Shown one piece after another: positions 1 through 64,000 of a stretch of DNA of 64,000 bases (the stretch's first letter is position 1; every line of letters begins with the position of its first letter). The position numbers were made by a program, and so were the translations under genes. The DNA is taken from positions 1 through 64,000 of the forward strand of contig CAJJCP010000007.1 in the NCBI GenBank assembly GCA_905182715.1, in the 5' to 3' direction. Source of the stretch: an uncultured Candidatus Poseidoniales archaeon. GTDB taxonomy: Archaea; Thermoplasmatota; Poseidoniia; Poseidoniales; Poseidoniaceae. Below the pieces are notes generated by a model. That model did no database searches and had not been told where the DNA came from. It saw only the letters and a program-made list of their open reading frames with translations.

Positions 1-65
1 ATGGCGCTGGCTGGAGAAGCATTAACATAGATTCTATTCAGATGAAAGTAACTCAATTCAACTAT

Positions 66-3000
66 TCAAACCCACATCTTCCAGTTACCAGAGTCCCGGT
101 CACGTACGAACCAAACCCCACTTCCTGCTGGGTGCTCAAGATATTCGTGTCCATCTTCTGAATTGAGGTTTCCTTGCACATTCGTGGCAGGAACATTGTC
201 GTTCGATTCTCTTTCCATTTCGCTAGTCTCTTCCTCAGGAGCGTCTCGCATGGCAAGTTCTTGCTGTAAGAGTTCAGTTCGCTCAGCAGCATCAGTTGTA
301 CCAATGAGCCCGAAGTATGCATCGTTGTAAGCGATTCTTTCCATCTGTTCTGGACTGGTCGCTAAGAGATCGTCAATCAGCGTGTTCAGCTTTACACGAG
401 TTTCCTTTGTAATCTCGTTATTTGTGTACCGTGCTGTCAAATCTGCATTTAATTGCAATAATTCTTCAGCGAGTGTCGGCATGTCTGCATAGTAGGCTTG
501 GACTAACGATTGGAGGTAGGTAAGTTCTCCTCGTTCTTCCTTGGAGAGTTGGTTTGAACGCCGAAGCACTTGCATCCATCTGAATGCATCTGGTAACATG
601 GCAGCCACAAAGTTCGTTTGCAACAGTGCGAAAAACGCCACCATGATCGCTCCAAATCCAACCGTCGTTCGAACAGAATCCGAGCCTCCAGACAGAAGAG
701 AATCGATGAAGGATTGTTCTTCTTCATCCTCTTGAATTGACAATTCACAGCCTTCGACGGTCACTTGCGCGCCAAGTGTCGTGTTTGGACAAATATCCGT
801 GAGGTCATCAATGCCATCGCCATCACTGTCAATGATGCATCCAACCTCGTCTACGTAGGTCCCAAGAGCGCTGTTTGGACATGCGTCTTCGGAATCGAGA
901 ACACCGTCACTATCGGAATCATTGGTATTGGTCGAATTGGAATCATTCATTTCTCCTTGTGGGGTTTGGTCATAGATGTTGGCGATACCATCGCCATCAT
1001 CATCAAGACAACCATAGAATCCATCACCGGTTGAATTACCGAATTCCAAAGGACAGTGATCGGCAAGAAGTGCGCCATCAACAAATTGTCCTGGCCAGAT
1101 AAACAAACGCGAGGTGTTCCAAGAGTTGTTGCCCCAATTGTCGCCGTATCCATCGCCATCGGTGTCCACCCATTGTGTTGGTTCATTGAGGAAAGCATCG
1201 GAGTTGTTACCCAGCGGGTTGTCTCCATAGCCATCTGCGTCGGTGTCGTTCCATTGAGTGGAATCATCAGGGAATGCATCGACTGTGTTCAGGTATCCGT
1301 CTGCGTCTGCATCGAGGTTATTGTCAATGAAAGGATGGCTGTCACTGTTGTCACCGATTCCATCGCCATCACTGTCCATTGTTTCAGTCGAGTCATTCGG
1401 GAAAGCATCAGCATTATCACCCACGCCATCGCCGTCAGAGTCCATTGATTCGGTAGCATCCAGTGGGTACATGTCGCTGTTATCGCCGACGCCATCGTCA
1501 TCGCTGTCAAGGTGTTCCAGTGCGTTAAACGGGAAAGCATCACTCATGTTTGAGACACCATCTCCATCGTCATCAGGGCATCCTAAAGAATCCAAGGTGG
1601 AGTTTCCGGCCACAGACGGGCAGTCATCGGACTGATTCCCAAATGGGTTATCACCGTAGCCGTCCAAGTCAACGTCATCCCATTGACTTGAATCGAGAGG
1701 AAAGGCATCCCCGTTGTTTTCGTTCGAATTGTCGCCATACCCATCGCCATCGGTGTCCAACCATTGTGTGGCATCGTTTGGGAACACATCGACACCATCG
1801 CTGTAGCCATCGCTGTCAGCATCTGGGCAACCAACTGCATCGTTTGTGACTGGACCAGCAACGAGAGGGCAATCGTCGTATTCATCATTGATGCCATCGC
1901 TGTCAAAGTCGTCCGGGAGGTAGAATCGGAATGCGTTGTTGATTTGGTGCTCAACCCCATCAACATCCCAAATGGAAGGAGTGACTGTACCTGCAGTTGC
2001 ACTAAATTGTTCGGAAGTGTGGCCAGGTGTTGTCAGGATAATTGTGGTGTCGTTAACCACCGTTCCAATGACTGAACCGTATGAACCAAAGTCCACCCGT
2101 ACTTCGTGCGTTTGAATCATACCTGTAGAACGATTCGCATACTTCAAATTCTTGTTGGTTGTGTCGTAATATGCAATGTGAACCATGTTATTGTCATCAA
2201 CAACAATATCATTTCCATAGCCGATATCACCAACACTCTCGATCGTCATCGATTGGCGTGAACCCCCTGGGGCCACCATACTGTAACCAAGGTTTGAGCC
2301 GCCATTGTATTCAGAAATGTGAACGATGTCAAATTGGTCAATGTACATGCTAAAGGTGTTTCTTGAGTTGCCCTGGTTTGAAACTGCCCAAGCCGAACCG
2401 GAGGCACCGTCTGCAAAGTATGCGGTATTTCCGGCAGCATTGGAGGCGTAAACAAGATGAAGCTCATCGTTCGAGTCAGCAGCCATGGCGCTGTGGTAGC
2501 CCACGCCAGCGCCGTTATCAACGGTGTACCGTTGCCATGAGCCACTGATGTTAGAAGCAATCTTCATGTCCATATTGCCATGGTGCCTATATGCAACATG
2601 GACAAAGCCGTTTGAGTCAATCGCAATGGAAGAGTCACAACCAATGTATGTGGTTGTGTCATCCAAAGTGACCGTTATCCATGAAGTCCCGTCATAATAA
2701 GATAACAGTGCCGCATTGCAGATGTATCCATCTCTTGAGTAGGAAATATGTGGCTGGTCATTCGCATCCAGGGCTATGGAAATTTGGTCGTTCTCTACAC
2801 CTGACTTACTCCAATTATTTGTCCATGAAGTTCCATCATACATGGAATAGAGTAGGTAATCATTGTTGTAATGAGCGATATGAACATTGTCATTGCTGTC
2901 AATAACGAGGTCAATATTTCTACAATCACAATTCCTGATTTTCGCATGACTCCATGTGGAACCATCATAGGTGCTGTGCCATAATTCATCGCTATCCAAA

Positions 3001-3350
3001 ATGACATGGACAATGTGAACTGTTCCATTTGAATCAACTCCGATGGAAGGGTCCCATCCGCTCGAAGTGACGAAGTTCACCGTGCTGGTGGTCCACGTGT
3101 AAGCCTCACCATCATGCGTGACGTTCTTGTATGCCATGTCAAGGAAGCCAGTTCCCGTGATGGTGATTTCTTCACCGCCATCAGTCGAGCCTGAATTTGG
3201 ATTCACGGTCTTGGAAATCGTCGAATTCTTGATGGACGCCGATAAAAACGGGTTGTCTTCAACTTCTTGCGTTTTAAAATCGTTTATCTGTGCCGTTGAA
3301 AACATAACGATGAGGACCATGAAGGTCGCCAGTAAAGCATTAACGCGCAT
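66..3350 (-). CDS. Secreted TSP3-repeat surface protein with seven-repeat beta-propeller and TIG-like domain
   Basis: Large cell-surface protein, about 1,094 residues. It starts with a signal peptide (hydrophobic residues about 5-22). A TIG/IPT-like start follows (GGEEITITGTGF), then seven repeats of the form [SD]-x-x-x-D-x-N-x-x-x-H-[IV], typical of a seven-bladed beta-propeller (about residues 95-405). The rest of the TIG-like fold comes after the propeller (VDFGSYGSVIGT to NAFRFY). Residues about 478-862 are thrombospondin type 3 repeats rich in DxDxDGxxD, expected to bind calcium. One membrane segment (about 885-912) precedes a charged cytoplasmic tail ending in a Trp-rich motif (GSGVWFVRD, GNWKMWV). 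ATG at 3350 is chosen over an upstream in-frame TTG (3353) because a TATA-like box lies about 27 bases upstream, suggesting a leaderless message. Function is unknown; adhesion or substrate binding is likely. Confidence 0.85.
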   Translation of the reverse strand: MRVNALLATFMVLIVMFSTAQINDFKTQEVEDNPFLSASIKNSTISKTVNPNSGSTDGGEEITITGTGFLDMAYKNVTHDGEAYTWTTSTVNFVTSSGWDPSIGVDSNGTVHIVHVILDSDELWHSTYDGSTWSHAKIRNCDCRNIDLVIDSNDNVHIAHYNNDYLLYSMYDGTSWTNNWSKSGVENDQISIALDANDQPHISYSRDGYICNAALLSYYDGTSWITVTLDDTTTYIGCDSSIAIDSNGFVHVAYRHHGNMDMKIASNISGSWQRYTVDNGAGVGYHSAMAADSNDELHLVYASNAAGNTAYFADGASGSAWAVSNQGNSRNTFSMYIDQFDIVHISEYNGGSNLGYSMVAPGGSRQSMTIESVGDIGYGNDIVVDDNNMVHIAYYDTTNKNLKYANRSTGMIQTHEVRVDFGSYGSVIGTVVNDTTIILTTPGHTSEQFSATAGTVTPSIWDVDGVEHQINNAFRFYLPDDFDSDGINDEYDDCPLVAGPVTNDAVGCPDADSDGYSDGVDVFPNDATQWLDTDGDGYGDNSNENNGDAFPLDSSQWDDVDLDGYGDNPFGNQSDDCPSVAGNSTLDSLGCPDDDGDGVSNMSDAFPFNALEHLDSDDDGVGDNSDMYPLDATESMDSDGDGVGDNADAFPNDSTETMDSDGDGIGDNSDSHPFIDNNLDADADGYLNTVDAFPDDSTQWNDTDADGYGDNPLGNNSDAFLNEPTQWVDTDGDGYGDNWGNNSWNTSRLFIWPGQFVDGALLADHCPLEFGNSTGDGFYGCLDDDGDGIANIYDQTPQGEMNDSNSTNTNDSDSDGVLDSEDACPNSALGTYVDEVGCIIDSDGDGIDDLTDICPNTTLGAQVTVEGCELSIQEDEEEQSFIDSLLSGGSDSVRTTVGFGAIMVAFFALLQTNFVAAMLPDAFRWMQVLRRSNQLSKEERGELTYLQSLVQAYYADMPTLAEELLQLNADLTARYTNNEITKETRVKLNTLIDDLLATSPEQMERIAYNDAYFGLIGTTDAAERTELLQQELAMRDAPEEETSEMERESNDNVPATNVQGNLNSEDGHEYLEHPAGSGVWFVRDRDSGNWKMWV
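760..1920 (-). repeat. DNA encoding tandem TSP3 calcium-binding repeats
   Basis: Degenerate direct repeats with a period of roughly 60-120 bases, rich in GATGG(C/T)GATGG on the coding strand, encode DTDGDGYGDN-type motifs. The repetition is a protein-level tandem repeat, not a mobile or CRISPR repeat. It creates many spurious open frames on both strands. Confidence 0.7.
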
Positions 3351-3370
3351 CAACCTTCCCTATGAATGGT

Positions 3371-3382
3371 CAACTATAATTG
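3371..3382 (-). promoter_or_regulatory. TATA-like box upstream of the TSP3 surface protein
   Basis: The reverse strand reads CAATTATAGTTG. Its centre lies about 27 bases before the ATG at 3350, so transcription would begin at or next to the start codon. Inferred from spacing and composition only. Confidence 0.4.
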
Positions 3383-3422
3383 ATGCGGTAACGATTTTGT
3401 AACCAAAAATCAGAATGGCAAC

Positions 3423-4349
3423 TCAGTTGCCTTCAAAAATCGCCATTGCTTTGTCAACAGATGCGCCTTGACAGATGATGGCGTGGCATGCAGCAGTCAT
3501 ACGGACAGCTGATTCAGTGTCTCTTTGGTGAATGTTACGGCCGGTAGCAGCGCCCATGCAGTTTCCAACACTCATTTGAGCGTGAAGGCGTTCCAAAAAC
3601 GCTTGAGCAGGAAGAGAACCTCCGCCTGAACAAATGATTCCAGTTCGGCCAGCAGCCTCAGCAGCAACTGCCAGTGATTCTGGTTGAGTCATTCCATCGA
3701 ACGCACGAGGATAGTTAACTTTCGCAAAGTCTGCACCGATACATGCAGCAACACCAGCAGCCCCAGAGATGAGTTGTGGGTCCTTCTCATCGCTAACAGC
3801 CTTACCACGGGGATACATCCACACAACAGCAATCATGCCAAGTTCGTGTGCTTGTCGAATAAATTGTGCAGCTTCTGAAAGCATTTCATGTTCAAATTCA
3901 CTTCCGATGTAAATGGTATAGCCAATTCCTACTACGTTGATGCCGTTATGTGTAAGTGCCATGACATCATCCATGTCCCACATTGCTTGAGAAATTGGGT
4001 CACGTTGGTCGGTGTTAACCATGTGTGATTTCGAGTTCAATTTAACCAAATAAGGTAGATCGGGATAATCACGAGCATAGTGCGAAATAAGGCCAAGTTG
4101 ACCTGCCAATACGCCGATTGTTCCAGCATCATGGCAGCGTTGTCCGATTTCGAACAAATGGCCAGGGTCGTTGGATGTGGCAGGGATTTTCTTCCCGCCA
4201 TCGTAGAAATCATCGTTGAGGTGTTCGATTTTTTGGTCACAAGCGAAAAGATTCATCTTCCCTGTGCCCGCAGTTGCCGCATTCATGTTCTGAATGTAGG
4301 TGTCAATCAAATCATTTGGGACATCGGCTGGGACATTGTACGTTGACAT
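3423..4349 (-). CDS. Class I fructose-bisphosphate aldolase, DhnA/archaeal type
   Basis: Predicted cytoplasmic TIM-barrel aldolase of 308 residues, interconverting fructose 1,6-bisphosphate with dihydroxyacetone phosphate and glyceraldehyde 3-phosphate. The family is recognised from FACDQKIEH (about 35-43), the core VKLNSKS, and GADFAKVNYP (about 206-214), where Lys210 is the expected Schiff-base lysine. The later GxxGGGSLP-like segment (ICSGGGSLPAQ) fits the phosphate-binding loop. The open frame extends 46 codons upstream, but ATG at 4349 is preferred: AGGTGAG lies six bases before it and a TATA-like box sits at 4434-4445. With glpX at 13.5 kb the window holds two successive steps of gluconeogenesis. 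Confidence 0.85.
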   Translation of the reverse strand: MSTYNVPADVPNDLIDTYIQNMNAATAGTGKMNLFACDQKIEHLNDDFYDGGKKIPATSNDPGHLFEIGQRCHDAGTIGVLAGQLGLISHYARDYPDLPYLVKLNSKSHMVNTDQRDPISQAMWDMDDVMALTHNGINVVGIGYTIYIGSEFEHEMLSEAAQFIRQAHELGMIAVVWMYPRGKAVSDEKDPQLISGAAGVAACIGADFAKVNYPRAFDGMTQPESLAVAAEAAGRTGIICSGGGSLPAQAFLERLHAQMSVGNCMGAATGRNIHQRDTESAVRMTAACHAIICQGASVDKAMAIFEGN

Positions 4350-4433
4350 CTGCTCACCTGTAATTTGGGCGAAACGCACCGAGGACTTCAAGACTACGGC
4401 TTCCGACTCCTGTAGAATTAAAGATCCTGTGGA

Positions 4434-4445
4434 GGTTATTATAGC
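4434..4445 (-). promoter_or_regulatory. TATA-like box for the aldolase gene
   Basis: The reverse strand reads GCTATAATAACC. It lies within the 130-base gap between the DUF3592 gene and the aldolase ATG, and would give a leader of roughly 65 bases carrying the AGGTGAG ribosome-binding site. Confidence 0.35.
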
Positions 4446-4479
4446 ATTTCCGAAGGCAAAACGCTCGAGTTCACAGCGT

Positions 4480-5550
4480 TCAGTCATCTTTATCGTCGAG
4501 GAAGTCCATGAGTAATGCCCCCAACCCTTGGTCGGTTCTTGTTTTAAGTTCTCGAACTATTTGTCTGATGATAAAGATGAGGCCAATTGGGGTCAAAGTC
4601 CCCCATACTGGTATCCAGCCGTACCATGGTAATGCATGATATGTGAGCCAAATTGGAAGGGCGAATATAAGGGCGATTGGTAAAAAGAGTATTGAAATCC
4701 CAAGGAAAACAACTCGAGCGATATTTGCTTTTTGAACCAAGTTGTATTTTTCAATTGAGGAGTGTTGTTCAGCCATTGTATTGACTTCATTCAACCACTC
4801 TAAATTGAGAGTATTCTTGTATGCGGTACCGTCCTTTTCAGTTGTTTGACATGCTTTGAAAAACGCATCTATTTGTTGTTCAGTACAACTGAATGATGTC
4901 AGTTTCTGTACTAATGCCTCGACGGTTGGATGCTGATACGTACGAACTCCCCAAACGGTTTTAACATAGGCAAAGGTAATTTCCTCACTTGATTGAGGTA
5001 GCATTCCCTTCTCCTGTTTTATTGATTCTCCATGCTCATCTAAAGTCGTGACGAGTCCTTTTATCGCGCCGAAAATAAACAGTACGGCGAGGAGTGAAGT
5101 TCCTACGAATTGAACGAGGGGCCCAATAAATGGGGTATAATGCTGCGGGTCAACATCAATCTCGCTTGGATTCTCGGGATTGTATGCAATGTCACGAGTC
5201 GAATTGACTGGGTAATCAACCTCCCAGACACGGGAATCAAAATGGGAGACCTTTTCTGATTCCTCAACATCAAAGATGGTCCCATTGATTGTGTATTGGA
5301 GATGGTATTCTACGATATATTCTCGGCATGTATCTTGGTTTTGAGAGTCACCACACTGGTATTCATAGACTTCAATGTCCATCTCTACGACAGTGGCATT
5401 GGTCGTCGGCCAAGATGAAGCGTCTCTTTCATTTTGAAAGTCGTCAAACATGATTGCAGGCCAAATGCAGCCAAGCAAGAACACAAGAGTTCCTACAACA
5501 ATTAAAGCAAGAGGAGGTGGCTGTATTCGAACACCAGGAGTAAGTACCAT
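4480..5550 (-). CDS. DUF3592-like membrane protein
   Basis: Membrane protein of 356 residues. A first transmembrane segment (about 14-35) is followed by an extracytoplasmic beta-rich domain (about 45-135, with several cysteines: YQCGDSQNQDTC). A second membrane segment lies at about 143-165, then a cytoplasmic stretch (about 170-275) and two closing membrane segments (about 280-340). The segment from WPTTNATVVEMDI to NPENPSEIDVDP matches the style of DUF3592 domains, where a TM-flanked domain has an RYNPENP-like motif. The biochemical role is unknown. It precedes the aldolase on the same strand, but a promoter-like box in between suggests separate transcription. Confidence 0.65.
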   Translation of the reverse strand: MVLTPGVRIQPPPLALIVVGTLVFLLGCIWPAIMFDDFQNERDASSWPTTNATVVEMDIEVYEYQCGDSQNQDTCREYIVEYHLQYTINGTIFDVEESEKVSHFDSRVWEVDYPVNSTRDIAYNPENPSEIDVDPQHYTPFIGPLVQFVGTSLLAVLFIFGAIKGLVTTLDEHGESIKQEKGMLPQSSEEITFAYVKTVWGVRTYQHPTVEALVQKLTSFSCTEQQIDAFFKACQTTEKDGTAYKNTLNLEWLNEVNTMAEQHSSIEKYNLVQKANIARVVFLGISILFLPIALIFALPIWLTYHALPWYGWIPVWGTLTPIGLIFIIRQIVRELKTRTDQGLGALLMDFLDDKDD

Positions 5551-5620
5551 GAATGATTTTCAAGATTCATAGTACTTGGTATTGGCCCAACTATTGAGGT
5601 CGGAATTCATCTTTTTCGAC

Positions 5621-6259
5621 TTACAGACTACGGGTCAGCATAAACACTGAGAGGCTACAACGACTTAATTCTCTGTCTTCTTCTTCAGTTAAATCAATGA
5701 ATTGTAAACGCTCAATTTCGAATGAGTGTCCAAAGAACTCTTCTACATCTTTGTCAGAAAGTGCAAATGGCGGGCCTTGCATTTCATTTTTCGGATAATC
5801 AAAAGTAACCATCAACCCCTTTGCATCGGGTGTGGTGAGCACAAGTAATTGTTCAACGTATTCTGGCCGTAAAGACGGTGGCAGTGCAACCAAGGCGGCT
5901 CGGTCATACCAAGCAGAAAAAGGTGCTTCATCGGGTTTGACATTAAAAAAATCAGCCTGATAGATATCAATCTGTTCGGCAGAGTATTTCTCGCCACTGC
6001 CTGTTGTTTGTCGAATGGGCGTTTTCGACCAATCTTGGAAAAATTGCGCAACCGCTTTCTCAACGAATTCAATGCCTGTTACTGGATGGCCTTGTTGGGC
6101 TAACCAATGTATGTCGAGTGTCTTACCACATAATGGTACCAAGACGTTTGTTGTTGATTCAAGACCCAATTTGGACCAGTGGTCGGTCAAGGTAGGGTTC
6201 GCTTCAAGGCGATGGAAACCTATACGGTTCTCATCCCAGCGTTGATGCCAAATGGACAT
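5621..6259 (-). CDS. Thiopurine S-methyltransferase (TPMT) family methyltransferase
   Basis: SAM-dependent methyltransferase of 212 residues. The opening (WHQRWDENRIGFH) is characteristic of TPMT proteins. It is followed by motif I, LVPLCGKTLDIHWLAQQGH, and the GIEFVEKAV segment that contacts SAM. YDRAALVALPPSLR is the typical motif IV/post-IV region. In bacteria these enzymes methylate thiol, selenium or tellurium compounds; the natural substrate here cannot be told from sequence. It lies 4 bases downstream of the enoyl-CoA hydratase gene on the same strand, so the two are probably co-transcribed. There is no obvious functional link. Confidence 0.85.
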   Translation of the reverse strand: MSIWHQRWDENRIGFHRLEANPTLTDHWSKLGLESTTNVLVPLCGKTLDIHWLAQQGHPVTGIEFVEKAVAQFFQDWSKTPIRQTTGSGEKYSAEQIDIYQADFFNVKPDEAPFSAWYDRAALVALPPSLRPEYVEQLLVLTTPDAKGLMVTFDYPKNEMQGPPFALSDKDVEEFFGHSFEIERLQFIDLTEEEDRELSRCSLSVFMLTRSL

Positions 6260-6263
6260 TTAA

Positions 6264-7130
6264 TCACTGGCCGGTAAAGTTTGCAACACGCTTTTCGACG
6301 TAAGCTGCGATACCTTCCTTTGCGTCACTGCTGTTGAACAGAGATGCTTGCAACTCTCGCTCGAGGGCCAAGTGGTATTCAAATGGAATCTCAGGGCCAG
6401 TTTGGCATGAGCGCTTGATGTTTCCAACAGCCTTGACTGCCTTGTTTGGTAGCGTAAATTGACTGCACCAGTCGAGAATGTCTCTGCGGAACTCTTCTGC
6501 AGATCCTTCCCAGATGTGGTTGATGAGTTTGCATCCGTGTGCATCCTCGAATGACATCAGTTCGCCAGTGACCATCATTTCAAGGGCCATTGCCTTACCA
6601 ATAAGACGAGTCAAACGAGCAGTTCCACCGGTTCCTGCAAGTACGCCGAGATTGATTTCAGGAAGTCCGACTTTACCGGCATTCTTTCGTGCAATACGGA
6701 TATCTGCAGCCATTGCGATTTCAAGACCGCCACCGACAGCGTGACCGTTGATTGCACAAACCACAAGTTTGGAGGTTTGTTCAAGTCGAGAAAGGGTTTC
6801 ATTTGCGTGAAGACAGAAATTGTATTTGAAGCCTGGAGTGACGCTGTTCAACATTTGAATCGATGCACCTGCAGAGAAAAAGGATGCTCCGTTACCGGTT
6901 AAGACGATGCATGTAACGTCATCATCGAATCGAGCCTTGACTACAGCAGTGTCGATGTCGCACATCATAGCGTGTGTATAGGTGTTTGGTGAACGGTCGT
7001 TTACACCTTCTATGGGGGCACCAGCAGAGTTCGAAGTGAGTTCAATAACAGCGATGCCGTTGGTGGTGACACCGTAGTTGACGAGGCGGTTAGGCATTGG
7101 TTCAAGTTTGAGTCCGTAGAGGTCGCTCAT
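6264..7130 (-). CDS. Enoyl-CoA hydratase/isomerase (crotonase) family protein
   Basis: Crotonase-fold protein of 288 residues. The oxyanion-hole motifs are present: FSAGASIQ (first loop) and INGHAVGGGLEIAMAADIRIA (second loop, with the GGGLE glutamate). The second catalytic glutamate lies in LPEINLGVLAGTGGTARL. Both glutamates being present favours a true hydratase over an isomerase, but substrate is unknown. ATG at 7130 (MSDLYGLKLEP) is chosen; the frame stays open for 68 more codons but that extension overlaps the upstream flavoprotein gene. Together with crotonases at 19.3 and 30.7 kb it suggests active acyl-CoA oxidation. Confidence 0.85.
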   Translation of the reverse strand: MSDLYGLKLEPMPNRLVNYGVTTNGIAVIELTSNSAGAPIEGVNDRSPNTYTHAMMCDIDTAVVKARFDDDVTCIVLTGNGASFFSAGASIQMLNSVTPGFKYNFCLHANETLSRLEQTSKLVVCAINGHAVGGGLEIAMAADIRIARKNAGKVGLPEINLGVLAGTGGTARLTRLIGKAMALEMMVTGELMSFEDAHGCKLINHIWEGSAEEFRRDILDWCSQFTLPNKAVKAVGNIKRSCQTGPEIPFEYHLALERELQASLFNSSDAKEGIAAYVEKRVANFTGQ

Positions 7131-7173
7131 AACCTGTCCACAGGTATTCGCATTAAGAACAAATCGCCTGTCT

Positions 7174-8436
7174 TTACTGCGGCTTATTATCAGTTTCTGC
7201 ATCTTTTGCAAACGAAACTTTCGCTCCCTTTCTTCGAACTTCATTCCATTGTTCACCGATAGCAACTGCTTCAGGGGATTGTTCCCAAACATCGCGCTTG
7301 AGTGCTTTACGGAACGGCATGCGTCGAACTCCACGACCCATTGATTTGGGGTCCTTCGTCAACATAAATGGGTTGACAATACGATACAAAATGGACTTGA
7401 ATAAAGAAGGTCGGAATAATTTTCCGATCCATATGAGTCCGTCGCCACGCTTTTTTTGGTCCTTCATCCAAGCTTTACACATACGCTTGAAGGTTCGGTC
7501 TCCAACTCGATTCATGAGCCATCGATTTGCAACACTGGTGCGGACATAGGGCATCAGATGCTTTCGCACATCTTCTTCATAGTCACTTTTCCCAAGAATG
7601 TCATTTGCTGCAAGAACGCCTGACCAAACCGCCATTCGCATTCCAAATCCCCACATGAAGTCTTGGAGTCCACCAGATTCTCCGACATAATACCGACCAT
7701 CTTGCTTGTAATTGCTGTTGATGGTGAAATCGCCTTTTCCGCCAACTCGTTTAATCGGCTTTCGATTGAGGTTCGGATAGTTGGCTTCATACCAAGCAAT
7801 TGTTTCATTGAGGAATCGATCGCTTTTCTTTTGTTTTCGCCACAAGCATGTGCAAATCAATCCAACGCCGTCGATGACGATGAGGTAAGAATAGGAACCC
7901 GGTGCCAACTTGTCATTGAGTTGAAATCCGATGTGATTCGGATGATCGGTGTGGAATATTTCTCCGTAAGCAACCGCAGAAGTTCCTTTTGGACCACAAG
8001 CAATGATGGTACAATCCTCTTCTTTGACTCTCGACTTGTAATGAATCTGTGCCCCTGCTGCAAGTGCTTGTCGCTTGAATCCTTGGTCGATGGTATGGTC
8101 GGATGTCCCTCGTTCAACAATTCGGTAGGCCACACTTGGCGTGGTTGCTTGGGTAACAACATCATCTGGATGAATTAAATCGACAACATCGAACTCTGTT
8201 GCCTTGAACTCTGATAAGTCAAAGCCCCATTCTTTCAACTGTTCAAAGAAATCCACGCCCATACTCCAGTTTTCTAATGCTTGGAAATCACCGTCAAACC
8301 GAGCACCTGAGTCCTCTCGAATATCGTGAACATGGACTTCTCTTCCTGCCTTTGCCAACACCGTAGCAGCAGCCAAGCCTGAAAGCCCAGCGCCCATGAT
8401 GTGGATGGCAGAATCCTCGCCCATGTCCATTGCCAT
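7174..8436 (-). CDS. FAD-dependent oxidoreductase of the geranylgeranyl reductase-like family
   Basis: About 420-residue flavoprotein. An N-terminal dinucleotide-binding motif (IMGAGLSGLAAATVLAKAG) is followed by a mid-protein strand-turn-helix (TIIACGPKGTSAV) and a second FAD contact (YVGESGGLQDFMWGFGMRMA), the layout of geranylgeranyl reductases and related halogenase-like monooxygenases. In archaea such enzymes saturate isoprenoid chains of membrane lipids; that role is inferred, since several family members act on other substrates. ATG at 8436 is used, with 8430 and 8424 as alternatives. Upstream starts would overlap the divergent moaE start. The intergenic space with moaE is only about 40 bases, so promoters must overlap. 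Confidence 0.75.
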   Translation of the reverse strand: MAMDMGEDSAIHIMGAGLSGLAAATVLAKAGREVHVHDIREDSGARFDGDFQALENWSMGVDFFEQLKEWGFDLSEFKATEFDVVDLIHPDDVVTQATTPSVAYRIVERGTSDHTIDQGFKRQALAAGAQIHYKSRVKEEDCTIIACGPKGTSAVAYGEIFHTDHPNHIGFQLNDKLAPGSYSYLIVIDGVGLICTCLWRKQKKSDRFLNETIAWYEANYPNLNRKPIKRVGGKGDFTINSNYKQDGRYYVGESGGLQDFMWGFGMRMAVWSGVLAANDILGKSDYEEDVRKHLMPYVRTSVANRWLMNRVGDRTFKRMCKAWMKDQKKRGDGLIWIGKLFRPSLFKSILYRIVNPFMLTKDPKSMGRGVRRMPFRKALKRDVWEQSPEAVAIGEQWNEVRRKGAKVSFAKDAETDNKPQ

Positions 8437-8477
8437 ACAGGCGTGAGGTTTGAATGATGCGTTCCACTCGTGCATCC

Positions 8478-8903
8478 ATGGCGGGGCAGATTCTCATCGA
8501 AGAAGCGGTTGAAACGCTTGATGATGTTGCTCTTAAAGCCAAATTACAAACCGAAGGATGTGGAGCAATCGTCTCTTTTTTGGGAATTACCCGTGGTAAA
8601 GAAGGTGATGCCGATGTTCTTCGTCTCGAATTCGATGCATGGCAGGAACAGTTGTCGGCCGTCTTGCACGGGCTGGCAGAACAAGCCATTGCTCAGTTTG
8701 GAGTATTGGCCATCGCCATGGCACATCGAGTCGGTAGTGTAGGCCCCCAAGAGCCAATCGTTGCCATCCACGTTGGTAGCCCTCATCGCAAAGAAGCATT
8801 CCAAGCCTGTGAATGGCTCATCGACGAACTCAAGAAGCAGGCGCCCCTGTGGAAAAAAGAAGTCACCAGTAAAGGTGAGTCTTGGAAAGCCGGACTTGGC
8901 TGA
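8478..8903 (+). CDS. moaE: Molybdopterin synthase catalytic subunit MoaE
   Basis: Converts precursor Z (cyclic pyranopterin monophosphate) to molybdopterin together with thiocarboxylated MoaD. The product is 141 residues from ATG at 8478 (MAGQILI); the frame is open from 8454. Family marks are CGAIVSFLGITRG near the N-terminus, the RLEFDAWQE segment, IAMAHRVGSVGPQEPIVAI, and the C-terminal active-site region HVGSPHRKEAFQACEWLID followed by a lysine-rich WKKE motif. It lies 13 bases before moaC, so both form an operon. No moaD, moaA or molybdoenzyme gene is in the window. Confidence 0.93.
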   Translation: MAGQILIEEAVETLDDVALKAKLQTEGCGAIVSFLGITRGKEGDADVLRLEFDAWQEQLSAVLHGLAEQAIAQFGVLAIAMAHRVGSVGPQEPIVAIHVGSPHRKEAFQACEWLIDELKKQAPLWKKEVTSKGESWKAGLG

Positions 8904-8916
8904 TGGAGAGGATACT

Positions 8917-9366
8917 ATGAACAAAGAAATCGAAGGCATTGTAGAAATCGGCTCCAAACCAATTGTTGAACGTCGTGCAACTGCAACTGGTGTACTCAAT
9001 TTGAGCCAAGCTTCGGCTGAAGCAATTCAAAACAAATCGGTCAAGAAAGGGGATGTGCTCGAGGCTTCGACCATTGCAGCGATTCAAGCGGTCAAAGATA
9101 CGCCACGTATTGTTCCCCACTGCCATCCGATTCCCCTTGAAGGATGTACCGTCAATTGGTCATGGGAGAAGTCTTCACTTCGATGCACAGTTCACGTTTC
9201 AGCCCATTATAAAACCGGAATTGAAATGGAAGCACTTACAGGTGTCAGTGCAGGTTTATTGTGTGCTCTGGACATGGTGAAGTCGATCGAAAAAGACGAT
9301 CAAGGACAGTATCCTGGAACTTCGATTTCTGATATTGTAGTTGTTGAGAAATTCAAAGGTCAATGA
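8917..9366 (+). CDS. moaC: Cyclic pyranopterin monophosphate synthase MoaC
   Basis: Acts with MoaA to turn GTP into cyclic pyranopterin monophosphate in molybdenum-cofactor synthesis. It has 149 residues from ATG at 8917, chosen because GGAGAGGAT precedes it directly after the moaE stop; the open frame begins earlier but inside moaE. Family motifs seen: VERRATATGVLNLS near the N-terminus, VKKGDVLEASTIAAIQAVK, the signature VPHCHPIPLEG, then GIEMEALTGVSAGLLCALDM and IVVVEKFKG at the end. It ends 3 bases before the convergent acyltransferase-aminotransferase gene. Confidence 0.95.
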   Translation: MNKEIEGIVEIGSKPIVERRATATGVLNLSQASAEAIQNKSVKKGDVLEASTIAAIQAVKDTPRIVPHCHPIPLEGCTVNWSWEKSSLRCTVHVSAHYKTGIEMEALTGVSAGLLCALDMVKSIEKDDQGQYPGTSISDIVVVEKFKGQ

Positions 9367-9369
9367 ACT

Positions 9370-11070
9370 TCATTGTTGAGCGAGAACCTGTTGCACGCAT
9401 TCAAGAATACGTTCGTTTTCTTCATGTGTTCGGATTGCAAACCGAACCGAATTGTTTCCAAGTGAGACTCCCATGTTTTGAGCATCACGAATAAAGACAC
9501 CTTTTTCCTTACATGCTTCAATAAAACTCGAGGATGTATGATGTGTATCTTCAGGTAGAAACGTCAGTATGAAATTTGCAACACCCGGCAAGACATCGAA
9601 ATTTTCTTGTTGTAGTTTCTGAGTCAGTATCTTTCGCTGCTGATGAATAATCGAGTATTGTTGATTGTAGTAACTCGGATTGTTCAAAGCCGCTACTGCA
9701 GCGAGTTGGCCCGGTAGACTGACCGCCCAAGGCGGAATAAACCGTCGTAATTCAGTCATCTTTTGACTGACTGCATAGGCGACACGCAGGCCAGATAATG
9801 CGTAGCATTTACTCATACTCTTACACACGATAAGACTCGGACATGTAGCTACGAGAGGCTCTAATGACTGGGCATCTGGCATGTAATCGATGTAAGTTTC
9901 ATCGACCCATATCATCTTGCATCGAGAGGGTAATACACTTTCATCTTGTATGCGGTGAATGATTTCACTCATCTCTTCACAGTACACTCCTGTTGGGCTG
10001 TTCGGGTTTACGAAGATAACTGCATCATGTAAACGCGATTGTTGAACCAATTCATCAACATTAATCTTGAATCCATTTTCTCGGTGAAGTACAAAATTGG
10101 TCATTTCACATCCGATCACATGGGTGAGGATATGACTGTATTCGCCGTACATTGGAGAAAGTACGAGTACTCGTGACTTTGCATTCAAGAGTTGAGGTAA
10201 AAAGGAAAACATCAGTGATGAAGAACCGGATGAAACTGCTACATGTTTGGTCTGAACACCACGAACATGTGCAATCGTTTCGATTAATTCCTCACATTGA
10301 GTTGGTGGAGATTCTTGGCAACATCGCTCCAGCTGTTCTCGGAGCACTTGCAATGCTTCAGGGCAAGGTGGAAACGGACTGTCCAATACATCTGCAACAA
10401 CAAGTGAATCGCGAACCTTAAAATCGAATTTCGAAGCGTCCCATGATTTCCCTCCATGGTAGCAAACATCATCTTCGGCTTCATTAGACTGTAATTGAGT
10501 GATACGATTCGCGTGAGTTGAAAGTGCTTTTTGCGGGTTGAGGTGCATAGGATAATAGTGAGTTTTACCGTATTGAACACCGTGTTCCTCGAAGACAGAT
10601 ACGCCTATTTTTTTGTACAGTTCAACAACACCAGAATGCCCCATGGCGATGATATCAGTTCCATCATGTTGGTGGACGAATTGGAGAGCAAAAACCATTA
10701 ATTTAGATGAAATTTGTTGACCTCGGAACTCTGGTGCCACGGTTAAGGCACGAACTTCATAGGTCGACGAATGGCGTCCTTCTGATTGAGAATACACTGT
10801 TTGGTCAAGAGTTTCTTGCGAAAAATACTTTGAAACACGGAAGGGTTTGTCGGTGGGGGGATTCAAACTGATGTATCCTGCAAGTTTGTTTCCTGCCATA
10901 CATGCAATGAAATTCCGGCCAGGATCTTCGAGTTGCTGTTCAATATTGATGTCATATTGCTGTAATTCAGTAGCATACACCTCATGCCGAAGTGATGAAA
11001 TCTGCTCCCATATGTTTTGAATTTCAATATCTTTAGGAAGTGGATAATTGAACACAACAAATTCTTTCAT
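9370..11070 (-). CDS. Acyltransferase (GNAT/N-acyl amino acid synthase-like)-aminotransferase fusion
   Basis: Two-domain enzyme of 566 residues. Residues about 1-180 form a GNAT-type domain: SLRHEVYATELQQYD, the acyl-CoA pyrophosphate loop RALTVAPEFRGQQIS, and the ending LYKKIGVSVFEE / YGKTHYYPMHLN, which resembles acyl-transferring GNATs such as N-acyl amino acid synthases. Residues about 215-566 form a fold-type I PLP aminotransferase of the histidinol-phosphate/class I-II kind: SSGSSSLMFSF, VNPNSPTGVY, WVDETYIDY, the Schiff-base lysine in CKSMSKCYALSGLRVAY, and the closing VRFAIRTHEEN arginine. Both domains look intact. The reaction is not known; a product in which an amine is acylated is plausible. 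Transcribed divergently from the lipoprotein gene at 11,168. Confidence 0.75.
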   Translation of the reverse strand: MKEFVVFNYPLPKDIEIQNIWEQISSLRHEVYATELQQYDINIEQQLEDPGRNFIACMAGNKLAGYISLNPPTDKPFRVSKYFSQETLDQTVYSQSEGRHSSTYEVRALTVAPEFRGQQISSKLMVFALQFVHQHDGTDIIAMGHSGVVELYKKIGVSVFEEHGVQYGKTHYYPMHLNPQKALSTHANRITQLQSNEAEDDVCYHGGKSWDASKFDFKVRDSLVVADVLDSPFPPCPEALQVLREQLERCCQESPPTQCEELIETIAHVRGVQTKHVAVSSGSSSLMFSFLPQLLNAKSRVLVLSPMYGEYSHILTHVIGCEMTNFVLHRENGFKINVDELVQQSRLHDAVIFVNPNSPTGVYCEEMSEIIHRIQDESVLPSRCKMIWVDETYIDYMPDAQSLEPLVATCPSLIVCKSMSKCYALSGLRVAYAVSQKMTELRRFIPPWAVSLPGQLAAVAALNNPSYYNQQYSIIHQQRKILTQKLQQENFDVLPGVANFILTFLPEDTHHTSSSFIEACKEKGVFIRDAQNMGVSLGNNSVRFAIRTHEENERILECVQQVLAQQ

Positions 11071-11167
11071 AGTCAGAAGAAAAGAACCTATCTCTTGAAT
11101 GATTCGCCGGTCAACTTTACGAGGGTTCTATCGGAAAGTCATTATTCCCCTGTCGAGTGGACTGGCT

Positions 11168-12739
11168 ATGCGAGCAAAGGCTACTCTACTGGTTCTCCTT
11201 GTCATGACTGTGTCTTTAGCAGGCTGTTTTGGTGCTAACGAAGCGCCAGCAGAGGCTGAAATCGAACCGGAAATGGACCAACGTATCTTTGTTACCAACG
11301 GTAGCGGAATGCCTGTCGATGAAGCGCCAATCGTCATGGACTTCGTGTTCAGTGATGTTGGTGAAACGGGTAAGGAGCCGAGTATTGGCATTACCTCAAG
11401 CGGCTGTATGTTTTTCATTGCCATGGAAAAGCCAATGCGTTCTTGTGATCACGGGGCGACTTGGGAAAACACTCGTGATTTTACTCAAGCCCCATTCACC
11501 AGCGACCCTTATGGATGGGTAGACCCAGTAACCGACCGAATATTCAATATCCACATGATGGGGCTTGCAACAACATGGATTGGCTGGTCAGACGATGATG
11601 GTGAGTCTTGGCTGGGTAATCCGTATGACAGTGGACCAATACCGCTTAATGACCACATAAAATTGGCTTCTGGCCCATGGACTGATGCCGGGTACGGTGG
11701 TCTTGGTCAATTGAGCCCACTCTACTCAGAAGCAGTCTATTTTTGTTACAATAAATTAGCAGGTATCTTTTGCTATACCAGTTATGATGGAGGAGCAACC
11801 TTTCCAACCGGTGGTCAAATCTATGGCTTAGCAACGAGCGATGGCGGTTTACATGGAGCAATTACCACCGCCCCTGATGGTACTGTGTATGTGACTCCAA
11901 GAGTTGAGATACCGGCAGTAATTATCTCCAAGGATAACGGATTGAATTGGGATACTCGAGAGATGGGCCAAGATGTTACAACTCCAAACCCTCGTAAAAA
12001 TTCCGAAGTTGCAACCGATAGCGAATCCAATGCATATCACGTATGGACAGGTGCCGACCAAGGCATCTATATGTCAAGAAGCATCGATTCAGGAGATTCT
12101 TGGGATTCGGAGAGTATTCGGATTAGTCCTGTTGAAGTGATTTCCACTACATTTCCTCAAACTGATGCAGGAGATCCGGGAAGAATCGCAATAACCTATC
12201 TTGGAAGTGAGAATGGTTCACTGCTTGGAACAACAGATATCGATGGTAATAATTGGACTGGTAATGGACACTATGCACCAAATGGAGTACACTACCACCT
12301 CTATGTCACCTACAGTCTAAACGCACTCGATGAGAATCCTGTGTTCCATACCCGGAGAATTTCTGACGACCCAGTACAAGTTGGCGCTATGTGTTTGAAC
12401 AGCGGCGATTGTCGTGATGACCAAGGAGGATCTAATCGGAACTTATTGGATTTCAACGACCTTCACATTGACACAGAGGGACGTGTTTACATTGCATTTG
12501 CAGATGGTTGTATTGATGCTTGTGCATCAAGCAGTGACCCTCAACCTGCAGATTCCAGAACCGGCCGTGGTTCAGTCTACTTCATGGGTAACGGGCCAAG
12601 CCTCTATGTCGAAAAAGGCGAGTTGACTTCTCCAGTGTCCTCTTCGACTGAAATGATGAAAGCATCTTCACTCCCACAAATCTGTGAAGCAGAACAATGC
12701 CGTAATGAAGACCAAGAAATCCTTCTCATCGAATCTTAA
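11168..12739 (+). CDS. Secreted lipoprotein with BNR/sialidase-type repeats
   Basis: Exported protein of about 523 residues. ATG at 11,168 gives a typical signal peptide ending in the lipobox LAGC (about residues 15-18), so the protein is probably lipid-anchored; the frame is open from 11,099 but that start would bury the signal. The body contains Asp-box/BNR-like turns (SDDDGESW, SKDNGLNW, SIDSGDSWDSE, SYDGGATF) spaced as in a sialidase-like six-bladed propeller. Paired cysteines appear near the end (CLNSGDCRDD, CIDACASS). Glycosidase activity is not assured, because BNR repeats occur in non-enzymatic proteins and I cannot identify the sialidase arginine triad. Confidence 0.75.
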   Translation: MRAKATLLVLLVMTVSLAGCFGANEAPAEAEIEPEMDQRIFVTNGSGMPVDEAPIVMDFVFSDVGETGKEPSIGITSSGCMFFIAMEKPMRSCDHGATWENTRDFTQAPFTSDPYGWVDPVTDRIFNIHMMGLATTWIGWSDDDGESWLGNPYDSGPIPLNDHIKLASGPWTDAGYGGLGQLSPLYSEAVYFCYNKLAGIFCYTSYDGGATFPTGGQIYGLATSDGGLHGAITTAPDGTVYVTPRVEIPAVIISKDNGLNWDTREMGQDVTTPNPRKNSEVATDSESNAYHVWTGADQGIYMSRSIDSGDSWDSESIRISPVEVISTTFPQTDAGDPGRIAITYLGSENGSLLGTTDIDGNNWTGNGHYAPNGVHYHLYVTYSLNALDENPVFHTRRISDDPVQVGAMCLNSGDCRDDQGGSNRNLLDFNDLHIDTEGRVYIAFADGCIDACASSSDPQPADSRTGRGSVYFMGNGPSLYVEKGELTSPVSSSTEMMKASSLPQICEAEQCRNEDQEILLIES

Positions 12740-12790
12740 TAGAGAGTTTTTCAAGTCAACGACTAAGAACTCGGCAACAAAGGCAAGTTC

Positions 12791-13453
12791 ATGTTCAACC
12801 AATTGAACTTGAAGAAACCTGCTCAGTGGCACCTTGCATTGTCCCACGAAGAATCCAATCTGAACGAGCGAGCAATCACAGTTGTTTTCTTCGCAGGATT
12901 AACCGCATTGTGCGCACAAGTAGCATTTACCATGCCTTGGTCTCCTGTCCCGTACACTTTGCAAACATTTGCAGTTTTAGCAACCGGTGTCTATCTTCGA
13001 CGTAACGATGCTTTTGCATCTGGATGTTTGTACTTGATTGTTGGTGCTCTAGGAGCACCTGTTTTCGCCGAAGGTGGAGACACGCTCTTCTCTGGCACAA
13101 CCCTTATCGCTTCTGGAGGATATCTTCTCGCCTTCCCTTTTGCTTCTGCAATTATCGCTGAAGGACTTGATCGGTCCAGACAACAAGGCGTTTCTGACTT
13201 GAAAGCACAACTTGTTTGTTGGACTGTAGCAATGGTTCCAGTGTATGTCATTGGAACCGCTTGGCTTGCACATTCATACAGCGTAGACTTTGCTCAAGCA
13301 TACGCATGGGGTGTTGAACCATTTTTGCTTTGGGATCTTGCTAAGATTGTCGTCATGGCCTTGGTCACAACCAAGTTGTGGTCATATTCATCTTTTGATG
13401 AAGAACTTGGTGCGGAAGATTCTGATGAAACTCCACCAACTCAAATCGTTTGA
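12791..13453 (+). CDS. bioY: BioY family biotin transporter (ECF S component)
   Basis: Integral membrane protein of 220 residues with about six hydrophobic segments. The first half carries the BioY hallmarks: AQVAFTMPWSPVPYTLQTFAV, followed by GALGAPVFAEGG (the GxxGxPVF motif) and the SGGYLLAFPFAS segment. Substrate-binding proteins of this type take up biotin, alone or with an ECF energising module. No biotin-synthesis gene or ECF ATPase is nearby, so the cell may scavenge the vitamin. The 45-residue soluble N-terminal extension and the acidic C-terminus are slightly longer than usual. Confidence 0.88.
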   Translation: MFNQLNLKKPAQWHLALSHEESNLNERAITVVFFAGLTALCAQVAFTMPWSPVPYTLQTFAVLATGVYLRRNDAFASGCLYLIVGALGAPVFAEGGDTLFSGTTLIASGGYLLAFPFASAIIAEGLDRSRQQGVSDLKAQLVCWTVAMVPVYVIGTAWLAHSYSVDFAQAYAWGVEPFLLWDLAKIVVMALVTTKLWSYSSFDEELGAEDSDETPPTQIV

Positions 13454-13523
13454 GGACTCGACATGATTCTCTTTTGAGCGAGATTTCTCCACTTTTTGAA
13501 CATCGCTTCACACCGTTTCATTC

Positions 13524-14504
13524 ATGGATGGGGCGCGCCCGTCTCAACGCATGGGCAGCGTCGGCGACCTCTATCATCACTTCTTAGAAGCCGTCGACCA
13601 AGCGGCTATTTCCAGTGCTGCATGGCGCGGTCTTGGTGAAAAAGACAAGGCCGATGAAGCTGCAGTCGAAGCCATGCGTCGAACCTTCGATAACGTGCCT
13701 TTTGATGGCCGTGTTGCCATTGGCGAAGGTGAGCGAGATGAAGCACCTATGCTCTACATCGGTGAAGAGATTGGCAGTATGGTTGGCGTTGTCGGTGCTC
13801 CACAAATTGATATTGCAGTTGACCCACTTGAATGCACCAATAACTGTGCATCGAACTCTCCAAATTCTATTGCCGTTCTTGCTGCTGCACCCCGTGGAAC
13901 TCTCTTGCATGCTCCAGATTGTTATATGGACAAAATCGCAGGCGGACCTGACCTGGTTGGTCATATCAGCCTTGATGGTGATGTTGCCTACAATCTTGAA
14001 CAAACTGCAGCGGCTCTCGATAAAGCAGTTTCAGAAGTCCGTGTAGTCGCACTTGACCGAGAACGCCATACTCAACTGTTCAAAGAGATCCGAGCCAGTG
14101 GTGCTCAACTCGAACTCATGGGAGATGGTGACGTTTCCGGAGCAATTTGGGCTGCACGTCCCGACGGGCCATTCGATTTGTTAATGGGCATTGGTGCTGC
14201 TCCTGAAGGTGTTATCTCCGCTGCTGCAATTCGTGGCTTAGGTGGCGTATTCGAAGGACGTCTGGTCTTCCGTTCTCCTGGAGAAGAAGCTCGTGCAGAG
14301 AACATGGTTGGCGACGATTTGACCCGCCTATGGGAAGCGCATGATTTGTGCAAGAGTGAAAACGCAATCTTTGCAGCCTCCGGTGTTTGTGATGGATATC
14401 TTCCAGCAGCGGTTCTTGGAGAAACGCACACAACAACCTTTGGCGAGGTTATCGATGTCGAAAGTGGCACCGTTCGTAGAATCGAAACCACTCGACGTAT
14501 TTGA
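13524..14504 (+). CDS. glpX: Fructose-1,6-bisphosphatase class II (GlpX-like)
   Basis: Predicted 326-residue phosphatase removing the 1-phosphate of fructose 1,6-bisphosphate (and possibly sedoheptulose 1,7-bisphosphate) in gluconeogenesis. Motifs in order: ALRTFDNVPFDG-like region, GRVAIGEGERDEAPMLYIGE (metal site), IDIAVDPLECTNN, MDKIAGGP, LDRERHTQLFKEIRASGA, MGDGDVSGAI, GIGAAPEGVISAAAIRGLGG. Odd: family members nearly always read DPxEGT at the metal-binding loop, whereas here the glycine is cysteine (DPLECT). ATG at 13,524 is used, and 13,551 (MGSVGDLYHHF) is an alternative that matches the usual family start better. Confidence 0.88.
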   Translation: MDGARPSQRMGSVGDLYHHFLEAVDQAAISSAAWRGLGEKDKADEAAVEAMRRTFDNVPFDGRVAIGEGERDEAPMLYIGEEIGSMVGVVGAPQIDIAVDPLECTNNCASNSPNSIAVLAAAPRGTLLHAPDCYMDKIAGGPDLVGHISLDGDVAYNLEQTAAALDKAVSEVRVVALDRERHTQLFKEIRASGAQLELMGDGDVSGAIWAARPDGPFDLLMGIGAAPEGVISAAAIRGLGGVFEGRLVFRSPGEEARAENMVGDDLTRLWEAHDLCKSENAIFAASGVCDGYLPAAVLGETHTTTFGEVIDVESGTVRRIETTRRI

Positions 14505-14545
14505 TTCATCAAGCGGAGAGGCGATCTCTCGGAATCCAGAAAACT

Positions 14546-14791
14546 TCAGACTGAGTTTTGGGGCGTTGCACTTGGTTGGATACTGGATGTATCAGCTGGG
14601 GTCTCGCCGCTCTGGGTCAAGAAAAGAACCAGAACAAGAACTCCACACACCATAGGTGCGAAAAGTAGCGGCATGAGGGCAGACAAAAATTGGGTAACTG
14701 CATATACAGTTAGCCCGAGTACGCCCAAGATGTACCCAGCAACGTTTGTTGCTGAGAATAGTTTCTTCATGTTTGACAGAATTGTGTTCAT
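14546..14791 (-). CDS. Small two-helix membrane protein
   Basis: Possible 81-residue protein with two hydrophobic segments (about 17-38 and 40-60) and a polar Ser/Thr/Pro-rich tail. I do not recognise it. Support is limited to clean hydrophobic segments, a methionine start, and its position filling an otherwise empty 487-base gap convergent with glpX. No strong ribosome-binding site is visible. Confidence 0.4.
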   Translation of the reverse strand: MNTILSNMKKLFSATNVAGYILGVLGLTVYAVTQFLSALMPLLFAPMVCGVLVLVLFLTQSGETPADTSSIQPSATPQNSV

Positions 14792-14951
14792 GAATTAAGG
14801 TAACAAGAGGGGGGTATATGAGGACCTGTTTTTTCCTAACGAGAATAGTGAAGAGTTTTTTCGGCCCACTGCGGACTGATTCCCCCTCAGGAAAAAAAAA
14901 TATTTCTTGCGACCCTCACACGGGATGGCCCCTTCTCGTTCGACTCTTTGT

Positions 14952-14961
14952 GTTCGTGAAC
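14952..14961. promoter_or_regulatory. Inverted half-sites upstream of the HTH_10 regulator
   Basis: GTTCGTGAAC, about 30 bases before the regulator start, contains the same GTTC/GAAC arms as the long palindrome at 15,616-15,637 but with a 2-base instead of 4-base centre. It could be a second operator for autoregulation. The rest of the 14,792-14,990 gap holds an A/T-rich TATA-like stretch near 14,893-14,902 and nothing else I can identify. Confidence 0.25.
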
Positions 14962-14990
14962 TTCAAGTGTAACGGTTTCTACAACCTTGC

Positions 14991-15617
14991 ATGGCGGTGC
15001 AGCAAGTACGCATTGAAGTCCGATTGCCGGAAGGGCATTGGGCAGGGGATGTAACCCGCAGTCATCCCTCAGCAGTTCTCCGTATTGAAGAGCATATGCC
15101 GTTACAGAAAGGGAGGGGGACCGCCAGGGCCTCATGCAGTGAAGAGATTACTGAAACAGTTGTATCTCATCCTGGTATCGAAGAGGTTCGTAGTTTTGGG
15201 AAGCAAAGTTTTGTCGTCGATATTATTGCAGGCGGTGGAGGTTTTCTCAAACCGCTTCTCAAAGTTGGAGTGATCCCTCATACACCTTTCGAAGTCCGAG
15301 ACGGTTGGGTCGAGTGGACCATTTCTTGCGCTCGAGAAAAAGTTCGAGACTTGCTCTCTGGTTTTGATAGCGAAGAAATCCCATATCACTTGGTTTCCAC
15401 ACGAGGAGTTACCAATCGTTTGCTCACACCTCGCCAGCGCTATGTGTTTGATACAGCGATGAAAGAAGGCTTCTACGATGTACCTCGAAGAATCACCTTG
15501 ACTGAACTAGCAGTCGTTCTCGATGTTGCCAAATCAACCCTTTCAGCTCAGTTACAACGTATTGAGTCAACCGTGCATCATGCCTTCGCAGATGATATCA
15601 GACGCCGTAGCCCCTAA
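14991..15617 (+). CDS. HTH_10 (Bat-type) transcriptional regulator
   Basis: Archaeal transcription factor of 208 residues. The C-terminal region (about 145-205) is an HTH_10 domain: LLTPRQRYVFDTAMKEGFYDVPRRI, TLTELAVVLDVAKSTLSAQLQRIE. This is the DNA-binding part of bacterio-opsin activator (Bat)-like proteins. The N-terminal 140 residues (EEITETVVSHPGIEEVRSFG...) match the bacterioopsin-activator N-terminal sensor type rather than a PAS/GAF domain. The gene stops inside a perfect 22-bp palindrome and lies directly upstream, same strand, of the BoxB/PaaA-like oxygenase operon. Control of that operon is the natural inference. Confidence 0.82.
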   Translation: MAVQQVRIEVRLPEGHWAGDVTRSHPSAVLRIEEHMPLQKGRGTARASCSEEITETVVSHPGIEEVRSFGKQSFVVDIIAGGGGFLKPLLKVGVIPHTPFEVRDGWVEWTISCAREKVRDLLSGFDSEEIPYHLVSTRGVTNRLLTPRQRYVFDTAMKEGFYDVPRRITLTELAVVLDVAKSTLSAQLQRIESTVHHAFADDIRRRSP

Positions 15618-15637
15618 CATGTTCGTACGAACATGTT
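15616..15637. promoter_or_regulatory. Perfect 22-bp palindrome, candidate operator
   Basis: The 22 bases are self-complementary over their full length. Each arm is AACATGTTCGT, with GTTC-GTAC-GAAC at the centre. It overlaps the last codon of the HTH_10 regulator (stop 15,615-15,617) and ends 38 bases before the oxygenase ATG at 15,676. No T-run follows, so a terminator is less likely than a binding site for a dimeric regulator. Confidence 0.6.
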
Positions 15638-15675
15638 CGCAAAGGCAATAAGGTAGACCCGTACCTCGCAATGAC

Positions 15676-16836
15676 ATGGACAACCTACCGAATACCTGGG
15701 AAGACTGGGTCTCAAACTTTACTGAATGGCAAGACCGTGTTGGTTTCAACCGTGATTGGATGGGCGACTTTGACCTCTCGATTCAGTTTGATTGGGACCG
15801 TGCCGGCGAAGTTATTGAATTTGGAGATTACAAAGGACGTCCTAAATGGGAACGCTCTCTTCAAGTCCCTCAACAAAGCATGCGTGATGCTCTGGTTAGC
15901 ATGATTACTGTTCAAGGCGATACTGAATTTGCTTCCGTCGAACAACAACGCCACCTCCTCGCATCTGCTCCAACCGACTACGACCGCTATGCAGCAGCTC
16001 GTATCATGTCTGAAGAACAACGCCACGGCTGGCAAATGGCTTACCTCTTGATGACCTACTTTGGACAACAAGGACGCCGTGAAGCACAGAAACTCCTTGA
16101 GCGCAACGCCCAAGACGGTGACCGATTGCTTGGTGCATTTAACCGACCTATGCCTCATTGGCTTGATTTCTTCTGCTACACCATGTTCGTTGACCGTGAC
16201 GGCAAGTTCCAACTCGGCATGCTCTCTACCTCTGCGTTCAAACCTCTCGCTGCCTCCATGGGCCCAATGCTCAAGGAAGAATCCTTCCATTTAGGAACTG
16301 GTTCGAACGGACTACGTCGTGTCATCAAAGCAGGTATCATTCCTCTTGATATGCTTCAACGCTTCTTCAACAAATGGGTCTCTACTGCACATGACTTGTT
16401 TGGTGTGGACGCATCCTCCTCAGCACACTGGTCGTATGTTTGGGGCGTTAAAGGACGCTGGGACGAGCGAAAGAAGCTCGAAGCAGGTATTGAAGTCGAC
16501 AAGGAAGTTCTCAACGAAGAAGCACGTGGTCATTACCATACTGAAATTGTCGGTGAAGTCGAGAAGTTGAACGGCTATCTCCCTGAAGGGGCTAAGAAAT
16601 TAGTCGTACCTCACGAGAACTTCTATCGAGAAATCGGCCCATTCCGAAAGCAACGCTTTACCACTGAAGGTGAACCTTTCACCGGTACTGACGAAGAATG
16701 GAAGGCATATTTGCATGTGACGCTTCCAACCGCTCAGGACGAAGAAGATCTCAAAGAACTGTTCAAGCAGGAATGGGTTGCTAACAAACCACTTTCCGCA
16801 CGCCAAATTGCCTCCGGCATTGGCGCTAAGGCTTGA
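15676..16836 (+). CDS. BoxB/PaaA-like diiron oxygenase (aromatic acyl-CoA epoxidase family)
   Basis: Predicted 386-residue ferritin-like diiron enzyme. The iron-binding helices show EEQRHGWQMAYLLM (ExxxH) and MLKEESFHLGTG (second ExxH). The spacing and the linking text (RREAQKLLERN, RLLGAFNRP, WLDFF, VDRDGKFQL, FKPLAASMGPML) resemble benzoyl-CoA 2,3-epoxidase BoxB and, more distantly, phenylacetyl-CoA epoxidase PaaA. It is shorter than BoxB (about 475) and longer than PaaA (about 310-330). It heads an operon with an unknown gene, an EamA transporter and a 3-hydroxyacyl-CoA dehydrogenase. No reductase (BoxA/PaaE) or structural subunit gene is in the window. The exact substrate is inferred, not shown. 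Confidence 0.72.
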   Translation: MDNLPNTWEDWVSNFTEWQDRVGFNRDWMGDFDLSIQFDWDRAGEVIEFGDYKGRPKWERSLQVPQQSMRDALVSMITVQGDTEFASVEQQRHLLASAPTDYDRYAAARIMSEEQRHGWQMAYLLMTYFGQQGRREAQKLLERNAQDGDRLLGAFNRPMPHWLDFFCYTMFVDRDGKFQLGMLSTSAFKPLAASMGPMLKEESFHLGTGSNGLRRVIKAGIIPLDMLQRFFNKWVSTAHDLFGVDASSSAHWSYVWGVKGRWDERKKLEAGIEVDKEVLNEEARGHYHTEIVGEVEKLNGYLPEGAKKLVVPHENFYREIGPFRKQRFTTEGEPFTGTDEEWKAYLHVTLPTAQDEEDLKELFKQEWVANKPLSARQIASGIGAKA

Positions 16837-16862
16837 ATATTCGTCTCAGATGGAGGGTTTGA

Positions 16863-17399
16863 ATGATTCCAGTATCGCTGTTTGGCATCGATGTGGAGAT
16901 GTGTGAAGCATTTTATGAGGCTCTTCCGCAATTAGTCGCAGACACTGTCGATGATGAATCCTATGCGAATGCATTGTTTTCTATTGAGAGTGAAGCACTA
17001 CTTGACCACATCCGTGTCGCAGACCAATGGGCGAATCACGATCCTTTTGCATGGCCCGAAGACATCAGTAATGAAGTTGAAATGACGCTTCGTACGGTGA
17101 ATTATCCCGATGTCTCCTTACTTGAACACCTTTTGACGCTTGACAATGTCGATGCTACACGTGTTTCGGTCTGGATGCACTTTTCCACCAATCTGTTTCC
17201 TCTGTACAGTGAAGCAGCATGTGCAACCTTGACTCGAATGGGTGTTCCGACTCCTTACAATCCGAGCGATATTGCAAGTTACGGTCTGTATGTCTCTCGT
17301 CTTGAAGGGTTGAAATTGTACGCTCCAGCAGCGGGGTTACCAGAAATCGGTCTCCCTCGTTCACGTATGCTCCAACTTGGGTTGGAGCGGTATGAATGA
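16863..17399 (+). CDS. Uncharacterised protein in the oxygenase operon
   Basis: Soluble, acidic protein of 178 residues with no motif I recognise; no cysteine pair, P-loop or membrane segment. It starts 26 bases after the oxygenase with a strong GGAGGG ribosome-binding site. Its stop codon overlaps the ATG of the EamA transporter (ATGA), so the three genes are translationally coupled. The mid-region is rich in aromatic residues (VSVWMHFSTNLFPLY) and the C-terminus reads GLPRSRMLQLGLERY. Its position suggests an accessory or assembly factor for the oxygenase, but this is only context. Confidence 0.75.
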   Translation: MIPVSLFGIDVEMCEAFYEALPQLVADTVDDESYANALFSIESEALLDHIRVADQWANHDPFAWPEDISNEVEMTLRTVNYPDVSLLEHLLTLDNVDATRVSVWMHFSTNLFPLYSEAACATLTRMGVPTPYNPSDIASYGLYVSRLEGLKLYAPAAGLPEIGLPRSRMLQLGLERYE

Positions 17400-18316
17400 A
17401 ACATCTTTTGATTCATCTCAAATTATTGTTTGTCGTAGCCGTCTGGGGCTTTGGCTGGCCTGCAGGTCGAGTGATCGCACAAGATATTGCACCTTTTGTC
17501 GCCTCTTGGCTTCGCTACATCATTGCTGTTGCTTTCTTCTTTGTTTACTTACGACTTTCCAGCCAGTGGATGGTGCCATCCCGAGATGAATGGAAACGAA
17601 TTGCATGGATTGGTTTCTTTTCGACGTGCTTGTATCAAGCCTTTTTCATGACCGGCATGAAGTATACTGCAGCAGGCGATGCATCACTGATGATTACTTT
17701 TAATCCCTTTTTTACCGCATTGCTCGCCATTGTATTTCTCAAGGAAGCGATGCATTGGCGACTTGGTGTCGGTATTGCTCTCGGAATAAGTGGAGTGGCA
17801 GTGCTGTTTTTCTATTCACCAAATGTTGATATTCCATTCTTTGACCGAGCCCTCGGCGATCTGTTAATCGCTTGCGCTGCATTTGCTTGGGCATGTAATT
17901 CAATACAAATGAAGAAAGCTATGACTGAACCAGCAGCGGATTCAGAGCGCTGTCTTTCCCCTTTACAGTTGACCGTATGGTCTTCTGTTGCAGGTCTTCT
18001 CATGCTCACGCCAGTTGTTGCAGTCGAAACATGGATCGTTGGAATTCCGGAACCTTCGATGGATGGTTGGATTGCTATGATCTTTTTAGCGGTCTTTTCT
18101 ACAGTGATTTCATACGTCTGGTTTGCAGATGGAATACTCACTATTGGCGCCGGTAAGAGTGCATTGTACGTGTATCTGGTTCCTATCTTTGGAATCTTTA
18201 GCGGTTACCTGATACTGGATGAAAAACTGGGCGCATCTCTCATTGTTGCATTTTTGCTCATTGTGGGGGGAGTCGTACTTGCTCAAAGTAAGCAACCTAT
18301 ACCCAAGGAACCATGA
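17396..18316 (+). CDS. EamA-family (DMT superfamily) transporter
   Basis: Ten-helix membrane protein of 306 residues made of two EamA repeats. The first repeat includes VWGFGWPAGRVIAQ and ends with YTAAGDASLMITFNPFFTALLA and LKEAMHWRLGVGIALGISGV. The second includes LTVWSSVAGLLML and ends with GKSALYVYLVPIFGIFSGYLILDEKL. The family exports or imports small metabolites. Placement within the oxygenase-dehydrogenase operon suggests transport of the pathway substrate or an intermediate, which sequence alone cannot specify. It overlaps the preceding gene by 4 bases and is 25 bases from the next. Confidence 0.88.
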   Translation: MKHLLIHLKLLFVVAVWGFGWPAGRVIAQDIAPFVASWLRYIIAVAFFFVYLRLSSQWMVPSRDEWKRIAWIGFFSTCLYQAFFMTGMKYTAAGDASLMITFNPFFTALLAIVFLKEAMHWRLGVGIALGISGVAVLFFYSPNVDIPFFDRALGDLLIACAAFAWACNSIQMKKAMTEPAADSERCLSPLQLTVWSSVAGLLMLTPVVAVETWIVGIPEPSMDGWIAMIFLAVFSTVISYVWFADGILTIGAGKSALYVYLVPIFGIFSGYLILDEKLGASLIVAFLLIVGGVVLAQSKQPIPKEP

Positions 18317-18341
18317 TGAAGTTGAACCCATTGGCCTCACC

Positions 18342-19229
18342 ATGGAGATTCGTTGCGTCGCCGTAATAGGTGCAGGTACAATGGGTGCAGGAATTGCACA
18401 AATCTGTGCACAAAGTGGTTGGAAAACAAATTTGTTTGATGCTTTCCCTGAAGGACTCGAACGTGGGATGCAACGTATTGATGCATTTTGGGACAAAGGT
18501 ATTGCTCGTGGTAAAACGACTCCAGAGCAAAAAGTGCAATGGTCTGCCAACTTACACGCTGTCGCCGATATGGCAGAAGCAGTTGGGCACGCTGACTTGA
18601 TCATCGAGGCAGTTCCTGAAATTCCAGAACTCAAGCATTCCATTTTTACAGAACTCGACCGTTTGGCACCCCCGCATGCCATTCTCGGAACCAACACATC
18701 ATCGCTCTCAATTGCAGATATCGCGGCGGCAACTTCGCGACCGGAAAACGTGATTGGAATGCATTTTTTCAATCCAGTTCCAATTATGAAATTACTCGAG
18801 TTGGTTCGTCATGATTCGACCAGTGATGCAACTATTGCTGCAGCCCAAGCTGCTGGAACTGCTATGGGGAAAACCACCATTCTCGTGAAAGATATTCCAG
18901 GTTTTGCTACAAGTCGGCTTGGAGTTGTTTTGGGCAATGAAGCAATTCGAATGTTGGCTGATGGTGTGGCCAGTGCAAAAGACATCGATACTGCGATGGT
19001 CTTAGGTTACAAACATCCAATGGGTCCTCTTGCTTTGACCGATTTAGTTGGACTTGATGTTCGCCGTGACATCCTCAAGAATTTACAGTCATCGTTCAAT
19101 GATGATGCGTATGCTCCACATCCATTGCTTGAAAAATTGGTTGCAGCAGGCCGTCTTGGAAAGAAATCGAATATTGGTATCTACGATTGGTCAACAGGCG
19201 AAGCAGAAGAAACTGAAATGCCTGAATAA
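18342..19229 (+). CDS. 3-hydroxyacyl-CoA dehydrogenase (Hbd/PaaH type)
   Basis: NAD-dependent dehydrogenase of 295 residues oxidising (S)-3-hydroxyacyl-CoA. Motifs: Rossmann GAGTMGAGIAQICAQSGW at the N-terminus, ADLIIEAVPE, GTNTSSLSI, the catalytic-histidine signature GMHFFNPVPIMKLLELV, VKDIPGFATSRL and the C-terminal domain MVLGYKHPMGPLALTDLVGLD. ATG at 18,342 is used since earlier in-frame codons lie inside the EamA gene. Length fits stand-alone bacterial-type enzymes such as 3-hydroxybutyryl-CoA dehydrogenase or PaaH, not the large bifunctional FadB. It ends the oxygenase operon and faces the PaaG-like crotonase gene. Confidence 0.92.
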   Translation: MEIRCVAVIGAGTMGAGIAQICAQSGWKTNLFDAFPEGLERGMQRIDAFWDKGIARGKTTPEQKVQWSANLHAVADMAEAVGHADLIIEAVPEIPELKHSIFTELDRLAPPHAILGTNTSSLSIADIAAATSRPENVIGMHFFNPVPIMKLLELVRHDSTSDATIAAAQAAGTAMGKTTILVKDIPGFATSRLGVVLGNEAIRMLADGVASAKDIDTAMVLGYKHPMGPLALTDLVGLDVRRDILKNLQSSFNDDAYAPHPLLEKLVAAGRLGKKSNIGIYDWSTGEAEETEMPE

Positions 19230-19298
19230 TCACAGTTGAGTCTCACAATGCTTGCAATGTTTCGAAGTGTAGTCATGCCCTTCTTTGGGACATTTGTT

Positions 19299-20087
19299 TC
19301 ACCCCTGTTTGAAATCCGGCTTTCGCTTTTCAATGAAAGCAGTGACGCCTTCTTTGAAAGCAGTTGTTGTTCCCGCAGCTTCGATCAAAGTTCGTTCATG
19401 CTTGAGATGAGTTTCGAAATCATGAATTGATTGTACATCCAGTAAGTGCTTCGTTGCTTCTTTGGTATGAGTGCCCCATTGACTCCAACGTTCAGCGATT
19501 CCATAGGCTGCATCGAGGAGGTTTTCATCTTCGACGATTGCATCGATTGCCCCAACTGAAAGGCATTGCTCCGCATCCCATATTTCATTTTCAAAAAAGA
19601 ACCGTCGGGTGACTTGATTGCCAACAAGTCGAGGTAAGAGCCATGTTGTTCCACCGTCGGGTGACAAACCCATACCAGAGTAGGAAGCGGCCATTTTTGC
19701 TTTAGTCGAAGCGATACGGGCATCACAAGCCAGTGCCAAACCAAGTCCGCCGCCAGCACATGCGCCGTTGACAGCAGCGATGCATATGGTTGAGGATTGC
19801 CGCATACGAATCAACAAAGGGTGAAGGATTCCAGTAAGATCTCGAATTAATTGAGGCGCATCTTCATCTTCAATCGATTGTGCGAAAGCGTGTATGTCTG
19901 CGCCTGCAGAGAAAAACTTCCCTTCTCCGGTGAGCACGATTGCTCGAACATTTGGATGAATGAGTCCAGCATCGATAGCCTGGGCAATTTGAGGAAGAAA
20001 TTTCCGTGAGAACGATTGTGTCGCTGAGTGACCTGAAAATCGAATTAAACGAATACCGTTGTCAAGATCGCTGGATGTAACCGACAT
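19299..20087 (-). CDS. Enoyl-CoA hydratase/isomerase, PaaG-like
   Basis: Crotonase-family protein of 262 residues. FSAGADIHAF and NGACAGGGLGLALACDARIAS give the oxyanion hole. The first catalytic glutamate of true hydratases is replaced (GGGLGLA), while SGMGLSPDGGTTWLLPRLVG matches the PaaG/isomerase type in which an aspartate (SPDGG) is catalytic. PaaG isomerises the ring epoxide of phenylacetyl-CoA to oxepin-CoA or shifts enoyl-CoA double bonds. This specificity is inferred from motifs. It is 9 bases downstream of the aldehyde dehydrogenase (same operon) and convergent with the 3-hydroxyacyl-CoA dehydrogenase. Confidence 0.85.
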   Translation of the reverse strand: MSVTSSDLDNGIRLIRFSGHSATQSFSRKFLPQIAQAIDAGLIHPNVRAIVLTGEGKFFSAGADIHAFAQSIEDEDAPQLIRDLTGILHPLLIRMRQSSTICIAAVNGACAGGGLGLALACDARIASTKAKMAASYSGMGLSPDGGTTWLLPRLVGNQVTRRFFFENEIWDAEQCLSVGAIDAIVEDENLLDAAYGIAERWSQWGTHTKEATKHLLDVQSIHDFETHLKHERTLIEAAGTTTAFKEGVTAFIEKRKPDFKQG

Positions 20088-20096
20088 GTGTGTCCC

Positions 20097-21533
20097 TCAA
20101 AGTTTGATGTTGACGTTCTTGATTTTGGTGTAGAAGCGTAGAGCATCTTGGCTTTGTTCGATACCAATTCCAGATTGTTTCCAGCCGGTGAATGCAGTTT
20201 GAGGGAAGGTAATCGGGTATTCATTGATTGAGACCATACCGCTTTCCAAATCTCGAGCCATGTTGTGCGCTCGACTCAAATCATTGGTCCAAATACCGTT
20301 CAACAAACCGAACGGTGAGTCGTTGGCTAATGCCAATGCTTCAGCATCTTCACTGAACGATGTAACTGCTAAGACTGGGCCAAACAGTTCTTCATTGAAC
20401 AAAAGATTTTGACTGTCAACACCAGTAACGACTGTTGCTTCCATGAACGCTCCATCACCTTCTACGATGTTTCCCCCGCAGACAACTTTTCCACCCATTG
20501 CTAATCCTGCATGTAATTTCTCCATGACTTCTGTGCGGTGGTTTCGATGAACGAGGCTTCCAATTCGAACACCTTCTTCCATTCCAGGTCCAACTTTCCA
20601 TTTGGCGACTTCTGCAACAACTGCATCGACCAATTCGTCGTGAATATCTTCGTGAACAATTAATCGAGAACCGGCCCAACACATTTGTCCAGCATTCATG
20701 AAGATTCCAAAGCAAATTGCTTTGGCAGCATATCGGAGGTTTGCATCCTTAAAGACGATGTTTGCACCTTTACCACCAAGTTCAAGTGTAACTGGTGTAA
20801 GGTTTTCACTTGCTTTTGCCATGACTGCCTGTCCGGTAGGAACGCCTCCAGTGAGTACAATTCCATCGACGCCTTTGTGACCTGCAAGAGCATCACCAAT
20901 GAGACCACCTGAACCAGTGATCACCTGAAGCACTCCAGTCGGGAGTCCGACTTCTGCTTCTTCCATTGCCTTGGCCCATGCGACTAAGGACAGTGGTGTC
21001 CATGAAGCAGGCTTTGCAATAACGGTACATCCAGCAGCCAATGCAGGTGCAATGGAGCGTAGAGCGAGTTGCAGTGGGAAATTCCAAGGAATAATGTGAA
21101 CGGTTACACCAAGCGGTTGGCGCAAGGTATAGTTGAGACGATTACCGGGGACAGGGATTGTACTTCCTTCGATTTTATCGGAAAGTCCAGCGAAATATTC
21201 CAGAGTCCATGCCCCGAAACGAATTTCTGACAATGCTTCACGGAATGTCTTACCATTATTGTTTGATTCGAGAACTGCAAGTTCCTTTGCTTTGGCATAG
21301 GTGGCCTGAGCCATCTTGTTGAGAATACGACCTCGCTGTGCAGGGTCCATATTCTTCCAGCTTGAATCGTTGAAAGCTGCGCGTGAAGCATCAACACATC
21401 GGTTGACATCGCCAAGAGTTGCCTTGGGAGTTGTGGCCATTATTTCCCCAGTAGCGGGGTTGAGTATCTCGGCTGTTGCACCATCTTCCGCATCGCACCA
21501 TTCACCTGCAATCGACATTTGTTCTGCGCTCAT
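20097..21533 (-). CDS. Aldehyde dehydrogenase, NAD(P)-dependent
   Basis: Aldehyde dehydrogenase of 478 residues converting an aldehyde to its acid. Landmarks: the NAD-binding IIPWNFPLQLALRSIAPALAAG, GKGANIVF preceded by LELGG (general-base glutamate), the catalytic cysteine in NAGQMCWAGSRL, EELFGPVLAV, and FPQTAFTGWKQSGIG. The usual FTGS is LTGG here. It resembles betaine-/phenylacetaldehyde-type ALDHs rather than PaaZ or BoxD in length. ATG at 21,533 is chosen, with 21,518 as alternative; further upstream the frame would run into the divergent kinase region. It is the first gene of an operon with the PaaG-like crotonase, so it may supply or drain the neighbouring aromatic pathway. Confidence 0.9.
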   Translation of the reverse strand: MSAEQMSIAGEWCDAEDGATAEILNPATGEIMATTPKATLGDVNRCVDASRAAFNDSSWKNMDPAQRGRILNKMAQATYAKAKELAVLESNNNGKTFREALSEIRFGAWTLEYFAGLSDKIEGSTIPVPGNRLNYTLRQPLGVTVHIIPWNFPLQLALRSIAPALAAGCTVIAKPASWTPLSLVAWAKAMEEAEVGLPTGVLQVITGSGGLIGDALAGHKGVDGIVLTGGVPTGQAVMAKASENLTPVTLELGGKGANIVFKDANLRYAAKAICFGIFMNAGQMCWAGSRLIVHEDIHDELVDAVVAEVAKWKVGPGMEEGVRIGSLVHRNHRTEVMEKLHAGLAMGGKVVCGGNIVEGDGAFMEATVVTGVDSQNLLFNEELFGPVLAVTSFSEDAEALALANDSPFGLLNGIWTNDLSRAHNMARDLESGMVSINEYPITFPQTAFTGWKQSGIGIEQSQDALRFYTKIKNVNIKL

Positions 21534-21653
21534 GTTCCACTCCAAGCGTTGTCCCCTCAAAGGCATTCGCTTGACAAGACTTGCTTTCAAAGAAAGGTGA
21601 AGCAGTGGCTATGGGCGAAAAGACTCTTGAAGCGAGTTCGCTGTGCACACAGT

Positions 21654-22319
21654 ATGGCTCGAGAGATTGGTTTGGCACAAGCGGCGGCTCGGACCATCGC
21701 AGGCCGAGCACCTCGACTGTTAGTCATCGCTGGAGCGACTGGAACTGGAAAGTCTACTGCTTCAGTTCAAATCGCCGCCAAGAGTGGTTTTGCACGTCTT
21801 CTTTCCACCGATGCCGTTCGTGAGATTATTCGCTCGTGCGACGAGGAGAGAAGTGAACCTGCTCTCCATCGTTCCTCTTTTTCACAAGGAGATTCGGGGG
21901 AGCCAGTAATCGATTGGCTGGATACATGCCAAGCCGTCGAAGGTGGAATAATGGCGACGATTGATCGTGCTCGTCGAGAAGGTATTGACCTGTTGATTGA
22001 AGGTGTTCACATCAATCCGAGTGAACGCTTACTCAGAAGTTGGCGTGAAGCAGGTGGCATTGCAATTGGATTGGTCATGACGGTTGGTGAAGATGAACGT
22101 CATCGTTCCATGATCCGTTCACGTGATGCTCATTCATTCCGTCGTGCAGACCGTTATCTCGCCGCATTCCCTCGGATTCGTGCGATTCAAGAAGGCTTGA
22201 TTGAACGGGCTAAAATTGCGTCTTGGCCTATTGTTGATTTATCGAGAGTGACCAATGATACTGAACGAATCAAGCATTTGTTGGACTTGGCGTGGAATGA
22301 GCATATTCAGCGTCGCTAA
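21654..22319 (+). CDS. 2-phosphoglycerate kinase-like P-loop kinase
   Basis: P-loop kinase of 221 residues (or 240 if translation begins at GTG 21,597). A Walker A motif, VIAGATGTGKSTASVQIA, follows a short helical leader (MAREIGLAQAAARTIAG). The stretch LSTDAVREIIR, EGVHINPS and VGEDERHRSMIRSRDAHSFRRADRYLAAF matches the archaeal 2-phosphoglycerate kinase family, which makes 2,3-bisphosphoglycerate as precursor of cyclic 2,3-diphosphoglycerate. Whether this organism makes that solute is unknown; no cyclase gene is nearby. Its stop overlaps by 4 bases the end of the convergent pilin-like gene. Confidence 0.75.
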   Translation: MAREIGLAQAAARTIAGRAPRLLVIAGATGTGKSTASVQIAAKSGFARLLSTDAVREIIRSCDEERSEPALHRSSFSQGDSGEPVIDWLDTCQAVEGGIMATIDRARREGIDLLIEGVHINPSERLLRSWREAGGIAIGLVMTVGEDERHRSMIRSRDAHSFRRADRYLAAFPRIRAIQEGLIERAKIASWPIVDLSRVTNDTERIKHLLDLAWNEHIQRR

Positions 22320-22765
22320 ACATGGGTCATCTCAAACGAAATGGCAACAGTAAGCATTGCTGTACCATCAGATATCCCTAATTCTCCCGAAAAATGGAGC
22401 GTTGTTGGAGATGTTTCATTAACTTGGAAATCAATGAGTTTGATTTCGATTCCCCTCAGTTCACCATGGTAGAGCATGTCATCATGGACACTTTGAAAAG
22501 CAATCTCTCCCGCATCGAACGGTTCTAAGCCGCCGTCAATCCACAACTGAGTACGTGCTTCAGTGAGTTCTGGAATCGCTTCTACAACTTCAATTCTGGC
22601 AACCAATACTCCATCCGAGGCAGTGTTGTGAGGCATGGTTAATCCGGCTACTTTCACGCTGAAAATAGCCATTGAGAGTAAGGACATAAGCAAAACGACC
22701 CCAGTTGCAAGCAACATTTGCCCAGCGTCACGGTCTTCATGTGATGGATTCGAAACAGGTCGCAT
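22316..22765 (-). CDS. Pilin-like membrane protein, pilus operon
   Basis: Protein of 149 residues with a short charged start (MRPVSNPSHEDRDAGQ) and one hydrophobic helix (about 17-40), then an extracytoplasmic beta-rich domain. This layout, polar leader, Gln, hydrophobic helix, beta domain, is that of type IV pilin-like or TadE-like minor subunits. I see no clear class III signal-peptidase site. ATG at 22,765 overlaps the stop of the preceding gene (TGATG), so the two are translationally coupled. It is the last gene of the pilus operon. Confidence 0.65.
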   Translation of the reverse strand: MRPVSNPSHEDRDAGQMLLATGVVLLMSLLSMAIFSVKVAGLTMPHNTASDGVLVARIEVVEAIPELTEARTQLWIDGGLEPFDAGEIAFQSVHDDMLYHGELRGIEIKLIDFQVNETSPTTLHFSGELGISDGTAMLTVAISFEMTHV

Positions 22766-23205
22766 CAAGCACCACCTCCACGGTTCCAAACATCGAGAGT
22801 GACCGTCCACGAATTTTCATCAATCGCAAGCAGATGGTGTACTGTTACGGTTCCTCCAGCAGGCGTTCCTGTGTTGCCGTAAGGTACCGATGTACCACTG
22901 TTTTGTGAGAGCCAACAATTCGCCTCTTTTCCTGCTGCAATTTGTTCTTGTAACAAGAGACATGCTCCATCGAGTTCTCCATTTGTTAACAATTCACTCA
23001 ATCGGTTTTCACCTGATACTTCTGCTTCAAGACCCAAACCATATCGAAATGCATCATCACCTGTAAGCTCCAATCCCGCTTCATGCGCGACTGAAGGAGC
23101 ATCTGGGACGTGAATTCTGATGAGGAAGGTTGCCGACATGAAGAACAACCAAAACAAGGTTAACATCTCAAGGATGTGTATTTGAGCATCTTCGTCATGA
23201 CGCAT
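22765..23205 (-). CDS. Pilin-like membrane protein, pilus operon
   Basis: Protein of 146 residues beginning MRHDEDAQIHILEML, with a hydrophobic helix immediately after the charged leader (about 12-31) and an extracytoplasmic domain holding two cysteines (ACLLL... NCWLS). The start codon follows the stop of the F-type membrane protein directly (TGA-ATG). The overall architecture resembles its downstream neighbour, so the pair may form a heteromeric minor-pilin complex. No database family is recognised by eye. Confidence 0.65.
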   Translation of the reverse strand: MRHDEDAQIHILEMLTLFWLFFMSATFLIRIHVPDAPSVAHEAGLELTGDDAFRYGLGLEAEVSGENRLSELLTNGELDGACLLLQEQIAAGKEANCWLSQNSGTSVPYGNTGTPAGGTVTVHHLLAIDENSWTVTLDVWNRGGGA

Positions 23206-24774
23206 TCAATCACCAAAGAATAACGGCGAGGGCACGAAAGTACCTGAGGATGGATTGAGCCCAGGTACCTCGGTAATACCTATCAAATTCGGCGTGAAAG
23301 CCAAGAAGTTGAACACGACTAATGCAACAACAATCATCATTCCAGAGTGCTTGAATCCGGTTGAAAAGCGACCGGTTGACATTAATCCTGCCATTGTTCC
23401 ATTTCCTACCGCTTGCATTGTTACCCCGTAATAGAATACCGTCAAGAAAAACAGAGGGTCGATGTTACGAATTGTCATGTTTCCAATCGTTGAACCGCCC
23501 TCAGTACCGCCGGTGTTAGAACCTGCAATCGCAGGGATAAAGACAACAGCAAGGGTGACAATTACGCCGAGGAAAACAAAGTACGATGTCCAGATAACAG
23601 CAATATACGAGCCAATTGCTCGTCTTCGTTCACCTTCAAGGAATTTCAATTCACGAGAATCGTTTGCGGCAGTAACCAGAATATCCGAAATTTTACCACC
23701 TGCACGATCGGCTTCTGCAATCAAAGCAATTGCTCGTTGAACCAGTGGCGTTCCGACACGGTCTGCGAATTGCTTGATGACATCACTGAACTTGATACCC
23801 CAACTCAGTTGGTCAGACATTTTCTTAATTTCTCCATTCAGTGCCCCATATTCGGATGTCGCAAGAGTTTGAATCGCCACCGTCATCGCAAGGCCACCTT
23901 TCCAGTATTCCGCAAGGTCTCGAAGAAAGTCAGGGAATTTTTCTTCAACTGCGTTTTGGGCATTCATGACTCGTTCCCAATAGTACGAGGCAGGATAGAG
24001 GAAGAAAAAGAACATCAATCCAAAGAAGTTGAGGAAAATGAATGGGCGAACAGATTTAGGTCCCAATTCGAGTTCTGGACCAAGCCAAAATGATTTGTTA
24101 TTCATGTTTGAAGGAACTCCGTCGTAATAATGTACAGTGATATCGAAATTTACTCTGGTCAGTCGTTCACCCTCGGTCATCGAAAATACAACTAATTCGT
24201 ACCGTTTTTCCGGAGGTATCGTATTCATCTGGATCTTACAATCATCACCAGCCCGATCAACTTCGCCTGAATACGAATCCATAATTTCTCCACTTTGGGA
24301 ACGTATGGCAACAATATATTCTGCACCGGAGTTTGCCGTTACACTACAATTGACCCATAAGGGTTGGAGAACAACAACACCACCTGTTTGGTCAGATTCT
24401 ACACCAGGTACGTCGAAATTCTTGCCCTGTTTGGAGACCGATTTCCATTCTTCATCCTCCCATACGATACGATTCGGCGCATCCTGAAGGATGGCACACG
24501 ATTGATTTGCAGCATAATCAGGTTTAACATTGGTATTGAAATGTTGACCCATAGGGTTGCCTTGCGAATCCTTTGCAGTAAGTCCACAATACAAATTTGT
24601 GAACATTGGTTCCCCGTTGGCCGTTGCGATGAATCCTGAGTTAGTCGCCCAAACTGCTGCAGTCCCTAACCCGAGTAAAATCGATACAAAGAGGATAGCG
24701 TAGAGTTTTGTCAATGTAGAATCATCCTTAGGCAAATCGAGTTTCACTGTTATTTTTTCCTTTTTACGTGCCAT
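23206..24774 (-). CDS. Type IV pilus/archaellum F-type assembly protein with large extracytoplasmic domain
   Basis: Membrane protein of 522 residues. The T2SSF/FlaJ-like core lies in the second half: a membrane segment (about 240-260), a cytoplasmic four-helix-type region (FPDFLRDLAEYWKGGLAMTVAIQ, LSWGIKFSDVIKQFADRVGTPLVQRAIALIAEADRAGG) and three further membrane segments. Unusually, an extra N-terminal membrane segment (about 23-45) and roughly 190 residues of extracytoplasmic domain with three or more cysteines precede the core. A near-perfect GGAGGTGA ribosome-binding site sits just before ATG 24,774. It probably forms the membrane platform for pilus assembly with the neighbouring ATPase. 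Confidence 0.8.
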   Translation of the reverse strand: MARKKEKITVKLDLPKDDSTLTKLYAILFVSILLGLGTAAVWATNSGFIATANGEPMFTNLYCGLTAKDSQGNPMGQHFNTNVKPDYAANQSCAILQDAPNRIVWEDEEWKSVSKQGKNFDVPGVESDQTGGVVVLQPLWVNCSVTANSGAEYIVAIRSQSGEIMDSYSGEVDRAGDDCKIQMNTIPPEKRYELVVFSMTEGERLTRVNFDITVHYYDGVPSNMNNKSFWLGPELELGPKSVRPFIFLNFFGLMFFFFLYPASYYWERVMNAQNAVEEKFPDFLRDLAEYWKGGLAMTVAIQTLATSEYGALNGEIKKMSDQLSWGIKFSDVIKQFADRVGTPLVQRAIALIAEADRAGGKISDILVTAANDSRELKFLEGERRRAIGSYIAVIWTSYFVFLGVIVTLAVVFIPAIAGSNTGGTEGGSTIGNMTIRNIDPLFFLTVFYYGVTMQAVGNGTMAGLMSTGRFSTGFKHSGMMIVVALVVFNFLAFTPNLIGITEVPGLNPSSGTFVPSPLFFGD

Positions 24775-24789
24775 TCATCTCACCTCCTC

Positions 24790-25809
24790 TCACATATCTT
24801 GTTCCTTACTGCTGGTCCAGACCAGTATCGCATATGCGATGTGAATCATTGGTATAAATCCAAGAACAATGCCGTACAGCATTCCTTCAGACATTTGTGC
24901 TCCAGAGCCTGAAACCCAGAACATAATGACCAACATGACAATCAAAAACAGTGGCATAGCCACTGCAACGACAATATAGGATTCAGCAAGAAGGGCAATC
25001 GATTCCAAGAACATCTGCATGCGAGTTCTGTTTTCACGCATGTAGTGTTCTGCACGGTTCAAGAAAAACAATTTGAGTTGGCCACCAGCAGTAAGTGTTC
25101 CAACCATGCCTTGGAAAAATTCAGTCAACCATACCGAAGCGGCTCGGTCGACACTCATTTTCATAGCAGTAATTAAATCAAAACCGAGTAATGTTACGTC
25201 TCTGTACACCATCGCAGCATCATCCGCAACATCGCCATAAATTTCTTTATTCATGGCAAGAGATCTGAAAATCTTAGATGGTGTTGCATTTGCTGCAGAC
25301 ATAGCAGCGGTATAGGATGCAGCATAAGGGAGGTATTTTTCAATCATATCTCCACGTCGTTTCGCTTCCCGCTTTGCACCGTTTTTATTGTATTTGTAGG
25401 CCATGTAAGGTATGAGTAATCCACCGAAGAAGGTGATGAGGATTTCTGCAAATGGTGGGAATACTTGATACTCAAATCCATCGCATCCATTACCAGGTTT
25501 TGTCGGGTCGATCAAATCTTGATTCCAATACTCCCACTCGAAACAGTAGGCGATTGTTGTTGGGTCTTGAATGCCCTCCCAATACGCAATAATTCCTATG
25601 TCGGGGATGAAGAACAAGGCGACAAAGGCCCAACAAATCAATGTAATGGCCAATGATGTCATGAGGGCAGTTGCGAGGTATACCTCGGGCATCATCGGCA
25701 TTGAACCTTTGACAAGACTTTCGGACAATTCCTTATCATTTCGAGCACGCTTACGCAGCAAGCGGCCGAGGAAGCGGTTACAAATCCTCTGCCATGTGGT
25801 CAAGTCCAT
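24790..25809 (-). CDS. Type II secretion system F/FlaJ-family pilus assembly protein
   Basis: Membrane protein of about 339 residues with two membrane segments near residues 40-75 and 100-130, a cytoplasmic region (KRRGDMIEKYLPYAASYTAAMSA, ALNKEIYGD-like, VDRAASVWLTEFFQGMVGTLTAGG) and two C-terminal segments. This is the compact FlaJ/TadC arrangement. ATG at 25,809 is used because GGAAGTGA lies just upstream; a TTG at 25,836 overlapping the ATPase stop (TTGA) is the alternative. It lies between the ATPase and the larger F-type protein, so this apparatus has two non-identical platform proteins. Confidence 0.82.
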   Translation of the reverse strand: MDLTTWQRICNRFLGRLLRKRARNDKELSESLVKGSMPMMPEVYLATALMTSLAITLICWAFVALFFIPDIGIIAYWEGIQDPTTIAYCFEWEYWNQDLIDPTKPGNGCDGFEYQVFPPFAEILITFFGGLLIPYMAYKYNKNGAKREAKRRGDMIEKYLPYAASYTAAMSAANATPSKIFRSLAMNKEIYGDVADDAAMVYRDVTLLGFDLITAMKMSVDRAASVWLTEFFQGMVGTLTAGGQLKLFFLNRAEHYMRENRTRMQMFLESIALLAESYIVVAVAMPLFLIVMLVIMFWVSGSGAQMSEGMLYGIVLGFIPMIHIAYAILVWTSSKEQDM

Positions 25810-25832
25810 CGAATCACTTCCATGTATGTCTT

Positions 25833-27359
25833 TCAATTAAGTCCATCAACACGAGCCATAATTTCAGTTGGTCGCACATAGTATTCGGTGATAATTTGAG
25901 AAACTTGGTCTGCTTTGCGGATATCGTTCAAAACCATCCATTCAAGGATGCGCTTCCGAGTACGCAGTTCACGGCGCATATCATCTTGGGAATAATTGAG
26001 TTTGACCATAATCTTCTCCAAGACATAGGATTTTCCACTGAATACGAAATCATCGGTATTCACATCCCAACGGAACACTTCATTGGTGATGATTTCAAGA
26101 GAGTTCGGATCAATTCCAACAATCTCGACCAACTGCTTAGCACGTCGAACACGTCTTCCGTTAATACGGGTCTGGATTTGAATCACACATGCTTCCAAAG
26201 CTGGTAGAAGGACACGAGGTATGTCGATCGGTTTGTTTTCTAATCGGTGAACGAGAGAAGGGACAGAATCGGCGTGCACAGTTGAATACGCACAGTGACC
26301 TGTAGCCATTGCCTGGAACAGAACGTAGGCTTCTGCACCACGAATCTCACCGACAATGATGTATTCGGGCCGTTCACGCAGTGCTGCTTTGAGCAACTCG
26401 AATTCTCCAATCACTCCTTCTGTAGATTCTCCACCGAAACCTTGGCGAGTCAAACCCGGAACCCAGTTTGGTTGTGGGATGTTGACTTCACGAGTTGATT
26501 CAATGGAGACGATTTTCATTTGCCAAGGTATGAAGATGCACATGGCATTGAGTGTCGTCGTTTTACCGGATGCAGTTCCTCCGACAAACAGCATTGGGAC
26601 TTCATTCTGGAATCCAATCCAAAGATAAGCGACCATCAATGAAGACATGGTGCGGAATGCAACAATATCTGCGGGTGAAAACGGGTCGTCTTTGAACCGT
26701 CGAATACAGAATGCAGAACCTCTTGTCGAGATTTCATGGCCTAATTTCATGACAATTCGAGAACCATCCATGAGTGTTGCATCCAGCAATGGAGATGCAA
26801 CTGAAATGTGCTTGCCACAACGTTGAGCGAGTTTGATAACATACGATTCAAGTTCGTGGTCGGTGTTCCATACGCAGGTCGTTTCGACCGATTCAAATTT
26901 CCGGTGGTAGGCAAAGATTGGTACTCCGGTGCCGTCCATGGAAATATCTTCGACGTTAATGTCATTCATGAGGACGTCCATTTGCCCATATCCAATGAGG
27001 TCACGGCGTAAATAATAGAAAATCTTGGATTTCGACTTTTTATTAATTTTCATGCCGTAGGCTTTGATGACTTTATCCATTGCAGTGCGAATATATGCTT
27101 CAGGATTCGCATCAATCTCTTCGATATTTGCGGTAAGGGAGCGAATAAAGATGTCGAGAATCTCGTCACGGTATTCTTGTTCTTTTTTGGTCATCGGTGG
27201 TTCGATGATTTGATAGATGATATTGAGCGTTTGTTTGTCACGAACAATCCGGGCAAAGGCGTGCGGTGGCAAGACTGGGTACTTGTCAAGTTCGTCGTAC
27301 TGGGCACGTTGTTTTGCCCGCTGACGCTTGCCTCCACCTTTGTTTTGTTTTCTCGCCAT
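25833..27359 (-). CDS. Type II/IV secretion system ATPase (FlaI/TadA/VirB11-like)
   Basis: Assembly ATPase of 508 residues, first gene of the pilus operon. Walker A VGGTASGKTT (about 259-268), an acidic box, Walker B EYIIVGEIRG (about 332-340) and the His box GHCAYSTVHAD (about 354-364) are all intact, followed by the usual ENKPIDIPRVLLP segment. The lysine/arginine-rich first 25 residues are variable. The enzyme powers extrusion of a pilus or archaellum-like filament. It starts after AGAGGGTG in the 132-base gap to the UPF0200 gene, which otherwise holds only a weak AT-rich stretch. Confidence 0.93.
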   Translation of the reverse strand: MARKQNKGGGKRQRAKQRAQYDELDKYPVLPPHAFARIVRDKQTLNIIYQIIEPPMTKKEQEYRDEILDIFIRSLTANIEEIDANPEAYIRTAMDKVIKAYGMKINKKSKSKIFYYLRRDLIGYGQMDVLMNDINVEDISMDGTGVPIFAYHRKFESVETTCVWNTDHELESYVIKLAQRCGKHISVASPLLDATLMDGSRIVMKLGHEISTRGSAFCIRRFKDDPFSPADIVAFRTMSSLMVAYLWIGFQNEVPMLFVGGTASGKTTTLNAMCIFIPWQMKIVSIESTREVNIPQPNWVPGLTRQGFGGESTEGVIGEFELLKAALRERPEYIIVGEIRGAEAYVLFQAMATGHCAYSTVHADSVPSLVHRLENKPIDIPRVLLPALEACVIQIQTRINGRRVRRAKQLVEIVGIDPNSLEIITNEVFRWDVNTDDFVFSGKSYVLEKIMVKLNYSQDDMRRELRTRKRILEWMVLNDIRKADQVSQIITEYYVRPTEIMARVDGLN

Positions 27360-27491
27360 GTGTGCACCCTCTGCCGAAGCAATTTATCACAGCCTATGGC
27401 CGACTATAACACTTGGGTGAAACACACCCCTAAAACCGCTACCCTGCGGCCCAAACTGATAAACCGTAAAACGCCTGTTTCTTGAGAATGA

Positions 27492-28049
27492 TTATTCTTG
27501 GTTTGTAAACGATTTAAGCCAAGTAAAACACGAACTTCGAAACATCTCTAAATTGACATTATTGTCAATTAAAAAATCCGATTCAGCGATGATTTCTTCT
27601 AAGCCCCAGCCACGCTCACGTGTGTCGCGAGTTTCAAACGCTTGCCGATCCCCATCTTCCGAACGTCCACGGTTTTGAATCCGGGTAAATCGAGTGTCTG
27701 GTGATGCAACGACGGCTAAAGAAGAGAACTTCTCACCCCAGCGCTGTTCAAATACCACCCGTTCAGCGGTACCCCGCATACCTTCAATCAAAACGATTGA
27801 ATGTGATTCAAGATGAGTGTCAACGGCATCTGCCAAACGTACTGCAAGAACATCCTCGCCATGTTCAACACGTAATTGAGCTGCGATTTCACCAAATATG
27901 CCGGGAGTCTCTTTGAGTTCTAAACGAGTGACTTCAGCACGAACCATATCTCCCATTGAGAGGACTGGAATATTGTTTTCAAAGAGTACATTTGCAAATT
28001 CTCCTTTGCCAGAACCCGGCATACCGCACACCGCTACGACTCTGGCCAT
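27492..28049 (-). CDS. UPF0200-family nucleotide kinase (dephospho-CoA kinase-like)
   Basis: P-loop protein of 185 residues, cytoplasmic. The N-terminus VVAVCGMPGSGKGEFANVL holds Walker A directly after the start, as in archaeal UPF0200 proteins, which look like dephospho-CoA kinases or adenylate kinases. SMGDMVRAEVTR and LIEGMRGTAERVVFEQRWG and RGRSEDGDRQAFETRDTRE are further family-type segments. The substrate of the family is unsettled. ATG at 28,049 is selected since this puts the P-loop near residue 9; the frame is open upstream into the end of the ABC permease gene. Confidence 0.8.
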   Translation of the reverse strand: MARVVAVCGMPGSGKGEFANVLFENNIPVLSMGDMVRAEVTRLELKETPGIFGEIAAQLRVEHGEDVLAVRLADAVDTHLESHSIVLIEGMRGTAERVVFEQRWGEKFSSLAVVASPDTRFTRIQNRGRSEDGDRQAFETRDTRERGWGLEEIIAESDFLIDNNVNLEMFRSSCFTWLKSFTNQE

Positions 28050-28111
28050 GCTTGTTGGGCGTAAGCGAATGCACATCAAGATACCTCCATCTTCAGGGCG
28101 TTGGATACGAT

Positions 28112-29824
28112 TCAGTTCGAAAACTCTGCTCGGCCCCATCGTCGGTCCATGAGTTTCCACAGCAAAGCAGACGCTAAGATCAATGCAACTGATATGGCAA
28201 TCATTCCTTTGTAACCTTGCTCGACCATACTTTGGTCATACATTGCAGCTGTTGCAGCAAGTCCACCCTCCGAGGTTCGTTCCCACCAATTACCATACAG
28301 GGAAACATCACCTTGGGTGAATGAAAGGAGGAACAAGAGGAGCAATGGAATCACGGTACCAATCCAAAACCAAATCATAATCGAGGCATCGAAAATGGCT
28401 TTATTTGGTCGTAAACCCATCAAGAATGCAGTGAGTGCGACGATGTAAATCGAATTTGCAAACATGACGATAATACTGGTTGGTAACGCACCCCATTCAT
28501 CGAGTCGCCAGGCCATGAGGACAATGAAAATCAAAGAAATCCATGAAGTAGCAAGGAAATACACAACGACTTTCGCTCGTATGAGTTGTGGGACGCCAAG
28601 AGGTAATCCATTCATGAATTCAGGTGAATCTAAAATCGTTAACCATGAATAGAAATTGAAACCGAAGAATCCAAGAAACGGTGCATATGAAAGTAAATTA
28701 ATTGGGATTGGTGCTTCTGCGAAATCAACGAGCCATGCCATTCCGAGCAGTACTAAAAGTGGAATGGCGTATGACACAGTCATCTTTTTAATCGAACCGG
28801 AACGAATCAAATCTACGAATTCCTTTGCCACTATTAATCGAATTTCACCTTTGCCAAGAAAACCCAAACGGTTGTAGATTGGTGTGAGAAGTTCTGCTCG
28901 TTCGACAACGGATACATCAAAATCATCGATGATGAGTGCAGATGAACAGAGTCCAACTGCTAAACTTGCCAGTAATGCAAGTACAGTGCCCAGTATACTC
29001 TGTGAGTTTTGAACACCTAACCCCCAGAGCATCGTGCCGATATCGAATTTACCCAGGCCAATGGCGATCCCCAGTGCCACAATAAGCATGGGTCCAAAGA
29101 TGGTAAACGGTCGCCCACGCATCCATAGCGCCGAAGCAAGGAAAGCAAGAGCGAGTCCTTGGGCTAAGGTGATAATCATTGCAATCCATGTCCAAGGTAG
29201 GCTGGACCATTCCAAAGGTGTGGAAATACCTGCAAGTGATTCAAGCAAGATTCCGACCGCCATTCCAGCAACAACTGGAGAGAGAATAAGCATGACGTAG
29301 AAGCTCAAATCCTTGATGAAATAGGCGAAATGGGCAACTGAATTTGGAAGAGGTTGGAGTGCTGGTGCGGCTAAAAGGTAATTTTTAGTTCCTGAACGAT
29401 GAACAATTGCATCATGGCCCATGAATGCAAAAGTACCCATTCCAAGGCTGAACATCAGTAAAGGTAGATGGAGAGCGAATCGTAATTCTTGCCAGGTAAA
29501 CGTCTTTGATTCAATATCCGATACTTGGGCAGATGAATCGCCTACGAGAAATTGTAAACCGATGGTTGTGATGGCAGTTACCAGAGTTAACAAGAGAGGA
29601 AATAAGACCATTTGACGCTTCTTAGCGAATTCAAGACTTTTCCGCCCTTCTTCCTTGAACATCACGAGAAAGGTTGTAGAAAAAGCATTCCAGCCACGTA
29701 ACGGTTCATGCAATTGTTGATCATGAGCACTGGTCCCCAATGAGTTGCCAGATTCCGGTGCCGGCTGAACATCGGCAACTTCATCCCAATCACGGGAGAC
29801 TACGCTCACTCCACTCACGTTCAC
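28112..29824 (-). CDS. ABC transporter permease (ABC-2-like exporter)
   Basis: Large membrane protein of 570 residues with about twelve hydrophobic segments, arranged as two groups separated by a cytoplasmic stretch (residues about 285-335, RAELLTPIYNRLGFLGKGEIRLIVAKEF). The cytoplasmic N-terminus has about 75 polar residues. Its GTG start overlaps the stop of the ATP-binding protein (GTGA), proving pairing. No substrate-binding protein is present, so export or lipid/membrane-protein handling is more likely than uptake. Specific substrate cannot be told. Confidence 0.85.
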   Translation of the reverse strand: MNVSGVSVVSRDWDEVADVQPAPESGNSLGTSAHDQQLHEPLRGWNAFSTTFLVMFKEEGRKSLEFAKKRQMVLFPLLLTLVTAITTIGLQFLVGDSSAQVSDIESKTFTWQELRFALHLPLLMFSLGMGTFAFMGHDAIVHRSGTKNYLLAAPALQPLPNSVAHFAYFIKDLSFYVMLILSPVVAGMAVGILLESLAGISTPLEWSSLPWTWIAMIITLAQGLALAFLASALWMRGRPFTIFGPMLIVALGIAIGLGKFDIGTMLWGLGVQNSQSILGTVLALLASLAVGLCSSALIIDDFDVSVVERAELLTPIYNRLGFLGKGEIRLIVAKEFVDLIRSGSIKKMTVSYAIPLLVLLGMAWLVDFAEAPIPINLLSYAPFLGFFGFNFYSWLTILDSPEFMNGLPLGVPQLIRAKVVVYFLATSWISLIFIVLMAWRLDEWGALPTSIIVMFANSIYIVALTAFLMGLRPNKAIFDASIMIWFWIGTVIPLLLLFLLSFTQGDVSLYGNWWERTSEGGLAATAAMYDQSMVEQGYKGMIAISVALILASALLWKLMDRRWGRAEFSN

Positions 29825-30618
29825 TCCTCCTCGTCATCCTGATTTTTTATGCCTTCATCACTCAATCGCTCAACGTCTTCAATCGAACGCCCTACCAATC
29901 GAATAAAGACATCTTCAAGTGTTTCATCCTTGGATTTTTTGAGTCCTTTCACGGTTCCAGCTGCAAGCACTTTGCCGTTGTTAATAATCGCCATCCGGTT
30001 ACACATCCGTTCAGCCATTTCCAAAACGTGTGAACAAAGGAAAATAGTTCCACCATTTTTGACGTGCTCAAGCAGCCAATGTCGGCATTTCCTCTGATAA
30101 ATCGGGTCGAGGTTCGCGAAGGGTTCGTCGAGAAACAAGAGTTTGGGTTTGTGAATAAAAGCGGCAGCAAGCATTACTTTCTGACGCTGGCCTTTGGACA
30201 AATCCTTGCACATCGTGTCTCTTTTTTCTTCCAATCCAAACCATTCAATCCAGTGTTCTACTTGCTCATTAAGATTTTCAACGGTCCTTAATTTGGCTAC
30301 GAACTCGAGAAACTCAACCGGTGTAAGAAAAGAGGGTGGAGATTCAGACTCGGGAACAATACCAATGTTTGCTTTGACTTTCTGTGGGTCGGATACAGCA
30401 TTGATTCCAAGTACCTCAATCCGCCCTTTACTTGGACGAAGTTGGCCGGTAAGGAGTTTGATAAAGGTAGATTTACCTGCACCATTTGGGCCAAATACGC
30501 CAAAAAACTCACCAGCATGGACCTCGACATTGAGAGGATGTAATGCAATGAAGTCACCGTATTTCTTGGCCATGTCTTCAGCCATTACCAGTGGAGCAAG
30601 TGATTCAACCATGTGCAT
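29821..30618 (-). CDS. ABC transporter ATP-binding protein (CcmA/NatA-like)
   Basis: Nucleotide-binding subunit of 265 residues for the adjacent permease. Walker A FGPNGAGKSTFIKLL, Q-loop region VPESESP, signature DLSKGQRQKVMLAAAFI and Walker B KLLFLDEPFANLDPI with the switch His in CSHVLEMAE are intact. Typical of one-NBD exporters of the ABC-2 type. Start at 30,618 is used; ATG 30,585 (MAEDMAKKYG) is equally plausible and would remove a short non-conserved leader. The acidic C-terminus ends in DDEEE. Divergent from the crotonase gene. Confidence 0.92.
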   Translation of the reverse strand: MHMVESLAPLVMAEDMAKKYGDFIALHPLNVEVHAGEFFGVFGPNGAGKSTFIKLLTGQLRPSKGRIEVLGINAVSDPQKVKANIGIVPESESPPSFLTPVEFLEFVAKLRTVENLNEQVEHWIEWFGLEEKRDTMCKDLSKGQRQKVMLAAAFIHKPKLLFLDEPFANLDPIYQRKCRHWLLEHVKNGGTIFLCSHVLEMAERMCNRMAIINNGKVLAAGTVKGLKKSKDETLEDVFIRLVGRSIEDVERLSDEGIKNQDDEEE

Positions 30619-30717
30619 ACCACATCATCATGGTCTTTGAGTTCTTGGTTTCTCCATCATGAAAAGTCCAATTTAAGCGGTCGGTGAAATGATGAACTGA
30701 AACCTGCTGGGGGTGGT

Positions 30718-31560
30718 ATGGGCGCCCCGCAGACCGATGTACTTTCGATTGAAGAAATCCCCGTTAATGACCAATTGGACTTGGGTTCAGTGGCCCTCGT
30801 GACCATTCATCGTCCCGACAAACTGAATGCATTGAATGCTGAAGTTATGGCGAGCCTGAAATCGATGGTCACATGGGTTGAAGCAACCGATTCAGTACGC
30901 GTTGTGGTACTTACTGGTGCTCAACCAAATACTCCTCCGGAAGGGAAGCGAGCTAAACCGAATGCCTTTGTTGCAGGTGCAGATATTACCGAATTTGTCG
31001 GTAAGCGTAGCGATGATATCCGAACGATGTTCACAGATAATGCGGTTGAAGCCTTGTGGAATTTAACGAAACCAACCATTGCTATGGTTGATGGTTTCGC
31101 ACTCGGTGGTGGCTGTGAAGTTGCTTGTTCATGCGATCTACGTATCGCCAGCGATCGCTCACGATTTGGTACGCCTGAAATCAACCTTGGGCTGATTCCC
31201 GGATACGGTGCAACTCAACGTCTTGTACGCCTTATTGGCTATGGTAAAACGATGGAGATGGTAATGACTGGAGAAATGATTGATGCGAATGAAGCGCATC
31301 GTGTTGGCTTAGTCAATCATGTCTGCACTCCAGATGATTTGCGAGAGTATACGCTTGACATGGCTCGTTTAATAGCCAGTAAATCTTCAAACACACTTCG
31401 AGTTGGAAAGCAGACGATTCGTTCTGCGCTTGATGTTGGATTGACTGAAGGAGTTGCAATTGAAGCAGAAGCCTTTGCAAGTCTGTTCGACTCTGAAGAC
31501 AAAGACATCGGTGTCGAGGCTTTCCTAAGCCGAGAGACACCTCAATGGAAGCACAAATGA
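30718..31560 (+). CDS. Enoyl-CoA hydratase (crotonase)
   Basis: Probable fatty-acid oxidation hydratase of 280 residues. It has HRPDKLNALNAEVM, the oxyanion motif FVAGADITEF, and VDGFALGGGCEVACSCDLRIAS containing the first catalytic glutamate. The second is in TPEINLGLIPGYGATQRLVRLIG. Both catalytic glutamates are present, so water addition to trans-2-enoyl-CoA is expected. A strong GGGGGTGGT ribosome-binding site precedes ATG 30,718. An insertion of about 8 residues (QPNTPPEGKRAKPN) before the oxyanion loop is longer than usual. Confidence 0.9.
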   Translation: MGAPQTDVLSIEEIPVNDQLDLGSVALVTIHRPDKLNALNAEVMASLKSMVTWVEATDSVRVVVLTGAQPNTPPEGKRAKPNAFVAGADITEFVGKRSDDIRTMFTDNAVEALWNLTKPTIAMVDGFALGGGCEVACSCDLRIASDRSRFGTPEINLGLIPGYGATQRLVRLIGYGKTMEMVMTGEMIDANEAHRVGLVNHVCTPDDLREYTLDMARLIASKSSNTLRVGKQTIRSALDVGLTEGVAIEAEAFASLFDSEDKDIGVEAFLSRETPQWKHK

Positions 31561-31637
31561 ATATGGCTTACGCCTTCTGGTGTTTGAGCGACGGGTGGAA
31601 GATTTCCCTCCACCGTGGGGCATGGACAGGCTACTCT

Positions 31638-32033
31638 TCACCGGCTACGGTAACCATTCTCACGTGCAAAGTCGCGAAAGTGTGCCATATGGACAGCGTT
31701 CGCTCTGACAAAGCGGCGAGGCATAACGCCTTCCCAACGACCGAGGAGACCGTTCCAAACGCGGTCACATACAGTCGCTTGTAAAATCTTGAGCAAGCGT
31801 TGGTTGGTTGCCGTCTTAGCGGCTTCTGTCGGGCAGCAAGGCCCTTCGCTACGGTTCTCGTCTTGCTTGGCGCGTTGCTCCAACTTCTCAGCAACCCATG
31901 CAAGGCGAACCTTTTCAGCTTCAGGGTTATTAGCAATAGGGTTTGCTTTACCAGTTCTTCGGGCGCCAGTTGGGCGTCCAGTGCGTCGATCCTTACCGTT
32001 ATGGAACGGCTTAATGTTACGGTTAGTTCTCAT
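31638..32033 (-). CDS. Small basic protein of unknown function
   Basis: Strongly basic 131-residue protein. The first 30 residues (Arg/Lys/Gly/Asn-rich, NGKDRRTGRPTGARRTG) look disordered and nucleic-acid binding. A helical middle (VRLAWVAEKLEQRAKQ), a CCPTEAAK motif and a C-terminal helix (RWEGVMPRRFVRAN) follow. I do not recognise a family; a ribosome- or RNA-associated role is possible by composition. Reality is supported by a GGAG ribosome-binding site 10 bases before ATG 32,033, a strong TATA box at 32,198-32,207, and a separate transcription unit. Competing frames on the opposite strand lack these signals. Confidence 0.6.
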   Translation of the reverse strand: MRTNRNIKPFHNGKDRRTGRPTGARRTGKANPIANNPEAEKVRLAWVAEKLEQRAKQDENRSEGPCCPTEAAKTATNQRLLKILQATVCDRVWNGLLGRWEGVMPRRFVRANAVHMAHFRDFARENGYRSR

Positions 32034-32177
32034 GATTTTTATCTCCAGATATGTCTATGGCGTTGCCAAAACTTCGCCATTGCATAATGCTTATCTGGAT
32101 ATTTAGTTCATCATGAGTTCTCCTTTTCGAATGTGATTGTCGGCAGTTGCTTCGGATGTGGTGTCACTTCTGCCTAC
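32034..32177 (-). promoter_or_regulatory. Structured 5' leader of the small basic protein
   Basis: From the TATA box at 32,198-32,207 the message should begin near 32,177, giving a leader of about 145 bases. On the coding strand it contains a ribosome-binding site followed by a three-codon mini frame (ATG ATG AAC TAA, about 32,104-32,115). Nested stems then follow: outer TCCAGATA (32,098-32,091) with TATCTGGA (32,051-32,044), inner ATGGCG (32,080-32,075) with CGCCAT (32,062-32,057). The outer stem covers part of the ribosome-binding site of the downstream gene, so translational control is possible. Confidence 0.4.
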
Positions 32178-32197
32178 AACTTAACATGGTGTCGACT

Positions 32198-32207
32198 CTA
32201 TATAAAA
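32198..32207 (-). promoter_or_regulatory. Strong archaeal TATA box
   Basis: The reverse strand reads TTTTATATAG preceded by GGCGC, a good BRE/TATA combination and the strongest promoter-like sequence I see in the window. It serves the small basic protein and its leader. The remaining part of the 32,034-32,244 gap next to the CPBP gene holds a short GCCCTAAGAAGGGT inverted repeat. Confidence 0.6.
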
Positions 32208-32244
32208 GCGCCAAAGGATAGCCCTAAGAAGGGTCTTTTTACTT

Positions 32245-32997
32245 TCAAAAACCGATGACTATTTTCCAGGCAATTGCAAAAATAGCAACATCTGCAAAAG
32301 CATGTGCTATCCACGCAATCCAAATGCTTCGATATTCGAGATACAACCATGAAAAGACTGTTCCACCGATGAAGACTCCTATTGAAGCAATGATTGCACC
32401 GAGCGGATCGAGAAAGAAGATGAGTGCAATACTGTGGTGCAGCGTGAATACTGCTGAAGAAAGAAATGATGAGCGCCATTTCCCTTCAACAAATTGCTCG
32501 ATTTTAGAAGTAATAAACCATCGAAATACGTATTCCTCCAGTACAGAATTTATGAACACCCAAAACACAATCGCTGCGGCAAATTTCCACGGAACAGTCA
32601 AGCCAACTGGGTCGAGAATTGCCTTCAGGGCATCAGGCTGTAGCATCTTTTCTCCAAGAACAAAATAAGCAAGCCATACAACAAGCATCATTCCAATCCC
32701 GAGAATGAAAGCCATGCTCCATCCACCCTTTTCAACAGGGGAGAACGAAATCTTCTGTTTTTCTATACGCAAATGCCAAAATGCAGGTAAACCGAAAATC
32801 CATATTTTGATGACTATAAAAACCACCACAGCGAAAGCCCCTGCTTTGAGGGCAAATCCTGTTATGACTGAGATACTCGGTGCAATAGCAACTAAGAAGA
32901 GTCCTAACAGTGCAACCTTTCGTTTCCGAAGGAGGACTTTTGAATTCTCAAGGGGGTCTTCGGTCATTTGACTCAAACCACACTTACTGCAACCCAT
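32245..32997 (-). CDS. CPBP/CAAX-type intramembrane metalloprotease family protein
   Basis: Membrane protein of about 250 residues. After a polar start come about seven hydrophobic segments. The family motifs are seen: EExxxR (VLEEYVFRWF), the His of SSAVFTLHHSIALIF and the late WIAHAFADVAIF. These proteins include CAAX prenyl proteases and bacteriocin-immunity-type enzymes; the target here is unknown. ATG at 32,997 is used; TTG at 33,027 would overlap the stop of the previous gene, and ATG 32,967 is another option. The N-terminus has two cysteines (MGCSKCGLS) only if 32,997 is the start. Confidence 0.8.
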   Translation of the reverse strand: MGCSKCGLSQMTEDPLENSKVLLRKRKVALLGLFLVAIAPSISVITGFALKAGAFAVVVFIVIKIWIFGLPAFWHLRIEKQKISFSPVEKGGWSMAFILGIGMMLVVWLAYFVLGEKMLQPDALKAILDPVGLTVPWKFAAAIVFWVFINSVLEEYVFRWFITSKIEQFVEGKWRSSFLSSAVFTLHHSIALIFFLDPLGAIIASIGVFIGGTVFSWLYLEYRSIWIAWIAHAFADVAIFAIAWKIVIGF

Positions 32998-33023
32998 CTT
33001 CAATGTTGACACGAATCTTTGTG

Positions 33024-33944
33024 TCAATTTCCGATTTCATCTTTCATTTGGGCCAAAGCCAAGCTTGCACTTGGAAGGGGAAGTGGTAGTGCCATCGGTG
33101 CTCCATCGAGGCCAAGAAGCGGTGGCAGTGGACTTCCATCAGGTCCAATCAACGGTGTAGGTTCCTCTCTGCCTTGCACTTTTTCAAAGCCATCATCGAG
33201 AGCCGTTCGAAGTTTCAACACTCGAGTCTCATCGATTCGAATAAATGTGGCTCCGTAAATATGTCCGGATTCAGGATGCTCAGGTGTCACTAAAACCGAT
33301 TGACCATGACCTGGTGTTTGTAGCAGTGCAACCAAATCTTCTCCAGCAGTTTGTTCTTCCCACATACGTGCAGTTGATGCGCGAATATCTGCCAGTTGTC
33401 CTCTACGTCGCAATTCGATTTTTTGTCGAATTTCATCATGCTTTATTCTTCTTTTAAGAATCGCCGATTCAATATCTGCATTTTCTACAGAGTCCGGGCT
33501 CATTTCAACTACAAATTCGTCGGCAACATGGACTTCATCCATCTCAAGTGTGACTTCGACTATTTCTTCATCGTGAATTACGGTATCGATGGTCATGGCG
33601 GCGAGGCTTTCTTCTCTTTTTGATTCAGCCGCTTGTATTTTAGCAAGTTTTCGTTCTCGCAAGGTTGCTCCATCAAGTTCGCCTTCAGTGACTGGCAGTG
33701 GGATTTCGAATTCATTCTCAAGTTCACTTTCTTCTGCTTCAACAGTTTGCGTGTTTTCTGAAACGGTGCGTTGAGCGCTCGGAGCAGATTTTTTTGATCC
33801 CATCATAATCCATGCAAAGGAAAAGACAAGCACGGCTGCGATACAAATCCATTTGAATTCGTCGGTTAGTTCACCAGCTTCTAACAGGTAGAATGCCGCT
33901 ACAGCGAGGGCACAAAGTCCAGTCACCGATCGTATGAATCCCAT
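33024..33944 (-). CDS. Membrane-anchored coiled-coil protein, unknown function
   Basis: Protein of 306 residues with two N-terminal membrane segments (about 6-22 and 31-47), a long acidic stretch (many Glu, EAEESELENEFE), and charged helical segments likely to form coiled coils (LRERKLAKIQAAESKREE; LKRRIKHDEIRQKIELRRR). A Pro/Leu-rich C-terminus (PLIGPDGSPLPPLLGLDG) follows. No family recognised. ATG 33,944 follows GAGGGAC; a TTG at 33,953 is the upstream alternative. It is transcribed ahead of the CPBP gene, possibly in one unit. Confidence 0.7.
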   Translation of the reverse strand: MGFIRSVTGLCALAVAAFYLLEAGELTDEFKWICIAAVLVFSFAWIMMGSKKSAPSAQRTVSENTQTVEAEESELENEFEIPLPVTEGELDGATLRERKLAKIQAAESKREESLAAMTIDTVIHDEEIVEVTLEMDEVHVADEFVVEMSPDSVENADIESAILKRRIKHDEIRQKIELRRRGQLADIRASTARMWEEQTAGEDLVALLQTPGHGQSVLVTPEHPESGHIYGATFIRIDETRVLKLRTALDDGFEKVQGREEPTPLIGPDGSPLPPLLGLDGAPMALPLPLPSASLALAQMKDEIGN

Positions 33945-33977
33945 GTCCCTCAACTCACTCCAGTTACTATTAACTTA

Positions 33978-34643
33978 TCATGCTGATGGCAACTGACGTA
34001 GTAAGTCGTTTAATGCTCTACTACGATGGCTGTAGGCCTGTTTTTCTTCGATTGAAATTGCTCCAAAGGTTTTGCCATGTGTGCTTTTATCTCCGTATTC
34101 GCCTGGTGGGAGAGATTCTCCAAATGAATCGAGATCGTTAGGAGTAAATACCGGGTCAAAACCAAATCCTTCTTCCTCACAACTTTCCAAAGCAATCCAT
34201 CCGGGGCACCTCCCATTTCCATAGAGTATTTTACCGTTCATCCATATTGCAGCAACCGCTTGAAATTCTGCCGAGCGCAATTGAGCACACTGAATCGTAT
34301 CTTGGCTTTGGAGGTGATCAAGTAATCGAAGAATACCATTGTAGCCTATTGTTTCCAATGCGTAAGCGGAGTATACTCCTGGGAAACCGTTGAGAGCATC
34401 AATGAACAGTCCAGCATCTTCAACCAAAACCATATCTTCGGATTGTTCACCATTCGGTAGGTGCGATAATGCTTGAGCAATTTTCGATTGTGCGACCTCT
34501 TCGAGCGTATCCGCTTGTGGTTCAACAATGGTGCCAGAATCAACGATAAGTTGGCGAACAGTATAGCCTAAAGGTTGCAGATGATGTGTGGCTTCTTTGA
34601 GTTTACCAGCATTACCTGTAAGGAACCAAATTGTTCGCGTCAT
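33978..34643 (-). CDS. rdgB: XTP/dITP pyrophosphatase (RdgB/HAM1)
   Basis: Nucleotide pool sanitising enzyme of 221 residues hydrolysing non-canonical purine NTPs (XTP, dITP, ITP) to monophosphates. Motifs: FLTGNAGKLKEATHHL at the N-terminus (T/S-G-N-x-x-K), VEDAGLFIDALNGFPGVYSAYAL (catalytic Asp region), GFGFDPVFTP and SHRSRALNDLL at the C-terminus. All conserved family positions visible are intact. The gene stands 34 bases upstream of the coiled-coil membrane protein gene. Confidence 0.93.
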   Translation of the reverse strand: MTRTIWFLTGNAGKLKEATHHLQPLGYTVRQLIVDSGTIVEPQADTLEEVAQSKIAQALSHLPNGEQSEDMVLVEDAGLFIDALNGFPGVYSAYALETIGYNGILRLLDHLQSQDTIQCAQLRSAEFQAVAAIWMNGKILYGNGRCPGWIALESCEEEGFGFDPVFTPNDLDSFGESLPPGEYGDKSTHGKTFGAISIEEKQAYSHRSRALNDLLRQLPSA

Positions 34644-34745
34644 GGCTCTGCTATGGCTTTTGTATATTGAGTTCTACGGAGGAAATCGCTCATATCGTAT
34701 TTATTTGAAGCGAGCCTTCAAAGGCCAACCTCCTGAGCCGTTGTT

Positions 34746-35117
34746 ATGTTACAACAAATTGGCATTGTCGCTCTCGGGGGGGCTCTTGGTGCCGCACTCC
34801 GGTATGTGGTGAGTGAATGGGTCTCGGTTGATTCATTTCCTTACGCCACTTTGTCGATCAACCTCGTTGGTTCTTTCCTCTTGGGCGTCATGGCAGTAGG
34901 TTTAGCTCAGAATCTTCTTTCAGCAAATATGGCATTGTTACTGGGTACAGGAGTCCTCGGTGCTTTTACGACCATGTCTACCTTTTCTGTAGAAACGGTT
35001 CAGATGTTTGAGCAAGGTCACGGAAGTTCAGCCATCGTATATGTGTTCATCACAATGGCATTTGGTCCGCTTCTTGCTTTGCTTGGATGGAAACTTGGTC
35101 AATCTATTTTTGTGTAA
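34746..35117 (+). CDS. crcB: CrcB/Fluc fluoride ion channel
   Basis: Four-helix membrane protein of 123 residues exporting fluoride. Family marks: GGALGAALRYVVSEW, SINLVGSFLLGVM, the channel-lining GVLGAFTTMSTFSVE (TTxSTF), and a closing membrane segment. Fluc channels work as antiparallel dimers, so a single gene suffices. No fluoride riboswitch is evident in the 102-base upstream gap, which does have a TATA-like TATTTATTTG near 34,698-34,707. Confidence 0.92.
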   Translation: MLQQIGIVALGGALGAALRYVVSEWVSVDSFPYATLSINLVGSFLLGVMAVGLAQNLLSANMALLLGTGVLGAFTTMSTFSVETVQMFEQGHGSSAIVYVFITMAFGPLLALLGWKLGQSIFV

Positions 35118-35203
35118 AGACATGGATTTATGTAGGGCTTGCTGCTTGCTTCTCTTCAAGGACAACAGAATGAAAAGTTTCGTTAGCCCTAAGAGTTGAA
35201 AAT

Positions 35204-35623
35204 ATGAAAGAACATAATTTAATCCAAACTTTGAATGAAGCCCTCGGATGGGAATTGAGAGCGACCAACATGTACGCTCATTATGCTGCGAATATACGTG
35301 GAATACATCGCCTTCAACTTGCACCTATGTTTACGGAAGAAGCCACAGAATCTACAATGCATGGAGATATCGTTCGAAAAGCAATTGTCAAACTCGGAGG
35401 TATTCCGGTCACAGAAAGAAACTCCCATGAAATTATTCACACGACTCAGTATGAAGAAATGTTAGTTCATTCTCTCGAAACCGAAACGCAAGCAGCTGCT
35501 GTGTATGCCGATATAATGGTCGAAATCGAATCACTAGGCGACCAAGAAATGTATGACGCCATTGAGCAAATTTATCTTGCCGAACTCCGGAGTCTCGAAG
35601 AATTACGGCTCCTCATGGATTAA
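35204..35623 (+). CDS. Ferritin-like/bacterioferritin-type protein
   Basis: Four-helix protein of 139 residues. NEALGWELRATNMYAHYA on helix 1, EEATESTMHGDIVRKAI on helix 2, ETETQAAAVYADIM on helix 3 and IEQIYLAELRSLEEL on helix 4 give a ferritin-like diiron pattern, with the ExxH of helix 2 appearing as ESTMH. Bacterioferritin-type proteins store or detoxify iron; no haem-ligand methionine can be assigned confidently. Its stop abuts the convergent bud32 stop with no gap. Confidence 0.8.
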   Translation: MKEHNLIQTLNEALGWELRATNMYAHYAANIRGIHRLQLAPMFTEEATESTMHGDIVRKAIVKLGGIPVTERNSHEIIHTTQYEEMLVHSLETETQAAAVYADIMVEIESLGDQEMYDAIEQIYLAELRSLEELRLLMD

Positions 35624-36307
35624 TTACCCGTGGTATCGAACACGTGAACGAACATCTTCCAGCCGCTTCAGAACTTGCTGTGAGGTCGGGACGGCGCCAC
35701 CAGATTGTTCAGGTGGTGAACCGAGTCGCTCTTCTTCAGAAGCATAGCCTTCGAGTAACGTGTCGATTGCTCCTTCATGTTCTGGATGTGAGGCGCCAAG
35801 AATTTCATCAATCACATGCAGGTCGATTCCAAAACGTTCAATCTCGTAATCGATTGTAGCGAGTCCAAAATCGATCAACGAGGGATTGGCATTTTCATCG
35901 ACAAGAATATTGTTGGTCGAGAGGTCACCGTGAGTGATGGCTTCTCGGTGAAGTCGGCGAATCAAAGCACCAGTATTTCGTAAAGTCATGTCGATGAAAT
36001 CGTGCGAATATTCATCGCTTCGTAATATTTCAATCAAAGGCAGTCCAGGCATTCGTTCAAGGATTATTCGACCCGATTCAGGGTCGAGGTCCCAAACTGC
36101 GGGAACATTTACTCCTCGTCGTTTGAGCCGGATAAGAAGACGAGACTCACTCATCATTCTTCGATAACCAAGACGAATGTCAAGGTCTGGATGACGCCAT
36201 TTGCGGGGGCGACGGAGTTTGCGTACAGCGTCGAGACCCATCCATGTACCCGCCCATACTTCTGCTTCGGCACCAAGGTGTAAACGCTCGGTCGGGACAA
36301 AGGCCAT
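35624..36307 (-). CDS. bud32: Bud32/PRPK kinase of the KEOPS complex
   Basis: Small atypical protein kinase of 227 residues supporting the Kae1-dependent tRNA t6A37 synthesis. It shows the minimal Bud32 layout: EAEVWAG loop, KLRRPRKWRHPDLDIRLGYRR, ESRLLIRLKRRGVNVPAVW, HRRLHREAITHGDLSTNN with catalytic Asp and Asn (HGDLSTNNIL) and metal-binding DFGLA. The sequence after about 200 (EEERLGSPPEQSGGA) is an unusual extension. Kae1 is usually adjacent or fused in other archaea; it is not in this window. Divergent from nadA by 66 bases. Confidence 0.93.
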   Translation of the reverse strand: MAFVPTERLHLGAEAEVWAGTWMGLDAVRKLRRPRKWRHPDLDIRLGYRRMMSESRLLIRLKRRGVNVPAVWDLDPESGRIILERMPGLPLIEILRSDEYSHDFIDMTLRNTGALIRRLHREAITHGDLSTNNILVDENANPSLIDFGLATIDYEIERFGIDLHVIDEILGASHPEHEGAIDTLLEGYASEEERLGSPPEQSGGAVPTSQQVLKRLEDVRSRVRYHG

Positions 36308-36373
36308 GGAGGGCGCTTTTGTTCCCCATTTATCAACACTTCAGCAAAGGTTTGCTTCAAAAGGGAGGACTTT

Positions 36374-37546
36374 GTGCCAGTGTTGAACAAGATGACCGTA
36401 TCTCTGCCAATGTGTTCCGTGGATTTCATGGATACCACCCTCTCTCCAGAAGAGCAAGCAATTGCTGAGAGAATCGATGAATTACGCGAGCAACTCGGTG
36501 ATGAGTTACTTATTCTTGGCCACCATTACCAACGTGATAGTATCGTCATGCATGCAGATTTCCTCGGAGATTCATTCATGTTAAGCCAAAAGGCGGCTGA
36601 ATCAAAGGCAAAGTACATCGTTTTCTGCGGGGTACATTTCATGGCTGAATCGGCAGATATTCTCACCACAGATGAGCAAATTGTCGTGCTCCCCAACCTG
36701 CGAGCAGGATGCTCAATGGCTGATATGGCTACACTCGTCGATGTTGAATCTGCATGGGATGAACTCTTACTCGAAGCAGGTCTTGAGGACCCGATCCATC
36801 GTGAAGACACGACCGCATTAGCGTCGCCTGATGATCGATTCTTGGTACCAGTCACTTACATGAACAGCAGTGCTGACTTGAAAGACTTCGTTGGCCGACA
36901 TGGAGGAATTGTCTGTACCTCAAGTAATGCGCAGGGCGTTCTCAATTGGGCGTTTGAACGAGCTGGTAAAAACGGTGCTGTCTTGTTTTTCCCCGACCAA
37001 CACCTTGGACGAAACACAGGTCATGCCATGGGGATTCCACTCGATTTAATGCCGACATGGACTCCTGGTATCGGTGCTATGGGTGAACTCAAAGGAAGTC
37101 GAATCATTCTTTGGCACGGCTTCTGTTCAGTTCATAAGCGATTCACAAAGCCTCTGATTGATGATTTCCGTCTTCGCTATCCCGATGGAATCGTTGTTGT
37201 CCATCCTGAATGCCCGATTGAAACTGTGGATGCGAGTGATGCCAATGGTTCCACTCAATTTATTCGCGACTTTGTCGCAAAACAAGCACCTGGTGCTGAG
37301 ATTGCGATTGGAACTGAAATCAATATGGTTGCCCGTTTGGCTGAACAACATCCTGACAAACACATCGAATGTCTTGACACTGAAATATGTCCTTGTTCAA
37401 CAATGTATATGATTCATCCAGCGTATTTAATGGATGTTCTTGAACGAATTGTTGATGGCGAAAAGCCGAATCAAATTCAAGTCCCTCCATCGATTCAAGA
37501 AGGTTCGTTATGGGCACTTGAGCGAATGTTGAGCGTCAAAAAGTGA
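36374..37546 (+). CDS. nadA: Quinolinate synthase NadA
   Basis: 4Fe-4S enzyme condensing iminoaspartate with dihydroxyacetone phosphate to quinolinate in NAD synthesis, 390 residues. Motifs: LGHHYQRDSIVMHADFLGDS, YIVFCGVHFMAESADIL, LPNLRAGCSMADM, CTSSNAQGVLNWAF, FFPDQHLGRN, HPECPIE and CPCSTMYMIHP with the cluster cysteines. GTG at 36,374 is chosen because GGGAGG lies five bases upstream; ATG 36,428 would shorten the protein by 18. The lengthy middle section (about 130-160) is typical of the long subgroup. No nadB or nadC in the window. Confidence 0.93.
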   Translation: MPVLNKMTVSLPMCSVDFMDTTLSPEEQAIAERIDELREQLGDELLILGHHYQRDSIVMHADFLGDSFMLSQKAAESKAKYIVFCGVHFMAESADILTTDEQIVVLPNLRAGCSMADMATLVDVESAWDELLLEAGLEDPIHREDTTALASPDDRFLVPVTYMNSSADLKDFVGRHGGIVCTSSNAQGVLNWAFERAGKNGAVLFFPDQHLGRNTGHAMGIPLDLMPTWTPGIGAMGELKGSRIILWHGFCSVHKRFTKPLIDDFRLRYPDGIVVVHPECPIETVDASDANGSTQFIRDFVAKQAPGAEIAIGTEINMVARLAEQHPDKHIECLDTEICPCSTMYMIHPAYLMDVLERIVDGEKPNQIQVPPSIQEGSLWALERMLSVKK

Positions 37547-39634
37547 CTACTCTTCTTCGAACTTTTTGATGGTTTGCCGTGATTCGGATTGACGTTGTAC
37601 AATATGCGTGAACACCAACAACACACCAATTATAATTCCAATTTGTAAAATTACGTTGGAATAAGGTGTGATTTCAGGAACCCACGAATGAATGTGAATG
37701 GTTACTTCTCCGTCCGCTGATTGCTCGAAATAAACCAAATGATGTTCGAGTACATGCGGACTCCATTGATGCAAGGCGTCAGAAGTCAACAATTGCGTAT
37801 GGTTATTGGTGAGGTTGACGAATTGAATTTCTCCGTCCATATATTTGTCAATTGGATTTGTTGGGTCCAAGTGGTCACGGACCGACCATGCTAAAATGCC
37901 ATTTTTCATCGAAGGTCCACTCACCGCATATTTGGCATTACTTGCAAGCCATTGGTGGCCACTGGAACGGTTGTAGACGACCAAGCGTTCGGTTGCAGAA
38001 ACATTGACAGTCACCGCAATATAATTTTCATCAAATACAAAATCGGTTATTGTCGCATTGGTCATGTCAACAGGCGTTCCCCATGATTCAAGAATTTCAT
38101 CCTCCTCGGGTGTTGTCGAAGCATTGATCTGTTCAATAGTAATTGAGCCAGCAGAGCCAATCCGGGAGAATTGAATACTTGTTGGTTCGTTCTCTAAGAC
38201 CATTGCAATTTCAAGACCATTCGCTCGAATGAGTTGAATATTTGTGACATTAAAACCAAGTGGTACTCCATCTCCCTGTAGGTCATATGCGCTCAATAGC
38301 CCATCCTTTTCGAGTATGATGTACTCAACTTCTTCAGTTCCGGTCAATACGATTTCATCAGGTCTCTCGATGGCAATCGTCAACATTGGTTCATTGGAAG
38401 CGGAGATTGAGTTGAGGTTGAACACCGAAACAGTGGTCTGATTGGCTACTGCGAGTTTGGAGCCGGAGAGGGTATAGGGCGAATCGTATTCGATGCTCCC
38501 GTTCAAAATCTCCCAATTCATCTCAAGGTTCGCAACATCATGAATCACCATCACAGGTCCAGTTGAGCGATTGTCAATGGTTGCCATCCACCCATCTCCA
38601 GTGGCAACATCTTGAGGTGCTTCTATCCCACCAGCAGGCAAAGATTGATGACTTAATTCCCAAGTAATCACCGTAAATAACATCAAAAATACGAGAACTG
38701 CTAAGACTCCAGTTTCCTTACTTTGAGGGTTCCGATAACGTTTGACGACATTTTTACACCGGTTCATGACAATTCCGAGTGCTTTTTTCGGATCGGTCAA
38801 GAGCGTCACAATTCGAGCATTCATGGTTCGCTCATCGAATATTTTCCACCAAGCATCAGAGGTTCGGTCTGCAACTGAGACGGCGAGAGCAGCAATCAGC
38901 ATGCCTCCTATGATGTCTGAAAACCAGTGTATTCCCAAATAAACAATGGTAAAAGCAGTGATGAGTGTGTAGGAGAGAACCAAAGCTCGGTATTTATTCC
39001 AACGGCGGTCTTCATCGAAGCGTGTAAGGCATAACCATACAGCAAATGGTATTCCAATGTGAAGGGAAGGCATTCCGTTTGTAAAGGGGTCAATGCGCCG
39101 AAACCAATCACTGATTTCCGGAGTTAAATCGTACGCGAGAGTTTCCATCCCAGGAATATAATCCCCAGTCACTCGAACATTGAAGAACAGATAAAAGGGA
39201 ATTGCCAAAATGTAGACCCAAGCAATACTAAGTGTCATTCGGTCTGAAATCCATCGGTCATCAAAGAAGGCGAAGTAGAACACAGAAACATAGCAAATAA
39301 ACATGAATCCTGAAACATAAAAATGCGTGAGTGCAATGGTTAACCATTTTGCTTCAAACAGTTGTTGTACTTCCAATACCAGATCTCCTTCGAGTCCGTA
39401 AATGAACGGCGTCATGTCCAAGCCGGTATTCGCAATGATAATGCGGTCTAATTGGTCGAGAATATCCTTTGAGTTGTAAATGATAAACACAATTGAAAGA
39501 TGAATCCAATACCTTCGAAAGAAATCGACAAATGTTGGGAGAGTGATTTTCACCCATGGCGGTTTGAAAACAGGCAACAAGATGACACCAAGCGCTAATG
39601 CACTTACCATCCAAGTCAGATAGATGCCATCCAT
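37547..39634 (-). CDS. PAP2-family membrane enzyme fused to an extracytoplasmic beta-rich domain
   Basis: Protein of 695 residues with two parts. Residues about 1-265 hold six membrane segments and the PAP2/Aur1-type phosphatase motifs NGMPSLHIGIPFAVW (S-x-H) and GIHWFSDIIGGM (H-x-x-x-D). The first motif of the family (KxxxxxxRP) is not obvious, as in AUR1-like members. After another membrane segment (about 309-327) come about 320 residues of secreted beta-strands resembling a propeller (NATITDFVFDENYIAVTVN; SATERLVVYNRSSGHQW), then a final membrane segment. A lipid phosphatase or phosphotransferase role is likely; the fused domain is unusual. It abuts nadA tail to tail. Confidence 0.8.
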   Translation of the reverse strand: MDGIYLTWMVSALALGVILLPVFKPPWVKITLPTFVDFFRRYWIHLSIVFIIYNSKDILDQLDRIIIANTGLDMTPFIYGLEGDLVLEVQQLFEAKWLTIALTHFYVSGFMFICYVSVFYFAFFDDRWISDRMTLSIAWVYILAIPFYLFFNVRVTGDYIPGMETLAYDLTPEISDWFRRIDPFTNGMPSLHIGIPFAVWLCLTRFDEDRRWNKYRALVLSYTLITAFTIVYLGIHWFSDIIGGMLIAALAVSVADRTSDAWWKIFDERTMNARIVTLLTDPKKALGIVMNRCKNVVKRYRNPQSKETGVLAVLVFLMLFTVITWELSHQSLPAGGIEAPQDVATGDGWMATIDNRSTGPVMVIHDVANLEMNWEILNGSIEYDSPYTLSGSKLAVANQTTVSVFNLNSISASNEPMLTIAIERPDEIVLTGTEEVEYIILEKDGLLSAYDLQGDGVPLGFNVTNIQLIRANGLEIAMVLENEPTSIQFSRIGSAGSITIEQINASTTPEEDEILESWGTPVDMTNATITDFVFDENYIAVTVNVSATERLVVYNRSSGHQWLASNAKYAVSGPSMKNGILAWSVRDHLDPTNPIDKYMDGEIQFVNLTNNHTQLLTSDALHQWSPHVLEHHLVYFEQSADGEVTIHIHSWVPEITPYSNVILQIGIIIGVLLVFTHIVQRQSESRQTIKKFEEE

Positions 39635-39644
39635 CAGTTAACCT

Positions 39645-39661
39645 CAACCCCTACGGGGTTG
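39645..39661 (-). promoter_or_regulatory. Hairpin next to the PAP2-gene ribosome-binding site
   Basis: The bases CAACCCC-TAC-GGGGTTG form a perfect 7-bp stem with a 3-base loop, ending 11 bases before the PAP2-gene start codon (39,634) and beside its GAGGT ribosome-binding site. It could hinder translation or terminate the upstream DUF971 message; no T-run follows it. Confidence 0.35.
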
Positions 39662-39716
39662 GGGGTCACACATGAAACCTCGCCAATCAAAAATGCTCGA
39701 TATACCGTTCCTTGGA

Positions 39717-40070
39717 TTACCAAGCACCGTGAACATAGGGTTTTCCATTATCGGGGTCTCTTCTGTTTGCGAGATCCCAAATACGTTCAAATCGAAAGAT
39801 TCCACTTGAACACCCCTGTGTCCATTCAAAACCAAGAGCATAGTTTCCTACAATGCGTACTTTTGGTTTCTCTTTTGGTAATGCTTCGACTTGCCTTCGG
39901 AGATTTTTACTGGCTTCATCCTCGTTTCGGAGGGGTGAACATTTGGCACAAGGGCACGAGTGACGTAAGTCATCATAGGTCACTGAGAATTCTGAACCAT
40001 CAGCATAGGTGAGGAGAACATCGGTTTCTCTTCGTTCGAAACGAGACATTGTTGGCATTTCGTCGGTCAT
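39717..40070 (-). CDS. DUF971 protein (Fe-S/Mrp partner type)
   Basis: Small protein of 117 residues. The core motif VTYDDLRHSCPCAKCS and the later VRIVGNYALGFEWTQGCSSGIFRFERIWDLA match DUF971, the domain at the start of gamma-butyrobetaine hydroxylases and found next to or fused with Mrp/ApbC scaffold proteins. Three clustered cysteines could bind metal or an Fe-S cluster. ATG 40,070 is chosen, 10 bases after the mrp stop. The pairing here supports an Fe-S cluster delivery role, inferred from context. Confidence 0.85.
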   Translation of the reverse strand: MTDEMPTMSRFERRETDVLLTYADGSEFSVTYDDLRHSCPCAKCSPLRNEDEASKNLRRQVEALPKEKPKVRIVGNYALGFEWTQGCSSGIFRFERIWDLANRRDPDNGKPYVHGAW

Positions 40071-40080
40071 GTTTTCACCA

Positions 40081-41088
40081 TCAAATGATTTCAAGCCCTG
40101 CTCCAGGGTCATCCACAATCTGCTCTTGTAATGCAGCAACGATTGCAGCAAAAGCAACAGCGGAAGGGCCTTCTGGTTCACTTACAATTCGGTGAACTCC
40201 GTCGTCTCCACCCCGGACAAACCCAGGGTCAAACGGTAGAGCGCCAAGGAACGGTACGCCAAATTCTTCAGCGGTCAGTTTTCCTCCACCTTTCTTGAAA
40301 ATATCCAAAGTGACGCTGAATTCTCCAGCATCATTTGCAGTTGCTTTCAAAGTCTTTCCAGCAGGAGCAGCAATTTCGATATCTGAGCCCGGAGGTGCCT
40401 TGCCTGAGATGGTGTAGCCACTCATGTTCTCAACGACTCCAAGGACAGGGACTTTCAATGATTCAGAGAAAGTAATCGACTTTCTGCTGTCAAGGAGGGC
40501 CACTTCTTGTGGTGTGGTTACGATGACCATCCCATCAATATCTGGAAGTGATTGTGCTACAGTGAGCGGTTCATCCGATGTGCCTGGAGGGAAATCGATA
40601 ATCAGATAATCGAGGTTTCCCCATTCGACATCACCGATAAATTGCTGAATAGCTCCGAGTTTAATCGGTCCACGCCAAACAACAGGTGTATCTTCACTGT
40701 CAAGTAAAAAGGCCATTGAAATAACTTTGACACCAAGATGGCCTTTCGCAGGATGAATACGTCCGGATTCAACATGCAAGCGCTGTCCATCAAGTCCCAT
40801 CATTTTGGGAACGTTTGGTCCTGTGATATCGATGTCGAGAATACCGACTGAGAGGCCTTGTTGTGCCAGTGAAAGTGCGAGCCCTGTGGAGACTGTAGAT
40901 TTCCCAACACCACCTTTTCCAGACAAGACCATGACCTTGTGCTTGATTTTTTTACCAATTTCTTCCATTGACATCTTACGCTTCATTTGTGCATAAGCCT
41001 GTTCCATTTTCTTTTGTTCTTGAGGAGATGCTTCCGCAGGTGTATCATCCGCATTAGGGTCGTGGGTTGTGACCGGTGAATCCGACAT
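40081..41088 (-). CDS. Mrp/ApbC/NBP35-family ATPase with atypical Ig-like segment in place of CxxC
   Basis: P-loop ATPase of 335 residues that in homologues carries and transfers 4Fe-4S clusters. VLSGKGGVGKSTVSTGLALSL (deviant Walker A, about 54-68), DIDITGPNVPKMMG, LIIDFPPGTSDEPL and VTTPQEVALLD are intact. After VVENMSGY, where the family normally has the cluster-binding CxxC (FxCPHC), the text is ISGKAPPGSDIEIAAP and KTLKATANDAGEFSVTL, which contains no cysteine and resembles bacterial Ig-like (Big_6-type) repeats. GALPFDPGFVRGGD then resumes the family. The protein may bind ATP but hold a cluster differently, or have a different role. Confidence 0.85.
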   Translation of the reverse strand: MSDSPVTTHDPNADDTPAEASPQEQKKMEQAYAQMKRKMSMEEIGKKIKHKVMVLSGKGGVGKSTVSTGLALSLAQQGLSVGILDIDITGPNVPKMMGLDGQRLHVESGRIHPAKGHLGVKVISMAFLLDSEDTPVVWRGPIKLGAIQQFIGDVEWGNLDYLIIDFPPGTSDEPLTVAQSLPDIDGMVIVTTPQEVALLDSRKSITFSESLKVPVLGVVENMSGYTISGKAPPGSDIEIAAPAGKTLKATANDAGEFSVTLDIFKKGGGKLTAEEFGVPFLGALPFDPGFVRGGDDGVHRIVSEPEGPSAVAFAAIVAALQEQIVDDPGAGLEII

Positions 41089-41125
41089 GGACTAAGCACC
41101 GCGCTACCGTACTTCAACCCATCTT

Positions 41126-41497
41126 TTATGGCCGCTTTTGAATCAGCACCCTGCGATGACTTGAATGGAGAATGGCTGTGATGAGGAGAAAGGCCGAAGT
41201 GAGGAGCATATCGAAGGACTGGTCTGCATACGCCCATGCCAATCCAATCGACAAAATCAACCCAACCGAATGCCCGATTGCATTCGCTTGAATTTTTTGT
41301 TCGAGGCTCTGTACTCTTCCCAACACGATGATGCTTGGGCCAACGGTAAATGTCATCAAAGTAATCAATGCGGCAATGAATCTGAATACCATTTCCCACC
41401 CTTGAACAGCGACGATAATATGAGCAAAAAACAGTGCGGCATAGAGCGTTGCTGCAATGCAAATACCGCGAAATAAATTCGAAGCACTTCGGAACAT
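41126..41497 (-). CDS. Small four-helix membrane protein
   Basis: Hydrophobic protein of 123 residues with four membrane segments (about 12-30, 38-58, 75-93 and 96-110) and a basic C-terminus ending HRRVLIQKRP. No family recognised. ATG 41,497 is preferred; an upstream ATG at 41,566 leaves only 8 bases before the divergent arsC start and adds 23 basic residues. It lies just downstream of nothing obvious and upstream of mrp on the same strand, 37 bases away. Confidence 0.6.
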   Translation of the reverse strand: MFRSASNLFRGICIAATLYAALFFAHIIVAVQGWEMVFRFIAALITLMTFTVGPSIIVLGRVQSLEQKIQANAIGHSVGLILSIGLAWAYADQSFDMLLTSAFLLITAILHSSHRRVLIQKRP

Positions 41498-41574
41498 AGT
41501 GATTCGAATTGCCCTTCCTTTGATAATGCTTCTCTTTAGATAATCAATAAATACAGTCGACATCATGGAGAACT

Positions 41575-41934
41575 ATGCGTCTCTTATTTGTCTGTGTTGG
41601 GAATTCTTGCCGATCTCAAATGGCGGAGGGAATTGCTCGTTCAATGGGCCATTTTGCTGATTCTGCAGGGACTCACCCAGCAGGAAGTATCGCCAGTAAT
41701 GCAGTAGTAGTACTCAAGAATCGTGGGATTTCAACCGAAGGGATGGTTCCAAAGAATGTCAACGATTTCTCGGCTGATGATTACGACATGGTCATCTCCA
41801 TGGGGTGTGGAGTTCAATGTCCATTGATGAAACTTGACCAAGATTGGGAATTAGAAGACCCGGTGGGCCAAGCCCTTTCAGTTTACGAATCAACCGCCGA
41901 CGAAATCGAGCGAAGACTCAATCTCTTGCCTTGA
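41575..41934 (+). CDS. arsC: Arsenate reductase (thioredoxin-coupled)/low-Mr phosphotyrosine phosphatase family
   Basis: Enzyme of 119 residues. The P-loop FVCVGNSCRSQMAEG (Cys7, Cys12, Arg13) is that of low-molecular-weight phosphatases. The later MGCGVQCP pair (Cys78, Cys82) and DWELEDPVGQ are typical of thioredoxin-coupled ArsC, in which these two cysteines relay a disulfide. Arsenate reduction is the better prediction, since ordinary tyrosine phosphatases lack that pair. A GGAG ribosome-binding site precedes the ATG. It stands alone and abuts the convergent alba gene; no arsenite pump or ArsR is nearby. Confidence 0.82.
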   Translation: MRLLFVCVGNSCRSQMAEGIARSMGHFADSAGTHPAGSIASNAVVVLKNRGISTEGMVPKNVNDFSADDYDMVISMGCGVQCPLMKLDQDWELEDPVGQALSVYESTADEIERRLNLLP

Positions 41935-42261
41935 TTATTCTTCTTCTTCCTTTTCAGGAACATCGCCAATGCCATCGAGTTCGATTGTTAGAACGCTGAC
42001 AGTCCGTTCTCTTTTGTCATCTTGAGTGAGCGTTTCCGAAGTGCAATGTATTTTTCCAATAACAACTTCTGCCGGTAGACCTTGAGCGATGATTCCATTT
42101 CTTCTCCGGCAAATTTCTGCCACATCTACAGCTCGGCCAATTGTTGCTCCTCGAGCGACAAGCTGAACTTGGCGGTTTCCTTCATCCATAGTCATAACGA
42201 CAGCTCGGACATATGCATGCAATGGTTTTTTTCCAATAAAAATCGAACGTCTTTCCGCCAT
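41935..42261 (-). CDS. alba: Alba DNA/RNA-binding chromatin protein
   Basis: Chromatin protein of 108 residues. SIFIGKKPLHAYVRAVVM gives the nucleic-acid contact lysines (Lys11-Lys12) that are acetylated in Sulfolobus, followed by VQLVARGATIGRAVDVAEICRRR and the beta-hairpin region. The C-terminus ends in a short acidic tail (EKEEEE), longer than usual. It is a strong archaeal marker. GAGATGA precedes the ATG. Confidence 0.95.
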   Translation of the reverse strand: MAERRSIFIGKKPLHAYVRAVVMTMDEGNRQVQLVARGATIGRAVDVAEICRRRNGIIAQGLPAEVVIGKIHCTSETLTQDDKRERTVSVLTIELDGIGDVPEKEEEE

Positions 42262-42374
42262 AGTGTCATCTCTAAAAAGAACTATTCAAGGTCTCTCGGA
42301 TAAGAGTTCGCTTGTCAGGTCACCAAAGTGAATCACTCGAATCGTCTTCTGAATGGGGTGCTGAGTGGCAGGAG

Positions 42375-42446
42375 TACGGACGCCGGGATTTGAACCCGGG
42401 TTCAAGCGTTGGCAACGCTCGGTGATAACCACTACACTACGTCCGT
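42375..42446 (-). tRNA. tRNA-Gly (anticodon GCC)
   Basis: Reverse-strand cloverleaf of 72 bases. The 7-bp acceptor stem ACGGACG/CGTCCGT is perfect. D-arm GTGTAGTGG, anticodon stem GAGCG/CGCTT with loop TTGCCAA (anticodon GCC), and T-arm CCGGG-TTCAAAT-CCCGG follow. Discriminator A at 42,375. CCA is not encoded. A TATA box lies about 31 bases upstream. Confidence 0.93.
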
Positions 42447-42472
42447 AGATGTATTCACCCGTAAGAACAGGA

Positions 42473-42480
42473 GTATAAAC
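42473..42480 (-). promoter_or_regulatory. TATA box of tRNA-Gly(GCC)
   Basis: The reverse strand reads GTTTATAC. Its centre is about 31 bases from the tRNA 5' end, consistent with initiation a few bases before the mature tRNA. Confidence 0.5.
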
Positions 42481-42501
42481 GGTTGTCGGCTCGCCTTAGT
42501 G

Positions 42502-45500
42502 CTAATTAAATCCGAAACGGTCTTGACCTTCTTCGCTTTCAGGTCTGTTACGAATGGAAATGACGACAACGACTGCGACCCCAATTCCAAAGACAACCAG
42601 AACACCCAGTAAGACGCCAGTCGATAAGAATGAACCACTTACACCAGGCAAGATCGATGTTTCTTCTACTAACTGGACGGCTATAGAGGTTGTAGGGCTC
42701 ACTTTTCCATACACGTCCGACGCTTGAATCAATACTTCATGCGTGCCAATTGGAGTACTACTTCGAACTTGCATTTCGACAGAATAGATTCCATCATTGG
42801 CAACCGCATCACCGTTACTTCCGTCATCATACATGCTTTGCCAAGTTGCTTGAGAAGTAAACGGCGTGAATACGCCCAGATTTGCTTGTGCTACCAGAAT
42901 ACCGTCGTAATCGCTGATTGCTACTTCGAGTACAACCGTAGAAGTCGTCTCACCTTTTTCCACTGTTTGAACGCCTGGATTGATAATGACAGGTGCTGTA
43001 TTGAGGATGTTTATGTTCATCTCTTTCATCATTTCACCTGAGATATGGTGTGGTCCATAAATTGCTTGAAGTGTAGAATTCATTCCATCTGCATGCCAAA
43101 GGGTTGTAAACTCACTTTTACCAAGGCCATCGGTCAGGATAAGCGGCAAAGTTTGTTCTCCCGGTGTCATCGAATCAGGTACCGTAAAATTACCAACCCA
43201 TACACCGTTCGATTGAATCAATGGCACGAGTCCACCTCTCGATTCTCTCAAATCAATCATAACACTCTCAACGCCATGACCATCATAGGCTTGAGCATTT
43301 ATGATCATGACAGTGCCACGTGGGCCGGTATCTGGTAGTACCTCAAAGGCATACAATCGTGGGCCTTGATTGATGATTTCAATGTCTCCAGTACCCGTTG
43401 TGACCAGTCCCCATGTATCGGTTGCTGTCACATTGAGTGAACGGTTACCAACTTCAAGTCCGGGGGCCAGAATCTTTGTCGTGAAACGGTTGTCACCAAC
43501 GGTTGTATCACCATCGATTCCACGGTCATTCATACTCACTATCCCGCCTCCAAGCGGCGAGAGGTCGACTGTTACCGTGTCGACATTCAACTCGTTATCG
43601 CCGATGTGGGCTACAAGAGTGCCAACACTTCCTCCTTCTCCATAGATGACGCCCTCTTCGAGGTAGAGTTCGACAAGGGTAGGTGCGGTGTTGTTTTCAG
43701 CTGTGATAATAGAAGGAGAGAGGATTCGTTCAACCATTTGACTTTCAGTGAAGTTGGCAGTTTCGTTTTCATCTCCATATGGGATTTCTAACACTCTGTT
43801 CACACTTGAAAGAAGACCCATCAGAGGGCCTTGGTCAATGATAGACCCAGTCGCATCACCATTTTCACCGTACGAACCAGTCCAGTTGACAACATGTAAA
43901 TTGAAACCATCTCGAGGGTCATTTCCGGTCGATTCTGCGGTGATGACCAGTGAGAGGCCTTCTTGGTCTGCAAGTCGAATCGTATCACCTGGAAGAAGTG
44001 GGATTGGCATCAGGCCAGTTTCTCTTGAAATCGTAATCTCTCCCAAGATATCTTCCGATTCTGGTTGAGTTGCATTCACTTGGATTGGGCTGTTTTCAGG
44101 GCGCTCATCACCACTTGAGGGGTCAGCACCAGTTTCTTCCCACACCATCCGAACGGTTCGGTTCTCCCATTCGGATTGAACGACTTGGTAATCCCAAGAT
44201 TGGTTATGGTTTGCCCCAACGCCTTGTCCATCGAAGAAGTTTCCTCCATTGATTCCAGTGAGATTGAACCAAGTTTCTTGGTGTATGACGTTGACTAAGA
44301 AAACGACTTGTGTGGCATTGGCTTGGTTGCCTGTTTCTTCTATTTCTCGGACGATTCCAAAGGTGCCTTGAGCATCACCGGTGATGACGCCATCAAGGTG
44401 TAAGTCATCCTTCAGCGTAATTCCGTCCTCGGTTAACCAGTGTAAATCATGAATCGTTCCGTTGATAAGAATACTCGAGTTTTCATCTTCTTCATTGACT
44501 CCAAATGTGCCTTGTCCAATGAACTCGGATTTTTGGTCGGTGCGAACACCGTCTTCCCATCGTTCAAGAACAGTCAATCCATCCAGAGAGACATCCATAC
44601 GCAAGCCTTCCTCGCTGAGGACCATATCTGCCAGTGCCTCGAATTGTGTATGTTGTAGCCTTCGCACTCCATTCTCATCCCATGTTTCTAAGAAAAATAC
44701 GCTGACTTCACCCGTTACATTGAGGCCTTCGTTCCCTTCATCATTCTGTTCATTGATCAGTAGGTCTCCAGTTGCTTCGATTCGGAGGCGTTCAGAGAGG
44801 TCTCCATCAATCATCGAACGGTTAAACCATCCTTCTGACACATTGGCAGTTACTTCACTTCGTGAATCGCCATCGAGTGTGACTAAGTGGAGAATCCCGC
44901 TTCCTCGAGCATCAAAGACTTGCGAGGTGAGTACTCCTGATTGAATCGTCTCATTCTTCCAAATCGAGTCAAGAGACAAAGTGAGATTTGTTGAACTGTC
45001 CTCGGTATTTTCAAGAGTCGTTAGGTTGCCATTTCCAAGTTCCCAAGAATTGAGCACTGTTCCTTGGCGCATTTGCCAGCCTTGTCCATCGAAATCTAAA
45101 GAGAACCCTTGTTCACCATCTTCCGTCATGTAGGTTTGGTCAAGGTCCCATGTGGTTTTGAGTAGAACTTCATGATCCGCCATTGGTTGATTCCAAGTAC
45201 CAACTGTGAATGAACGAGTCGTTTGGACAGGTTCTACGAGTGCAGTACCATCCCAAGCGTTGATGGTGACAAGAATCGAAAGTTCATCGCCCCATTGCAG
45301 CGTCGTGTTGAGTTCAGCATGAGCAACACGCTGGTCGTCAACTGAACTCCAAGAGATGAATACATCATTGGCCAGAAGTGTACTATTACGTTGATGTGTG
45401 ACGTCGATATCGATCTCATACGAGCCATTGTCAGCAAAGGTGATGAGATATGCATGTTGATTGAGACCATTCTCTCCTTCAAGCCAAGCAGCGTTTATGG

Positions 45501-45600
45501 TTGGTTGCGCAGGCTGCCCATCTGCAGTTGCGATGAAAACAAGTGGAAGAACCATCATCAAGAGAAGTGCAAATGCAACCACCGGTTTCCGCATGCTCAT
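42502..45600 (-). CDS. Giant secreted membrane-anchored protein with Ig-like domains
   Basis: Surface protein of about 1,032 residues. A signal peptide (MSMRKPVVAFALLLMMVLPLVF) is followed by a long extracytoplasmic region rich in Asn-x-Ser/Thr sequons (many potential N-glycosylation sites). Its last third has Ig/cadherin-like domains (PVIINPGVQTVEKGETT; DGIYSVEMQVRSSTPIGTHEVLIQASD). One C-terminal membrane segment (FLSTGVLLGVLVVFGIGVAVVVV) and a short cytoplasmic tail end it. ATG 45,600 is chosen for the signal peptide; GTG 45,678, overlapping the preceding stop (GTGA), is possible and would place 26 polar residues before it. Function unknown. Confidence 0.8.
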   Translation of the reverse strand: MSMRKPVVAFALLLMMVLPLVFIATADGQPAQPTINAAWLEGENGLNQHAYLITFADNGSYEIDIDVTHQRNSTLLANDVFISWSSVDDQRVAHAELNTTLQWGDELSILVTINAWDGTALVEPVQTTRSFTVGTWNQPMADHEVLLKTTWDLDQTYMTEDGEQGFSLDFDGQGWQMRQGTVLNSWELGNGNLTTLENTEDSSTNLTLSLDSIWKNETIQSGVLTSQVFDARGSGILHLVTLDGDSRSEVTANVSEGWFNRSMIDGDLSERLRIEATGDLLINEQNDEGNEGLNVTGEVSVFFLETWDENGVRRLQHTQFEALADMVLSEEGLRMDVSLDGLTVLERWEDGVRTDQKSEFIGQGTFGVNEEDENSSILINGTIHDLHWLTEDGITLKDDLHLDGVITGDAQGTFGIVREIEETGNQANATQVVFLVNVIHQETWFNLTGINGGNFFDGQGVGANHNQSWDYQVVQSEWENRTVRMVWEETGADPSSGDERPENSPIQVNATQPESEDILGEITISRETGLMPIPLLPGDTIRLADQEGLSLVITAESTGNDPRDGFNLHVVNWTGSYGENGDATGSIIDQGPLMGLLSSVNRVLEIPYGDENETANFTESQMVERILSPSIITAENNTAPTLVELYLEEGVIYGEGGSVGTLVAHIGDNELNVDTVTVDLSPLGGGIVSMNDRGIDGDTTVGDNRFTTKILAPGLEVGNRSLNVTATDTWGLVTTGTGDIEIINQGPRLYAFEVLPDTGPRGTVMIINAQAYDGHGVESVMIDLRESRGGLVPLIQSNGVWVGNFTVPDSMTPGEQTLPLILTDGLGKSEFTTLWHADGMNSTLQAIYGPHHISGEMMKEMNINILNTAPVIINPGVQTVEKGETTSTVVLEVAISDYDGILVAQANLGVFTPFTSQATWQSMYDDGSNGDAVANDGIYSVEMQVRSSTPIGTHEVLIQASDVYGKVSPTTSIAVQLVEETSILPGVSGSFLSTGVLLGVLVVFGIGVAVVVVISIRNRPESEEGQDRFGFN

Positions 45601-45674
45601 AGAAAGAGGTAGGGTCTGCTCCTCTTCAATACTTGCGGTATGATGTGCATTCAGAAAGGTTTCAAGGCCTTTCT

Positions 45675-46631
45675 TCACAAGTCCAAAACATATCCGAAAA
45701 GAAGAGGTGCCACGATGGTCGCATCACTTTCGATGACGAATTTCGGCGTTTCAACTGCGAGTTTTCCCCAAGTGATTTTCTCGTTCGGAGGTGCCCCTGA
45801 ATATCCTCCATAGGAGGGGGATGATTCACTGATTTGGCAATACCAAGACCAGAGAGGTACTTTTCTCTCTAAATCTTGATGCAAAAGAGGTACGACACAT
45901 ATTGGGAAATCTCCAGCTATGCCACCACCTATTTGTAAAAAGGCCAAAGAATCGGTTCTTGACTCGTACCATTGCGCTAACTGAATCATGTATTCAATTC
46001 CGTTTTTGAGTGTCGTCGAACGAAAATCACCTTCAATACAGTGTGCAGCAAAAATATTGCCAAGGGTCGAGTCCTCCCATCCTGGGACATAGAGGGGTAG
46101 ATTTGCTTGAGCCGCAGCAAGCAACCAAGAATCGTCAGGATTTGCTTCATAGTTTGGCTCTAATACTTCACTCATCAATAACTGATAGAAAAATTCGTGA
46201 GGCAGTTTCGAGATGTTCGCGACATCTGCCTCTTTCCAACACGATACGATATGATGTTCTATCTTGCGGAATGCTTCTTCTTCGGGAATACAAATATCGG
46301 TCACTCGGTTGAGGTTTTGACGAAGTAATTCAGCATCATCTTCGGCTGATAAGTTCCGCCAATTTTCGATTGAAACATACGAGTTATGAGCAACGAGATT
46401 GAACAGGTCTTCTTCTAGGTTCGCACCCGTGCACGAGATTCCAGCAATGTGACCTGCGCGAATCATTGGTGCTAAACTCCTACCAAGCTCTGCGGTACTC
46501 ATGGCTCCAGCGAGGGTGAGGAAGATCTTCCCTCCATCTGCTAGAAATTGAGTGAGTGAATGTGCCGCTCTTGCGAGTTCACCAGCATTGAAATGCCGAT
46601 AATGTTGGTCTACAAATAGTCGCACTGACAT
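45675..46631 (-). CDS. Deoxyhypusine synthase-like protein, catalytic lysine absent
   Basis: Enzyme of 318 residues of the deoxyhypusine synthase (DHS) superfamily: GKIFLTLAGAMSTAELG, ISCTGANLEEDLFNL, ICIPEEEAFRKIE. The DHS active-site lysine stretch (GGG-x-x-KHH) is replaced by IGGGIAGDFPICVVPLLHQDL, then YGGYSGAPPNEKITWGKL. This is the pattern of the DHS-like subgroup, thought to be involved in polyamine metabolism but without a settled reaction. Start 46,631 is selected because GAGGGGG precedes it; ATG 46,646 overlaps speD. Third gene of the polyamine operon. Confidence 0.85.
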   Translation of the reverse strand: MSVRLFVDQHYRHFNAGELARAAHSLTQFLADGGKIFLTLAGAMSTAELGRSLAPMIRAGHIAGISCTGANLEEDLFNLVAHNSYVSIENWRNLSAEDDAELLRQNLNRVTDICIPEEEAFRKIEHHIVSCWKEADVANISKLPHEFFYQLLMSEVLEPNYEANPDDSWLLAAAQANLPLYVPGWEDSTLGNIFAAHCIEGDFRSTTLKNGIEYMIQLAQWYESRTDSLAFLQIGGGIAGDFPICVVPLLHQDLERKVPLWSWYCQISESSPSYGGYSGAPPNEKITWGKLAVETPKFVIESDATIVAPLLFGYVLDL

Positions 46632-46632
46632 T

Positions 46633-47022
46633 TCATTCCCCCTCATGTAAGAAGCGAGGAAGGTGCTGCCTTCGCTTAAGTGACAGCGATGGTATTTGCT
46701 CGATCAATTGTTGATGGATATCATCCGCTAAAGCGTTCGGGTCAGAATCTCCACAAGTGAAGCAATCCAAGGCAAGCCACCCCTTTTCAGAATAGCAATG
46801 GGCAGAAACGTGACTTTCGTCGAGCAAGACTACAGCCGCAAAACCTACGGGCGAATTAGAGCCATCAAATTGTTCAACATGCGAGTGAACATTCCGAGCA
46901 TTGCTGCGTTCTACTGCTTTTTCAAGAATTTCAAGTATCCACTGCCCATCATTTTCTTTTGGTGAAACATACTCCGTATAATCGAGGAATACATGGGCCC
47001 CGTGGGCTTGGAAATTTGTCAT
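46633..47022 (-). CDS. speD: S-adenosylmethionine decarboxylase proenzyme, SpeD class
   Basis: Pyruvoyl enzyme of 129 residues giving decarboxylated SAM, the aminopropyl donor. The self-cleavage site LLDESHVSAHCYSEKGWLA contains Glu-Ser-His, where serine becomes pyruvoyl, and CFTCGDSDPNAL holds the proton-donor cysteine. Start ATG 47,022 has AGGTGA five bases upstream; GTG 47,031 is less likely. It sits between the agmatinase-like and DHS-like genes. No spermidine synthase (speE) is in the window, though one may be elsewhere. Confidence 0.9.
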   Translation of the reverse strand: MTNFQAHGAHVFLDYTEYVSPKENDGQWILEILEKAVERSNARNVHSHVEQFDGSNSPVGFAAVVLLDESHVSAHCYSEKGWLALDCFTCGDSDPNALADDIHQQLIEQIPSLSLKRRQHLPRFLHEGE

Positions 47023-47079
47023 GATGTTCACCTGTTCTTTGCTTCGGGTCCTAAATCCTCTCTTTGAAATTTGTCTTGT

Positions 47080-48174
47080 TCAATGTACATGTTGCTTGAA
47101 AAAAGTCGATTCGATGGGGTTCCTTTTCCGGCCGAGTACTTCTCCATGCGGACTCCATCGCCCTTCATTACGTGCTTTGAGATGAGCAGCAATGGCTTTT
47201 GTTGCCAGCATTGCAGCTGTGAATTGAGTGATTGGCGTCTCTTCTTGGGCCACAATTTCGTTGACATCAACGCTGATCACTGTGGCTTTTGGGGCGGCAA
47301 AGACTGCTTCAATTGTTTCAATGACTTGCCAAAAAGACAGACCACCAGGCACCGGAGTGCCCGTAGCAGGCACGAGACTTCCATCGAGTCCGTCGATGTC
47401 GAGCGTCAAATGAATCGGGCCTGAAAGCGTTTCAAGCGTCTTTAGCCATTGGCTCCATACCTCCTTTCCACGGGTTGGAGATTGCGTGTCTCGAGCGAAA
47501 AAGGTTGTAATTCGCTCGTCACTTTCAATCAATTCCAGTTCTTGTTTCGAATAGGCTCGAATGCCGACTTGAAGCAAGCGTCCAATTCCTAAATCGAGAC
47601 TTCGGCCTGCTGCACATGCATGCGAATATGCTTCACCATTGAGTTCTTCACGAAGGTCTGCATGTGCATCGATTTGAACAACAGTGAGACGATGAAGATC
47701 TCCATCGATAAGTGGGTGATGTTGGGCAGCAAGGACTAACGGTGGTAAAATCCCATGTTCACCACCCAGAGCAAGTGGAAAACAATCGCCTGAATACCAG
47801 GGTTGTAAATAGCCGCGAATGTTGTCTAATTGTTCTCCGAGATTCTTTCCTTCCCCGTCCCATTCAGGTGCAGTAAAGATGTTTGCTCCAGCTGGTAAAT
47901 CTTGACCCAGTGCATCATCAAACAATTCAACTTGCCCGCTTGCAGCAACGCAAGCAGCAGGGCCTTGGGCTGTACCTTGGCCGTAGGATGTTGTGAGTTC
48001 ATAGGGTAATTGTAACACTACGACGTCTACATTTTCACCCTGTTCGGGTAAACCGAGGAAATTACCCTCAACATAGTCTTCGCTCACAACCTTGCCCTTG
48101 CACAGGTGTTCTTGAGGCTGTTGTTTGATGTTGTTTAAGGTGAGTCGCTTGTTGGGCTGTATGTCGGGGGGCAT
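47080..48174 (-). CDS. Arginase/agmatinase family ureohydrolase
   Basis: Manganese ureohydrolase of 364 residues. Metal-binding motifs: ALGGEHGIL, QIDAHADLREELNG and the D-x-D-x-x-D box LDIDGLDGSLVPATGTP. It is longer than typical agmatinases (about 300) because of about 70 extra residues at the N-terminus. As the first gene in the polyamine operon, agmatinase (agmatine to putrescine and urea) is the likely reaction; arginase or a guanidinobutyrase-type role cannot be excluded. Confidence 0.85.
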   Translation of the reverse strand: MPPDIQPNKRLTLNNIKQQPQEHLCKGKVVSEDYVEGNFLGLPEQGENVDVVVLQLPYELTTSYGQGTAQGPAACVAASGQVELFDDALGQDLPAGANIFTAPEWDGEGKNLGEQLDNIRGYLQPWYSGDCFPLALGGEHGILPPLVLAAQHHPLIDGDLHRLTVVQIDAHADLREELNGEAYSHACAAGRSLDLGIGRLLQVGIRAYSKQELELIESDERITTFFARDTQSPTRGKEVWSQWLKTLETLSGPIHLTLDIDGLDGSLVPATGTPVPGGLSFWQVIETIEAVFAAPKATVISVDVNEIVAQEETPITQFTAAMLATKAIAAHLKARNEGRWSPHGEVLGRKRNPIESTFFKQHVH

Positions 48175-48204
48175 CTATTGCCCCGGCATTTCGAGGCTTG
48201 GAGG

Positions 48205-48213
48205 GATAAAATT
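48205..48213 (-). promoter_or_regulatory. TATA-like box of the polyamine operon
   Basis: The reverse strand reads AATTTTATC about 35 bases before the agmatinase ATG (48,174), in the 148-base divergent gap shared with the DUF6015 gene. Confidence 0.35.
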
Positions 48214-48270
48214 GACCGATTCTTCTTCTTTTCATGAAATATCATCGATGAGTCTATATGGGTCGGAGTA

Positions 48271-48280
48271 CAATATAATA
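48271..48280 (+). promoter_or_regulatory. TATA-like box of the DUF6015 gene
   Basis: CAATATAATA on the plus strand, roughly 47 bases before ATG 48,323, predicts a leader of about 20 bases carrying a GGGGGA ribosome-binding site. Confidence 0.35.
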
Positions 48281-48322
48281 TGTGTCTGCGAAGTAATTTA
48301 GCGGCCAGCGGGGGAATAAAAA

Positions 48323-48748
48323 ATGACAATGACATTATCTGAACTTACACGAGCAATTCAACAGCACATCGATTTGGAGATGGATGAAGAAGTCGCACAA
48401 GGAATGGCGGAACACGCTCTTGGATTCTTCGGCTTCTATAACCGTATTATTGACAATGCTTTGGAACCAACCGATCGTAACTTATTCTACATGTTCCAAG
48501 ATTACGAACTCCTTACAACTGAATCAGAAGAAACGACTCTTTGGGACGGTCGTGAATGGAGGATTCACTACTGGAAATTCAAACCGGACCTACGCGAACG
48601 GGTCGAATCATACATGCAAAGAAACCGTGACCCTGAAGACATCGATCCTTTTGCTGACATCTACGGTGGTCAAACCAATATCAACTCCATTTGGACACGT
48701 GAATCTGAAAGGGTTACCAATCCCAATGCGTTTACTTCGGATTGGTAA
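48323..48748 (+). CDS. DUF6015-like conserved archaeal protein
   Basis: Soluble protein of 141 residues, acidic. It begins with a short helical segment (LSELTRAIQQHIDLEMDEEVA), then ALGFFGFYNRIIDNALEPTDRNLFYM and the later segment ESEETTLWDGREWRIHYWKF, resembling the archaeal DUF6015 family. Function unknown; a winged-helix-like fold is possible from the helix-rich start and strand-pair end. Own promoter and start signals support it as a real gene. Confidence 0.7.
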   Translation: MTMTLSELTRAIQQHIDLEMDEEVAQGMAEHALGFFGFYNRIIDNALEPTDRNLFYMFQDYELLTTESEETTLWDGREWRIHYWKFKPDLRERVESYMQRNRDPEDIDPFADIYGGQTNINSIWTRESERVTNPNAFTSDW

Positions 48749-48790
48749 ATCGTTGGTTAAGTTCTTGAACGACCACCGTGACCGAAGTCC

Positions 48791-50137
48791 ATGCGCGTTT
48801 GGGCTCTTTGTGTTCTTCTCTTAGCCAGTGCGTCTGTGCCAATGCTTACATCGGCACAACAGCCTGACATTATACAGGAGCACTGGTACCATACGTATGC
48901 GACACTCACAGCCGATGTGAATGCTTGGGCTGACGACCATCCTGACATTGTTGACTTGACTATCGCAGGCCAAACTGAACTCGGAAAGAATCTCTGGGTC
49001 GTACGGATCTCAGATTGGAGCAACGATACAAAAGCCGATGGAACGGACAAAGAAATCGTCTATATTGATGGAGGTCATCACGGTAACGAACATCTCGGTA
49101 CTGAATTGGCGTTCCTTACCGCTGAATTCTATATTGAAGGGTGGGCTGCTGGAGACCAAGAAGCGATTGACGTACTCACAAATACCGAACTCCATGTTCT
49201 CATTATGCTCAACGCTGACGGAAATGATTTAGACACACGTTGGAATGTCAATCAAGTTGATTTAAATCGAAATTATGACCATCACTGGAACGAACAAGAC
49301 GAGACACAGCCAGGCTCAGGTCCATTTAGCGAAGCAGAAACTGCAGCGAATGCCAATTACATGAATACTGTTGTCCCCAATGCCGACTTGTATGTTACAA
49401 TGCATACTGGTGTTTGGATTATGTTGCATCCATGGGGCTACATTCCAGACCAGCCGATCGATTGGGAAATGTTTCATTTCATTCGAGATGATGTCCACGC
49501 CAATATCTCAGACATTCCAATTCGCAATGCTAACGAAGGATTGTATCCTAATTCAGGGACTTCTCGTGACTACGGCTATGGCATCATGGGGTACCCGACA
49601 TTCACCTTCGAGACCGATGATGAACAATGGTTACTCGGTACTGTTGAGGCACTTTCTGACCGCTTAGGAGAAGAACTCGAAGTTATGCGATACCTTATCG
49701 ATAATGTCTATAGTTGGAGGGCTCGTTTAGAGGTCCAATCAATCGTTCTTGAGGATGATGAATTGACATTGGATATCAATAATATCGGCCGTGCAACGAC
49801 AGCAAATGCAACGCTGCAATATATTGATTCATCTGGTAGTGTGGTTTGGAATTCATCGAACTTTTCAGTAAATGCTACCAATTCTGCACAGGTCTCTTTC
49901 GATACATCTTCTCTTTCCATGACGACAGATGGTGCTTGGGAGTTACGGTATCAAGTACGAATCGTAGAATCTGCTCGTTGGGTTTCTGAACCAATTGAAG
50001 CGGACATGGTAGCGATTGTTGAAGATGATGAGTCGAGTTTCCTGGTCGGTTATGGGTTGTTTAATCCAGTGACCATCATAGCTGGCTTTGTGGCTGTTGC
50101 GGCAGTGATTCAAAGCGAGAAAGAAGAAGAAAAATGA
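48791..50137 (+). CDS. Secreted M14 zinc carboxypeptidase, membrane-anchored
   Basis: Extracellular peptidase of 448 residues. A signal peptide (about 1-22) is followed by an M14 domain: zinc-binding GGHHGNEH (H97-x-x-E100), VDLNRNYDHHW (substrate Arg/Asn), the third zinc ligand in VTMHTGVW, and the catalytic glutamate in TFTFETDDEQW. A 100-residue beta domain and a C-terminal membrane segment (about 425-443) follow. It should remove C-terminal residues of peptides near the cell, supplying the cytoplasmic M17 aminopeptidase coded 82 bases further on. Confidence 0.9.
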   Translation: MRVWALCVLLLASASVPMLTSAQQPDIIQEHWYHTYATLTADVNAWADDHPDIVDLTIAGQTELGKNLWVVRISDWSNDTKADGTDKEIVYIDGGHHGNEHLGTELAFLTAEFYIEGWAAGDQEAIDVLTNTELHVLIMLNADGNDLDTRWNVNQVDLNRNYDHHWNEQDETQPGSGPFSEAETAANANYMNTVVPNADLYVTMHTGVWIMLHPWGYIPDQPIDWEMFHFIRDDVHANISDIPIRNANEGLYPNSGTSRDYGYGIMGYPTFTFETDDEQWLLGTVEALSDRLGEELEVMRYLIDNVYSWRARLEVQSIVLEDDELTLDINNIGRATTANATLQYIDSSGSVVWNSSNFSVNATNSAQVSFDTSSLSMTTDGAWELRYQVRIVESARWVSEPIEADMVAIVEDDESSFLVGYGLFNPVTIIAGFVAVAAVIQSEKEEEK

Positions 50138-50218
50138 TGAATTCCATCACTTCTCTTTGCTGATATGTAGGCGCGAGGTTTCAAGTGCTTCAAGGACTAC
50201 GCAAACATAGGTGAACTC

Positions 50219-51712
50219 ATGAAAGTAAGCGTAAGCCCCGGCCACAACATTAACGGAACCCTCATTCTACCCCTTTTCGAAGGCTTTGATGCACTACCTG
50301 AAGCACATGAAACTGGCCTTCATACCGCATTGAAAGCCCAAATCAACCGTATTCTCCAAGATGGAGATTTCAAAGGAAAGATGAAATCTACAATGTCTAT
50401 TCTCGGTGGCGAAGGTGGAAAAGCAATGTTAGTCGGCCTCGGCAAAGAAGACGATGCTGATGCTCACTCATACCGCAAAGCAGGCGCAGCAGTCGTTGCA
50501 AGCCGAAAGAAAGTTCATGGCACAGATTTGACTGTTGTATTCAACGGTACTTCCATCGATGCAATGGGTGCCTTTGCTGAAGGTATGCTCTTGCGTGATT
50601 ATTCCTATGACCATTACAAACAACAAGAGGAAGAAGACAAAGAAAGTGAACTTGATGTTCGAATTACTTGTGATGAAGGCCAAGAAGATGAACTTAATTC
50701 ACTCATCAAGATTCATGCTGGTGTTGCCTCAGGTGTTCACCTTTCACGTGATCTTGGAAACTGTCCTCCAAACGACATGTACCCTGAAGCATTTGCTGAC
50801 CAAGCATGGGAATGGGCAAAGCAATACGATGATGTCGAAGTAACCATCATCAATTACGAGCAAGCAGTCAAAGCCGGAATGGGCGGACTGGTTGCTGTCG
50901 GTATGGGGTCTGCACGTAAACCGTGCATGGTCATCTTCCAACTCAATGGTAAGAAACCGGGTCGATGCCCTCTCCTTGTCGGTAAGGGAATTACTTTCGA
51001 CACTGGCGGTATTTCACTCAAACCTGGTGCAAACATGGACGAAATGAAGTACGACATGGGTGGCTCTGCTACTGTTTTCGGGACCATGCAAGCTCTTGCA
51101 TCGACTGGACACAAAGGAAAGGTCGTTGCCATTACCTGTATGGCTGAAAACATGCCTTCATCCAATGCTCAACGTCCAGGAGACGTCATCAAAACCCTCT
51201 CTGGAAAAACCATTGAAATCCTCAACACCGATGCTGAAGGACGCCTCGTTCTCTCTGATGGATTGTGGAAAGCTGGCGAATTTGACCCTGAATACATCAT
51301 CGACTTTGCAACATTAACGGGTGCATGTGTCGTTGCTCTTGGCCACGAAGCAACCGGTCTCTGGTCCAACGATGATGACTTCCGAACTCGTATACATGAT
51401 GCTGGAAACGCCGTTGATGAACTCGCTTGGCCTATGCCACTGCTCCCTGCTTTTGAGAAGGAAATGACCAATTCTAAGATTGCAGATACTCGCAACCTTG
51501 GCGCTGGTCGTTATGGTGGAGCAAATACTGCTGCTGCCTTCCTCAAGCAATTCGTTCCAAACCGTAACTACGAGAAAGACGGTGAACAAATCACTTGGGC
51601 ACACATGGATATCGCAGGAACATACTGGGGTGCAAAGACCAACTCAATGGTTGGAAACGGTGCTACAGGTATTCATGTTCGAACCATGTACCATCTCATC
51701 ACCAATGGATGA
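50219..51712 (+). CDS. pepA: Leucyl aminopeptidase (M17, PepA)
   Basis: Cytoplasmic di-zinc aminopeptidase of 497 residues. The M17 catalytic domain is intact: LLVGKGITFDTGGISLKPG, DMGGSATVFGTM, the signature NTDAEGRLVLSDGL, and the late WAHMDIAGTYWG. The N-terminal macro-like domain is present. AGGTGA lies before the ATG. It removes N-terminal amino acids from peptides after uptake. No signal peptide. Confidence 0.95.
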   Translation: MKVSVSPGHNINGTLILPLFEGFDALPEAHETGLHTALKAQINRILQDGDFKGKMKSTMSILGGEGGKAMLVGLGKEDDADAHSYRKAGAAVVASRKKVHGTDLTVVFNGTSIDAMGAFAEGMLLRDYSYDHYKQQEEEDKESELDVRITCDEGQEDELNSLIKIHAGVASGVHLSRDLGNCPPNDMYPEAFADQAWEWAKQYDDVEVTIINYEQAVKAGMGGLVAVGMGSARKPCMVIFQLNGKKPGRCPLLVGKGITFDTGGISLKPGANMDEMKYDMGGSATVFGTMQALASTGHKGKVVAITCMAENMPSSNAQRPGDVIKTLSGKTIEILNTDAEGRLVLSDGLWKAGEFDPEYIIDFATLTGACVVALGHEATGLWSNDDDFRTRIHDAGNAVDELAWPMPLLPAFEKEMTNSKIADTRNLGAGRYGGANTAAAFLKQFVPNRNYEKDGEQITWAHMDIAGTYWGAKTNSMVGNGATGIHVRTMYHLITNG

Positions 51713-51736
51713 AGCGACTTTCTGAGGCCGTAACTC

Positions 51737-52570
51737 ATGCATCGCCGTGCATCACTTCCAGCACGCATCAATGTTTTAGGTGAACATACAGATTATGCCG
51801 GGGGTCTCGCACTTCCCTTTGCAACTCACCTCCGTTTAACCTTGAATGCCTTCTCATTAGAGGAGGGATACGAGGGTGATGCTACAATCATTGAATTATG
51901 GCGTGCAGCGGGTGGCTGGCCAGCACGTTTGAATGTAGAGAGTCAAATCCCCATTGGTGTTGGAATGTCCTCGTCTGCTGCCTTATGTTTGGCAGTCGTA
52001 TTGTGTGTAAACGGTTCAATGAAGCCTTTGGCTGCATGCTTGGAAGCGCAAAGAATCGAACATCAGGTTCTCAAAACACCGTGTGGCCTTTTGGACCAAA
52101 TGGCGATGATGTTCGCAAAAGACGGATGTGCAACGCTGATTGATTTCTCAAATCAATCAACTCAATGTGTTATTTTACCTGTTGAATGGATCTTTAAACT
52201 GGTCGACTCAGGAATCCATCGAAATCTAAGTGAGACTTCATATCGAAGTCACATCGGCGATGCCATTCAAGTCGCTCATGTCGAAACGGAAAACCAACGG
52301 GTGAAGTCGGCACTTGGAGCATCGGCTCAAGAACTCGGGTTACTTCTCAACCAATCACATGCTTCACTGCAAACACTTGGCGTGAGTCTTACAGGAATGG
52401 ATGAACAGGTCGCTGTATTGCAACAAACAGACGGTGTACTCGGTGCTCGAATGATGGGTGGTGGGTACGGTGGCATGATTTTGGTCTTGGTGGAGAGTTC
52501 CGAAATCCTACCAGATGCTCAAACTTTTCACCCTTCACAGGGTGGCTTTGTTGAGGAATTCTTCGAGTGA
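51737..52570 (+). CDS. Galactokinase-like GHMP kinase
   Basis: GHMP-family sugar kinase of 277 residues. ARINVLGEHTDYAGGLALP is the galactokinase signature; the ATP-binding motif is IPIGVGMSSSAALCLAVVL; the C-terminal motif 3 is GARMMGGGYGGMILVLV. It is about 80-100 residues shorter than standard galactokinases, mainly through loss of segments between motifs 1 and 3, but all motifs remain. It should make an alpha-sugar-1-phosphate. Its 3' end overlaps by 36 bases the convergent GH1-nucleotidyltransferase gene. Confidence 0.82.
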   Translation: MHRRASLPARINVLGEHTDYAGGLALPFATHLRLTLNAFSLEEGYEGDATIIELWRAAGGWPARLNVESQIPIGVGMSSSAALCLAVVLCVNGSMKPLAACLEAQRIEHQVLKTPCGLLDQMAMMFAKDGCATLIDFSNQSTQCVILPVEWIFKLVDSGIHRNLSETSYRSHIGDAIQVAHVETENQRVKSALGASAQELGLLLNQSHASLQTLGVSLTGMDEQVAVLQQTDGVLGARMMGGGYGGMILVLVESSEILPDAQTFHPSQGGFVEEFFE

Positions 52571-54526
52571 AGCAAGCCGTTCAGGTGTCCCCATATCCCA
52601 AAATTTAGTATTGTCAAGGTGCGTTACTGCCTTTCCAGAAAGGGCGGGATAGACAGTCTCTTCCCAACTCCATTTTCCTTCTTTACCGTACTTGAGTAAA
52701 GTTGATTTTTCGACAACACTGGTTCCAGCTTCGTAACCATTCAGCGTTTGTGACGATTTGGTCTGTTTATCATATTCAATTAATTGCCCATCTTTGTGTT
52801 GGAGGTTCATCGAAGAATGTGCCTCTGTAACCGTCATCGTTAACGGGGAATCCATCGATTGGTGAAGGTTCAACAAAGGAGAGTAATCAACTGGATGTAA
52901 ATCGTCACCCCATACGAGAATGAAACGCTCTTCGAGTAACTCTCGTGCATTCCATAGTGCGCCTCCAGTTCCGAGTGGCTCATGTTCTTGATGAAACGTC
53001 AGAGCCATTCCGGGGTGAGTAATTCCTTCAAACTGTTCTCCAAGATGACCTGTAAGAATTAATGCATGCATACATCCTTGCCGTTGAGCCCAATCAAGAA
53101 TATGATGAAGGATTGGCTTACCGGAAACTTCAATCAAAGATTTTGGGGTTTTTTCAGTTATTTTCCCTAAGCGGGTGCCGAGGCCACCAGCCATGACCAC
53201 AAGTTGAGGGGTTGTATGCGCTTTCACAATCGCAGCATATTCGTGGCCGCTTTCTTTGAGAGTTCTCTTTTTTGTCTCAAAATCAACATGATACAATCCA
53301 AATCTTTGGTCATAACCTTCAGCCCACTCGAAATTATCCATCAAACTCCAATGATAAAAACCACGCACGTCTATTCCGTCCGCAATGGCTTCCGCAGTGA
53401 TGAGCAGATGTCTTCGGATATGCTCAGGGCGCATGTCATCATCGTCATCTGCCACCCCGTTTTCAGTGACGAGAATTGGAATGTTGAGGTCTGTGACCAT
53501 ATCAAAGGCCCTTCGAAGTCCTTCCGCATACATTGGGTATCGGAAATCAGTTCGTTGTTCCCATGGTCGAATTAACGGATCGATTTCAACTTTCGTTGGC
53601 ATGAATGGTGTTGTCAATAAGTGGGTGTAATAGTTGACTCCGATGAAATCACTGCTGCCTTTGAGTCCTTCAATAGGCTTTGAAAAGAGGGCTGATGGCG
53701 GCTTAAACCTTCCATTCTTGAGTCCTTTGAGCCAACAGCGGTTGAACATGCCATCGAGAATTTTCGCCTGCATCCAATGAAGGGGATTCCAACGCCGATA
53801 AGGATCGAAAATATTGATGTTCTTTACCAACCCAATTTGGCATTTTTCTCCATTTTCCATTGCTTTGAGTGTACGGTAGCATTGTGCGTGAGCACGCATT
53901 AAGTTGAGCGACACCGTTCGAACTCGTTTGAACGAGCGAACACCGGGCGGGAATTCACCGAGAACATACCCCATCGTGGCATAGACCGCTGGTTCGTTAA
54001 TTGTACACCACCATTCAACACGGTCGCTAAGGTGTTCAAACATCATTGAGCAAAAGTTGACCCATCCGGCGATGTTTTCTTCTTTTTCAAATCCACCTTG
54101 TTCATCCCACCACAGGGGTTGAGTGAAGTGGTGCAAAGTCACCATTGGTTGGATGCCTTGAATCAATAGTTCATCGACCAAATCCGAATACCACTGGATC
54201 GCTTCAGAATCGAACTGCCCCTCCTCGGGTTCGATTCTCGACCATTCAATTGAAAATCTGTAATGCGACACTCCGAGTTCTTTGATGAGTGTAACATCTT
54301 CTTCTCTCCGATTCCAATGGTCACATGCATCGCCGCTCAATTGTTTGCTTTTCGAACGTGGCTCAAACGCAGACCAATTATTTGTATTCCCTCCTTCAAT
54401 TTGGTGTGAAGCAGTAGCTACACCCCACATGAAATCTTTGGGAAATGCACTCCCGTCTTTCAGTGAACTGTAATCAACAGTATCCCACTGGCGGTGTTCT
54501 TCAGTCCACACATGCTTTCCAAGCAT
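52535..54526 (-). CDS. Glycoside hydrolase family 1 - sugar nucleotidyltransferase fusion
   Basis: Cytoplasmic two-domain protein of 663 residues with no signal peptide. Residues about 30-430 are a GH1 beta-glycosidase: FMWGVATASHQIEG, the acid/base TINEPAVYATMGY, and the nucleophile LVTENGVADDDD. Residues about 440-663 are a nucleotidyltransferase: VVMAGGLGTRLGKITEKTPKSLIEV, GTGGALWNA, GDDLHPVDY and FWDMGTPERL. The two parts are joined by a short linker and both look complete. Start ATG 54,526 gives the usual GH1 leader; GTG 54,574 is the upstream limit. It lies opposite a galactokinase-like gene, so a glycoside to NDP-sugar salvage route is suggested. Confidence 0.85.
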   Translation of the reverse strand: MLGKHVWTEEHRQWDTVDYSSLKDGSAFPKDFMWGVATASHQIEGGNTNNWSAFEPRSKSKQLSGDACDHWNRREEDVTLIKELGVSHYRFSIEWSRIEPEEGQFDSEAIQWYSDLVDELLIQGIQPMVTLHHFTQPLWWDEQGGFEKEENIAGWVNFCSMMFEHLSDRVEWWCTINEPAVYATMGYVLGEFPPGVRSFKRVRTVSLNLMRAHAQCYRTLKAMENGEKCQIGLVKNINIFDPYRRWNPLHWMQAKILDGMFNRCWLKGLKNGRFKPPSALFSKPIEGLKGSSDFIGVNYYTHLLTTPFMPTKVEIDPLIRPWEQRTDFRYPMYAEGLRRAFDMVTDLNIPILVTENGVADDDDDMRPEHIRRHLLITAEAIADGIDVRGFYHWSLMDNFEWAEGYDQRFGLYHVDFETKKRTLKESGHEYAAIVKAHTTPQLVVMAGGLGTRLGKITEKTPKSLIEVSGKPILHHILDWAQRQGCMHALILTGHLGEQFEGITHPGMALTFHQEHEPLGTGGALWNARELLEERFILVWGDDLHPVDYSPLLNLHQSMDSPLTMTVTEAHSSMNLQHKDGQLIEYDKQTKSSQTLNGYEAGTSVVEKSTLLKYGKEGKWSWEETVYPALSGKAVTHLDNTKFWDMGTPERLASLEEFLNKATL

Positions 54527-54584
54527 GAAACAGCCATGAGGTTTTTTGTTCAACAATCCGCTTGTAAAGCGCACATCTTGAAGG

Positions 54585-54655
54585 TGCGGATAGCGGGAGT
54601 CGAACCCGCGACAAGAGGTTGGAAACCTCCTATGTTACCACTACACCATATCCGC
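54585..54655 (-). tRNA. tRNA-Gly (anticodon TCC)
   Basis: Reverse-strand cloverleaf of 71 bases. Acceptor stem GCGGATA/TATCCGC is perfect. Anticodon stem GGAGG/CCTCT with loop TTTCCAA (anticodon TCC), and T-arm CGGG-TTCGACT-CCCG follow. Discriminator A at 54,585. CCA is not encoded. It ends about 58 bases before the glycosidase fusion start. Confidence 0.93.
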
Positions 54656-54719
54656 ATGATGTGAATATTTGTCCGAGAAGCCTCTCCTCTTTGAGTGAAT
54701 CGGTCTTTCAATTACCAAT

Positions 54720-57014
54720 TCACGGCATAGGTGGTCGAGGTGGTGGAGGAGGTGGAACTCTTCCACTGGCTGACAATGCTTGTCGAAGGCGATCTGCTGG
54801 AGGTTCATTGGTTCGTTTCATGCGAGCAGCGATGACTTCACGAGCGTGTTCAACCCGTTCGTCTGCAAGCCGAGACTTCGATGCATTCCCTCGAATGATG
54901 AGCATGCCCATCAAGAAGAAGAGTACAATTCCACCAAGCAAAGCCTGAATAATTGGCATTTCTATAATCTCGCTTAACGCACTTGCGTCATCATCCAGAG
55001 AATCACTTTCATCAACGATTCTGGTATCAAAGACTCTCAAGTTGATTGATGCTGAATCCATGGCAATATCGACGCCAGGTTCTTTGATGACGATATAGAG
55101 ATCGAAATTTCCAATCGCTCTTCCTTCTCCACTGAAGAATATAGTTTGAGTCAAACCAGTTGTTTCAGTAAAGGTCAGAACTTGTATTTGTTCTGAAGCA
55201 ATAATCGAAGAGATTTGCTGCCATTCGACTCGGACCGTTATGTCGTTAAGTTCACTTACAACCGTACAACTGAATGAGAAATAATCTTCCTCAGCCAGGT
55301 TGAGTTGGATATCGGTTGGCGTGCAGATGATTGCACCTTCAGCAATGTTACGTGTTGGGTCATTGATCCAGTGGTCGGGTCTTGAAGCTCCAGATGATTG
55401 GTTATCTCCATATCCATCGCCATCAATATCAACCCATTGTGTAGGCTCGTTCGGGAATGCATCATTCGAGTTTGCATAGCCATCTCCATCCGTATCGATA
55501 CACCCGGGAGCATTTCCAAGTGAAGCCGTTCCGAATGAGGTTGGACAAACATCTCCATCTGTGCCTTGTGGGTTGTCGCCCCATCCGTCACCATCGGTGT
55601 CAAACCATTGAGATGAATCATTATTCCACAAGTCATTGGTATCGCTTGCTCCATCGTTATCTGAATCAATACATCCGTAGACGTCACGGAATGATGTTCC
55701 GATTACAGTTGTACAATTATCGGGCTGTGTTCCGTTTGGATTGTCTCCAAATCCATCACCGTCGATGTCCGACCATTGTGTGGCATCATCTGGGAATAAA
55801 TCACCGCTTTGTGATGAACCATCGTTATCTGCATCCGGACACCCAAAGACGTCGAGGTTTGAGTATCCTTCTTCGGAAGGACAAGAATCAGGTTCTGTTC
55901 CTAAAGGATTTTCACCGTATCCATCGCCGTCACTGTCGTTCCATTGCGTTGGATTCAAAGGAAGCGCATCGGCTCCGTTTGCACTGTTCCAGCCAGACGC
56001 ATTTCCAAATGGAAGCGTTGGGTCTGAATAGCCGTCACCGTCTGTATCTGGGCAGGCATTTCGGTCAACCGTTGAATTTCCTGGTAAGTTGATACAATCG
56101 TCTTCAAGGTCATCAAATCCATCTCCGTCTGTATCTTGAGTGCGAGTCGGGTCGTTCGGGAAAGCATCGCTTTCGTTTGACATTCCGTCACCATCGTCAT
56201 CGACACATCCGTAGCGGTCAATCGTTGAGTTTCCAGGAACACCAGGGCATGCATCCGGTTGAGGACCGGTTGCATTGTCACCGTAGCCATCACCGTCTTG
56301 GTCAAGCCATTGATTGGCAAGGTTTGGCAGAAGGTCGATCACATCGTCCCATCCATCTCCATCGGTGTCAGGGCAGCCCATACGGTTGCCGAGAGTTGAA
56401 TTTCCAGCGAGGGTTATGCACGCATCAGGCGTTGTTCCACCCGAGTTATCTCCATATCCATCACCGTCAATATCAGACCATTGGGTTGAATCGTTGACTT
56501 GAGCATCCTCTTGGTCCGCCCAACCGTCTTGGTCAGTGTCCACACATCCAAGGGTATTATTTTGCCATGAATTGCCTGCAATCGAGGGACAATCATCAGC
56601 TAGATCTCCAGTGGCGTTATCGCCAAATCCATCACCATCTGCATCGCTCCATTGGGTGGGGTCAGTTTTGAAAGCATCTGAACCATTATCAGTTGGTGTC
56701 CAATTTGGGTCGGGGTCGGAATATCCATCGCCGTCGGTATCAGGGCAACCCATACGGTCGACCGTTGAGTTTCCGTTAAAAGGTTGGACACGCATCGTCG
56801 ATTTGGTCAGCAATGCCATCATTATCATAATCAGACCATCGGAGTGGATCACTTGGATGGGTATCTGCTCCATTTGCCATCGTGAATCCGAGGTCGGGGT
56901 CGCTGTATGTATCGCCGTCTGAATCTGGGCAGCCGTATCGGTCTCCCGAAGAGGTTCCAAGAGTGGAGACACAGCCATCAGGGAATACGCCGGCTGGATT
57001 GTCTCCATAGCCAT
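54720..57014 (-). CDS. C-terminal TSP3 fragment of a frameshifted subtilase
   Basis: Third piece of one broken gene. Only about 56,783 downward is likely coding in this frame: the text joins at CPTF/NGNSTVDRMGCPD when one T of a TTTT run (56,778-56,781) is removed. Residues then run through many TSP3 repeats (TDGDGYSD, DNDGASDTND), a final beta-rich domain (about residues 530-660), one membrane segment (IIQALLGGIVLFFLMGMLII) and a Pro-rich tail (PPPPPPRPPMP). This frame is the same as that of the N-terminal piece. Confidence 0.75.
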   Translation of the reverse strand: MAMETIQPAYSLMAVSPLLEPLRETDTAAQIQTAIHTATPTSDSRWQMEQIPIQVIHSDGLIMIMMALLTKSTMRVQPFNGNSTVDRMGCPDTDGDGYSDPDPNWTPTDNGSDAFKTDPTQWSDADGDGFGDNATGDLADDCPSIAGNSWQNNTLGCVDTDQDGWADQEDAQVNDSTQWSDIDGDGYGDNSGGTTPDACITLAGNSTLGNRMGCPDTDGDGWDDVIDLLPNLANQWLDQDGDGYGDNATGPQPDACPGVPGNSTIDRYGCVDDDGDGMSNESDAFPNDPTRTQDTDGDGFDDLEDDCINLPGNSTVDRNACPDTDGDGYSDPTLPFGNASGWNSANGADALPLNPTQWNDSDGDGYGENPLGTEPDSCPSEEGYSNLDVFGCPDADNDGSSQSGDLFPDDATQWSDIDGDGFGDNPNGTQPDNCTTVIGTSFRDVYGCIDSDNDGASDTNDLWNNDSSQWFDTDGDGWGDNPQGTDGDVCPTSFGTASLGNAPGCIDTDGDGYANSNDAFPNEPTQWVDIDGDGYGDNQSSGASRPDHWINDPTRNIAEGAIICTPTDIQLNLAEEDYFSFSCTVVSELNDITVRVEWQQISSIIASEQIQVLTFTETTGLTQTIFFSGEGRAIGNFDLYIVIKEPGVDIAMDSASINLRVFDTRIVDESDSLDDDASALSEIIEMPIIQALLGGIVLFFLMGMLIIRGNASKSRLADERVEHAREVIAARMKRTNEPPADRLRQALSASGRVPPPPPPRPPMP

Positions 57015-58110
57015 CTGAATCCGTATCTACCCACTGGGTTGGTTCGTTTGGCCATACGTCTGCGCCATTGGTTGTCGTCCAAACTGAGCCGTTGTTCCCT
57101 AACGGGTCAGGGTCTGAATATCCATCGGCATCGGAATCTGGACAACCCAATCGGTCTTGGGAAGAAGTTCCTGTAACACTAACACAGGCGTCAGGGTTTA
57201 AGCCGGTAGCATTGTCACCGTAATTATCAGAATCTGTATCCATCCACTGGGTCTTATCAATTGGGAATGCATCAGCAGTTCCAATTGGATGGGCCGGCCA
57301 ACCTAAAGTTGGGTCCGAATAGCCATCTTCATCACTGTCTGAGCAACCAAAGCGGTCGATGGTCGAACGTTTTCCTGTCGCAGCATCGTTGACGCACGAA
57401 TCAGGGTTGTTTCCAGTTTGGTTATCTCCATAGCCATCACCATCAGTATCGAGCCATTGGGTGATGTCATTCGGGAATGCGTCAGCAGTACCAGTTGGGT
57501 GGGCTAACCAGATGAGATCAGCATCTGAATAGCCGTCACCGTCGGTGTCCGTACACCCAATGCGGTCTTGTGAAGAGGTGCCTGAGGTTGTTGGGCATGC
57601 ATCGCCTGAGTTCGCAGGAGGTGGATTGTCTCCGAACCCATCGCCGTCAGTGTCGTTCCATTGCGTGCTGTCTCCGAGGAAAGCGTCTGCGCCGTTGGAA
57701 ACGAGCCAAACTGAACCATTGGTTCCACTTGGGTCAGGGTCGCTGTAGGTATCGCCATCTTCATCAGGGCAACCGTTTCGATCACCTGTGGAAGTTCCTA
57801 CCACATTGATACATCCATCTGCGCCTTGTGCGATGGTCCATCCTCCAAGATTACTTTCGGCATCTGAGAATGTATCCATATCTGTGTCGACACAGCCGTA
57901 TCGGTCACCCGTGGAAGTTCCATCGATTGAAGGGCAACTGTCAGGATTGTTTCCTGCCAAGTTATCTCCATAGCCATCACCATCTTGGTCAGCCCATTGT
58001 GTGATTTCGGTAATGAACGCATCTGCACCTTGAGCGATGGTCCAATTACTGGCGGGGTCTGAATATCCATCTCCGTCAGAATCAGGACATCCTTGTCGGT
58101 CGTGAATTGA
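55380..58110 (-). repeat. Long TSP3-repeat coding array in the subtilase gene
   Basis: More than 20 degenerate units encode the D-x-D-x-D-G-x-x-D motif, many separated by variations of TQWxDxDGDGYGDN. The array is about 900 residues long, calcium binding by analogy. Codon-level similarity between units is high, so homologous unequal exchange could alter unit number. Confidence 0.7.
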
Positions 58111-58992
58111 AATGCCGAAGGTAAATGCACATTGGTCGTTTTCGTCTACAGTTCCATCAAAGTCAGCATCTTGAGTCAAGTTGACCATGAGATAGCCAGA
58201 ATTGACAGCGACTGAAAAGAATTGAGGACCACTTGCAACCGATGTACCTAGCACGTGAATCTCCCAAACTCCTTGAGCAGGTGAGGTAAAAGTCAATCCC
58301 TTGAGATTGTTGATACTGTCTGACAGGTTGGTCCAGGTTCCACTTGGGTCTTTGATTGAAAGATCTACATCGTTGACCAAATTAGCAGAGACTACAGGGC
58401 TACTTGTAGCATCGTTGTATGAAAGCATAATTTGCATTGTTGGTGCTGCGTTCGGGACGCTAATGCTCCATCCGCGTTCTTCACCAGTCGATAACGATTC
58501 GCGGTCAACAAATGATGCGGAAGCGGCATCAAGTAGGTGAATTCGCCCCCAACCTTCGTGATTGTTTGGGGCGGTTTCACCAGCCCCATTTGTAACATCA
58601 TTGTATTGTCCCATCATGTCGACGGCTGAAGTTGCCAAGATTCCTTTGACCAAGGCGGACGAAGGGTTGGAATGGTTGACGTTTTCGATCAAATGTTGTA
58701 ACAGCAGGGCAGCTGCCCCCGCCGAAACCGGAGTGGCCATGCTTGTTCCACTCATGAATTGGTAATCGCCACTTCCGCCTGAATAACGAGATTTCGTAGA
58801 AAGAATATTGGTGCCTGGTGCGGAGAAATCCGGTTTAAGTCGATTATCATCCGTCGGGCCTCTTGAAGAGAAGGTTGCCATTCCAGATATGTTATCTCGA
58901 TGCCCATGCTGGCCATGAACCTGTAGCATTGATCGTAAGTTCTCACTTGCTCCGATTGAGATGACGTTTTTTGCTGTCGCAGGTGAACCCAT
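56776..58992 (-). CDS. Middle fragment of a frameshifted subtilase (catalytic Ser and TSP3)
   Basis: Second piece of the broken gene. It opens at the point where the first frame is lost and reads GSPATAKNVISIGAS, then the subtilase catalytic-serine motif MSGTSMATPVSAGAAALL, a P-domain-like region (about 160-270) and TSP3 repeats. It ends at a TAA (56,776-56,778) created by a TTTT run. It is in a different reading frame from the N- and C-terminal pieces, so two compensating one-base changes separate it. Confidence 0.75.
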   Translation of the reverse strand: MGSPATAKNVISIGASENLRSMLQVHGQHGHRDNISGMATFSSRGPTDDNRLKPDFSAPGTNILSTKSRYSGGSGDYQFMSGTSMATPVSAGAAALLLQHLIENVNHSNPSSALVKGILATSAVDMMGQYNDVTNGAGETAPNNHEGWGRIHLLDAASASFVDRESLSTGEERGWSISVPNAAPTMQIMLSYNDATSSPVVSANLVNDVDLSIKDPSGTWTNLSDSINNLKGLTFTSPAQGVWEIHVLGTSVASGPQFFSVAVNSGYLMVNLTQDADFDGTVDENDQCAFTFGISIHDRQGCPDSDGDGYSDPASNWTIAQGADAFITEITQWADQDGDGYGDNLAGNNPDSCPSIDGTSTGDRYGCVDTDMDTFSDAESNLGGWTIAQGADGCINVVGTSTGDRNGCPDEDGDTYSDPDPSGTNGSVWLVSNGADAFLGDSTQWNDTDGDGFGDNPPPANSGDACPTTSGTSSQDRIGCTDTDGDGYSDADLIWLAHPTGTADAFPNDITQWLDTDGDGYGDNQTGNNPDSCVNDAATGKRSTIDRFGCSDSDEDGYSDPTLGWPAHPIGTADAFPIDKTQWMDTDSDNYGDNATGLNPDACVSVTGTSSQDRLGCPDSDADGYSDPDPLGNNGSVWTTTNGADVWPNEPTQWVDTDSDGYGDNPAGVFPDGCVSTLGTSSGDRYGCPDSDGDTYSDPDLGFTMANGADTHPSDPLRWSDYDNDGIADQIDDACPTF

Positions 58993-60359
58993 CTGTCTAC
59001 ATCAATTTCACCATCGGCATTTGAATCGCTACCCGAGTTTCCTGCTGCAAACAAAATGACTAACTCGTCATTTATCTTCGCAGACATATCGACTTTCATC
59101 GAATCACTCGTATAGGTACCATACACTCCCGGAAAGCCTCTGCTCCAAGAGTTGGTATGGACTCGACTACCGTTTGCAACTGCTAAATCAAAAAGGTCTC
59201 CAATATCATTTGGAATGCCGGCAGGTGAGGATCCTTGGCCAATAGCCTGGAATAATAATTGTGCTTCAGGTGCCATTCCAGCATTGACTCCACTGCTGTC
59301 GGTGCCATCTCCAAGAACTGAACCGGCCACATGCGTTCCATGGCCGTTGAAATCTTCAGGTCCATCGTCACAAGAGCCAGGGCTCCCACCTGACCAGGCA
59401 CAACTCGAAGAAGGGATTGGCATAGAAAGAATACCTTTGATGTGGTCTTTGAAATCGGGATGCATATTTGAATTATTTACTCCATTGTCGAGCCCTGAGT
59501 CCGCTACTGTTACGATGATTCCACTGCCATCTAGCCCATTCCAAGAGGAGTTTACATTTCCCATCTTTGTGGAATCTTGAACGTCATCAGCATGAAGGAT
59601 TGTCGCTGCAACTGCATTTGTATATTGAGCCATATAAGTCATATCAATGAATTCAATTCCACCTTGCTTAGCAAGCCATACGATGCCACTTGTTTCGGCA
59701 AGAACAGTAGCGAACCTTTCACTTACCGAATCGACAACGATATCCTTTCTTTGGAATATGCCTTCAGGTAATTCATCACCAGAAAGAACCAGATCTACAA
59801 TCGCTTTTCCTTCCATCGAATAACTAAACTCACTGTAATCTACTGTGCCTGTTATGGCCTCAATAAGGATGTTGCGGATTTTGTCTGAAGGATCAAGTTG
59901 TACAATTCCTTCGACTTCAAGTTCTGCTAACATTTCAATTGAAGTACCTTGGATTTCACAATGGAATCCATTCGGAGGAAGGAAAGAGAAACAATCAATC
60001 CCTGCTTCATTAAGTTCGTAAAACCACTCAGTGGGGACAGGGTATTCATGTGTTAGAACATACCATCCATTTAGATTCGATGATTGCTCTGTCCATTCGG
60101 ACCAATCTTCGAGAGCCACAACACCTGCATTTCGATACAAGAGATTGAGTTCTCCCGCACCTTGATCAGGATGAAACCAGCCGTTTGAAGGACTTTGAGA
60201 AGGTGAAAGTCCTATTTGATTTAATAAATCTAAATCTTGTTCAGTATCGAGGGAGATTTCAGGTCCTGAAGGGGATGCAGCGTAGGTAATCGGGGCGAGA
60301 ACCTGTAGGAGCATGAGGGCGGCGAAAGTGATTGCTCGCACGGAGGGGGTAGGCGTCAT
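58752..60359 (-). CDS. N-terminal fragment of a frameshifted S8 subtilisin-like protease
   Basis: First piece of a secreted subtilase. Signal peptide (MTPTPSVRAITFAALMLLQV). A propeptide-like region follows, then the catalytic Asp (VTVADSGLDNGV) and His (NGHGTHVAGSVLG), and the oxyanion region NSWSRGFPG. Meaningful coding is lost after about 58,995 (DVDR); the last about 80 residues in this frame are unlikely to be real. The active-site serine is encoded in the next frame. ATG 60,359 is preferred over 60,386 because it starts the signal peptide. Confidence 0.8.
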   Translation of the reverse strand: MTPTPSVRAITFAALMLLQVLAPITYAASPSGPEISLDTEQDLDLLNQIGLSPSQSPSNGWFHPDQGAGELNLLYRNAGVVALEDWSEWTEQSSNLNGWYVLTHEYPVPTEWFYELNEAGIDCFSFLPPNGFHCEIQGTSIEMLAELEVEGIVQLDPSDKIRNILIEAITGTVDYSEFSYSMEGKAIVDLVLSGDELPEGIFQRKDIVVDSVSERFATVLAETSGIVWLAKQGGIEFIDMTYMAQYTNAVAATILHADDVQDSTKMGNVNSSWNGLDGSGIIVTVADSGLDNGVNNSNMHPDFKDHIKGILSMPIPSSSCAWSGGSPGSCDDGPEDFNGHGTHVAGSVLGDGTDSSGVNAGMAPEAQLLFQAIGQGSSPAGIPNDIGDLFDLAVANGSRVHTNSWSRGFPGVYGTYTSDSMKVDMSAKINDELVILFAAGNSGSDSNADGEIDVDRWVHLRQQKTSSQSEQVRTYDQCYRFMASMGIEITYLEWQPSLQEARRMIIDLNRISPHQAPIFFLRNLVIQAEVAITNS

Positions 60360-60460
60360 ATGTACCAATAAACGCAACTCCCACATGAATGATTTGATTA
60401 CAAGTCGGACATGTGTGGCTGTTAAGAGGGTTCAAGAAGCACGGATTCGGCGGTTGACTT

Positions 60461-62335
60461 ATGTCAGGGCATGGTAGGGGGAGTGCGAAGGTTCAATCAC
60501 TTGAACCCGAGCAAATTAATGAGACCACTCAAGTACTCGGAAGTCAAGTTTGGCGAGTCGTACCCTATGCGTTCAGATACCCTCGTCGCTTGGTTGCAGG
60601 ATTTCTTGGAAATGCCTGTGCTCGGGTTGTGGATTTAGTCCCCTTTGTCGCCATTGGATGGGCGGTCGATTACTTCACATCCGACATCATGGTCGGCCCT
60701 ATGTTTGTTCAAGATGCAATCAATGCAATTCATTCCGAACCGGCCATTGGTTATGGTGTTATGATTTTTACAGGGTTTGTGATGCTCGCATTTTTCCAGG
60801 GTATTTCGGAATATTCATGGCAAACTCTTGGTTATAATATTCAGCACGATTTACGTATGGATGCAACCCGTTCACTCATTGCCATGGAGGCTTCCTACTA
60901 TGATATGCGTCAAACAGGGCAACTGATGTCGATTCTCTCAAGTGACGTTAACCAATTAGAAGATGTAGTATCAGACTCATCAACATCGATTATCCGGATC
61001 GTCTTTACCTTTCTCACTGCATTTGTGATCTTGGCTTCAATGTCGATTAAATTAGCTGGAATCTTATTTGGACCTATCCTTCTTATTATTCCGTGTGTGT
61101 ATTGGTTTTCAACTCGAGTTCAGCGCAAATATCGGAAACAACGCGAATCGACCGGCGATATTAATGCGGTTTTAGAAAACCTCATTTCAGGAATCTCTGT
61201 CGTTCAAGCATACAATGCACAAGCATGGGAATCCGAACGAGTCGCTCGTGAATCCGGAAATTACCGGGACCAAGCAATGGGTGCAAGTCGAGACCGGAAC
61301 CGATTTTTACCAATGATTTACGTTATTGCAGGAATTGCATTTGGGTTGTTAGTGACTGCGGGTGGATATTTAGCGGGTGAAGGCGAAATCTCAACAGGAG
61401 AACTCGTGACGTTTTTGCTCATTAGTACCCGAATGACCATGCCTATGTTCATTTTTGGAATTCTCATCAACCAACTTCAGCGTGGCGAGGCAGCCGCAAA
61501 GCGTGTCTTTGCTACCATCGATTTAGAACCTACAATCTTCGATAAACCCGATGCTATTGAGTTGAATGAAGCGATTGTTTCTGTCGAATTCAAGGATGTT
61601 CACTTTACCTATCCTGGTACTTCAATTAAAGTGTTGAGCGGAATCTCCTTCAAAGCAGAAGGTGGAGATTTCCTCGGAGTTATGGGACACACCGGAGCAG
61701 GTAAAACCACGATTCTCAAACTCTTGATGAGTTACTATGTACCGGACAGTGGGGACGTTTTAATCAACGGCCAATCACTTAACGATTTCACTCTTCATTC
61801 AGTTCGTGACAAAATTGGATTTGTCAGCCAAGAGCCGTTCTTATTCTACGGGACTGTAAGTGACAATGTGAGGTATAATCAAGAATCGACCGATGAAGAA
61901 CTCGATGTCGCTCTCAAACTTGCAGGTGCTTGGGATTTCATTCAAGAACTGGAAAACGGTTTGGATACGATGGTTGGAGACAGAGGTGCCAAGTTGAGTG
62001 GCGGTCAACGTGCTCGAGTTTCATTGGCAAGAGCTCTGCTCAAGCGACCAAGTTTGTTAATCCTCGACGAAGCTTCCAGTGCCCTCGATGCAGAAACTGA
62101 ACGTCGAATCCAAGAAAACCTCCTTGCAAGCGGTAGTGATAGAGCAACCATCGCCGTTGCTCATCGATTGAGCACTATTCGTAATGCTAACGAGATCCTT
62201 TCCATGGTCGATGGAGCGGTTGTCGAACGAGGAGTTCACGATGACTTGGTTGCAGCGAATGGCGTCTATGCCAGCCAGTGGACCATCCAAACTGGCGACA
62301 TGGCTGGACTTTCCCTTGATGAAGACGAGTCTTAG
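60461..62335 (+). CDS. ABC exporter, fused membrane and ATP-binding domains (MdlB/MsbA-like)
   Basis: Half-transporter of 624 residues. Six membrane helices (about 35-320) are followed by a nucleotide-binding domain: Walker A GHTGAGKTTILKLL, Q-loop FVSQEPFLF, signature KLSGGQRARVSLARALL, Walker B LLILDEASSALDAETERR and switch His VAHRLSTI. All are intact, so a homodimeric exporter is expected. Likely substrates of this type are lipids or drugs; nothing nearby fixes the choice. Its stop overlaps by 4 bases the convergent small membrane protein gene. Confidence 0.93.
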   Translation: MSGHGRGSAKVQSLEPEQINETTQVLGSQVWRVVPYAFRYPRRLVAGFLGNACARVVDLVPFVAIGWAVDYFTSDIMVGPMFVQDAINAIHSEPAIGYGVMIFTGFVMLAFFQGISEYSWQTLGYNIQHDLRMDATRSLIAMEASYYDMRQTGQLMSILSSDVNQLEDVVSDSSTSIIRIVFTFLTAFVILASMSIKLAGILFGPILLIIPCVYWFSTRVQRKYRKQRESTGDINAVLENLISGISVVQAYNAQAWESERVARESGNYRDQAMGASRDRNRFLPMIYVIAGIAFGLLVTAGGYLAGEGEISTGELVTFLLISTRMTMPMFIFGILINQLQRGEAAAKRVFATIDLEPTIFDKPDAIELNEAIVSVEFKDVHFTYPGTSIKVLSGISFKAEGGDFLGVMGHTGAGKTTILKLLMSYYVPDSGDVLINGQSLNDFTLHSVRDKIGFVSQEPFLFYGTVSDNVRYNQESTDEELDVALKLAGAWDFIQELENGLDTMVGDRGAKLSGGQRARVSLARALLKRPSLLILDEASSALDAETERRIQENLLASGSDRATIAVAHRLSTIRNANEILSMVDGAVVERGVHDDLVAANGVYASQWTIQTGDMAGLSLDEDES

Positions 62336-62652
62336 ATTCGTTCACGTATTGGACGCAGTACTGCTGTTTCCTCGCCGGTATCAGCCTGATTTTTGATGAT
62401 GCGATCTCCCAATACAATTCCCCATGAAATGAGGATGAACAAGGGTATTCCAAGAACAAGAGCCCAGACGGCTATTGACAAGTTAGAGAGGTAATAACTC
62501 TCCATCAGTTCAGATGTGAGGATGATTGCTACGAACAGTATGATTCGCAGTATGACGAGACTGAGGCGGATCAGTGACCAAATCTCTTCTTCATCTGTCG
62601 CATGATCTGGTGTATCGAGTTCTGCCAATCGGTTATGAAGACGACCGGCCAT
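62332..62652 (-). CDS. Small two-helix membrane protein
   Basis: Protein of 106 residues with two membrane segments (about 29-50 and 58-82), an acidic N-terminal cytoplasmic part (LAELDTPDHATDEEEIW) and a charged C-terminus (RIIKNQADTGEE). No family recognised. ATG 62,652 is used. Its gene fills the space between the ABC exporter and the glycosyltransferase, both strands considered. Confidence 0.6.
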   Translation of the reverse strand: MAGRLHNRLAELDTPDHATDEEEIWSLIRLSLVILRIILFVAIILTSELMESYYLSNLSIAVWALVLGIPLFILISWGIVLGDRIIKNQADTGEETAVLRPIRERI

Positions 62653-62731
62653 ATGTTGACTTTCCACCTCTTAACCAAATGCCTTCCCCTCTTTTCCAGA
62701 GGTTATTGGGCCTTTTTCACAGGATGTCGAA

Positions 62732-63871
62732 TCATGCCGTGCGTACACGGTCATCGATTTGTGCACCTTCGCCGGCTTTACCGCCAGTGCGGCGAATCTC
62801 TCTCCATGCTTTGATGACACCTTGGCCGTACGCCCATTGCGCTAAGAAGACAAAGAGTGGTGCAAAGAATACCGTTCCAATCGAGCGATGAGGTGATGTG
62901 CCAATTGCAGCACCAAGCCAACAGATGCCGATGTACAGACAAACCAAACCGAGTGGAATGTGGAAGGCGATGCGTGAAAGATCCCAATCACCAGCAAGGG
63001 TGAACCAGAGTTCCGCTTCTGCTCCTCCAGTGATGGCGCCGTAGAGCATTCCAAGCAAAGCCACGACGACAAGTGCTGGGAAGAAACCGATAGCGGTATG
63101 TGACCATGTAGAAATCTCAGGCCATCGCTTGTTAGCAACCATTCGAGTGTAGCCATAGTTTCGCATTTGCTTCATGTAAGGCTTGAATGGACGTCGGCGA
63201 CGATGAGGCATGACGTTTGAAGGGTCGATGAAAAGTTTGTGTCCCGCACGCTGAATTTTAGCGTCCAATACCACATCTTCCGCTCCAATGCATCCAGGTT
63301 CAAAGAAGTCAACTTCGCGAAGATTCGCCATTCGATGAGCGCAATTGACGCCAGGGTTGTGTGTGATAGGGACGAGGTCGCCTTTTGGTTGAGCGCCGTA
63401 TCGAGTTCCAGCGGTCATGAATTTTGTGCAGAAAGCAACATCGGCGCACTTGGCTCCGAACGGGTCTTCATCAGGTGCAAAGTTTGGTCCACCGACTGCT
63501 CCGACTTCCGGATCCTTGAACCAACGAACCAATTTTTCAACCCAATCGAGAGGTGGAATCGTATCATCATCGGTGAACAGGACCAATTCATGGTCCATTT
63601 GTCGAAGTGCATAATTGCAAGCATCGGCTCGGTTTCGGGAAGGGTCTTCAATCCATGTTGCACCGTACTTCTCACAGACTTCTTTGGTATGGTCTTTTGA
63701 TTTTGAATCGGAAATGATCACTTCAAAGTGAGGATAGGTTTGATTTGAAAGGCGACCAAGTACAATGCCGAGTTCATCTGCATTGTTGATGGATGGTATC
63801 AACACGGCGATTTTGAATGCTTCACCGTCTTCTTTGAGAAGTGGAGCCACGGAACCAGATGATTCGCCCAT
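62732..63871 (-). CDS. Family 2 glycosyltransferase with C-terminal membrane helices
   Basis: Membrane-bound GT-A transferase of 379 residues. The catalytic domain lies at about 20-220: VLIPSINNADELGIVL, SDSKSKDHTKEV, the nucleotide- and metal-binding LFTDDDTIPPLDWVEKL (DxD), and later the acceptor-side segment GAEDVVLDAKIQRAGHK. Residues about 245-365 include four membrane segments. Sugar donor and acceptor unknown; transfer to a lipid carrier or surface glycan is likely. ATG 63,871 is used; an in-frame TTG at 63,901 is less plausible. Confidence 0.88.
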   Translation of the reverse strand: MGESSGSVAPLLKEDGEAFKIAVLIPSINNADELGIVLGRLSNQTYPHFEVIISDSKSKDHTKEVCEKYGATWIEDPSRNRADACNYALRQMDHELVLFTDDDTIPPLDWVEKLVRWFKDPEVGAVGGPNFAPDEDPFGAKCADVAFCTKFMTAGTRYGAQPKGDLVPITHNPGVNCAHRMANLREVDFFEPGCIGAEDVVLDAKIQRAGHKLFIDPSNVMPHRRRRPFKPYMKQMRNYGYTRMVANKRWPEISTWSHTAIGFFPALVVVALLGMLYGAITGGAEAELWFTLAGDWDLSRIAFHIPLGLVCLYIGICWLGAAIGTSPHRSIGTVFFAPLFVFLAQWAYGQGVIKAWREIRRTGGKAGEGAQIDDRVRTA

Positions 63872-63926
63872 GATTCGATGCAAGAAGGCCGCCCATATCA
63901 ATCCAAGGGAGATTCACTTACTCGAA

Positions 63927-64000
63927 TCACTCAGCAACAGCGGAAGACTCGTCGAGCGTCTTTCCTTTTTGTGTGTCGGTGATGGTGACCGAGATTGTGC
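63927..64000 (-). CDS. Partial gene at the window edge (C-terminal end)
   Basis: The last 23 codons of a possible reverse-strand gene that runs off the window: the reading frame gives a short beta-strand-like run (TISVTITDTQKG) and ends SSAVAE-stop. It would end 55 bases before the GT2 start. Too short to identify; only the open frame and sensible spacing support it. Confidence 0.35.
   Translation of the reverse strand, partial: TISVTITDTQKGKTLDESSAVAE

Follow-up and report, generated by a model that had tools for sequence, protein, structure and literature searches.

A GNAT acyltransferase-PLP enzyme fusion in Marine Group II archaea and on Streptomyces plasmids with a possible role in the formation of an N-acylated amino-alcohol phosphate

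The fusion gene and its conservation

The window, a stretch of 64,000 nucleotides, lies on contig C7 of a Candidatus Poseidoniales (Marine Group II) genome with a size of 1.78 Mb and a completeness of 73%. On its reverse strand, which also encodes all of the protein features described below, positions 9370-11070 form a single open reading frame of 566 codons with an ATG start, so that two domains are contained in one protein of 566 aa (P0001). In Pfam searches, the N-terminal part of P0001 was matched by Acetyltransf_1 (8.5e-8, residues 30-156) and by FeeM (2.7e-5, 24.4 bits, residues 23-162), and the C-terminal part by Aminotran_1_2 (PF00155; 1.5e-37, residues 232-557). Both active sites are conserved. 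R28 (10987-10989), with which the acyltransferase motif RHxVY starts, E105 and R107 of its E-V-R motif (10750-10758), R116 and K421 are invariant in all 23 archaeal rows and in all 13 rows of a mixed archaeal/Streptomyces alignment (A2). K421 (9808-9810) is located in the sequence SKCYALSGLR and aligns with the lysine of the S-x-[ST]-K motif of CobD and HisC, which identifies it as the Schiff-base lysine for PLP. An earlier note on this DNA had described a fusion of a GNAT and a PLP domain, both of them complete, and the single reading frame, the Pfam matches to both halves and the invariant residues bear this out.

Full-length homologues exist, and the same end-to-end fusion is found on 23 further archaeal contigs and in eight Streptomyces plasmid records; the archaeal relatives comprise 24 loci, among them one 3' fragment (L032). 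In comparisons with three close relatives, the dN/dS ratio of the fusion gene is 0.066-0.074, with lower values for the PLP half (0.043-0.049) than for the GNAT half (0.077-0.098), and the gene thus evolves under purifying selection. Because the same fusion recurs on the other archaeal contigs and in the Streptomyces records, and because its dN/dS is about 0.07, it is neither a chance reading frame nor an assembly chimera, and the fusion itself is established. The earlier note would have been contradicted by numerous identical fusions whose reaction is assigned; other fusions do exist, but a search of open-licence papers found no description of a GNAT-PLP fusion and no function assigned to one. 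It is the combination of the two halves that is novel, the parts themselves being of known kinds.

The acyltransferase and PLP halves

The GNAT domain (residues 1-178; 10537-11070) was modelled alone from 19 archaeal rows, which gave a model with a pLDDT of 90. When this model was used in a fold search, the first seven rows were acyl-homoserine lactone (AHL) synthases (BjaI, RpaI, TofI and LasI) with Z scores of 17.1-18.1 over 170-181 of 189 residues, followed by FeeM (2g0b) with a Z score of 15.4 over 165 residues and by plain GNATs such as GCN5 with Z scores of about 15 over 139-146 residues. In all fold lists, rows no more than one Z unit apart were regarded as tied, and the absence of a family from a list carries no weight. 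Judged by this rule, the lead of the AHL synthases over FeeM in the ranking of the predicted structure is real, if modest. The proposal of the earlier note that the N-terminal half is FeeM/LuxI-like is therefore upheld by the predicted structure, and the LuxI/FeeM-type fold can be taken as established. The likeness to the AHL synthases does not extend far beyond the fold, as the sequence identity is 10-14%, the autoinducer-synthase Pfam model (Autoind_synth, PF00765) matches one of the 19 rows, and weakly (E 6e-4), and the AHL synthases, which use SAM, have no PLP half. The FeeM model PF21926, on the other hand, matches 18 of the 19 rows at E<=0.01, although its scores are borderline with respect to the gathering score of 27 (24.4 for the whole of P0001, 27.5 for the N-terminal piece alone and 23.6 for the Streptomyces protein), and FeeM, an N-acyl amino acid synthase, also lacks a PLP domain. 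A sequence profile of the N-terminal half gave weak matches in the PDB, to ordinary acetyltransferases, so that a short acyl group is possible as well. Members of the LuxI and FeeM families attach acyl chains to amines. In one review, aminolipid N-acyltransferases are treated alongside LasI, EsaI and FeeM (PMC11631085).

The PLP domain spans residues 200-566 (9373-10473), and its N-terminal arm starts at around residue 200, within what appears to be a linker. The full-length model has a pLDDT of 77 and a pTM of 0.57. In the fold search, the PLP half matched the L-threonine-O-3-phosphate decarboxylase CobD (1lc5, 1lc7, 1lc8, 1lkc) with a Z score of 31 over 326 residues at 2.6 A and the histidinol-phosphate aminotransferase HisC with a Z score of 30; the two are tied, and the fold shared by them is established for this half. 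An alignment profile searched against the PDB separated them, as CobD (1lc5-1lc8) was the best match with 139 bits, followed by 3ftb with 112, the CobD-like decarboxylase SMUL_1544 with 111 and true HisC proteins with about 96 bits. The fusion also carries the N-terminal HGG arm of CobD: H205-G206-G207 (10450-10458) align with the CobD HGG and are invariant in the 23 archaeal and 13 mixed rows. Among 22 archaeal relatives and two yardsticks, this arm is present in the Klebsiella CobD and 11 CobD-like proteins and missing from the Klebsiella HisC and 11 HisC-like proteins (the trees were built without L055). With local profiles, all seven fusion PLP halves used, out of the 13 rows of A2, scored higher with CobD than with HisC, by 14 to 42 bits.

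The family models are less clear-cut. P0001 scores equally with the NCBIfam models for HisC (TIGR01141, 167.6) and CobD (TIGR01140, 165.9), whereas the Streptomyces fusion (174.6 vs 141.8) and the archaeal fusion at L031 (154.7 vs 146.9) score higher with CobD than with HisC. None of the three reaches the curated CobD cut-off of 290.55, P0001 stays below the HisC cut-off of 276.55, and no protein of its own genome passes the latter. A tree with the same seven rows, for which two other proteins of the class I/II aminotransferase family, taken from the same genome, served as the outgroup, joined the fusion and CobD weakly (support 86/56) and did not reject the alternatives (p-AU 0.28). Without a root, a tree of the fusion rows together with CobD-like and HisC-like ones gave no answer as to the nearest pair. 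Taken together, the sequence comparisons suggest that the PLP half is a CobD/HisC-type PLP enzyme which is probably decarboxylase-like and leans towards CobD rather than towards an ordinary aminotransferase. The wording "PLP aminotransferase" in the earlier note is hence not supported by the CobD profile score, the HGG arm and the local profiles, with the fold tied and the rooted tree weak; the outline of its interpretation stands, with the PLP half now assigned to the CobD/HisC type.

Two arginine residues of CobD and HisC, which we take to be phosphate-binding, have invariant equivalents in the fusion: according to the CobD alignment, R528 (9487-9489) corresponds to CobD R323 and HisC R322, and R543 (9442-9444) to CobD R337 and HisC R335. 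Apart from an identity of only about 24%, the fusion differs from CobD at two positions. D230 (10381-10383), in the VLD[SA]xFPP lid, takes the place of an asparagine in CobD (N32 by our own count), and S254 (10309-10311), in an SPP motif, that of a tyrosine which is found in both CobD (Y56) and HisC. As both substitutions are present in every row of the two alignments, the substrate or the reaction of the fusion may differ from that of CobD.

Genomic settings in Poseidoniales and Streptomyces

All close relatives are located on Poseidoniales contigs in a scan of genome contigs, in which the records were Poseidoniales/euryarchaeal only. The fusion is present in 20 of 145 Poseidoniales genomes, in one of them (G247) as a fragment at a contig end, and in 5 of the 33 genomes of the order that are at least 90% complete. 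In a search of the phylum, eight of 48 genomes of the order and none of 146 genomes outside it contained a full-length relative; in the remaining 166 genomes with a match, it was to the PLP half or partial only. Thirteen of the 24 loci (L009-L021) share the setting of the window, with moaC and a BNR-repeat gene. Another setting is common to L022 and L024, a further one to L027 and L028 and yet another to L029-L032, and L023, L025 and L026 are located elsewhere. An empty site is seen in the relative G074 (L076), where moaC is directly followed by the BNR-repeat gene (corresponding to 8917-11099 of the window); in the single-contig genome G015 (L077), bioY follows moaC, with no sign of the fusion or the BNR-repeat gene at this site. 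From the patchy presence, the differing settings and the empty site, we infer that the archaeal fusion is a trait which stands alone, is optional and has moved between locations, probably through gene transfer.

No recurring partner gene was seen across the archaeal neighbourhoods, in which gene families were tested for a minority of the neighbours. In L022 (4035-5936) and L024 (4031-5935), the gene immediately upstream of the fusion encodes an Eco57I-like DNA N6-methylase, which suggests a variable site. A role in anti-phage defence, for which the patchy distribution and this methylase might be cited, was considered and rejected, as PADLOC returned no family at E<=0.01. Carriage by viruses was rejected as well: no relative was found in viral contigs with two peptide patterns, and among the phage records listed there were matches to the PLP half only, none covering 80% of the query. 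Two further observations concern single loci: at L023, a pyridoxamine-5'-phosphate-oxidase-like gene (1220-1846) lies just upstream of the PLP-requiring fusion, and in the window, the gene at 4480-5550 shares 36-45% identity with its syntenic copies and its flanking genes 63-97%, indicating faster evolution.

In Streptomyces, the fusion has a partner. A tblastn search of 72,556 plasmid records detected the full-length fusion in eight, all from Streptomyces, with about 33% identity from end to end; these copies are annotated as histidinol-phosphate transaminase. In seven of the eight records, a CdsA-like gene directly follows the fusion. In three annotated settings, this gene is named phosphatidate cytidylyltransferase and overlaps the stop of the fusion by four bases, and a CdsA-like gene is also present in a fourth, unannotated setting. 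The linkage is seen in four distinguishable Streptomyces lineages, and the operon is established. Streptomyces NBC_01591 carries the fusion, and no CdsA-like partner was found in it. Conversely, a search for the CdsA paralogue in the same 72,556 records returned seven, all among the eight with a fusion, at 70-100% identity. The partner matches CTP_transf_1 (PF01148) with E values of 1.6e-29 and 3.2e-31, and its SPxK, GDLxES..KR..KD and GGxLDRID blocks align with those of CdsA (4q2e/4q2g). It differs from CdsA in that PGHGG of 4q2g is replaced by [PA]GSGG in all four partners, and its score with NF008635 is 62.5 bits against a cut-off of 385. By these sequence features, it is a CdsA paralogue.

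We also considered whether the archaeal fusion has a CdsA partner. Nearly all genomes of the order contain weak and short matches to CTP_transf_1, mostly to profile positions 169-235. Strong matches are confined to seven genomes, all without the fusion, and we therefore claim no archaeal CdsA partner. The bacterial-type CdsA-like gene of these seven genomes, which belong to the Poseidoniales genus g11 (L072-L075 represent four of them), has E values of 1e-47 to 4e-51.

Possible reactions and products

CobD-family chemistry yields amino-alcohol phosphates, LuxI/FeeM-type enzymes acylate amines, and CdsA activates phosphatidic acid or lipid phosphates. Based on these three activities, an N-acyl amino-alcohol phosphate is the simplest product, and we tentatively propose that the fusion is a bifunctional enzyme which forms it. 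The earlier note suggested a single enzyme that forms an amine and then acylates it, which would be in keeping with both halves. PLP chemistry requires a free amine for binding to the cofactor, and the PLP step would therefore come first, provided that the two halves work on the same molecule. The CobD-type half would bind a phosphorylated substrate via R528 and R543 and generate the amine, an amino-alcohol phosphate; decarboxylation of an O-phospho-amino acid, for instance phosphoserine or phosphothreonine, would be the most likely route. The LuxI/FeeM-type half could then acylate this amine, with acyl-CoA or acyl-ACP as the donor, to yield an N-acyl amino-alcohol phosphate of lipid-like character, and the fusion would serve to channel the amine between the halves. 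In Streptomyces, the operon suggests a third step, in which the CdsA paralogue would activate the lipid phosphate with CTP. The substrates, the acyl length and the order of the reactions are what we infer here. Precedents for the first step exist among PLP enzymes that produce ethanolamine phosphate or serinol phosphate. Cj1436 decarboxylates phosphoserine (PMC12409886), Cj1437 is an aminotransferase converting dihydroxyacetone phosphate (DHAP) to serinol phosphate (PMC12096443), as is RtxA, and SMUL_1544 is a putative precedent for decarboxylation; the descriptions of Cj1436, Cj1437 and RtxA mention no fusion to a GNAT acyltransferase.

The PLP half could instead transaminate DHAP to serinol phosphate, which the GNAT half would N-acylate to an analogue of lysophosphatidic acid, to be activated by the CdsA paralogue after a second acylation. 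This would give a phospholipid backbone in which an amide replaces one ester. It is the best account of the CdsA partner, HisC-type chemistry is close, given that the NCBIfam scores of P0001 nearly tie, and Cj1437 and RtxA are known to catalyse this transamination. These precedents are, however, matched by description and not by sequence, and since the PLP half leans towards CobD, with an HGG arm that HisC lacks, we favour decarboxylation and consider a DHAP aminotransferase rather unlikely. Also unlikely in our view is a small N-acetylated or short-acyl metabolite, such as an osmolyte or a natural product, made from a non-phosphorylated amino acid, with the CdsA neighbour being incidental. 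The plain acetyltransferases matched by the N-terminal profile would agree with such a product, and the HisC-like families matched by P0001 include GntC and VioD, which act on arginine derivatives; yet the fold search places acyl-chain synthases first, R528 and R543 are invariant, and the linkage to the CdsA paralogue is seen in four distinguishable Streptomyces lineages.

An archaeal counterpart of acyl-homoserine lactone, acting as a diffusible acylated signal, would be in line with a patchy single gene whose fold is nearest to that of the CoA-dependent AHL synthases BjaI and RpaI. We regard it as quite improbable, as the autoinducer-synthase model finds hardly any of the rows, no partner recurs across those archaeal neighbourhoods, where a minority of neighbours was assigned to families, and a signal would not be expected to come with a CdsA partner. 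The least probable explanation, scarcely credible for the archaea, is a displaced HisC or CobD that carries a regulatory GNAT domain and serves in the synthesis of histidine or cobamide. It could be read from the NCBIfam matches and from the name given to the Streptomyces copies, but the scores are far below the cut-offs (167.6 vs 276.55 and 165.9 vs 290.55) and the distribution is patchy. Moreover, hisD was found in none of 60 Poseidoniales genomes (control 13/14) and CbiB (PF03186) likewise in none of the 60 (control 8/14), so neither textbook role fits in archaea and both were rejected as the archaeal role of the fusion.

Taken together, a fusion of these two halves has been kept across two domains of life, and we found no described enzyme that joins a GNAT acyltransferase with a CobD-type PLP half. 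If the tentatively preferred reading, the synthesis of an N-acyl amino-alcohol phosphate, is true, the fusion would provide a one-protein route to an acylated amino-alcohol phosphate, with a CdsA paralogue adjoining it in Streptomyces. One might speculate further, although we think this unlikely, that Marine Group II archaea and Streptomyces have in common the one-protein synthase of N-acylated amino-alcohol phosphate lipids belonging to a class that has so far escaped recognition. Its product would be a phosphate-bearing precursor of aminolipids, activated with CDP in Streptomyces to serve as an alternative phospholipid backbone, and in the archaea the trait would be optional. One study reports that glycerol-1-phosphate dehydrogenase is absent from Marine Group II archaea, whose lipids are an open question, while putative fatty-acid and PlsC-like genes are present in them (PMC6962369), which is why a testable lipid enzyme from this group would be useful. 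The Streptomyces pair makes the lipid reading addressable in a cultivable organism.

Follow-up and report, generated by a model that had tools for sequence, protein, structure and literature searches.

A glycosidase–nucleotidyltransferase fusion with a galactokinase-like partner in Marine Group IIa archaea and its possible role in nucleotide-sugar salvage

An intact gene in the window, a 64,000-nucleotide stretch from an uncultured Marine Group II (MGII) archaeon, joins a GH1 glycosidase in frame to a sugar nucleotidyltransferase (NTPT). The active sites of both halves are conserved, as is the convergent gene for a galactokinase-like kinase, and GalT is absent from the genomes searched for it. 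We consider it fairly probable that the fused protein works in the cytoplasm as a bifunctional enzyme that salvages nucleotide sugars, acting on a route from β-glycoside to free sugar, sugar-1-phosphate and NDP-sugar. More tentatively, we suggest that it is the first glycoside hydrolase to be covalently coupled to an NDP-sugar pyrophosphorylase and that, together with the kinase, it makes up a cytoplasmic module for salvage from glycoside to NDP-sugar.

MGII archaea are uncultured and among the most abundant archaea of the surface ocean. In a survey of North Sea metagenome-assembled genomes (MAGs), one GH1 was the only glycoside hydrolase reported for MGIIa, and it was taken to process polysaccharides (PMC6864105); another survey took an MGII β-glucosidase to be extracellular (PMC6741140). 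In the fused lineages, the architecture says otherwise: judged from its sequence, the GH1 should lie in the cytoplasm, and it is attached to an enzyme that activates sugars. A term search for galactokinase in the texts of two published MGIIa surveys came back empty. An earlier note on this DNA knew of no described protein of this kind; we likewise found no glycoside hydrolase–nucleotidyltransferase fusion described in the papers we searched, although a negative search of this sort is weak evidence. The enzyme families are known, and it is the glycosidase–pyrophosphorylase architecture that is new, though its sequences have been public for years. If the salvage reading is correct, the glycosidase reported as MGIIa's only one would be a nucleotide-sugar salvage enzyme and not an extracellular degrader of polysaccharides. 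This bears on the carbon that MGII archaea use, offers a short pathway that can be tested, and would provide a natural example of glycoside cleavage coupled to sugar-nucleotide synthesis.

The fused gene and its kinase partner

The fused gene was called as an open reading frame at 52535–54526 on the minus strand. It starts with the ATG at 54526, although an in-frame GTG at 54574 is a possible alternative, and runs for 663 residues with no internal stop. The earlier note's description of one polypeptide with two intact enzymes holds, and both Pfam domains score above their cut-offs. Glyco_hydro_1 matches residues 27–437 (E 1.8e-96; PF00232, 323.8 bits against a cut-off of 22.6, profile positions 4–451 of 453), and NTP_transferase matches residues 443–568 (E 3.7e-12; PF00483, 46.8 against 21.2), where the signature motifs add to the assignment. 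The GH1 domain (53216–54448, minus strand) contains the acid/base E178 in TINEP and the nucleophile E355 in TENG. The NTPT domain (residues 441–655; 52562–53206, minus strand) contains AGGLGTRL at 446–453, GDD at 540–542 and WDMGTP at 643–648. In an alignment of 21 fused proteins with 76–93% identity, E178 and E355 are invariant, as are the AGGLGTRL, PK, GDD and DMGTP residues of the NTPT half. The Asn of TENG is the sole non-invariant residue among the named motifs, and it is at least 90% conserved.

Against the GH1 β-glucosidase equivalog TIGR03356, the protein scores 333.9 bits with a cut-off of 478.5; therefore, the domain can be called GH1 but not assigned a specificity. The NTPT falls below every curated equivalog cut-off, including that for HddC (64.7 bits against 300), a profile on which a solo NTPT homologue scores 82.8 bits. 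The best structural matches to the NTPT profile are the HddC-type proteins 5xhw (E 7e-33) and 6jq8 (E 1.5e-32), followed by mannose-1-phosphate guanylyltransferase and then others including MurU.

AlphaFold2 produced a compact two-domain model from a 67-sequence alignment (mean pLDDT 92.8, pTM 0.90), superseding a poor run on only 21 close sequences (pLDDT 59). The top structural match of the model is 1vff, the Pyrococcus horikoshii β-glycosidase BGPh (TM 0.90 over the target), which is also the nearest single-domain sequence match of the GH1 half at about 39% identity. We looked for an N-terminal hydrophobic segment in the GH1 half and found none. Given this result and the fusion to an NTP-dependent enzyme, the GH1 half should be cytoplasmic.

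The kinase gene (51737–52570, plus strand; 277 residues) converges with the fused gene. Its product had been described as a compact GHMP kinase with a galactokinase signature, and it matches GHMP_kinases_N (PF00288), GHMP_kinases_C (PF08544) and GalKase_gal_bdg (PF10509), all above cut-off. Residues R10, E16, H17, D19 and D120 are invariant and Y169 is at least 90% conserved; the galactokinase signature GEHTDY, the GMSSSAA loop, the catalytic CGLLDQ and GARMMGGG are all present. Among PDB proteins, its profile is nearest to galactokinases, far above other GHMP kinases. However, its scores against galactokinase equivalogs span 96–140 bits where the cut-offs are 226–509 (TIGR00131, 108.3 against 226.65; NF003006, 140.3 against 443). 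With scores so far below the equivalog cut-offs, the kinase and the NTPT are divergent subfamilies.

The 3' ends of the two genes overlap by 36 bp (52535–52570), as previously noted, and the overlap is conserved in fused and unfused pairs: it measures 33 or 36 bp in all fused loci but one and 30–39 bp in unfused pairs. It would permit antisense pairing, but its retention, which extends to unfused pairs and to several loci, could be due simply to the overlap of two coding sequences.

The fusion occurs in 54 of the 171 genomes of Ca. Poseidoniaceae (MGIIa), spread over three genera (g1, g11 and g14); in the rest of the family, the GH1 and NTPT domains are separate. Within the window's own genus, 27 of 63 genomes are fused, so the concern that all close relatives might keep the domains as separate genes does not apply. 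The fusion and the kinase co-occur: 52 of the 54 fused genomes contain the kinase, and the other two stop at a contig edge. The kinase also accompanies the NTPT in 17/18 solo-NTPT genomes of the family (the exception is G031). In the two genomes with a kinase and no NTPT (G002 and G078), the kinase match is partial and seems to lie at the end of a contig. Thus, the kinase and the NTPT form a genetically inseparable pair in this family. GH1 follows them even where it is not fused: it is present in 14/19 unfused genomes with the kinase compared to 24/98 without it (Fisher p 7e-5, without correction for phylogeny). Genus g18 retains a standalone GH1 and neither the kinase nor the NTPT, indicating that GH1 can serve alone, in another role.

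In a 390-genome sample of the phylum, we found no kinase outside the order and no fusion outside the family. Other phyla were sampled through a contig scan only, in which the bacterial matches were GH1 without this NTPT. A scan of viral contigs gave no relative, and we rejected a viral origin. One contig labelled uncultured Rhodobiaceae bacterium (L120, CALDQY010000023.1) carries the archaeal cassette of kinase and fused gene and is probably a mis-binned archaeal contig.

A proposed salvage route

In the route that we propose, the GH1 half would cleave an imported or internal β-glycoside and release a free hexose. Its likeliest substrate would be a β-galactoside or β-glucoside that is small enough for import or has a hydrophobic aglycone. 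The galactokinase-like kinase would then phosphorylate the hexose at C1, most likely yielding Gal-1-P. Galactokinases are C1 kinases, and the product would therefore suit the NTPT half, which would combine sugar-1-phosphate and NTP into an NDP-sugar that could feed glycan or glycolipid synthesis.

The last of these steps would stand in for a missing GalT. No GalT (PF01087), the enzyme by which we tested for the Leloir pathway, was found in 60 genomes, while 6/14 controls matched; GalE (TIGR01179) was above cut-off in 0/40 genomes and in 8/14 controls. With neither enzyme found, the kinase–NTPT pair plausibly replaces the middle step of the Leloir pathway. Leloir catabolism itself is not supported by these counts, and the little sugar that these archaea release probably ends up in new building blocks instead of being burned.

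The three-step pathway had been proposed from motifs. Co-occurrence of the genes, absence of GalT and the conserved galactokinase residues now strengthen it, whereas the missed equivalog cut-offs weigh against assigning its steps, and it keeps its conditional standing. The evidence against the salvage model also includes the lone GH1 of genus g18 and incomplete MAGs, the window's own among them. Galactose is favoured as the sugar by the signature and residues of the kinase, together with the annotation, in MGIIa, of a subunit of a galactose permease (Tully 2019, PMC6336850). Because GH1 enzymes are promiscuous, we can only infer galactose, just as we infer the nucleotide used, the direction of flux and any gain from physical coupling or channelling.

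The main rival to this scheme concerns the substrate. BGPh, the nearest characterised GH1, is associated with membranes and prefers long alkyl glucosides (PMC4687101). A membrane-associated enzyme of this type could strip an alkyl or isoprenoid glycoside, either the cell's own or algal, leaving the kinase and NTPT to recycle the sugar. The 1vff match in both fold and single-domain sequence favours such glycolipid turnover, as does the CDP-alcohol phosphatidyltransferase gene that lies near the standalone GH1 genes. However, substrate preference does not carry over at about 39% identity, and the phosphatidyltransferase gene shares only a neighbourhood, not an operon, with GH1. We regard this alternative as unlikely, though it deserves to be kept in view.

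Somewhat less likely, in our judgement, is that the kinase and NTPT activate a sugar other than galactose, such as a heptose or mannose derivative (compare HddA/HddC), with the GH1 unrelated or only co-regulated. The NTPT's ranking of HddC-type structures first and mannose-1-phosphate guanylyltransferase next fits this idea. The kinase does not: among PDB proteins, galactokinases match it far better than other GHMP kinases do. The retention of the fusion in three genera also speaks for functions that are linked.

Junction and history of the fusion

The two domains meet at residues 437–440 (53207–53218, minus strand), where a GH1 helix passes into an NTPT strand without a linker. In the AlphaFold2 model, the last GH1 helix (425–436) is followed by four residues and then the first NTPT strand (441–445). 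Standalone GH1 proteins of relatives stop where the fused GH1 stops, and standalone NTPTs start at (M)PQxVxxAGGLGTRLG, the start of the second domain in the fusion. Solo ends and starts thus coincide with the domain borders, and the fusion is end to end. A few fused homologues retain a Met at the former NTPT start, which reads as a fossil start codon.

In trees, a single clade (99/92) unites the fused GH1 domains, with the solo GH1 clade as its sister. Solo NTPTs are nested among fused copies, and a single fused NTPT clade is not rejected, but only at the borderline (p-AU 0.0501). Fission or recombination may have occurred in some lineages. The nearest relatives of the window's sequence differ by part: identities to L089 are 96% for GH1, 78% for NTPT and 70% for the kinase, and those to L087 are 92%, 94% and 89%. 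The differing relatives of the two halves suggest homologous recombination inside the fused gene, which could blur the domain trees.

In unfused relatives, an NTPT gene of about 225–247 codons converges with the same kinase and GH1 lies elsewhere. The pair is more loosely linked in two genomes of the sister-family genus g9: about 265 bp separate the convergent kinase and NTPT genes in G417, and the two genes lie on different contigs in G051. Several congeners have an SDR gene, nearest to HpnA (hopanoid-associated sugar epimerase), beside the standalone GH1 (L045 6522–7550; L048 6383–7420; L049 9766–10794).

The cassette of g1 lies between genes for a leucyl aminopeptidase and for a TSP3-repeat protein, beside a tRNA-Gly (TCC) (54583–54655, minus strand) that adjoins the two genes in the window's genus and serves here as context only. 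The TSP3-repeat, subtilase-like gene (54720–60386, minus strand) is split into three overlapping reading frames, while relatives have one of about 1,900 residues; it contains two frameshifts, either genuine or from assembling a repetitive gene. In g14 and g11, the kinase and fusion are found at other loci, still together. Two congeners lack the cassette, although their aminopeptidases are 99% and 93% identical. The first, G028, whose aminopeptidase gene is the one 99% identical to the window's, retains remnants resembling both gene starts (L187 9401–9520), which correspond to window positions 51737–51819 and 54492–54526. Because they are left only about 30 nt apart, they indicate deletion of the cassette. 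These comparisons among genera and congeners indicate that the kinase and the fused gene are acquired, relocated and lost together.

A chance rearrangement could have brought two housekeeping activities into one protein that was then tolerated and passed on without functional coupling; the single GH1 clade, which may record one event, and a junction that brings no linker and no new domain would both suit this account. We give it little chance. The fusion has survived relocation of the cassette across three genera, kinase, NTPT and GH1 co-occur even as separate genes, and, with the two domains at different loci in congeners, there is no clear sign of a simple deletion that merged adjacent genes.

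The junction evolves as ordinary coding sequence, since 19 aligned fused genes have no indels, junction included, and its pN/pS (residues 421–446, 0.22) lies between those of GH1 (0.14) and NTPT (0.24). The suspected frameshift or chimeric join, favoured by nothing except the draft state of the window's MAG (36 contigs, 73% complete), is virtually inconceivable and was rejected, as intact full-length homologues occur in about 50 other genomes, the single-contig 2.06-Mb MG-II chromosome CM001443.1 among them. Both apparent exceptions have an explanation: in G019 the contig breaks, leaving identical ends of 141 bp, and G086 has an N-run.

Comparison with known systems

Each part of the proposed salvage route has a known counterpart. 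Like BGPh (1vff), the GH1 half is a compact barrel of about 410 residues with the catalytic Glu pair, a glucosidase-type NFEW motif and no 6-phosphate site; unlike the MGII domain, to which it is 39% identical, BGPh is a single-domain protein. The NTPT half resembles HddC/MurU-type enzymes (5xhw, 6jq8 and 8hhd), which are single domains of about 225 residues with GGLGTRL, PK, GD and DMGTP-type motifs and work with a sugar kinase in their pathways. It differs from them in its fusion to GH1, its galactokinase-like partner and its scores below the equivalog cut-offs. The kinase shares GEHTDY, GMSSSAA, CGLLDQ and GARMMGGG with galactokinases but has 277 residues where they have about 350–390, falls below the curated cut-offs and, compared to human GALK1, is without two internal stretches of about 35 residues.

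As a route, the closest parallel is the Isselbacher-type pair of galactokinase and UDP-sugar pyrophosphorylase in plants and Leishmania, which likewise takes galactose to NDP-galactose independently of GalT. Here, the pyrophosphorylase would be a small prokaryotic NTPT that is physically joined to a glycosidase. Successive steps of sugar-nucleotide salvage are also fused in fucokinase/GDP-fucose pyrophosphorylase and in the zebrafish glucuronokinase/putative pyrophosphorylase (PMC3938481). In those proteins, it is the kinase that is joined to the pyrophosphorylase, whereas in MGIIa the glycosidase is joined to it and the kinase stands apart.
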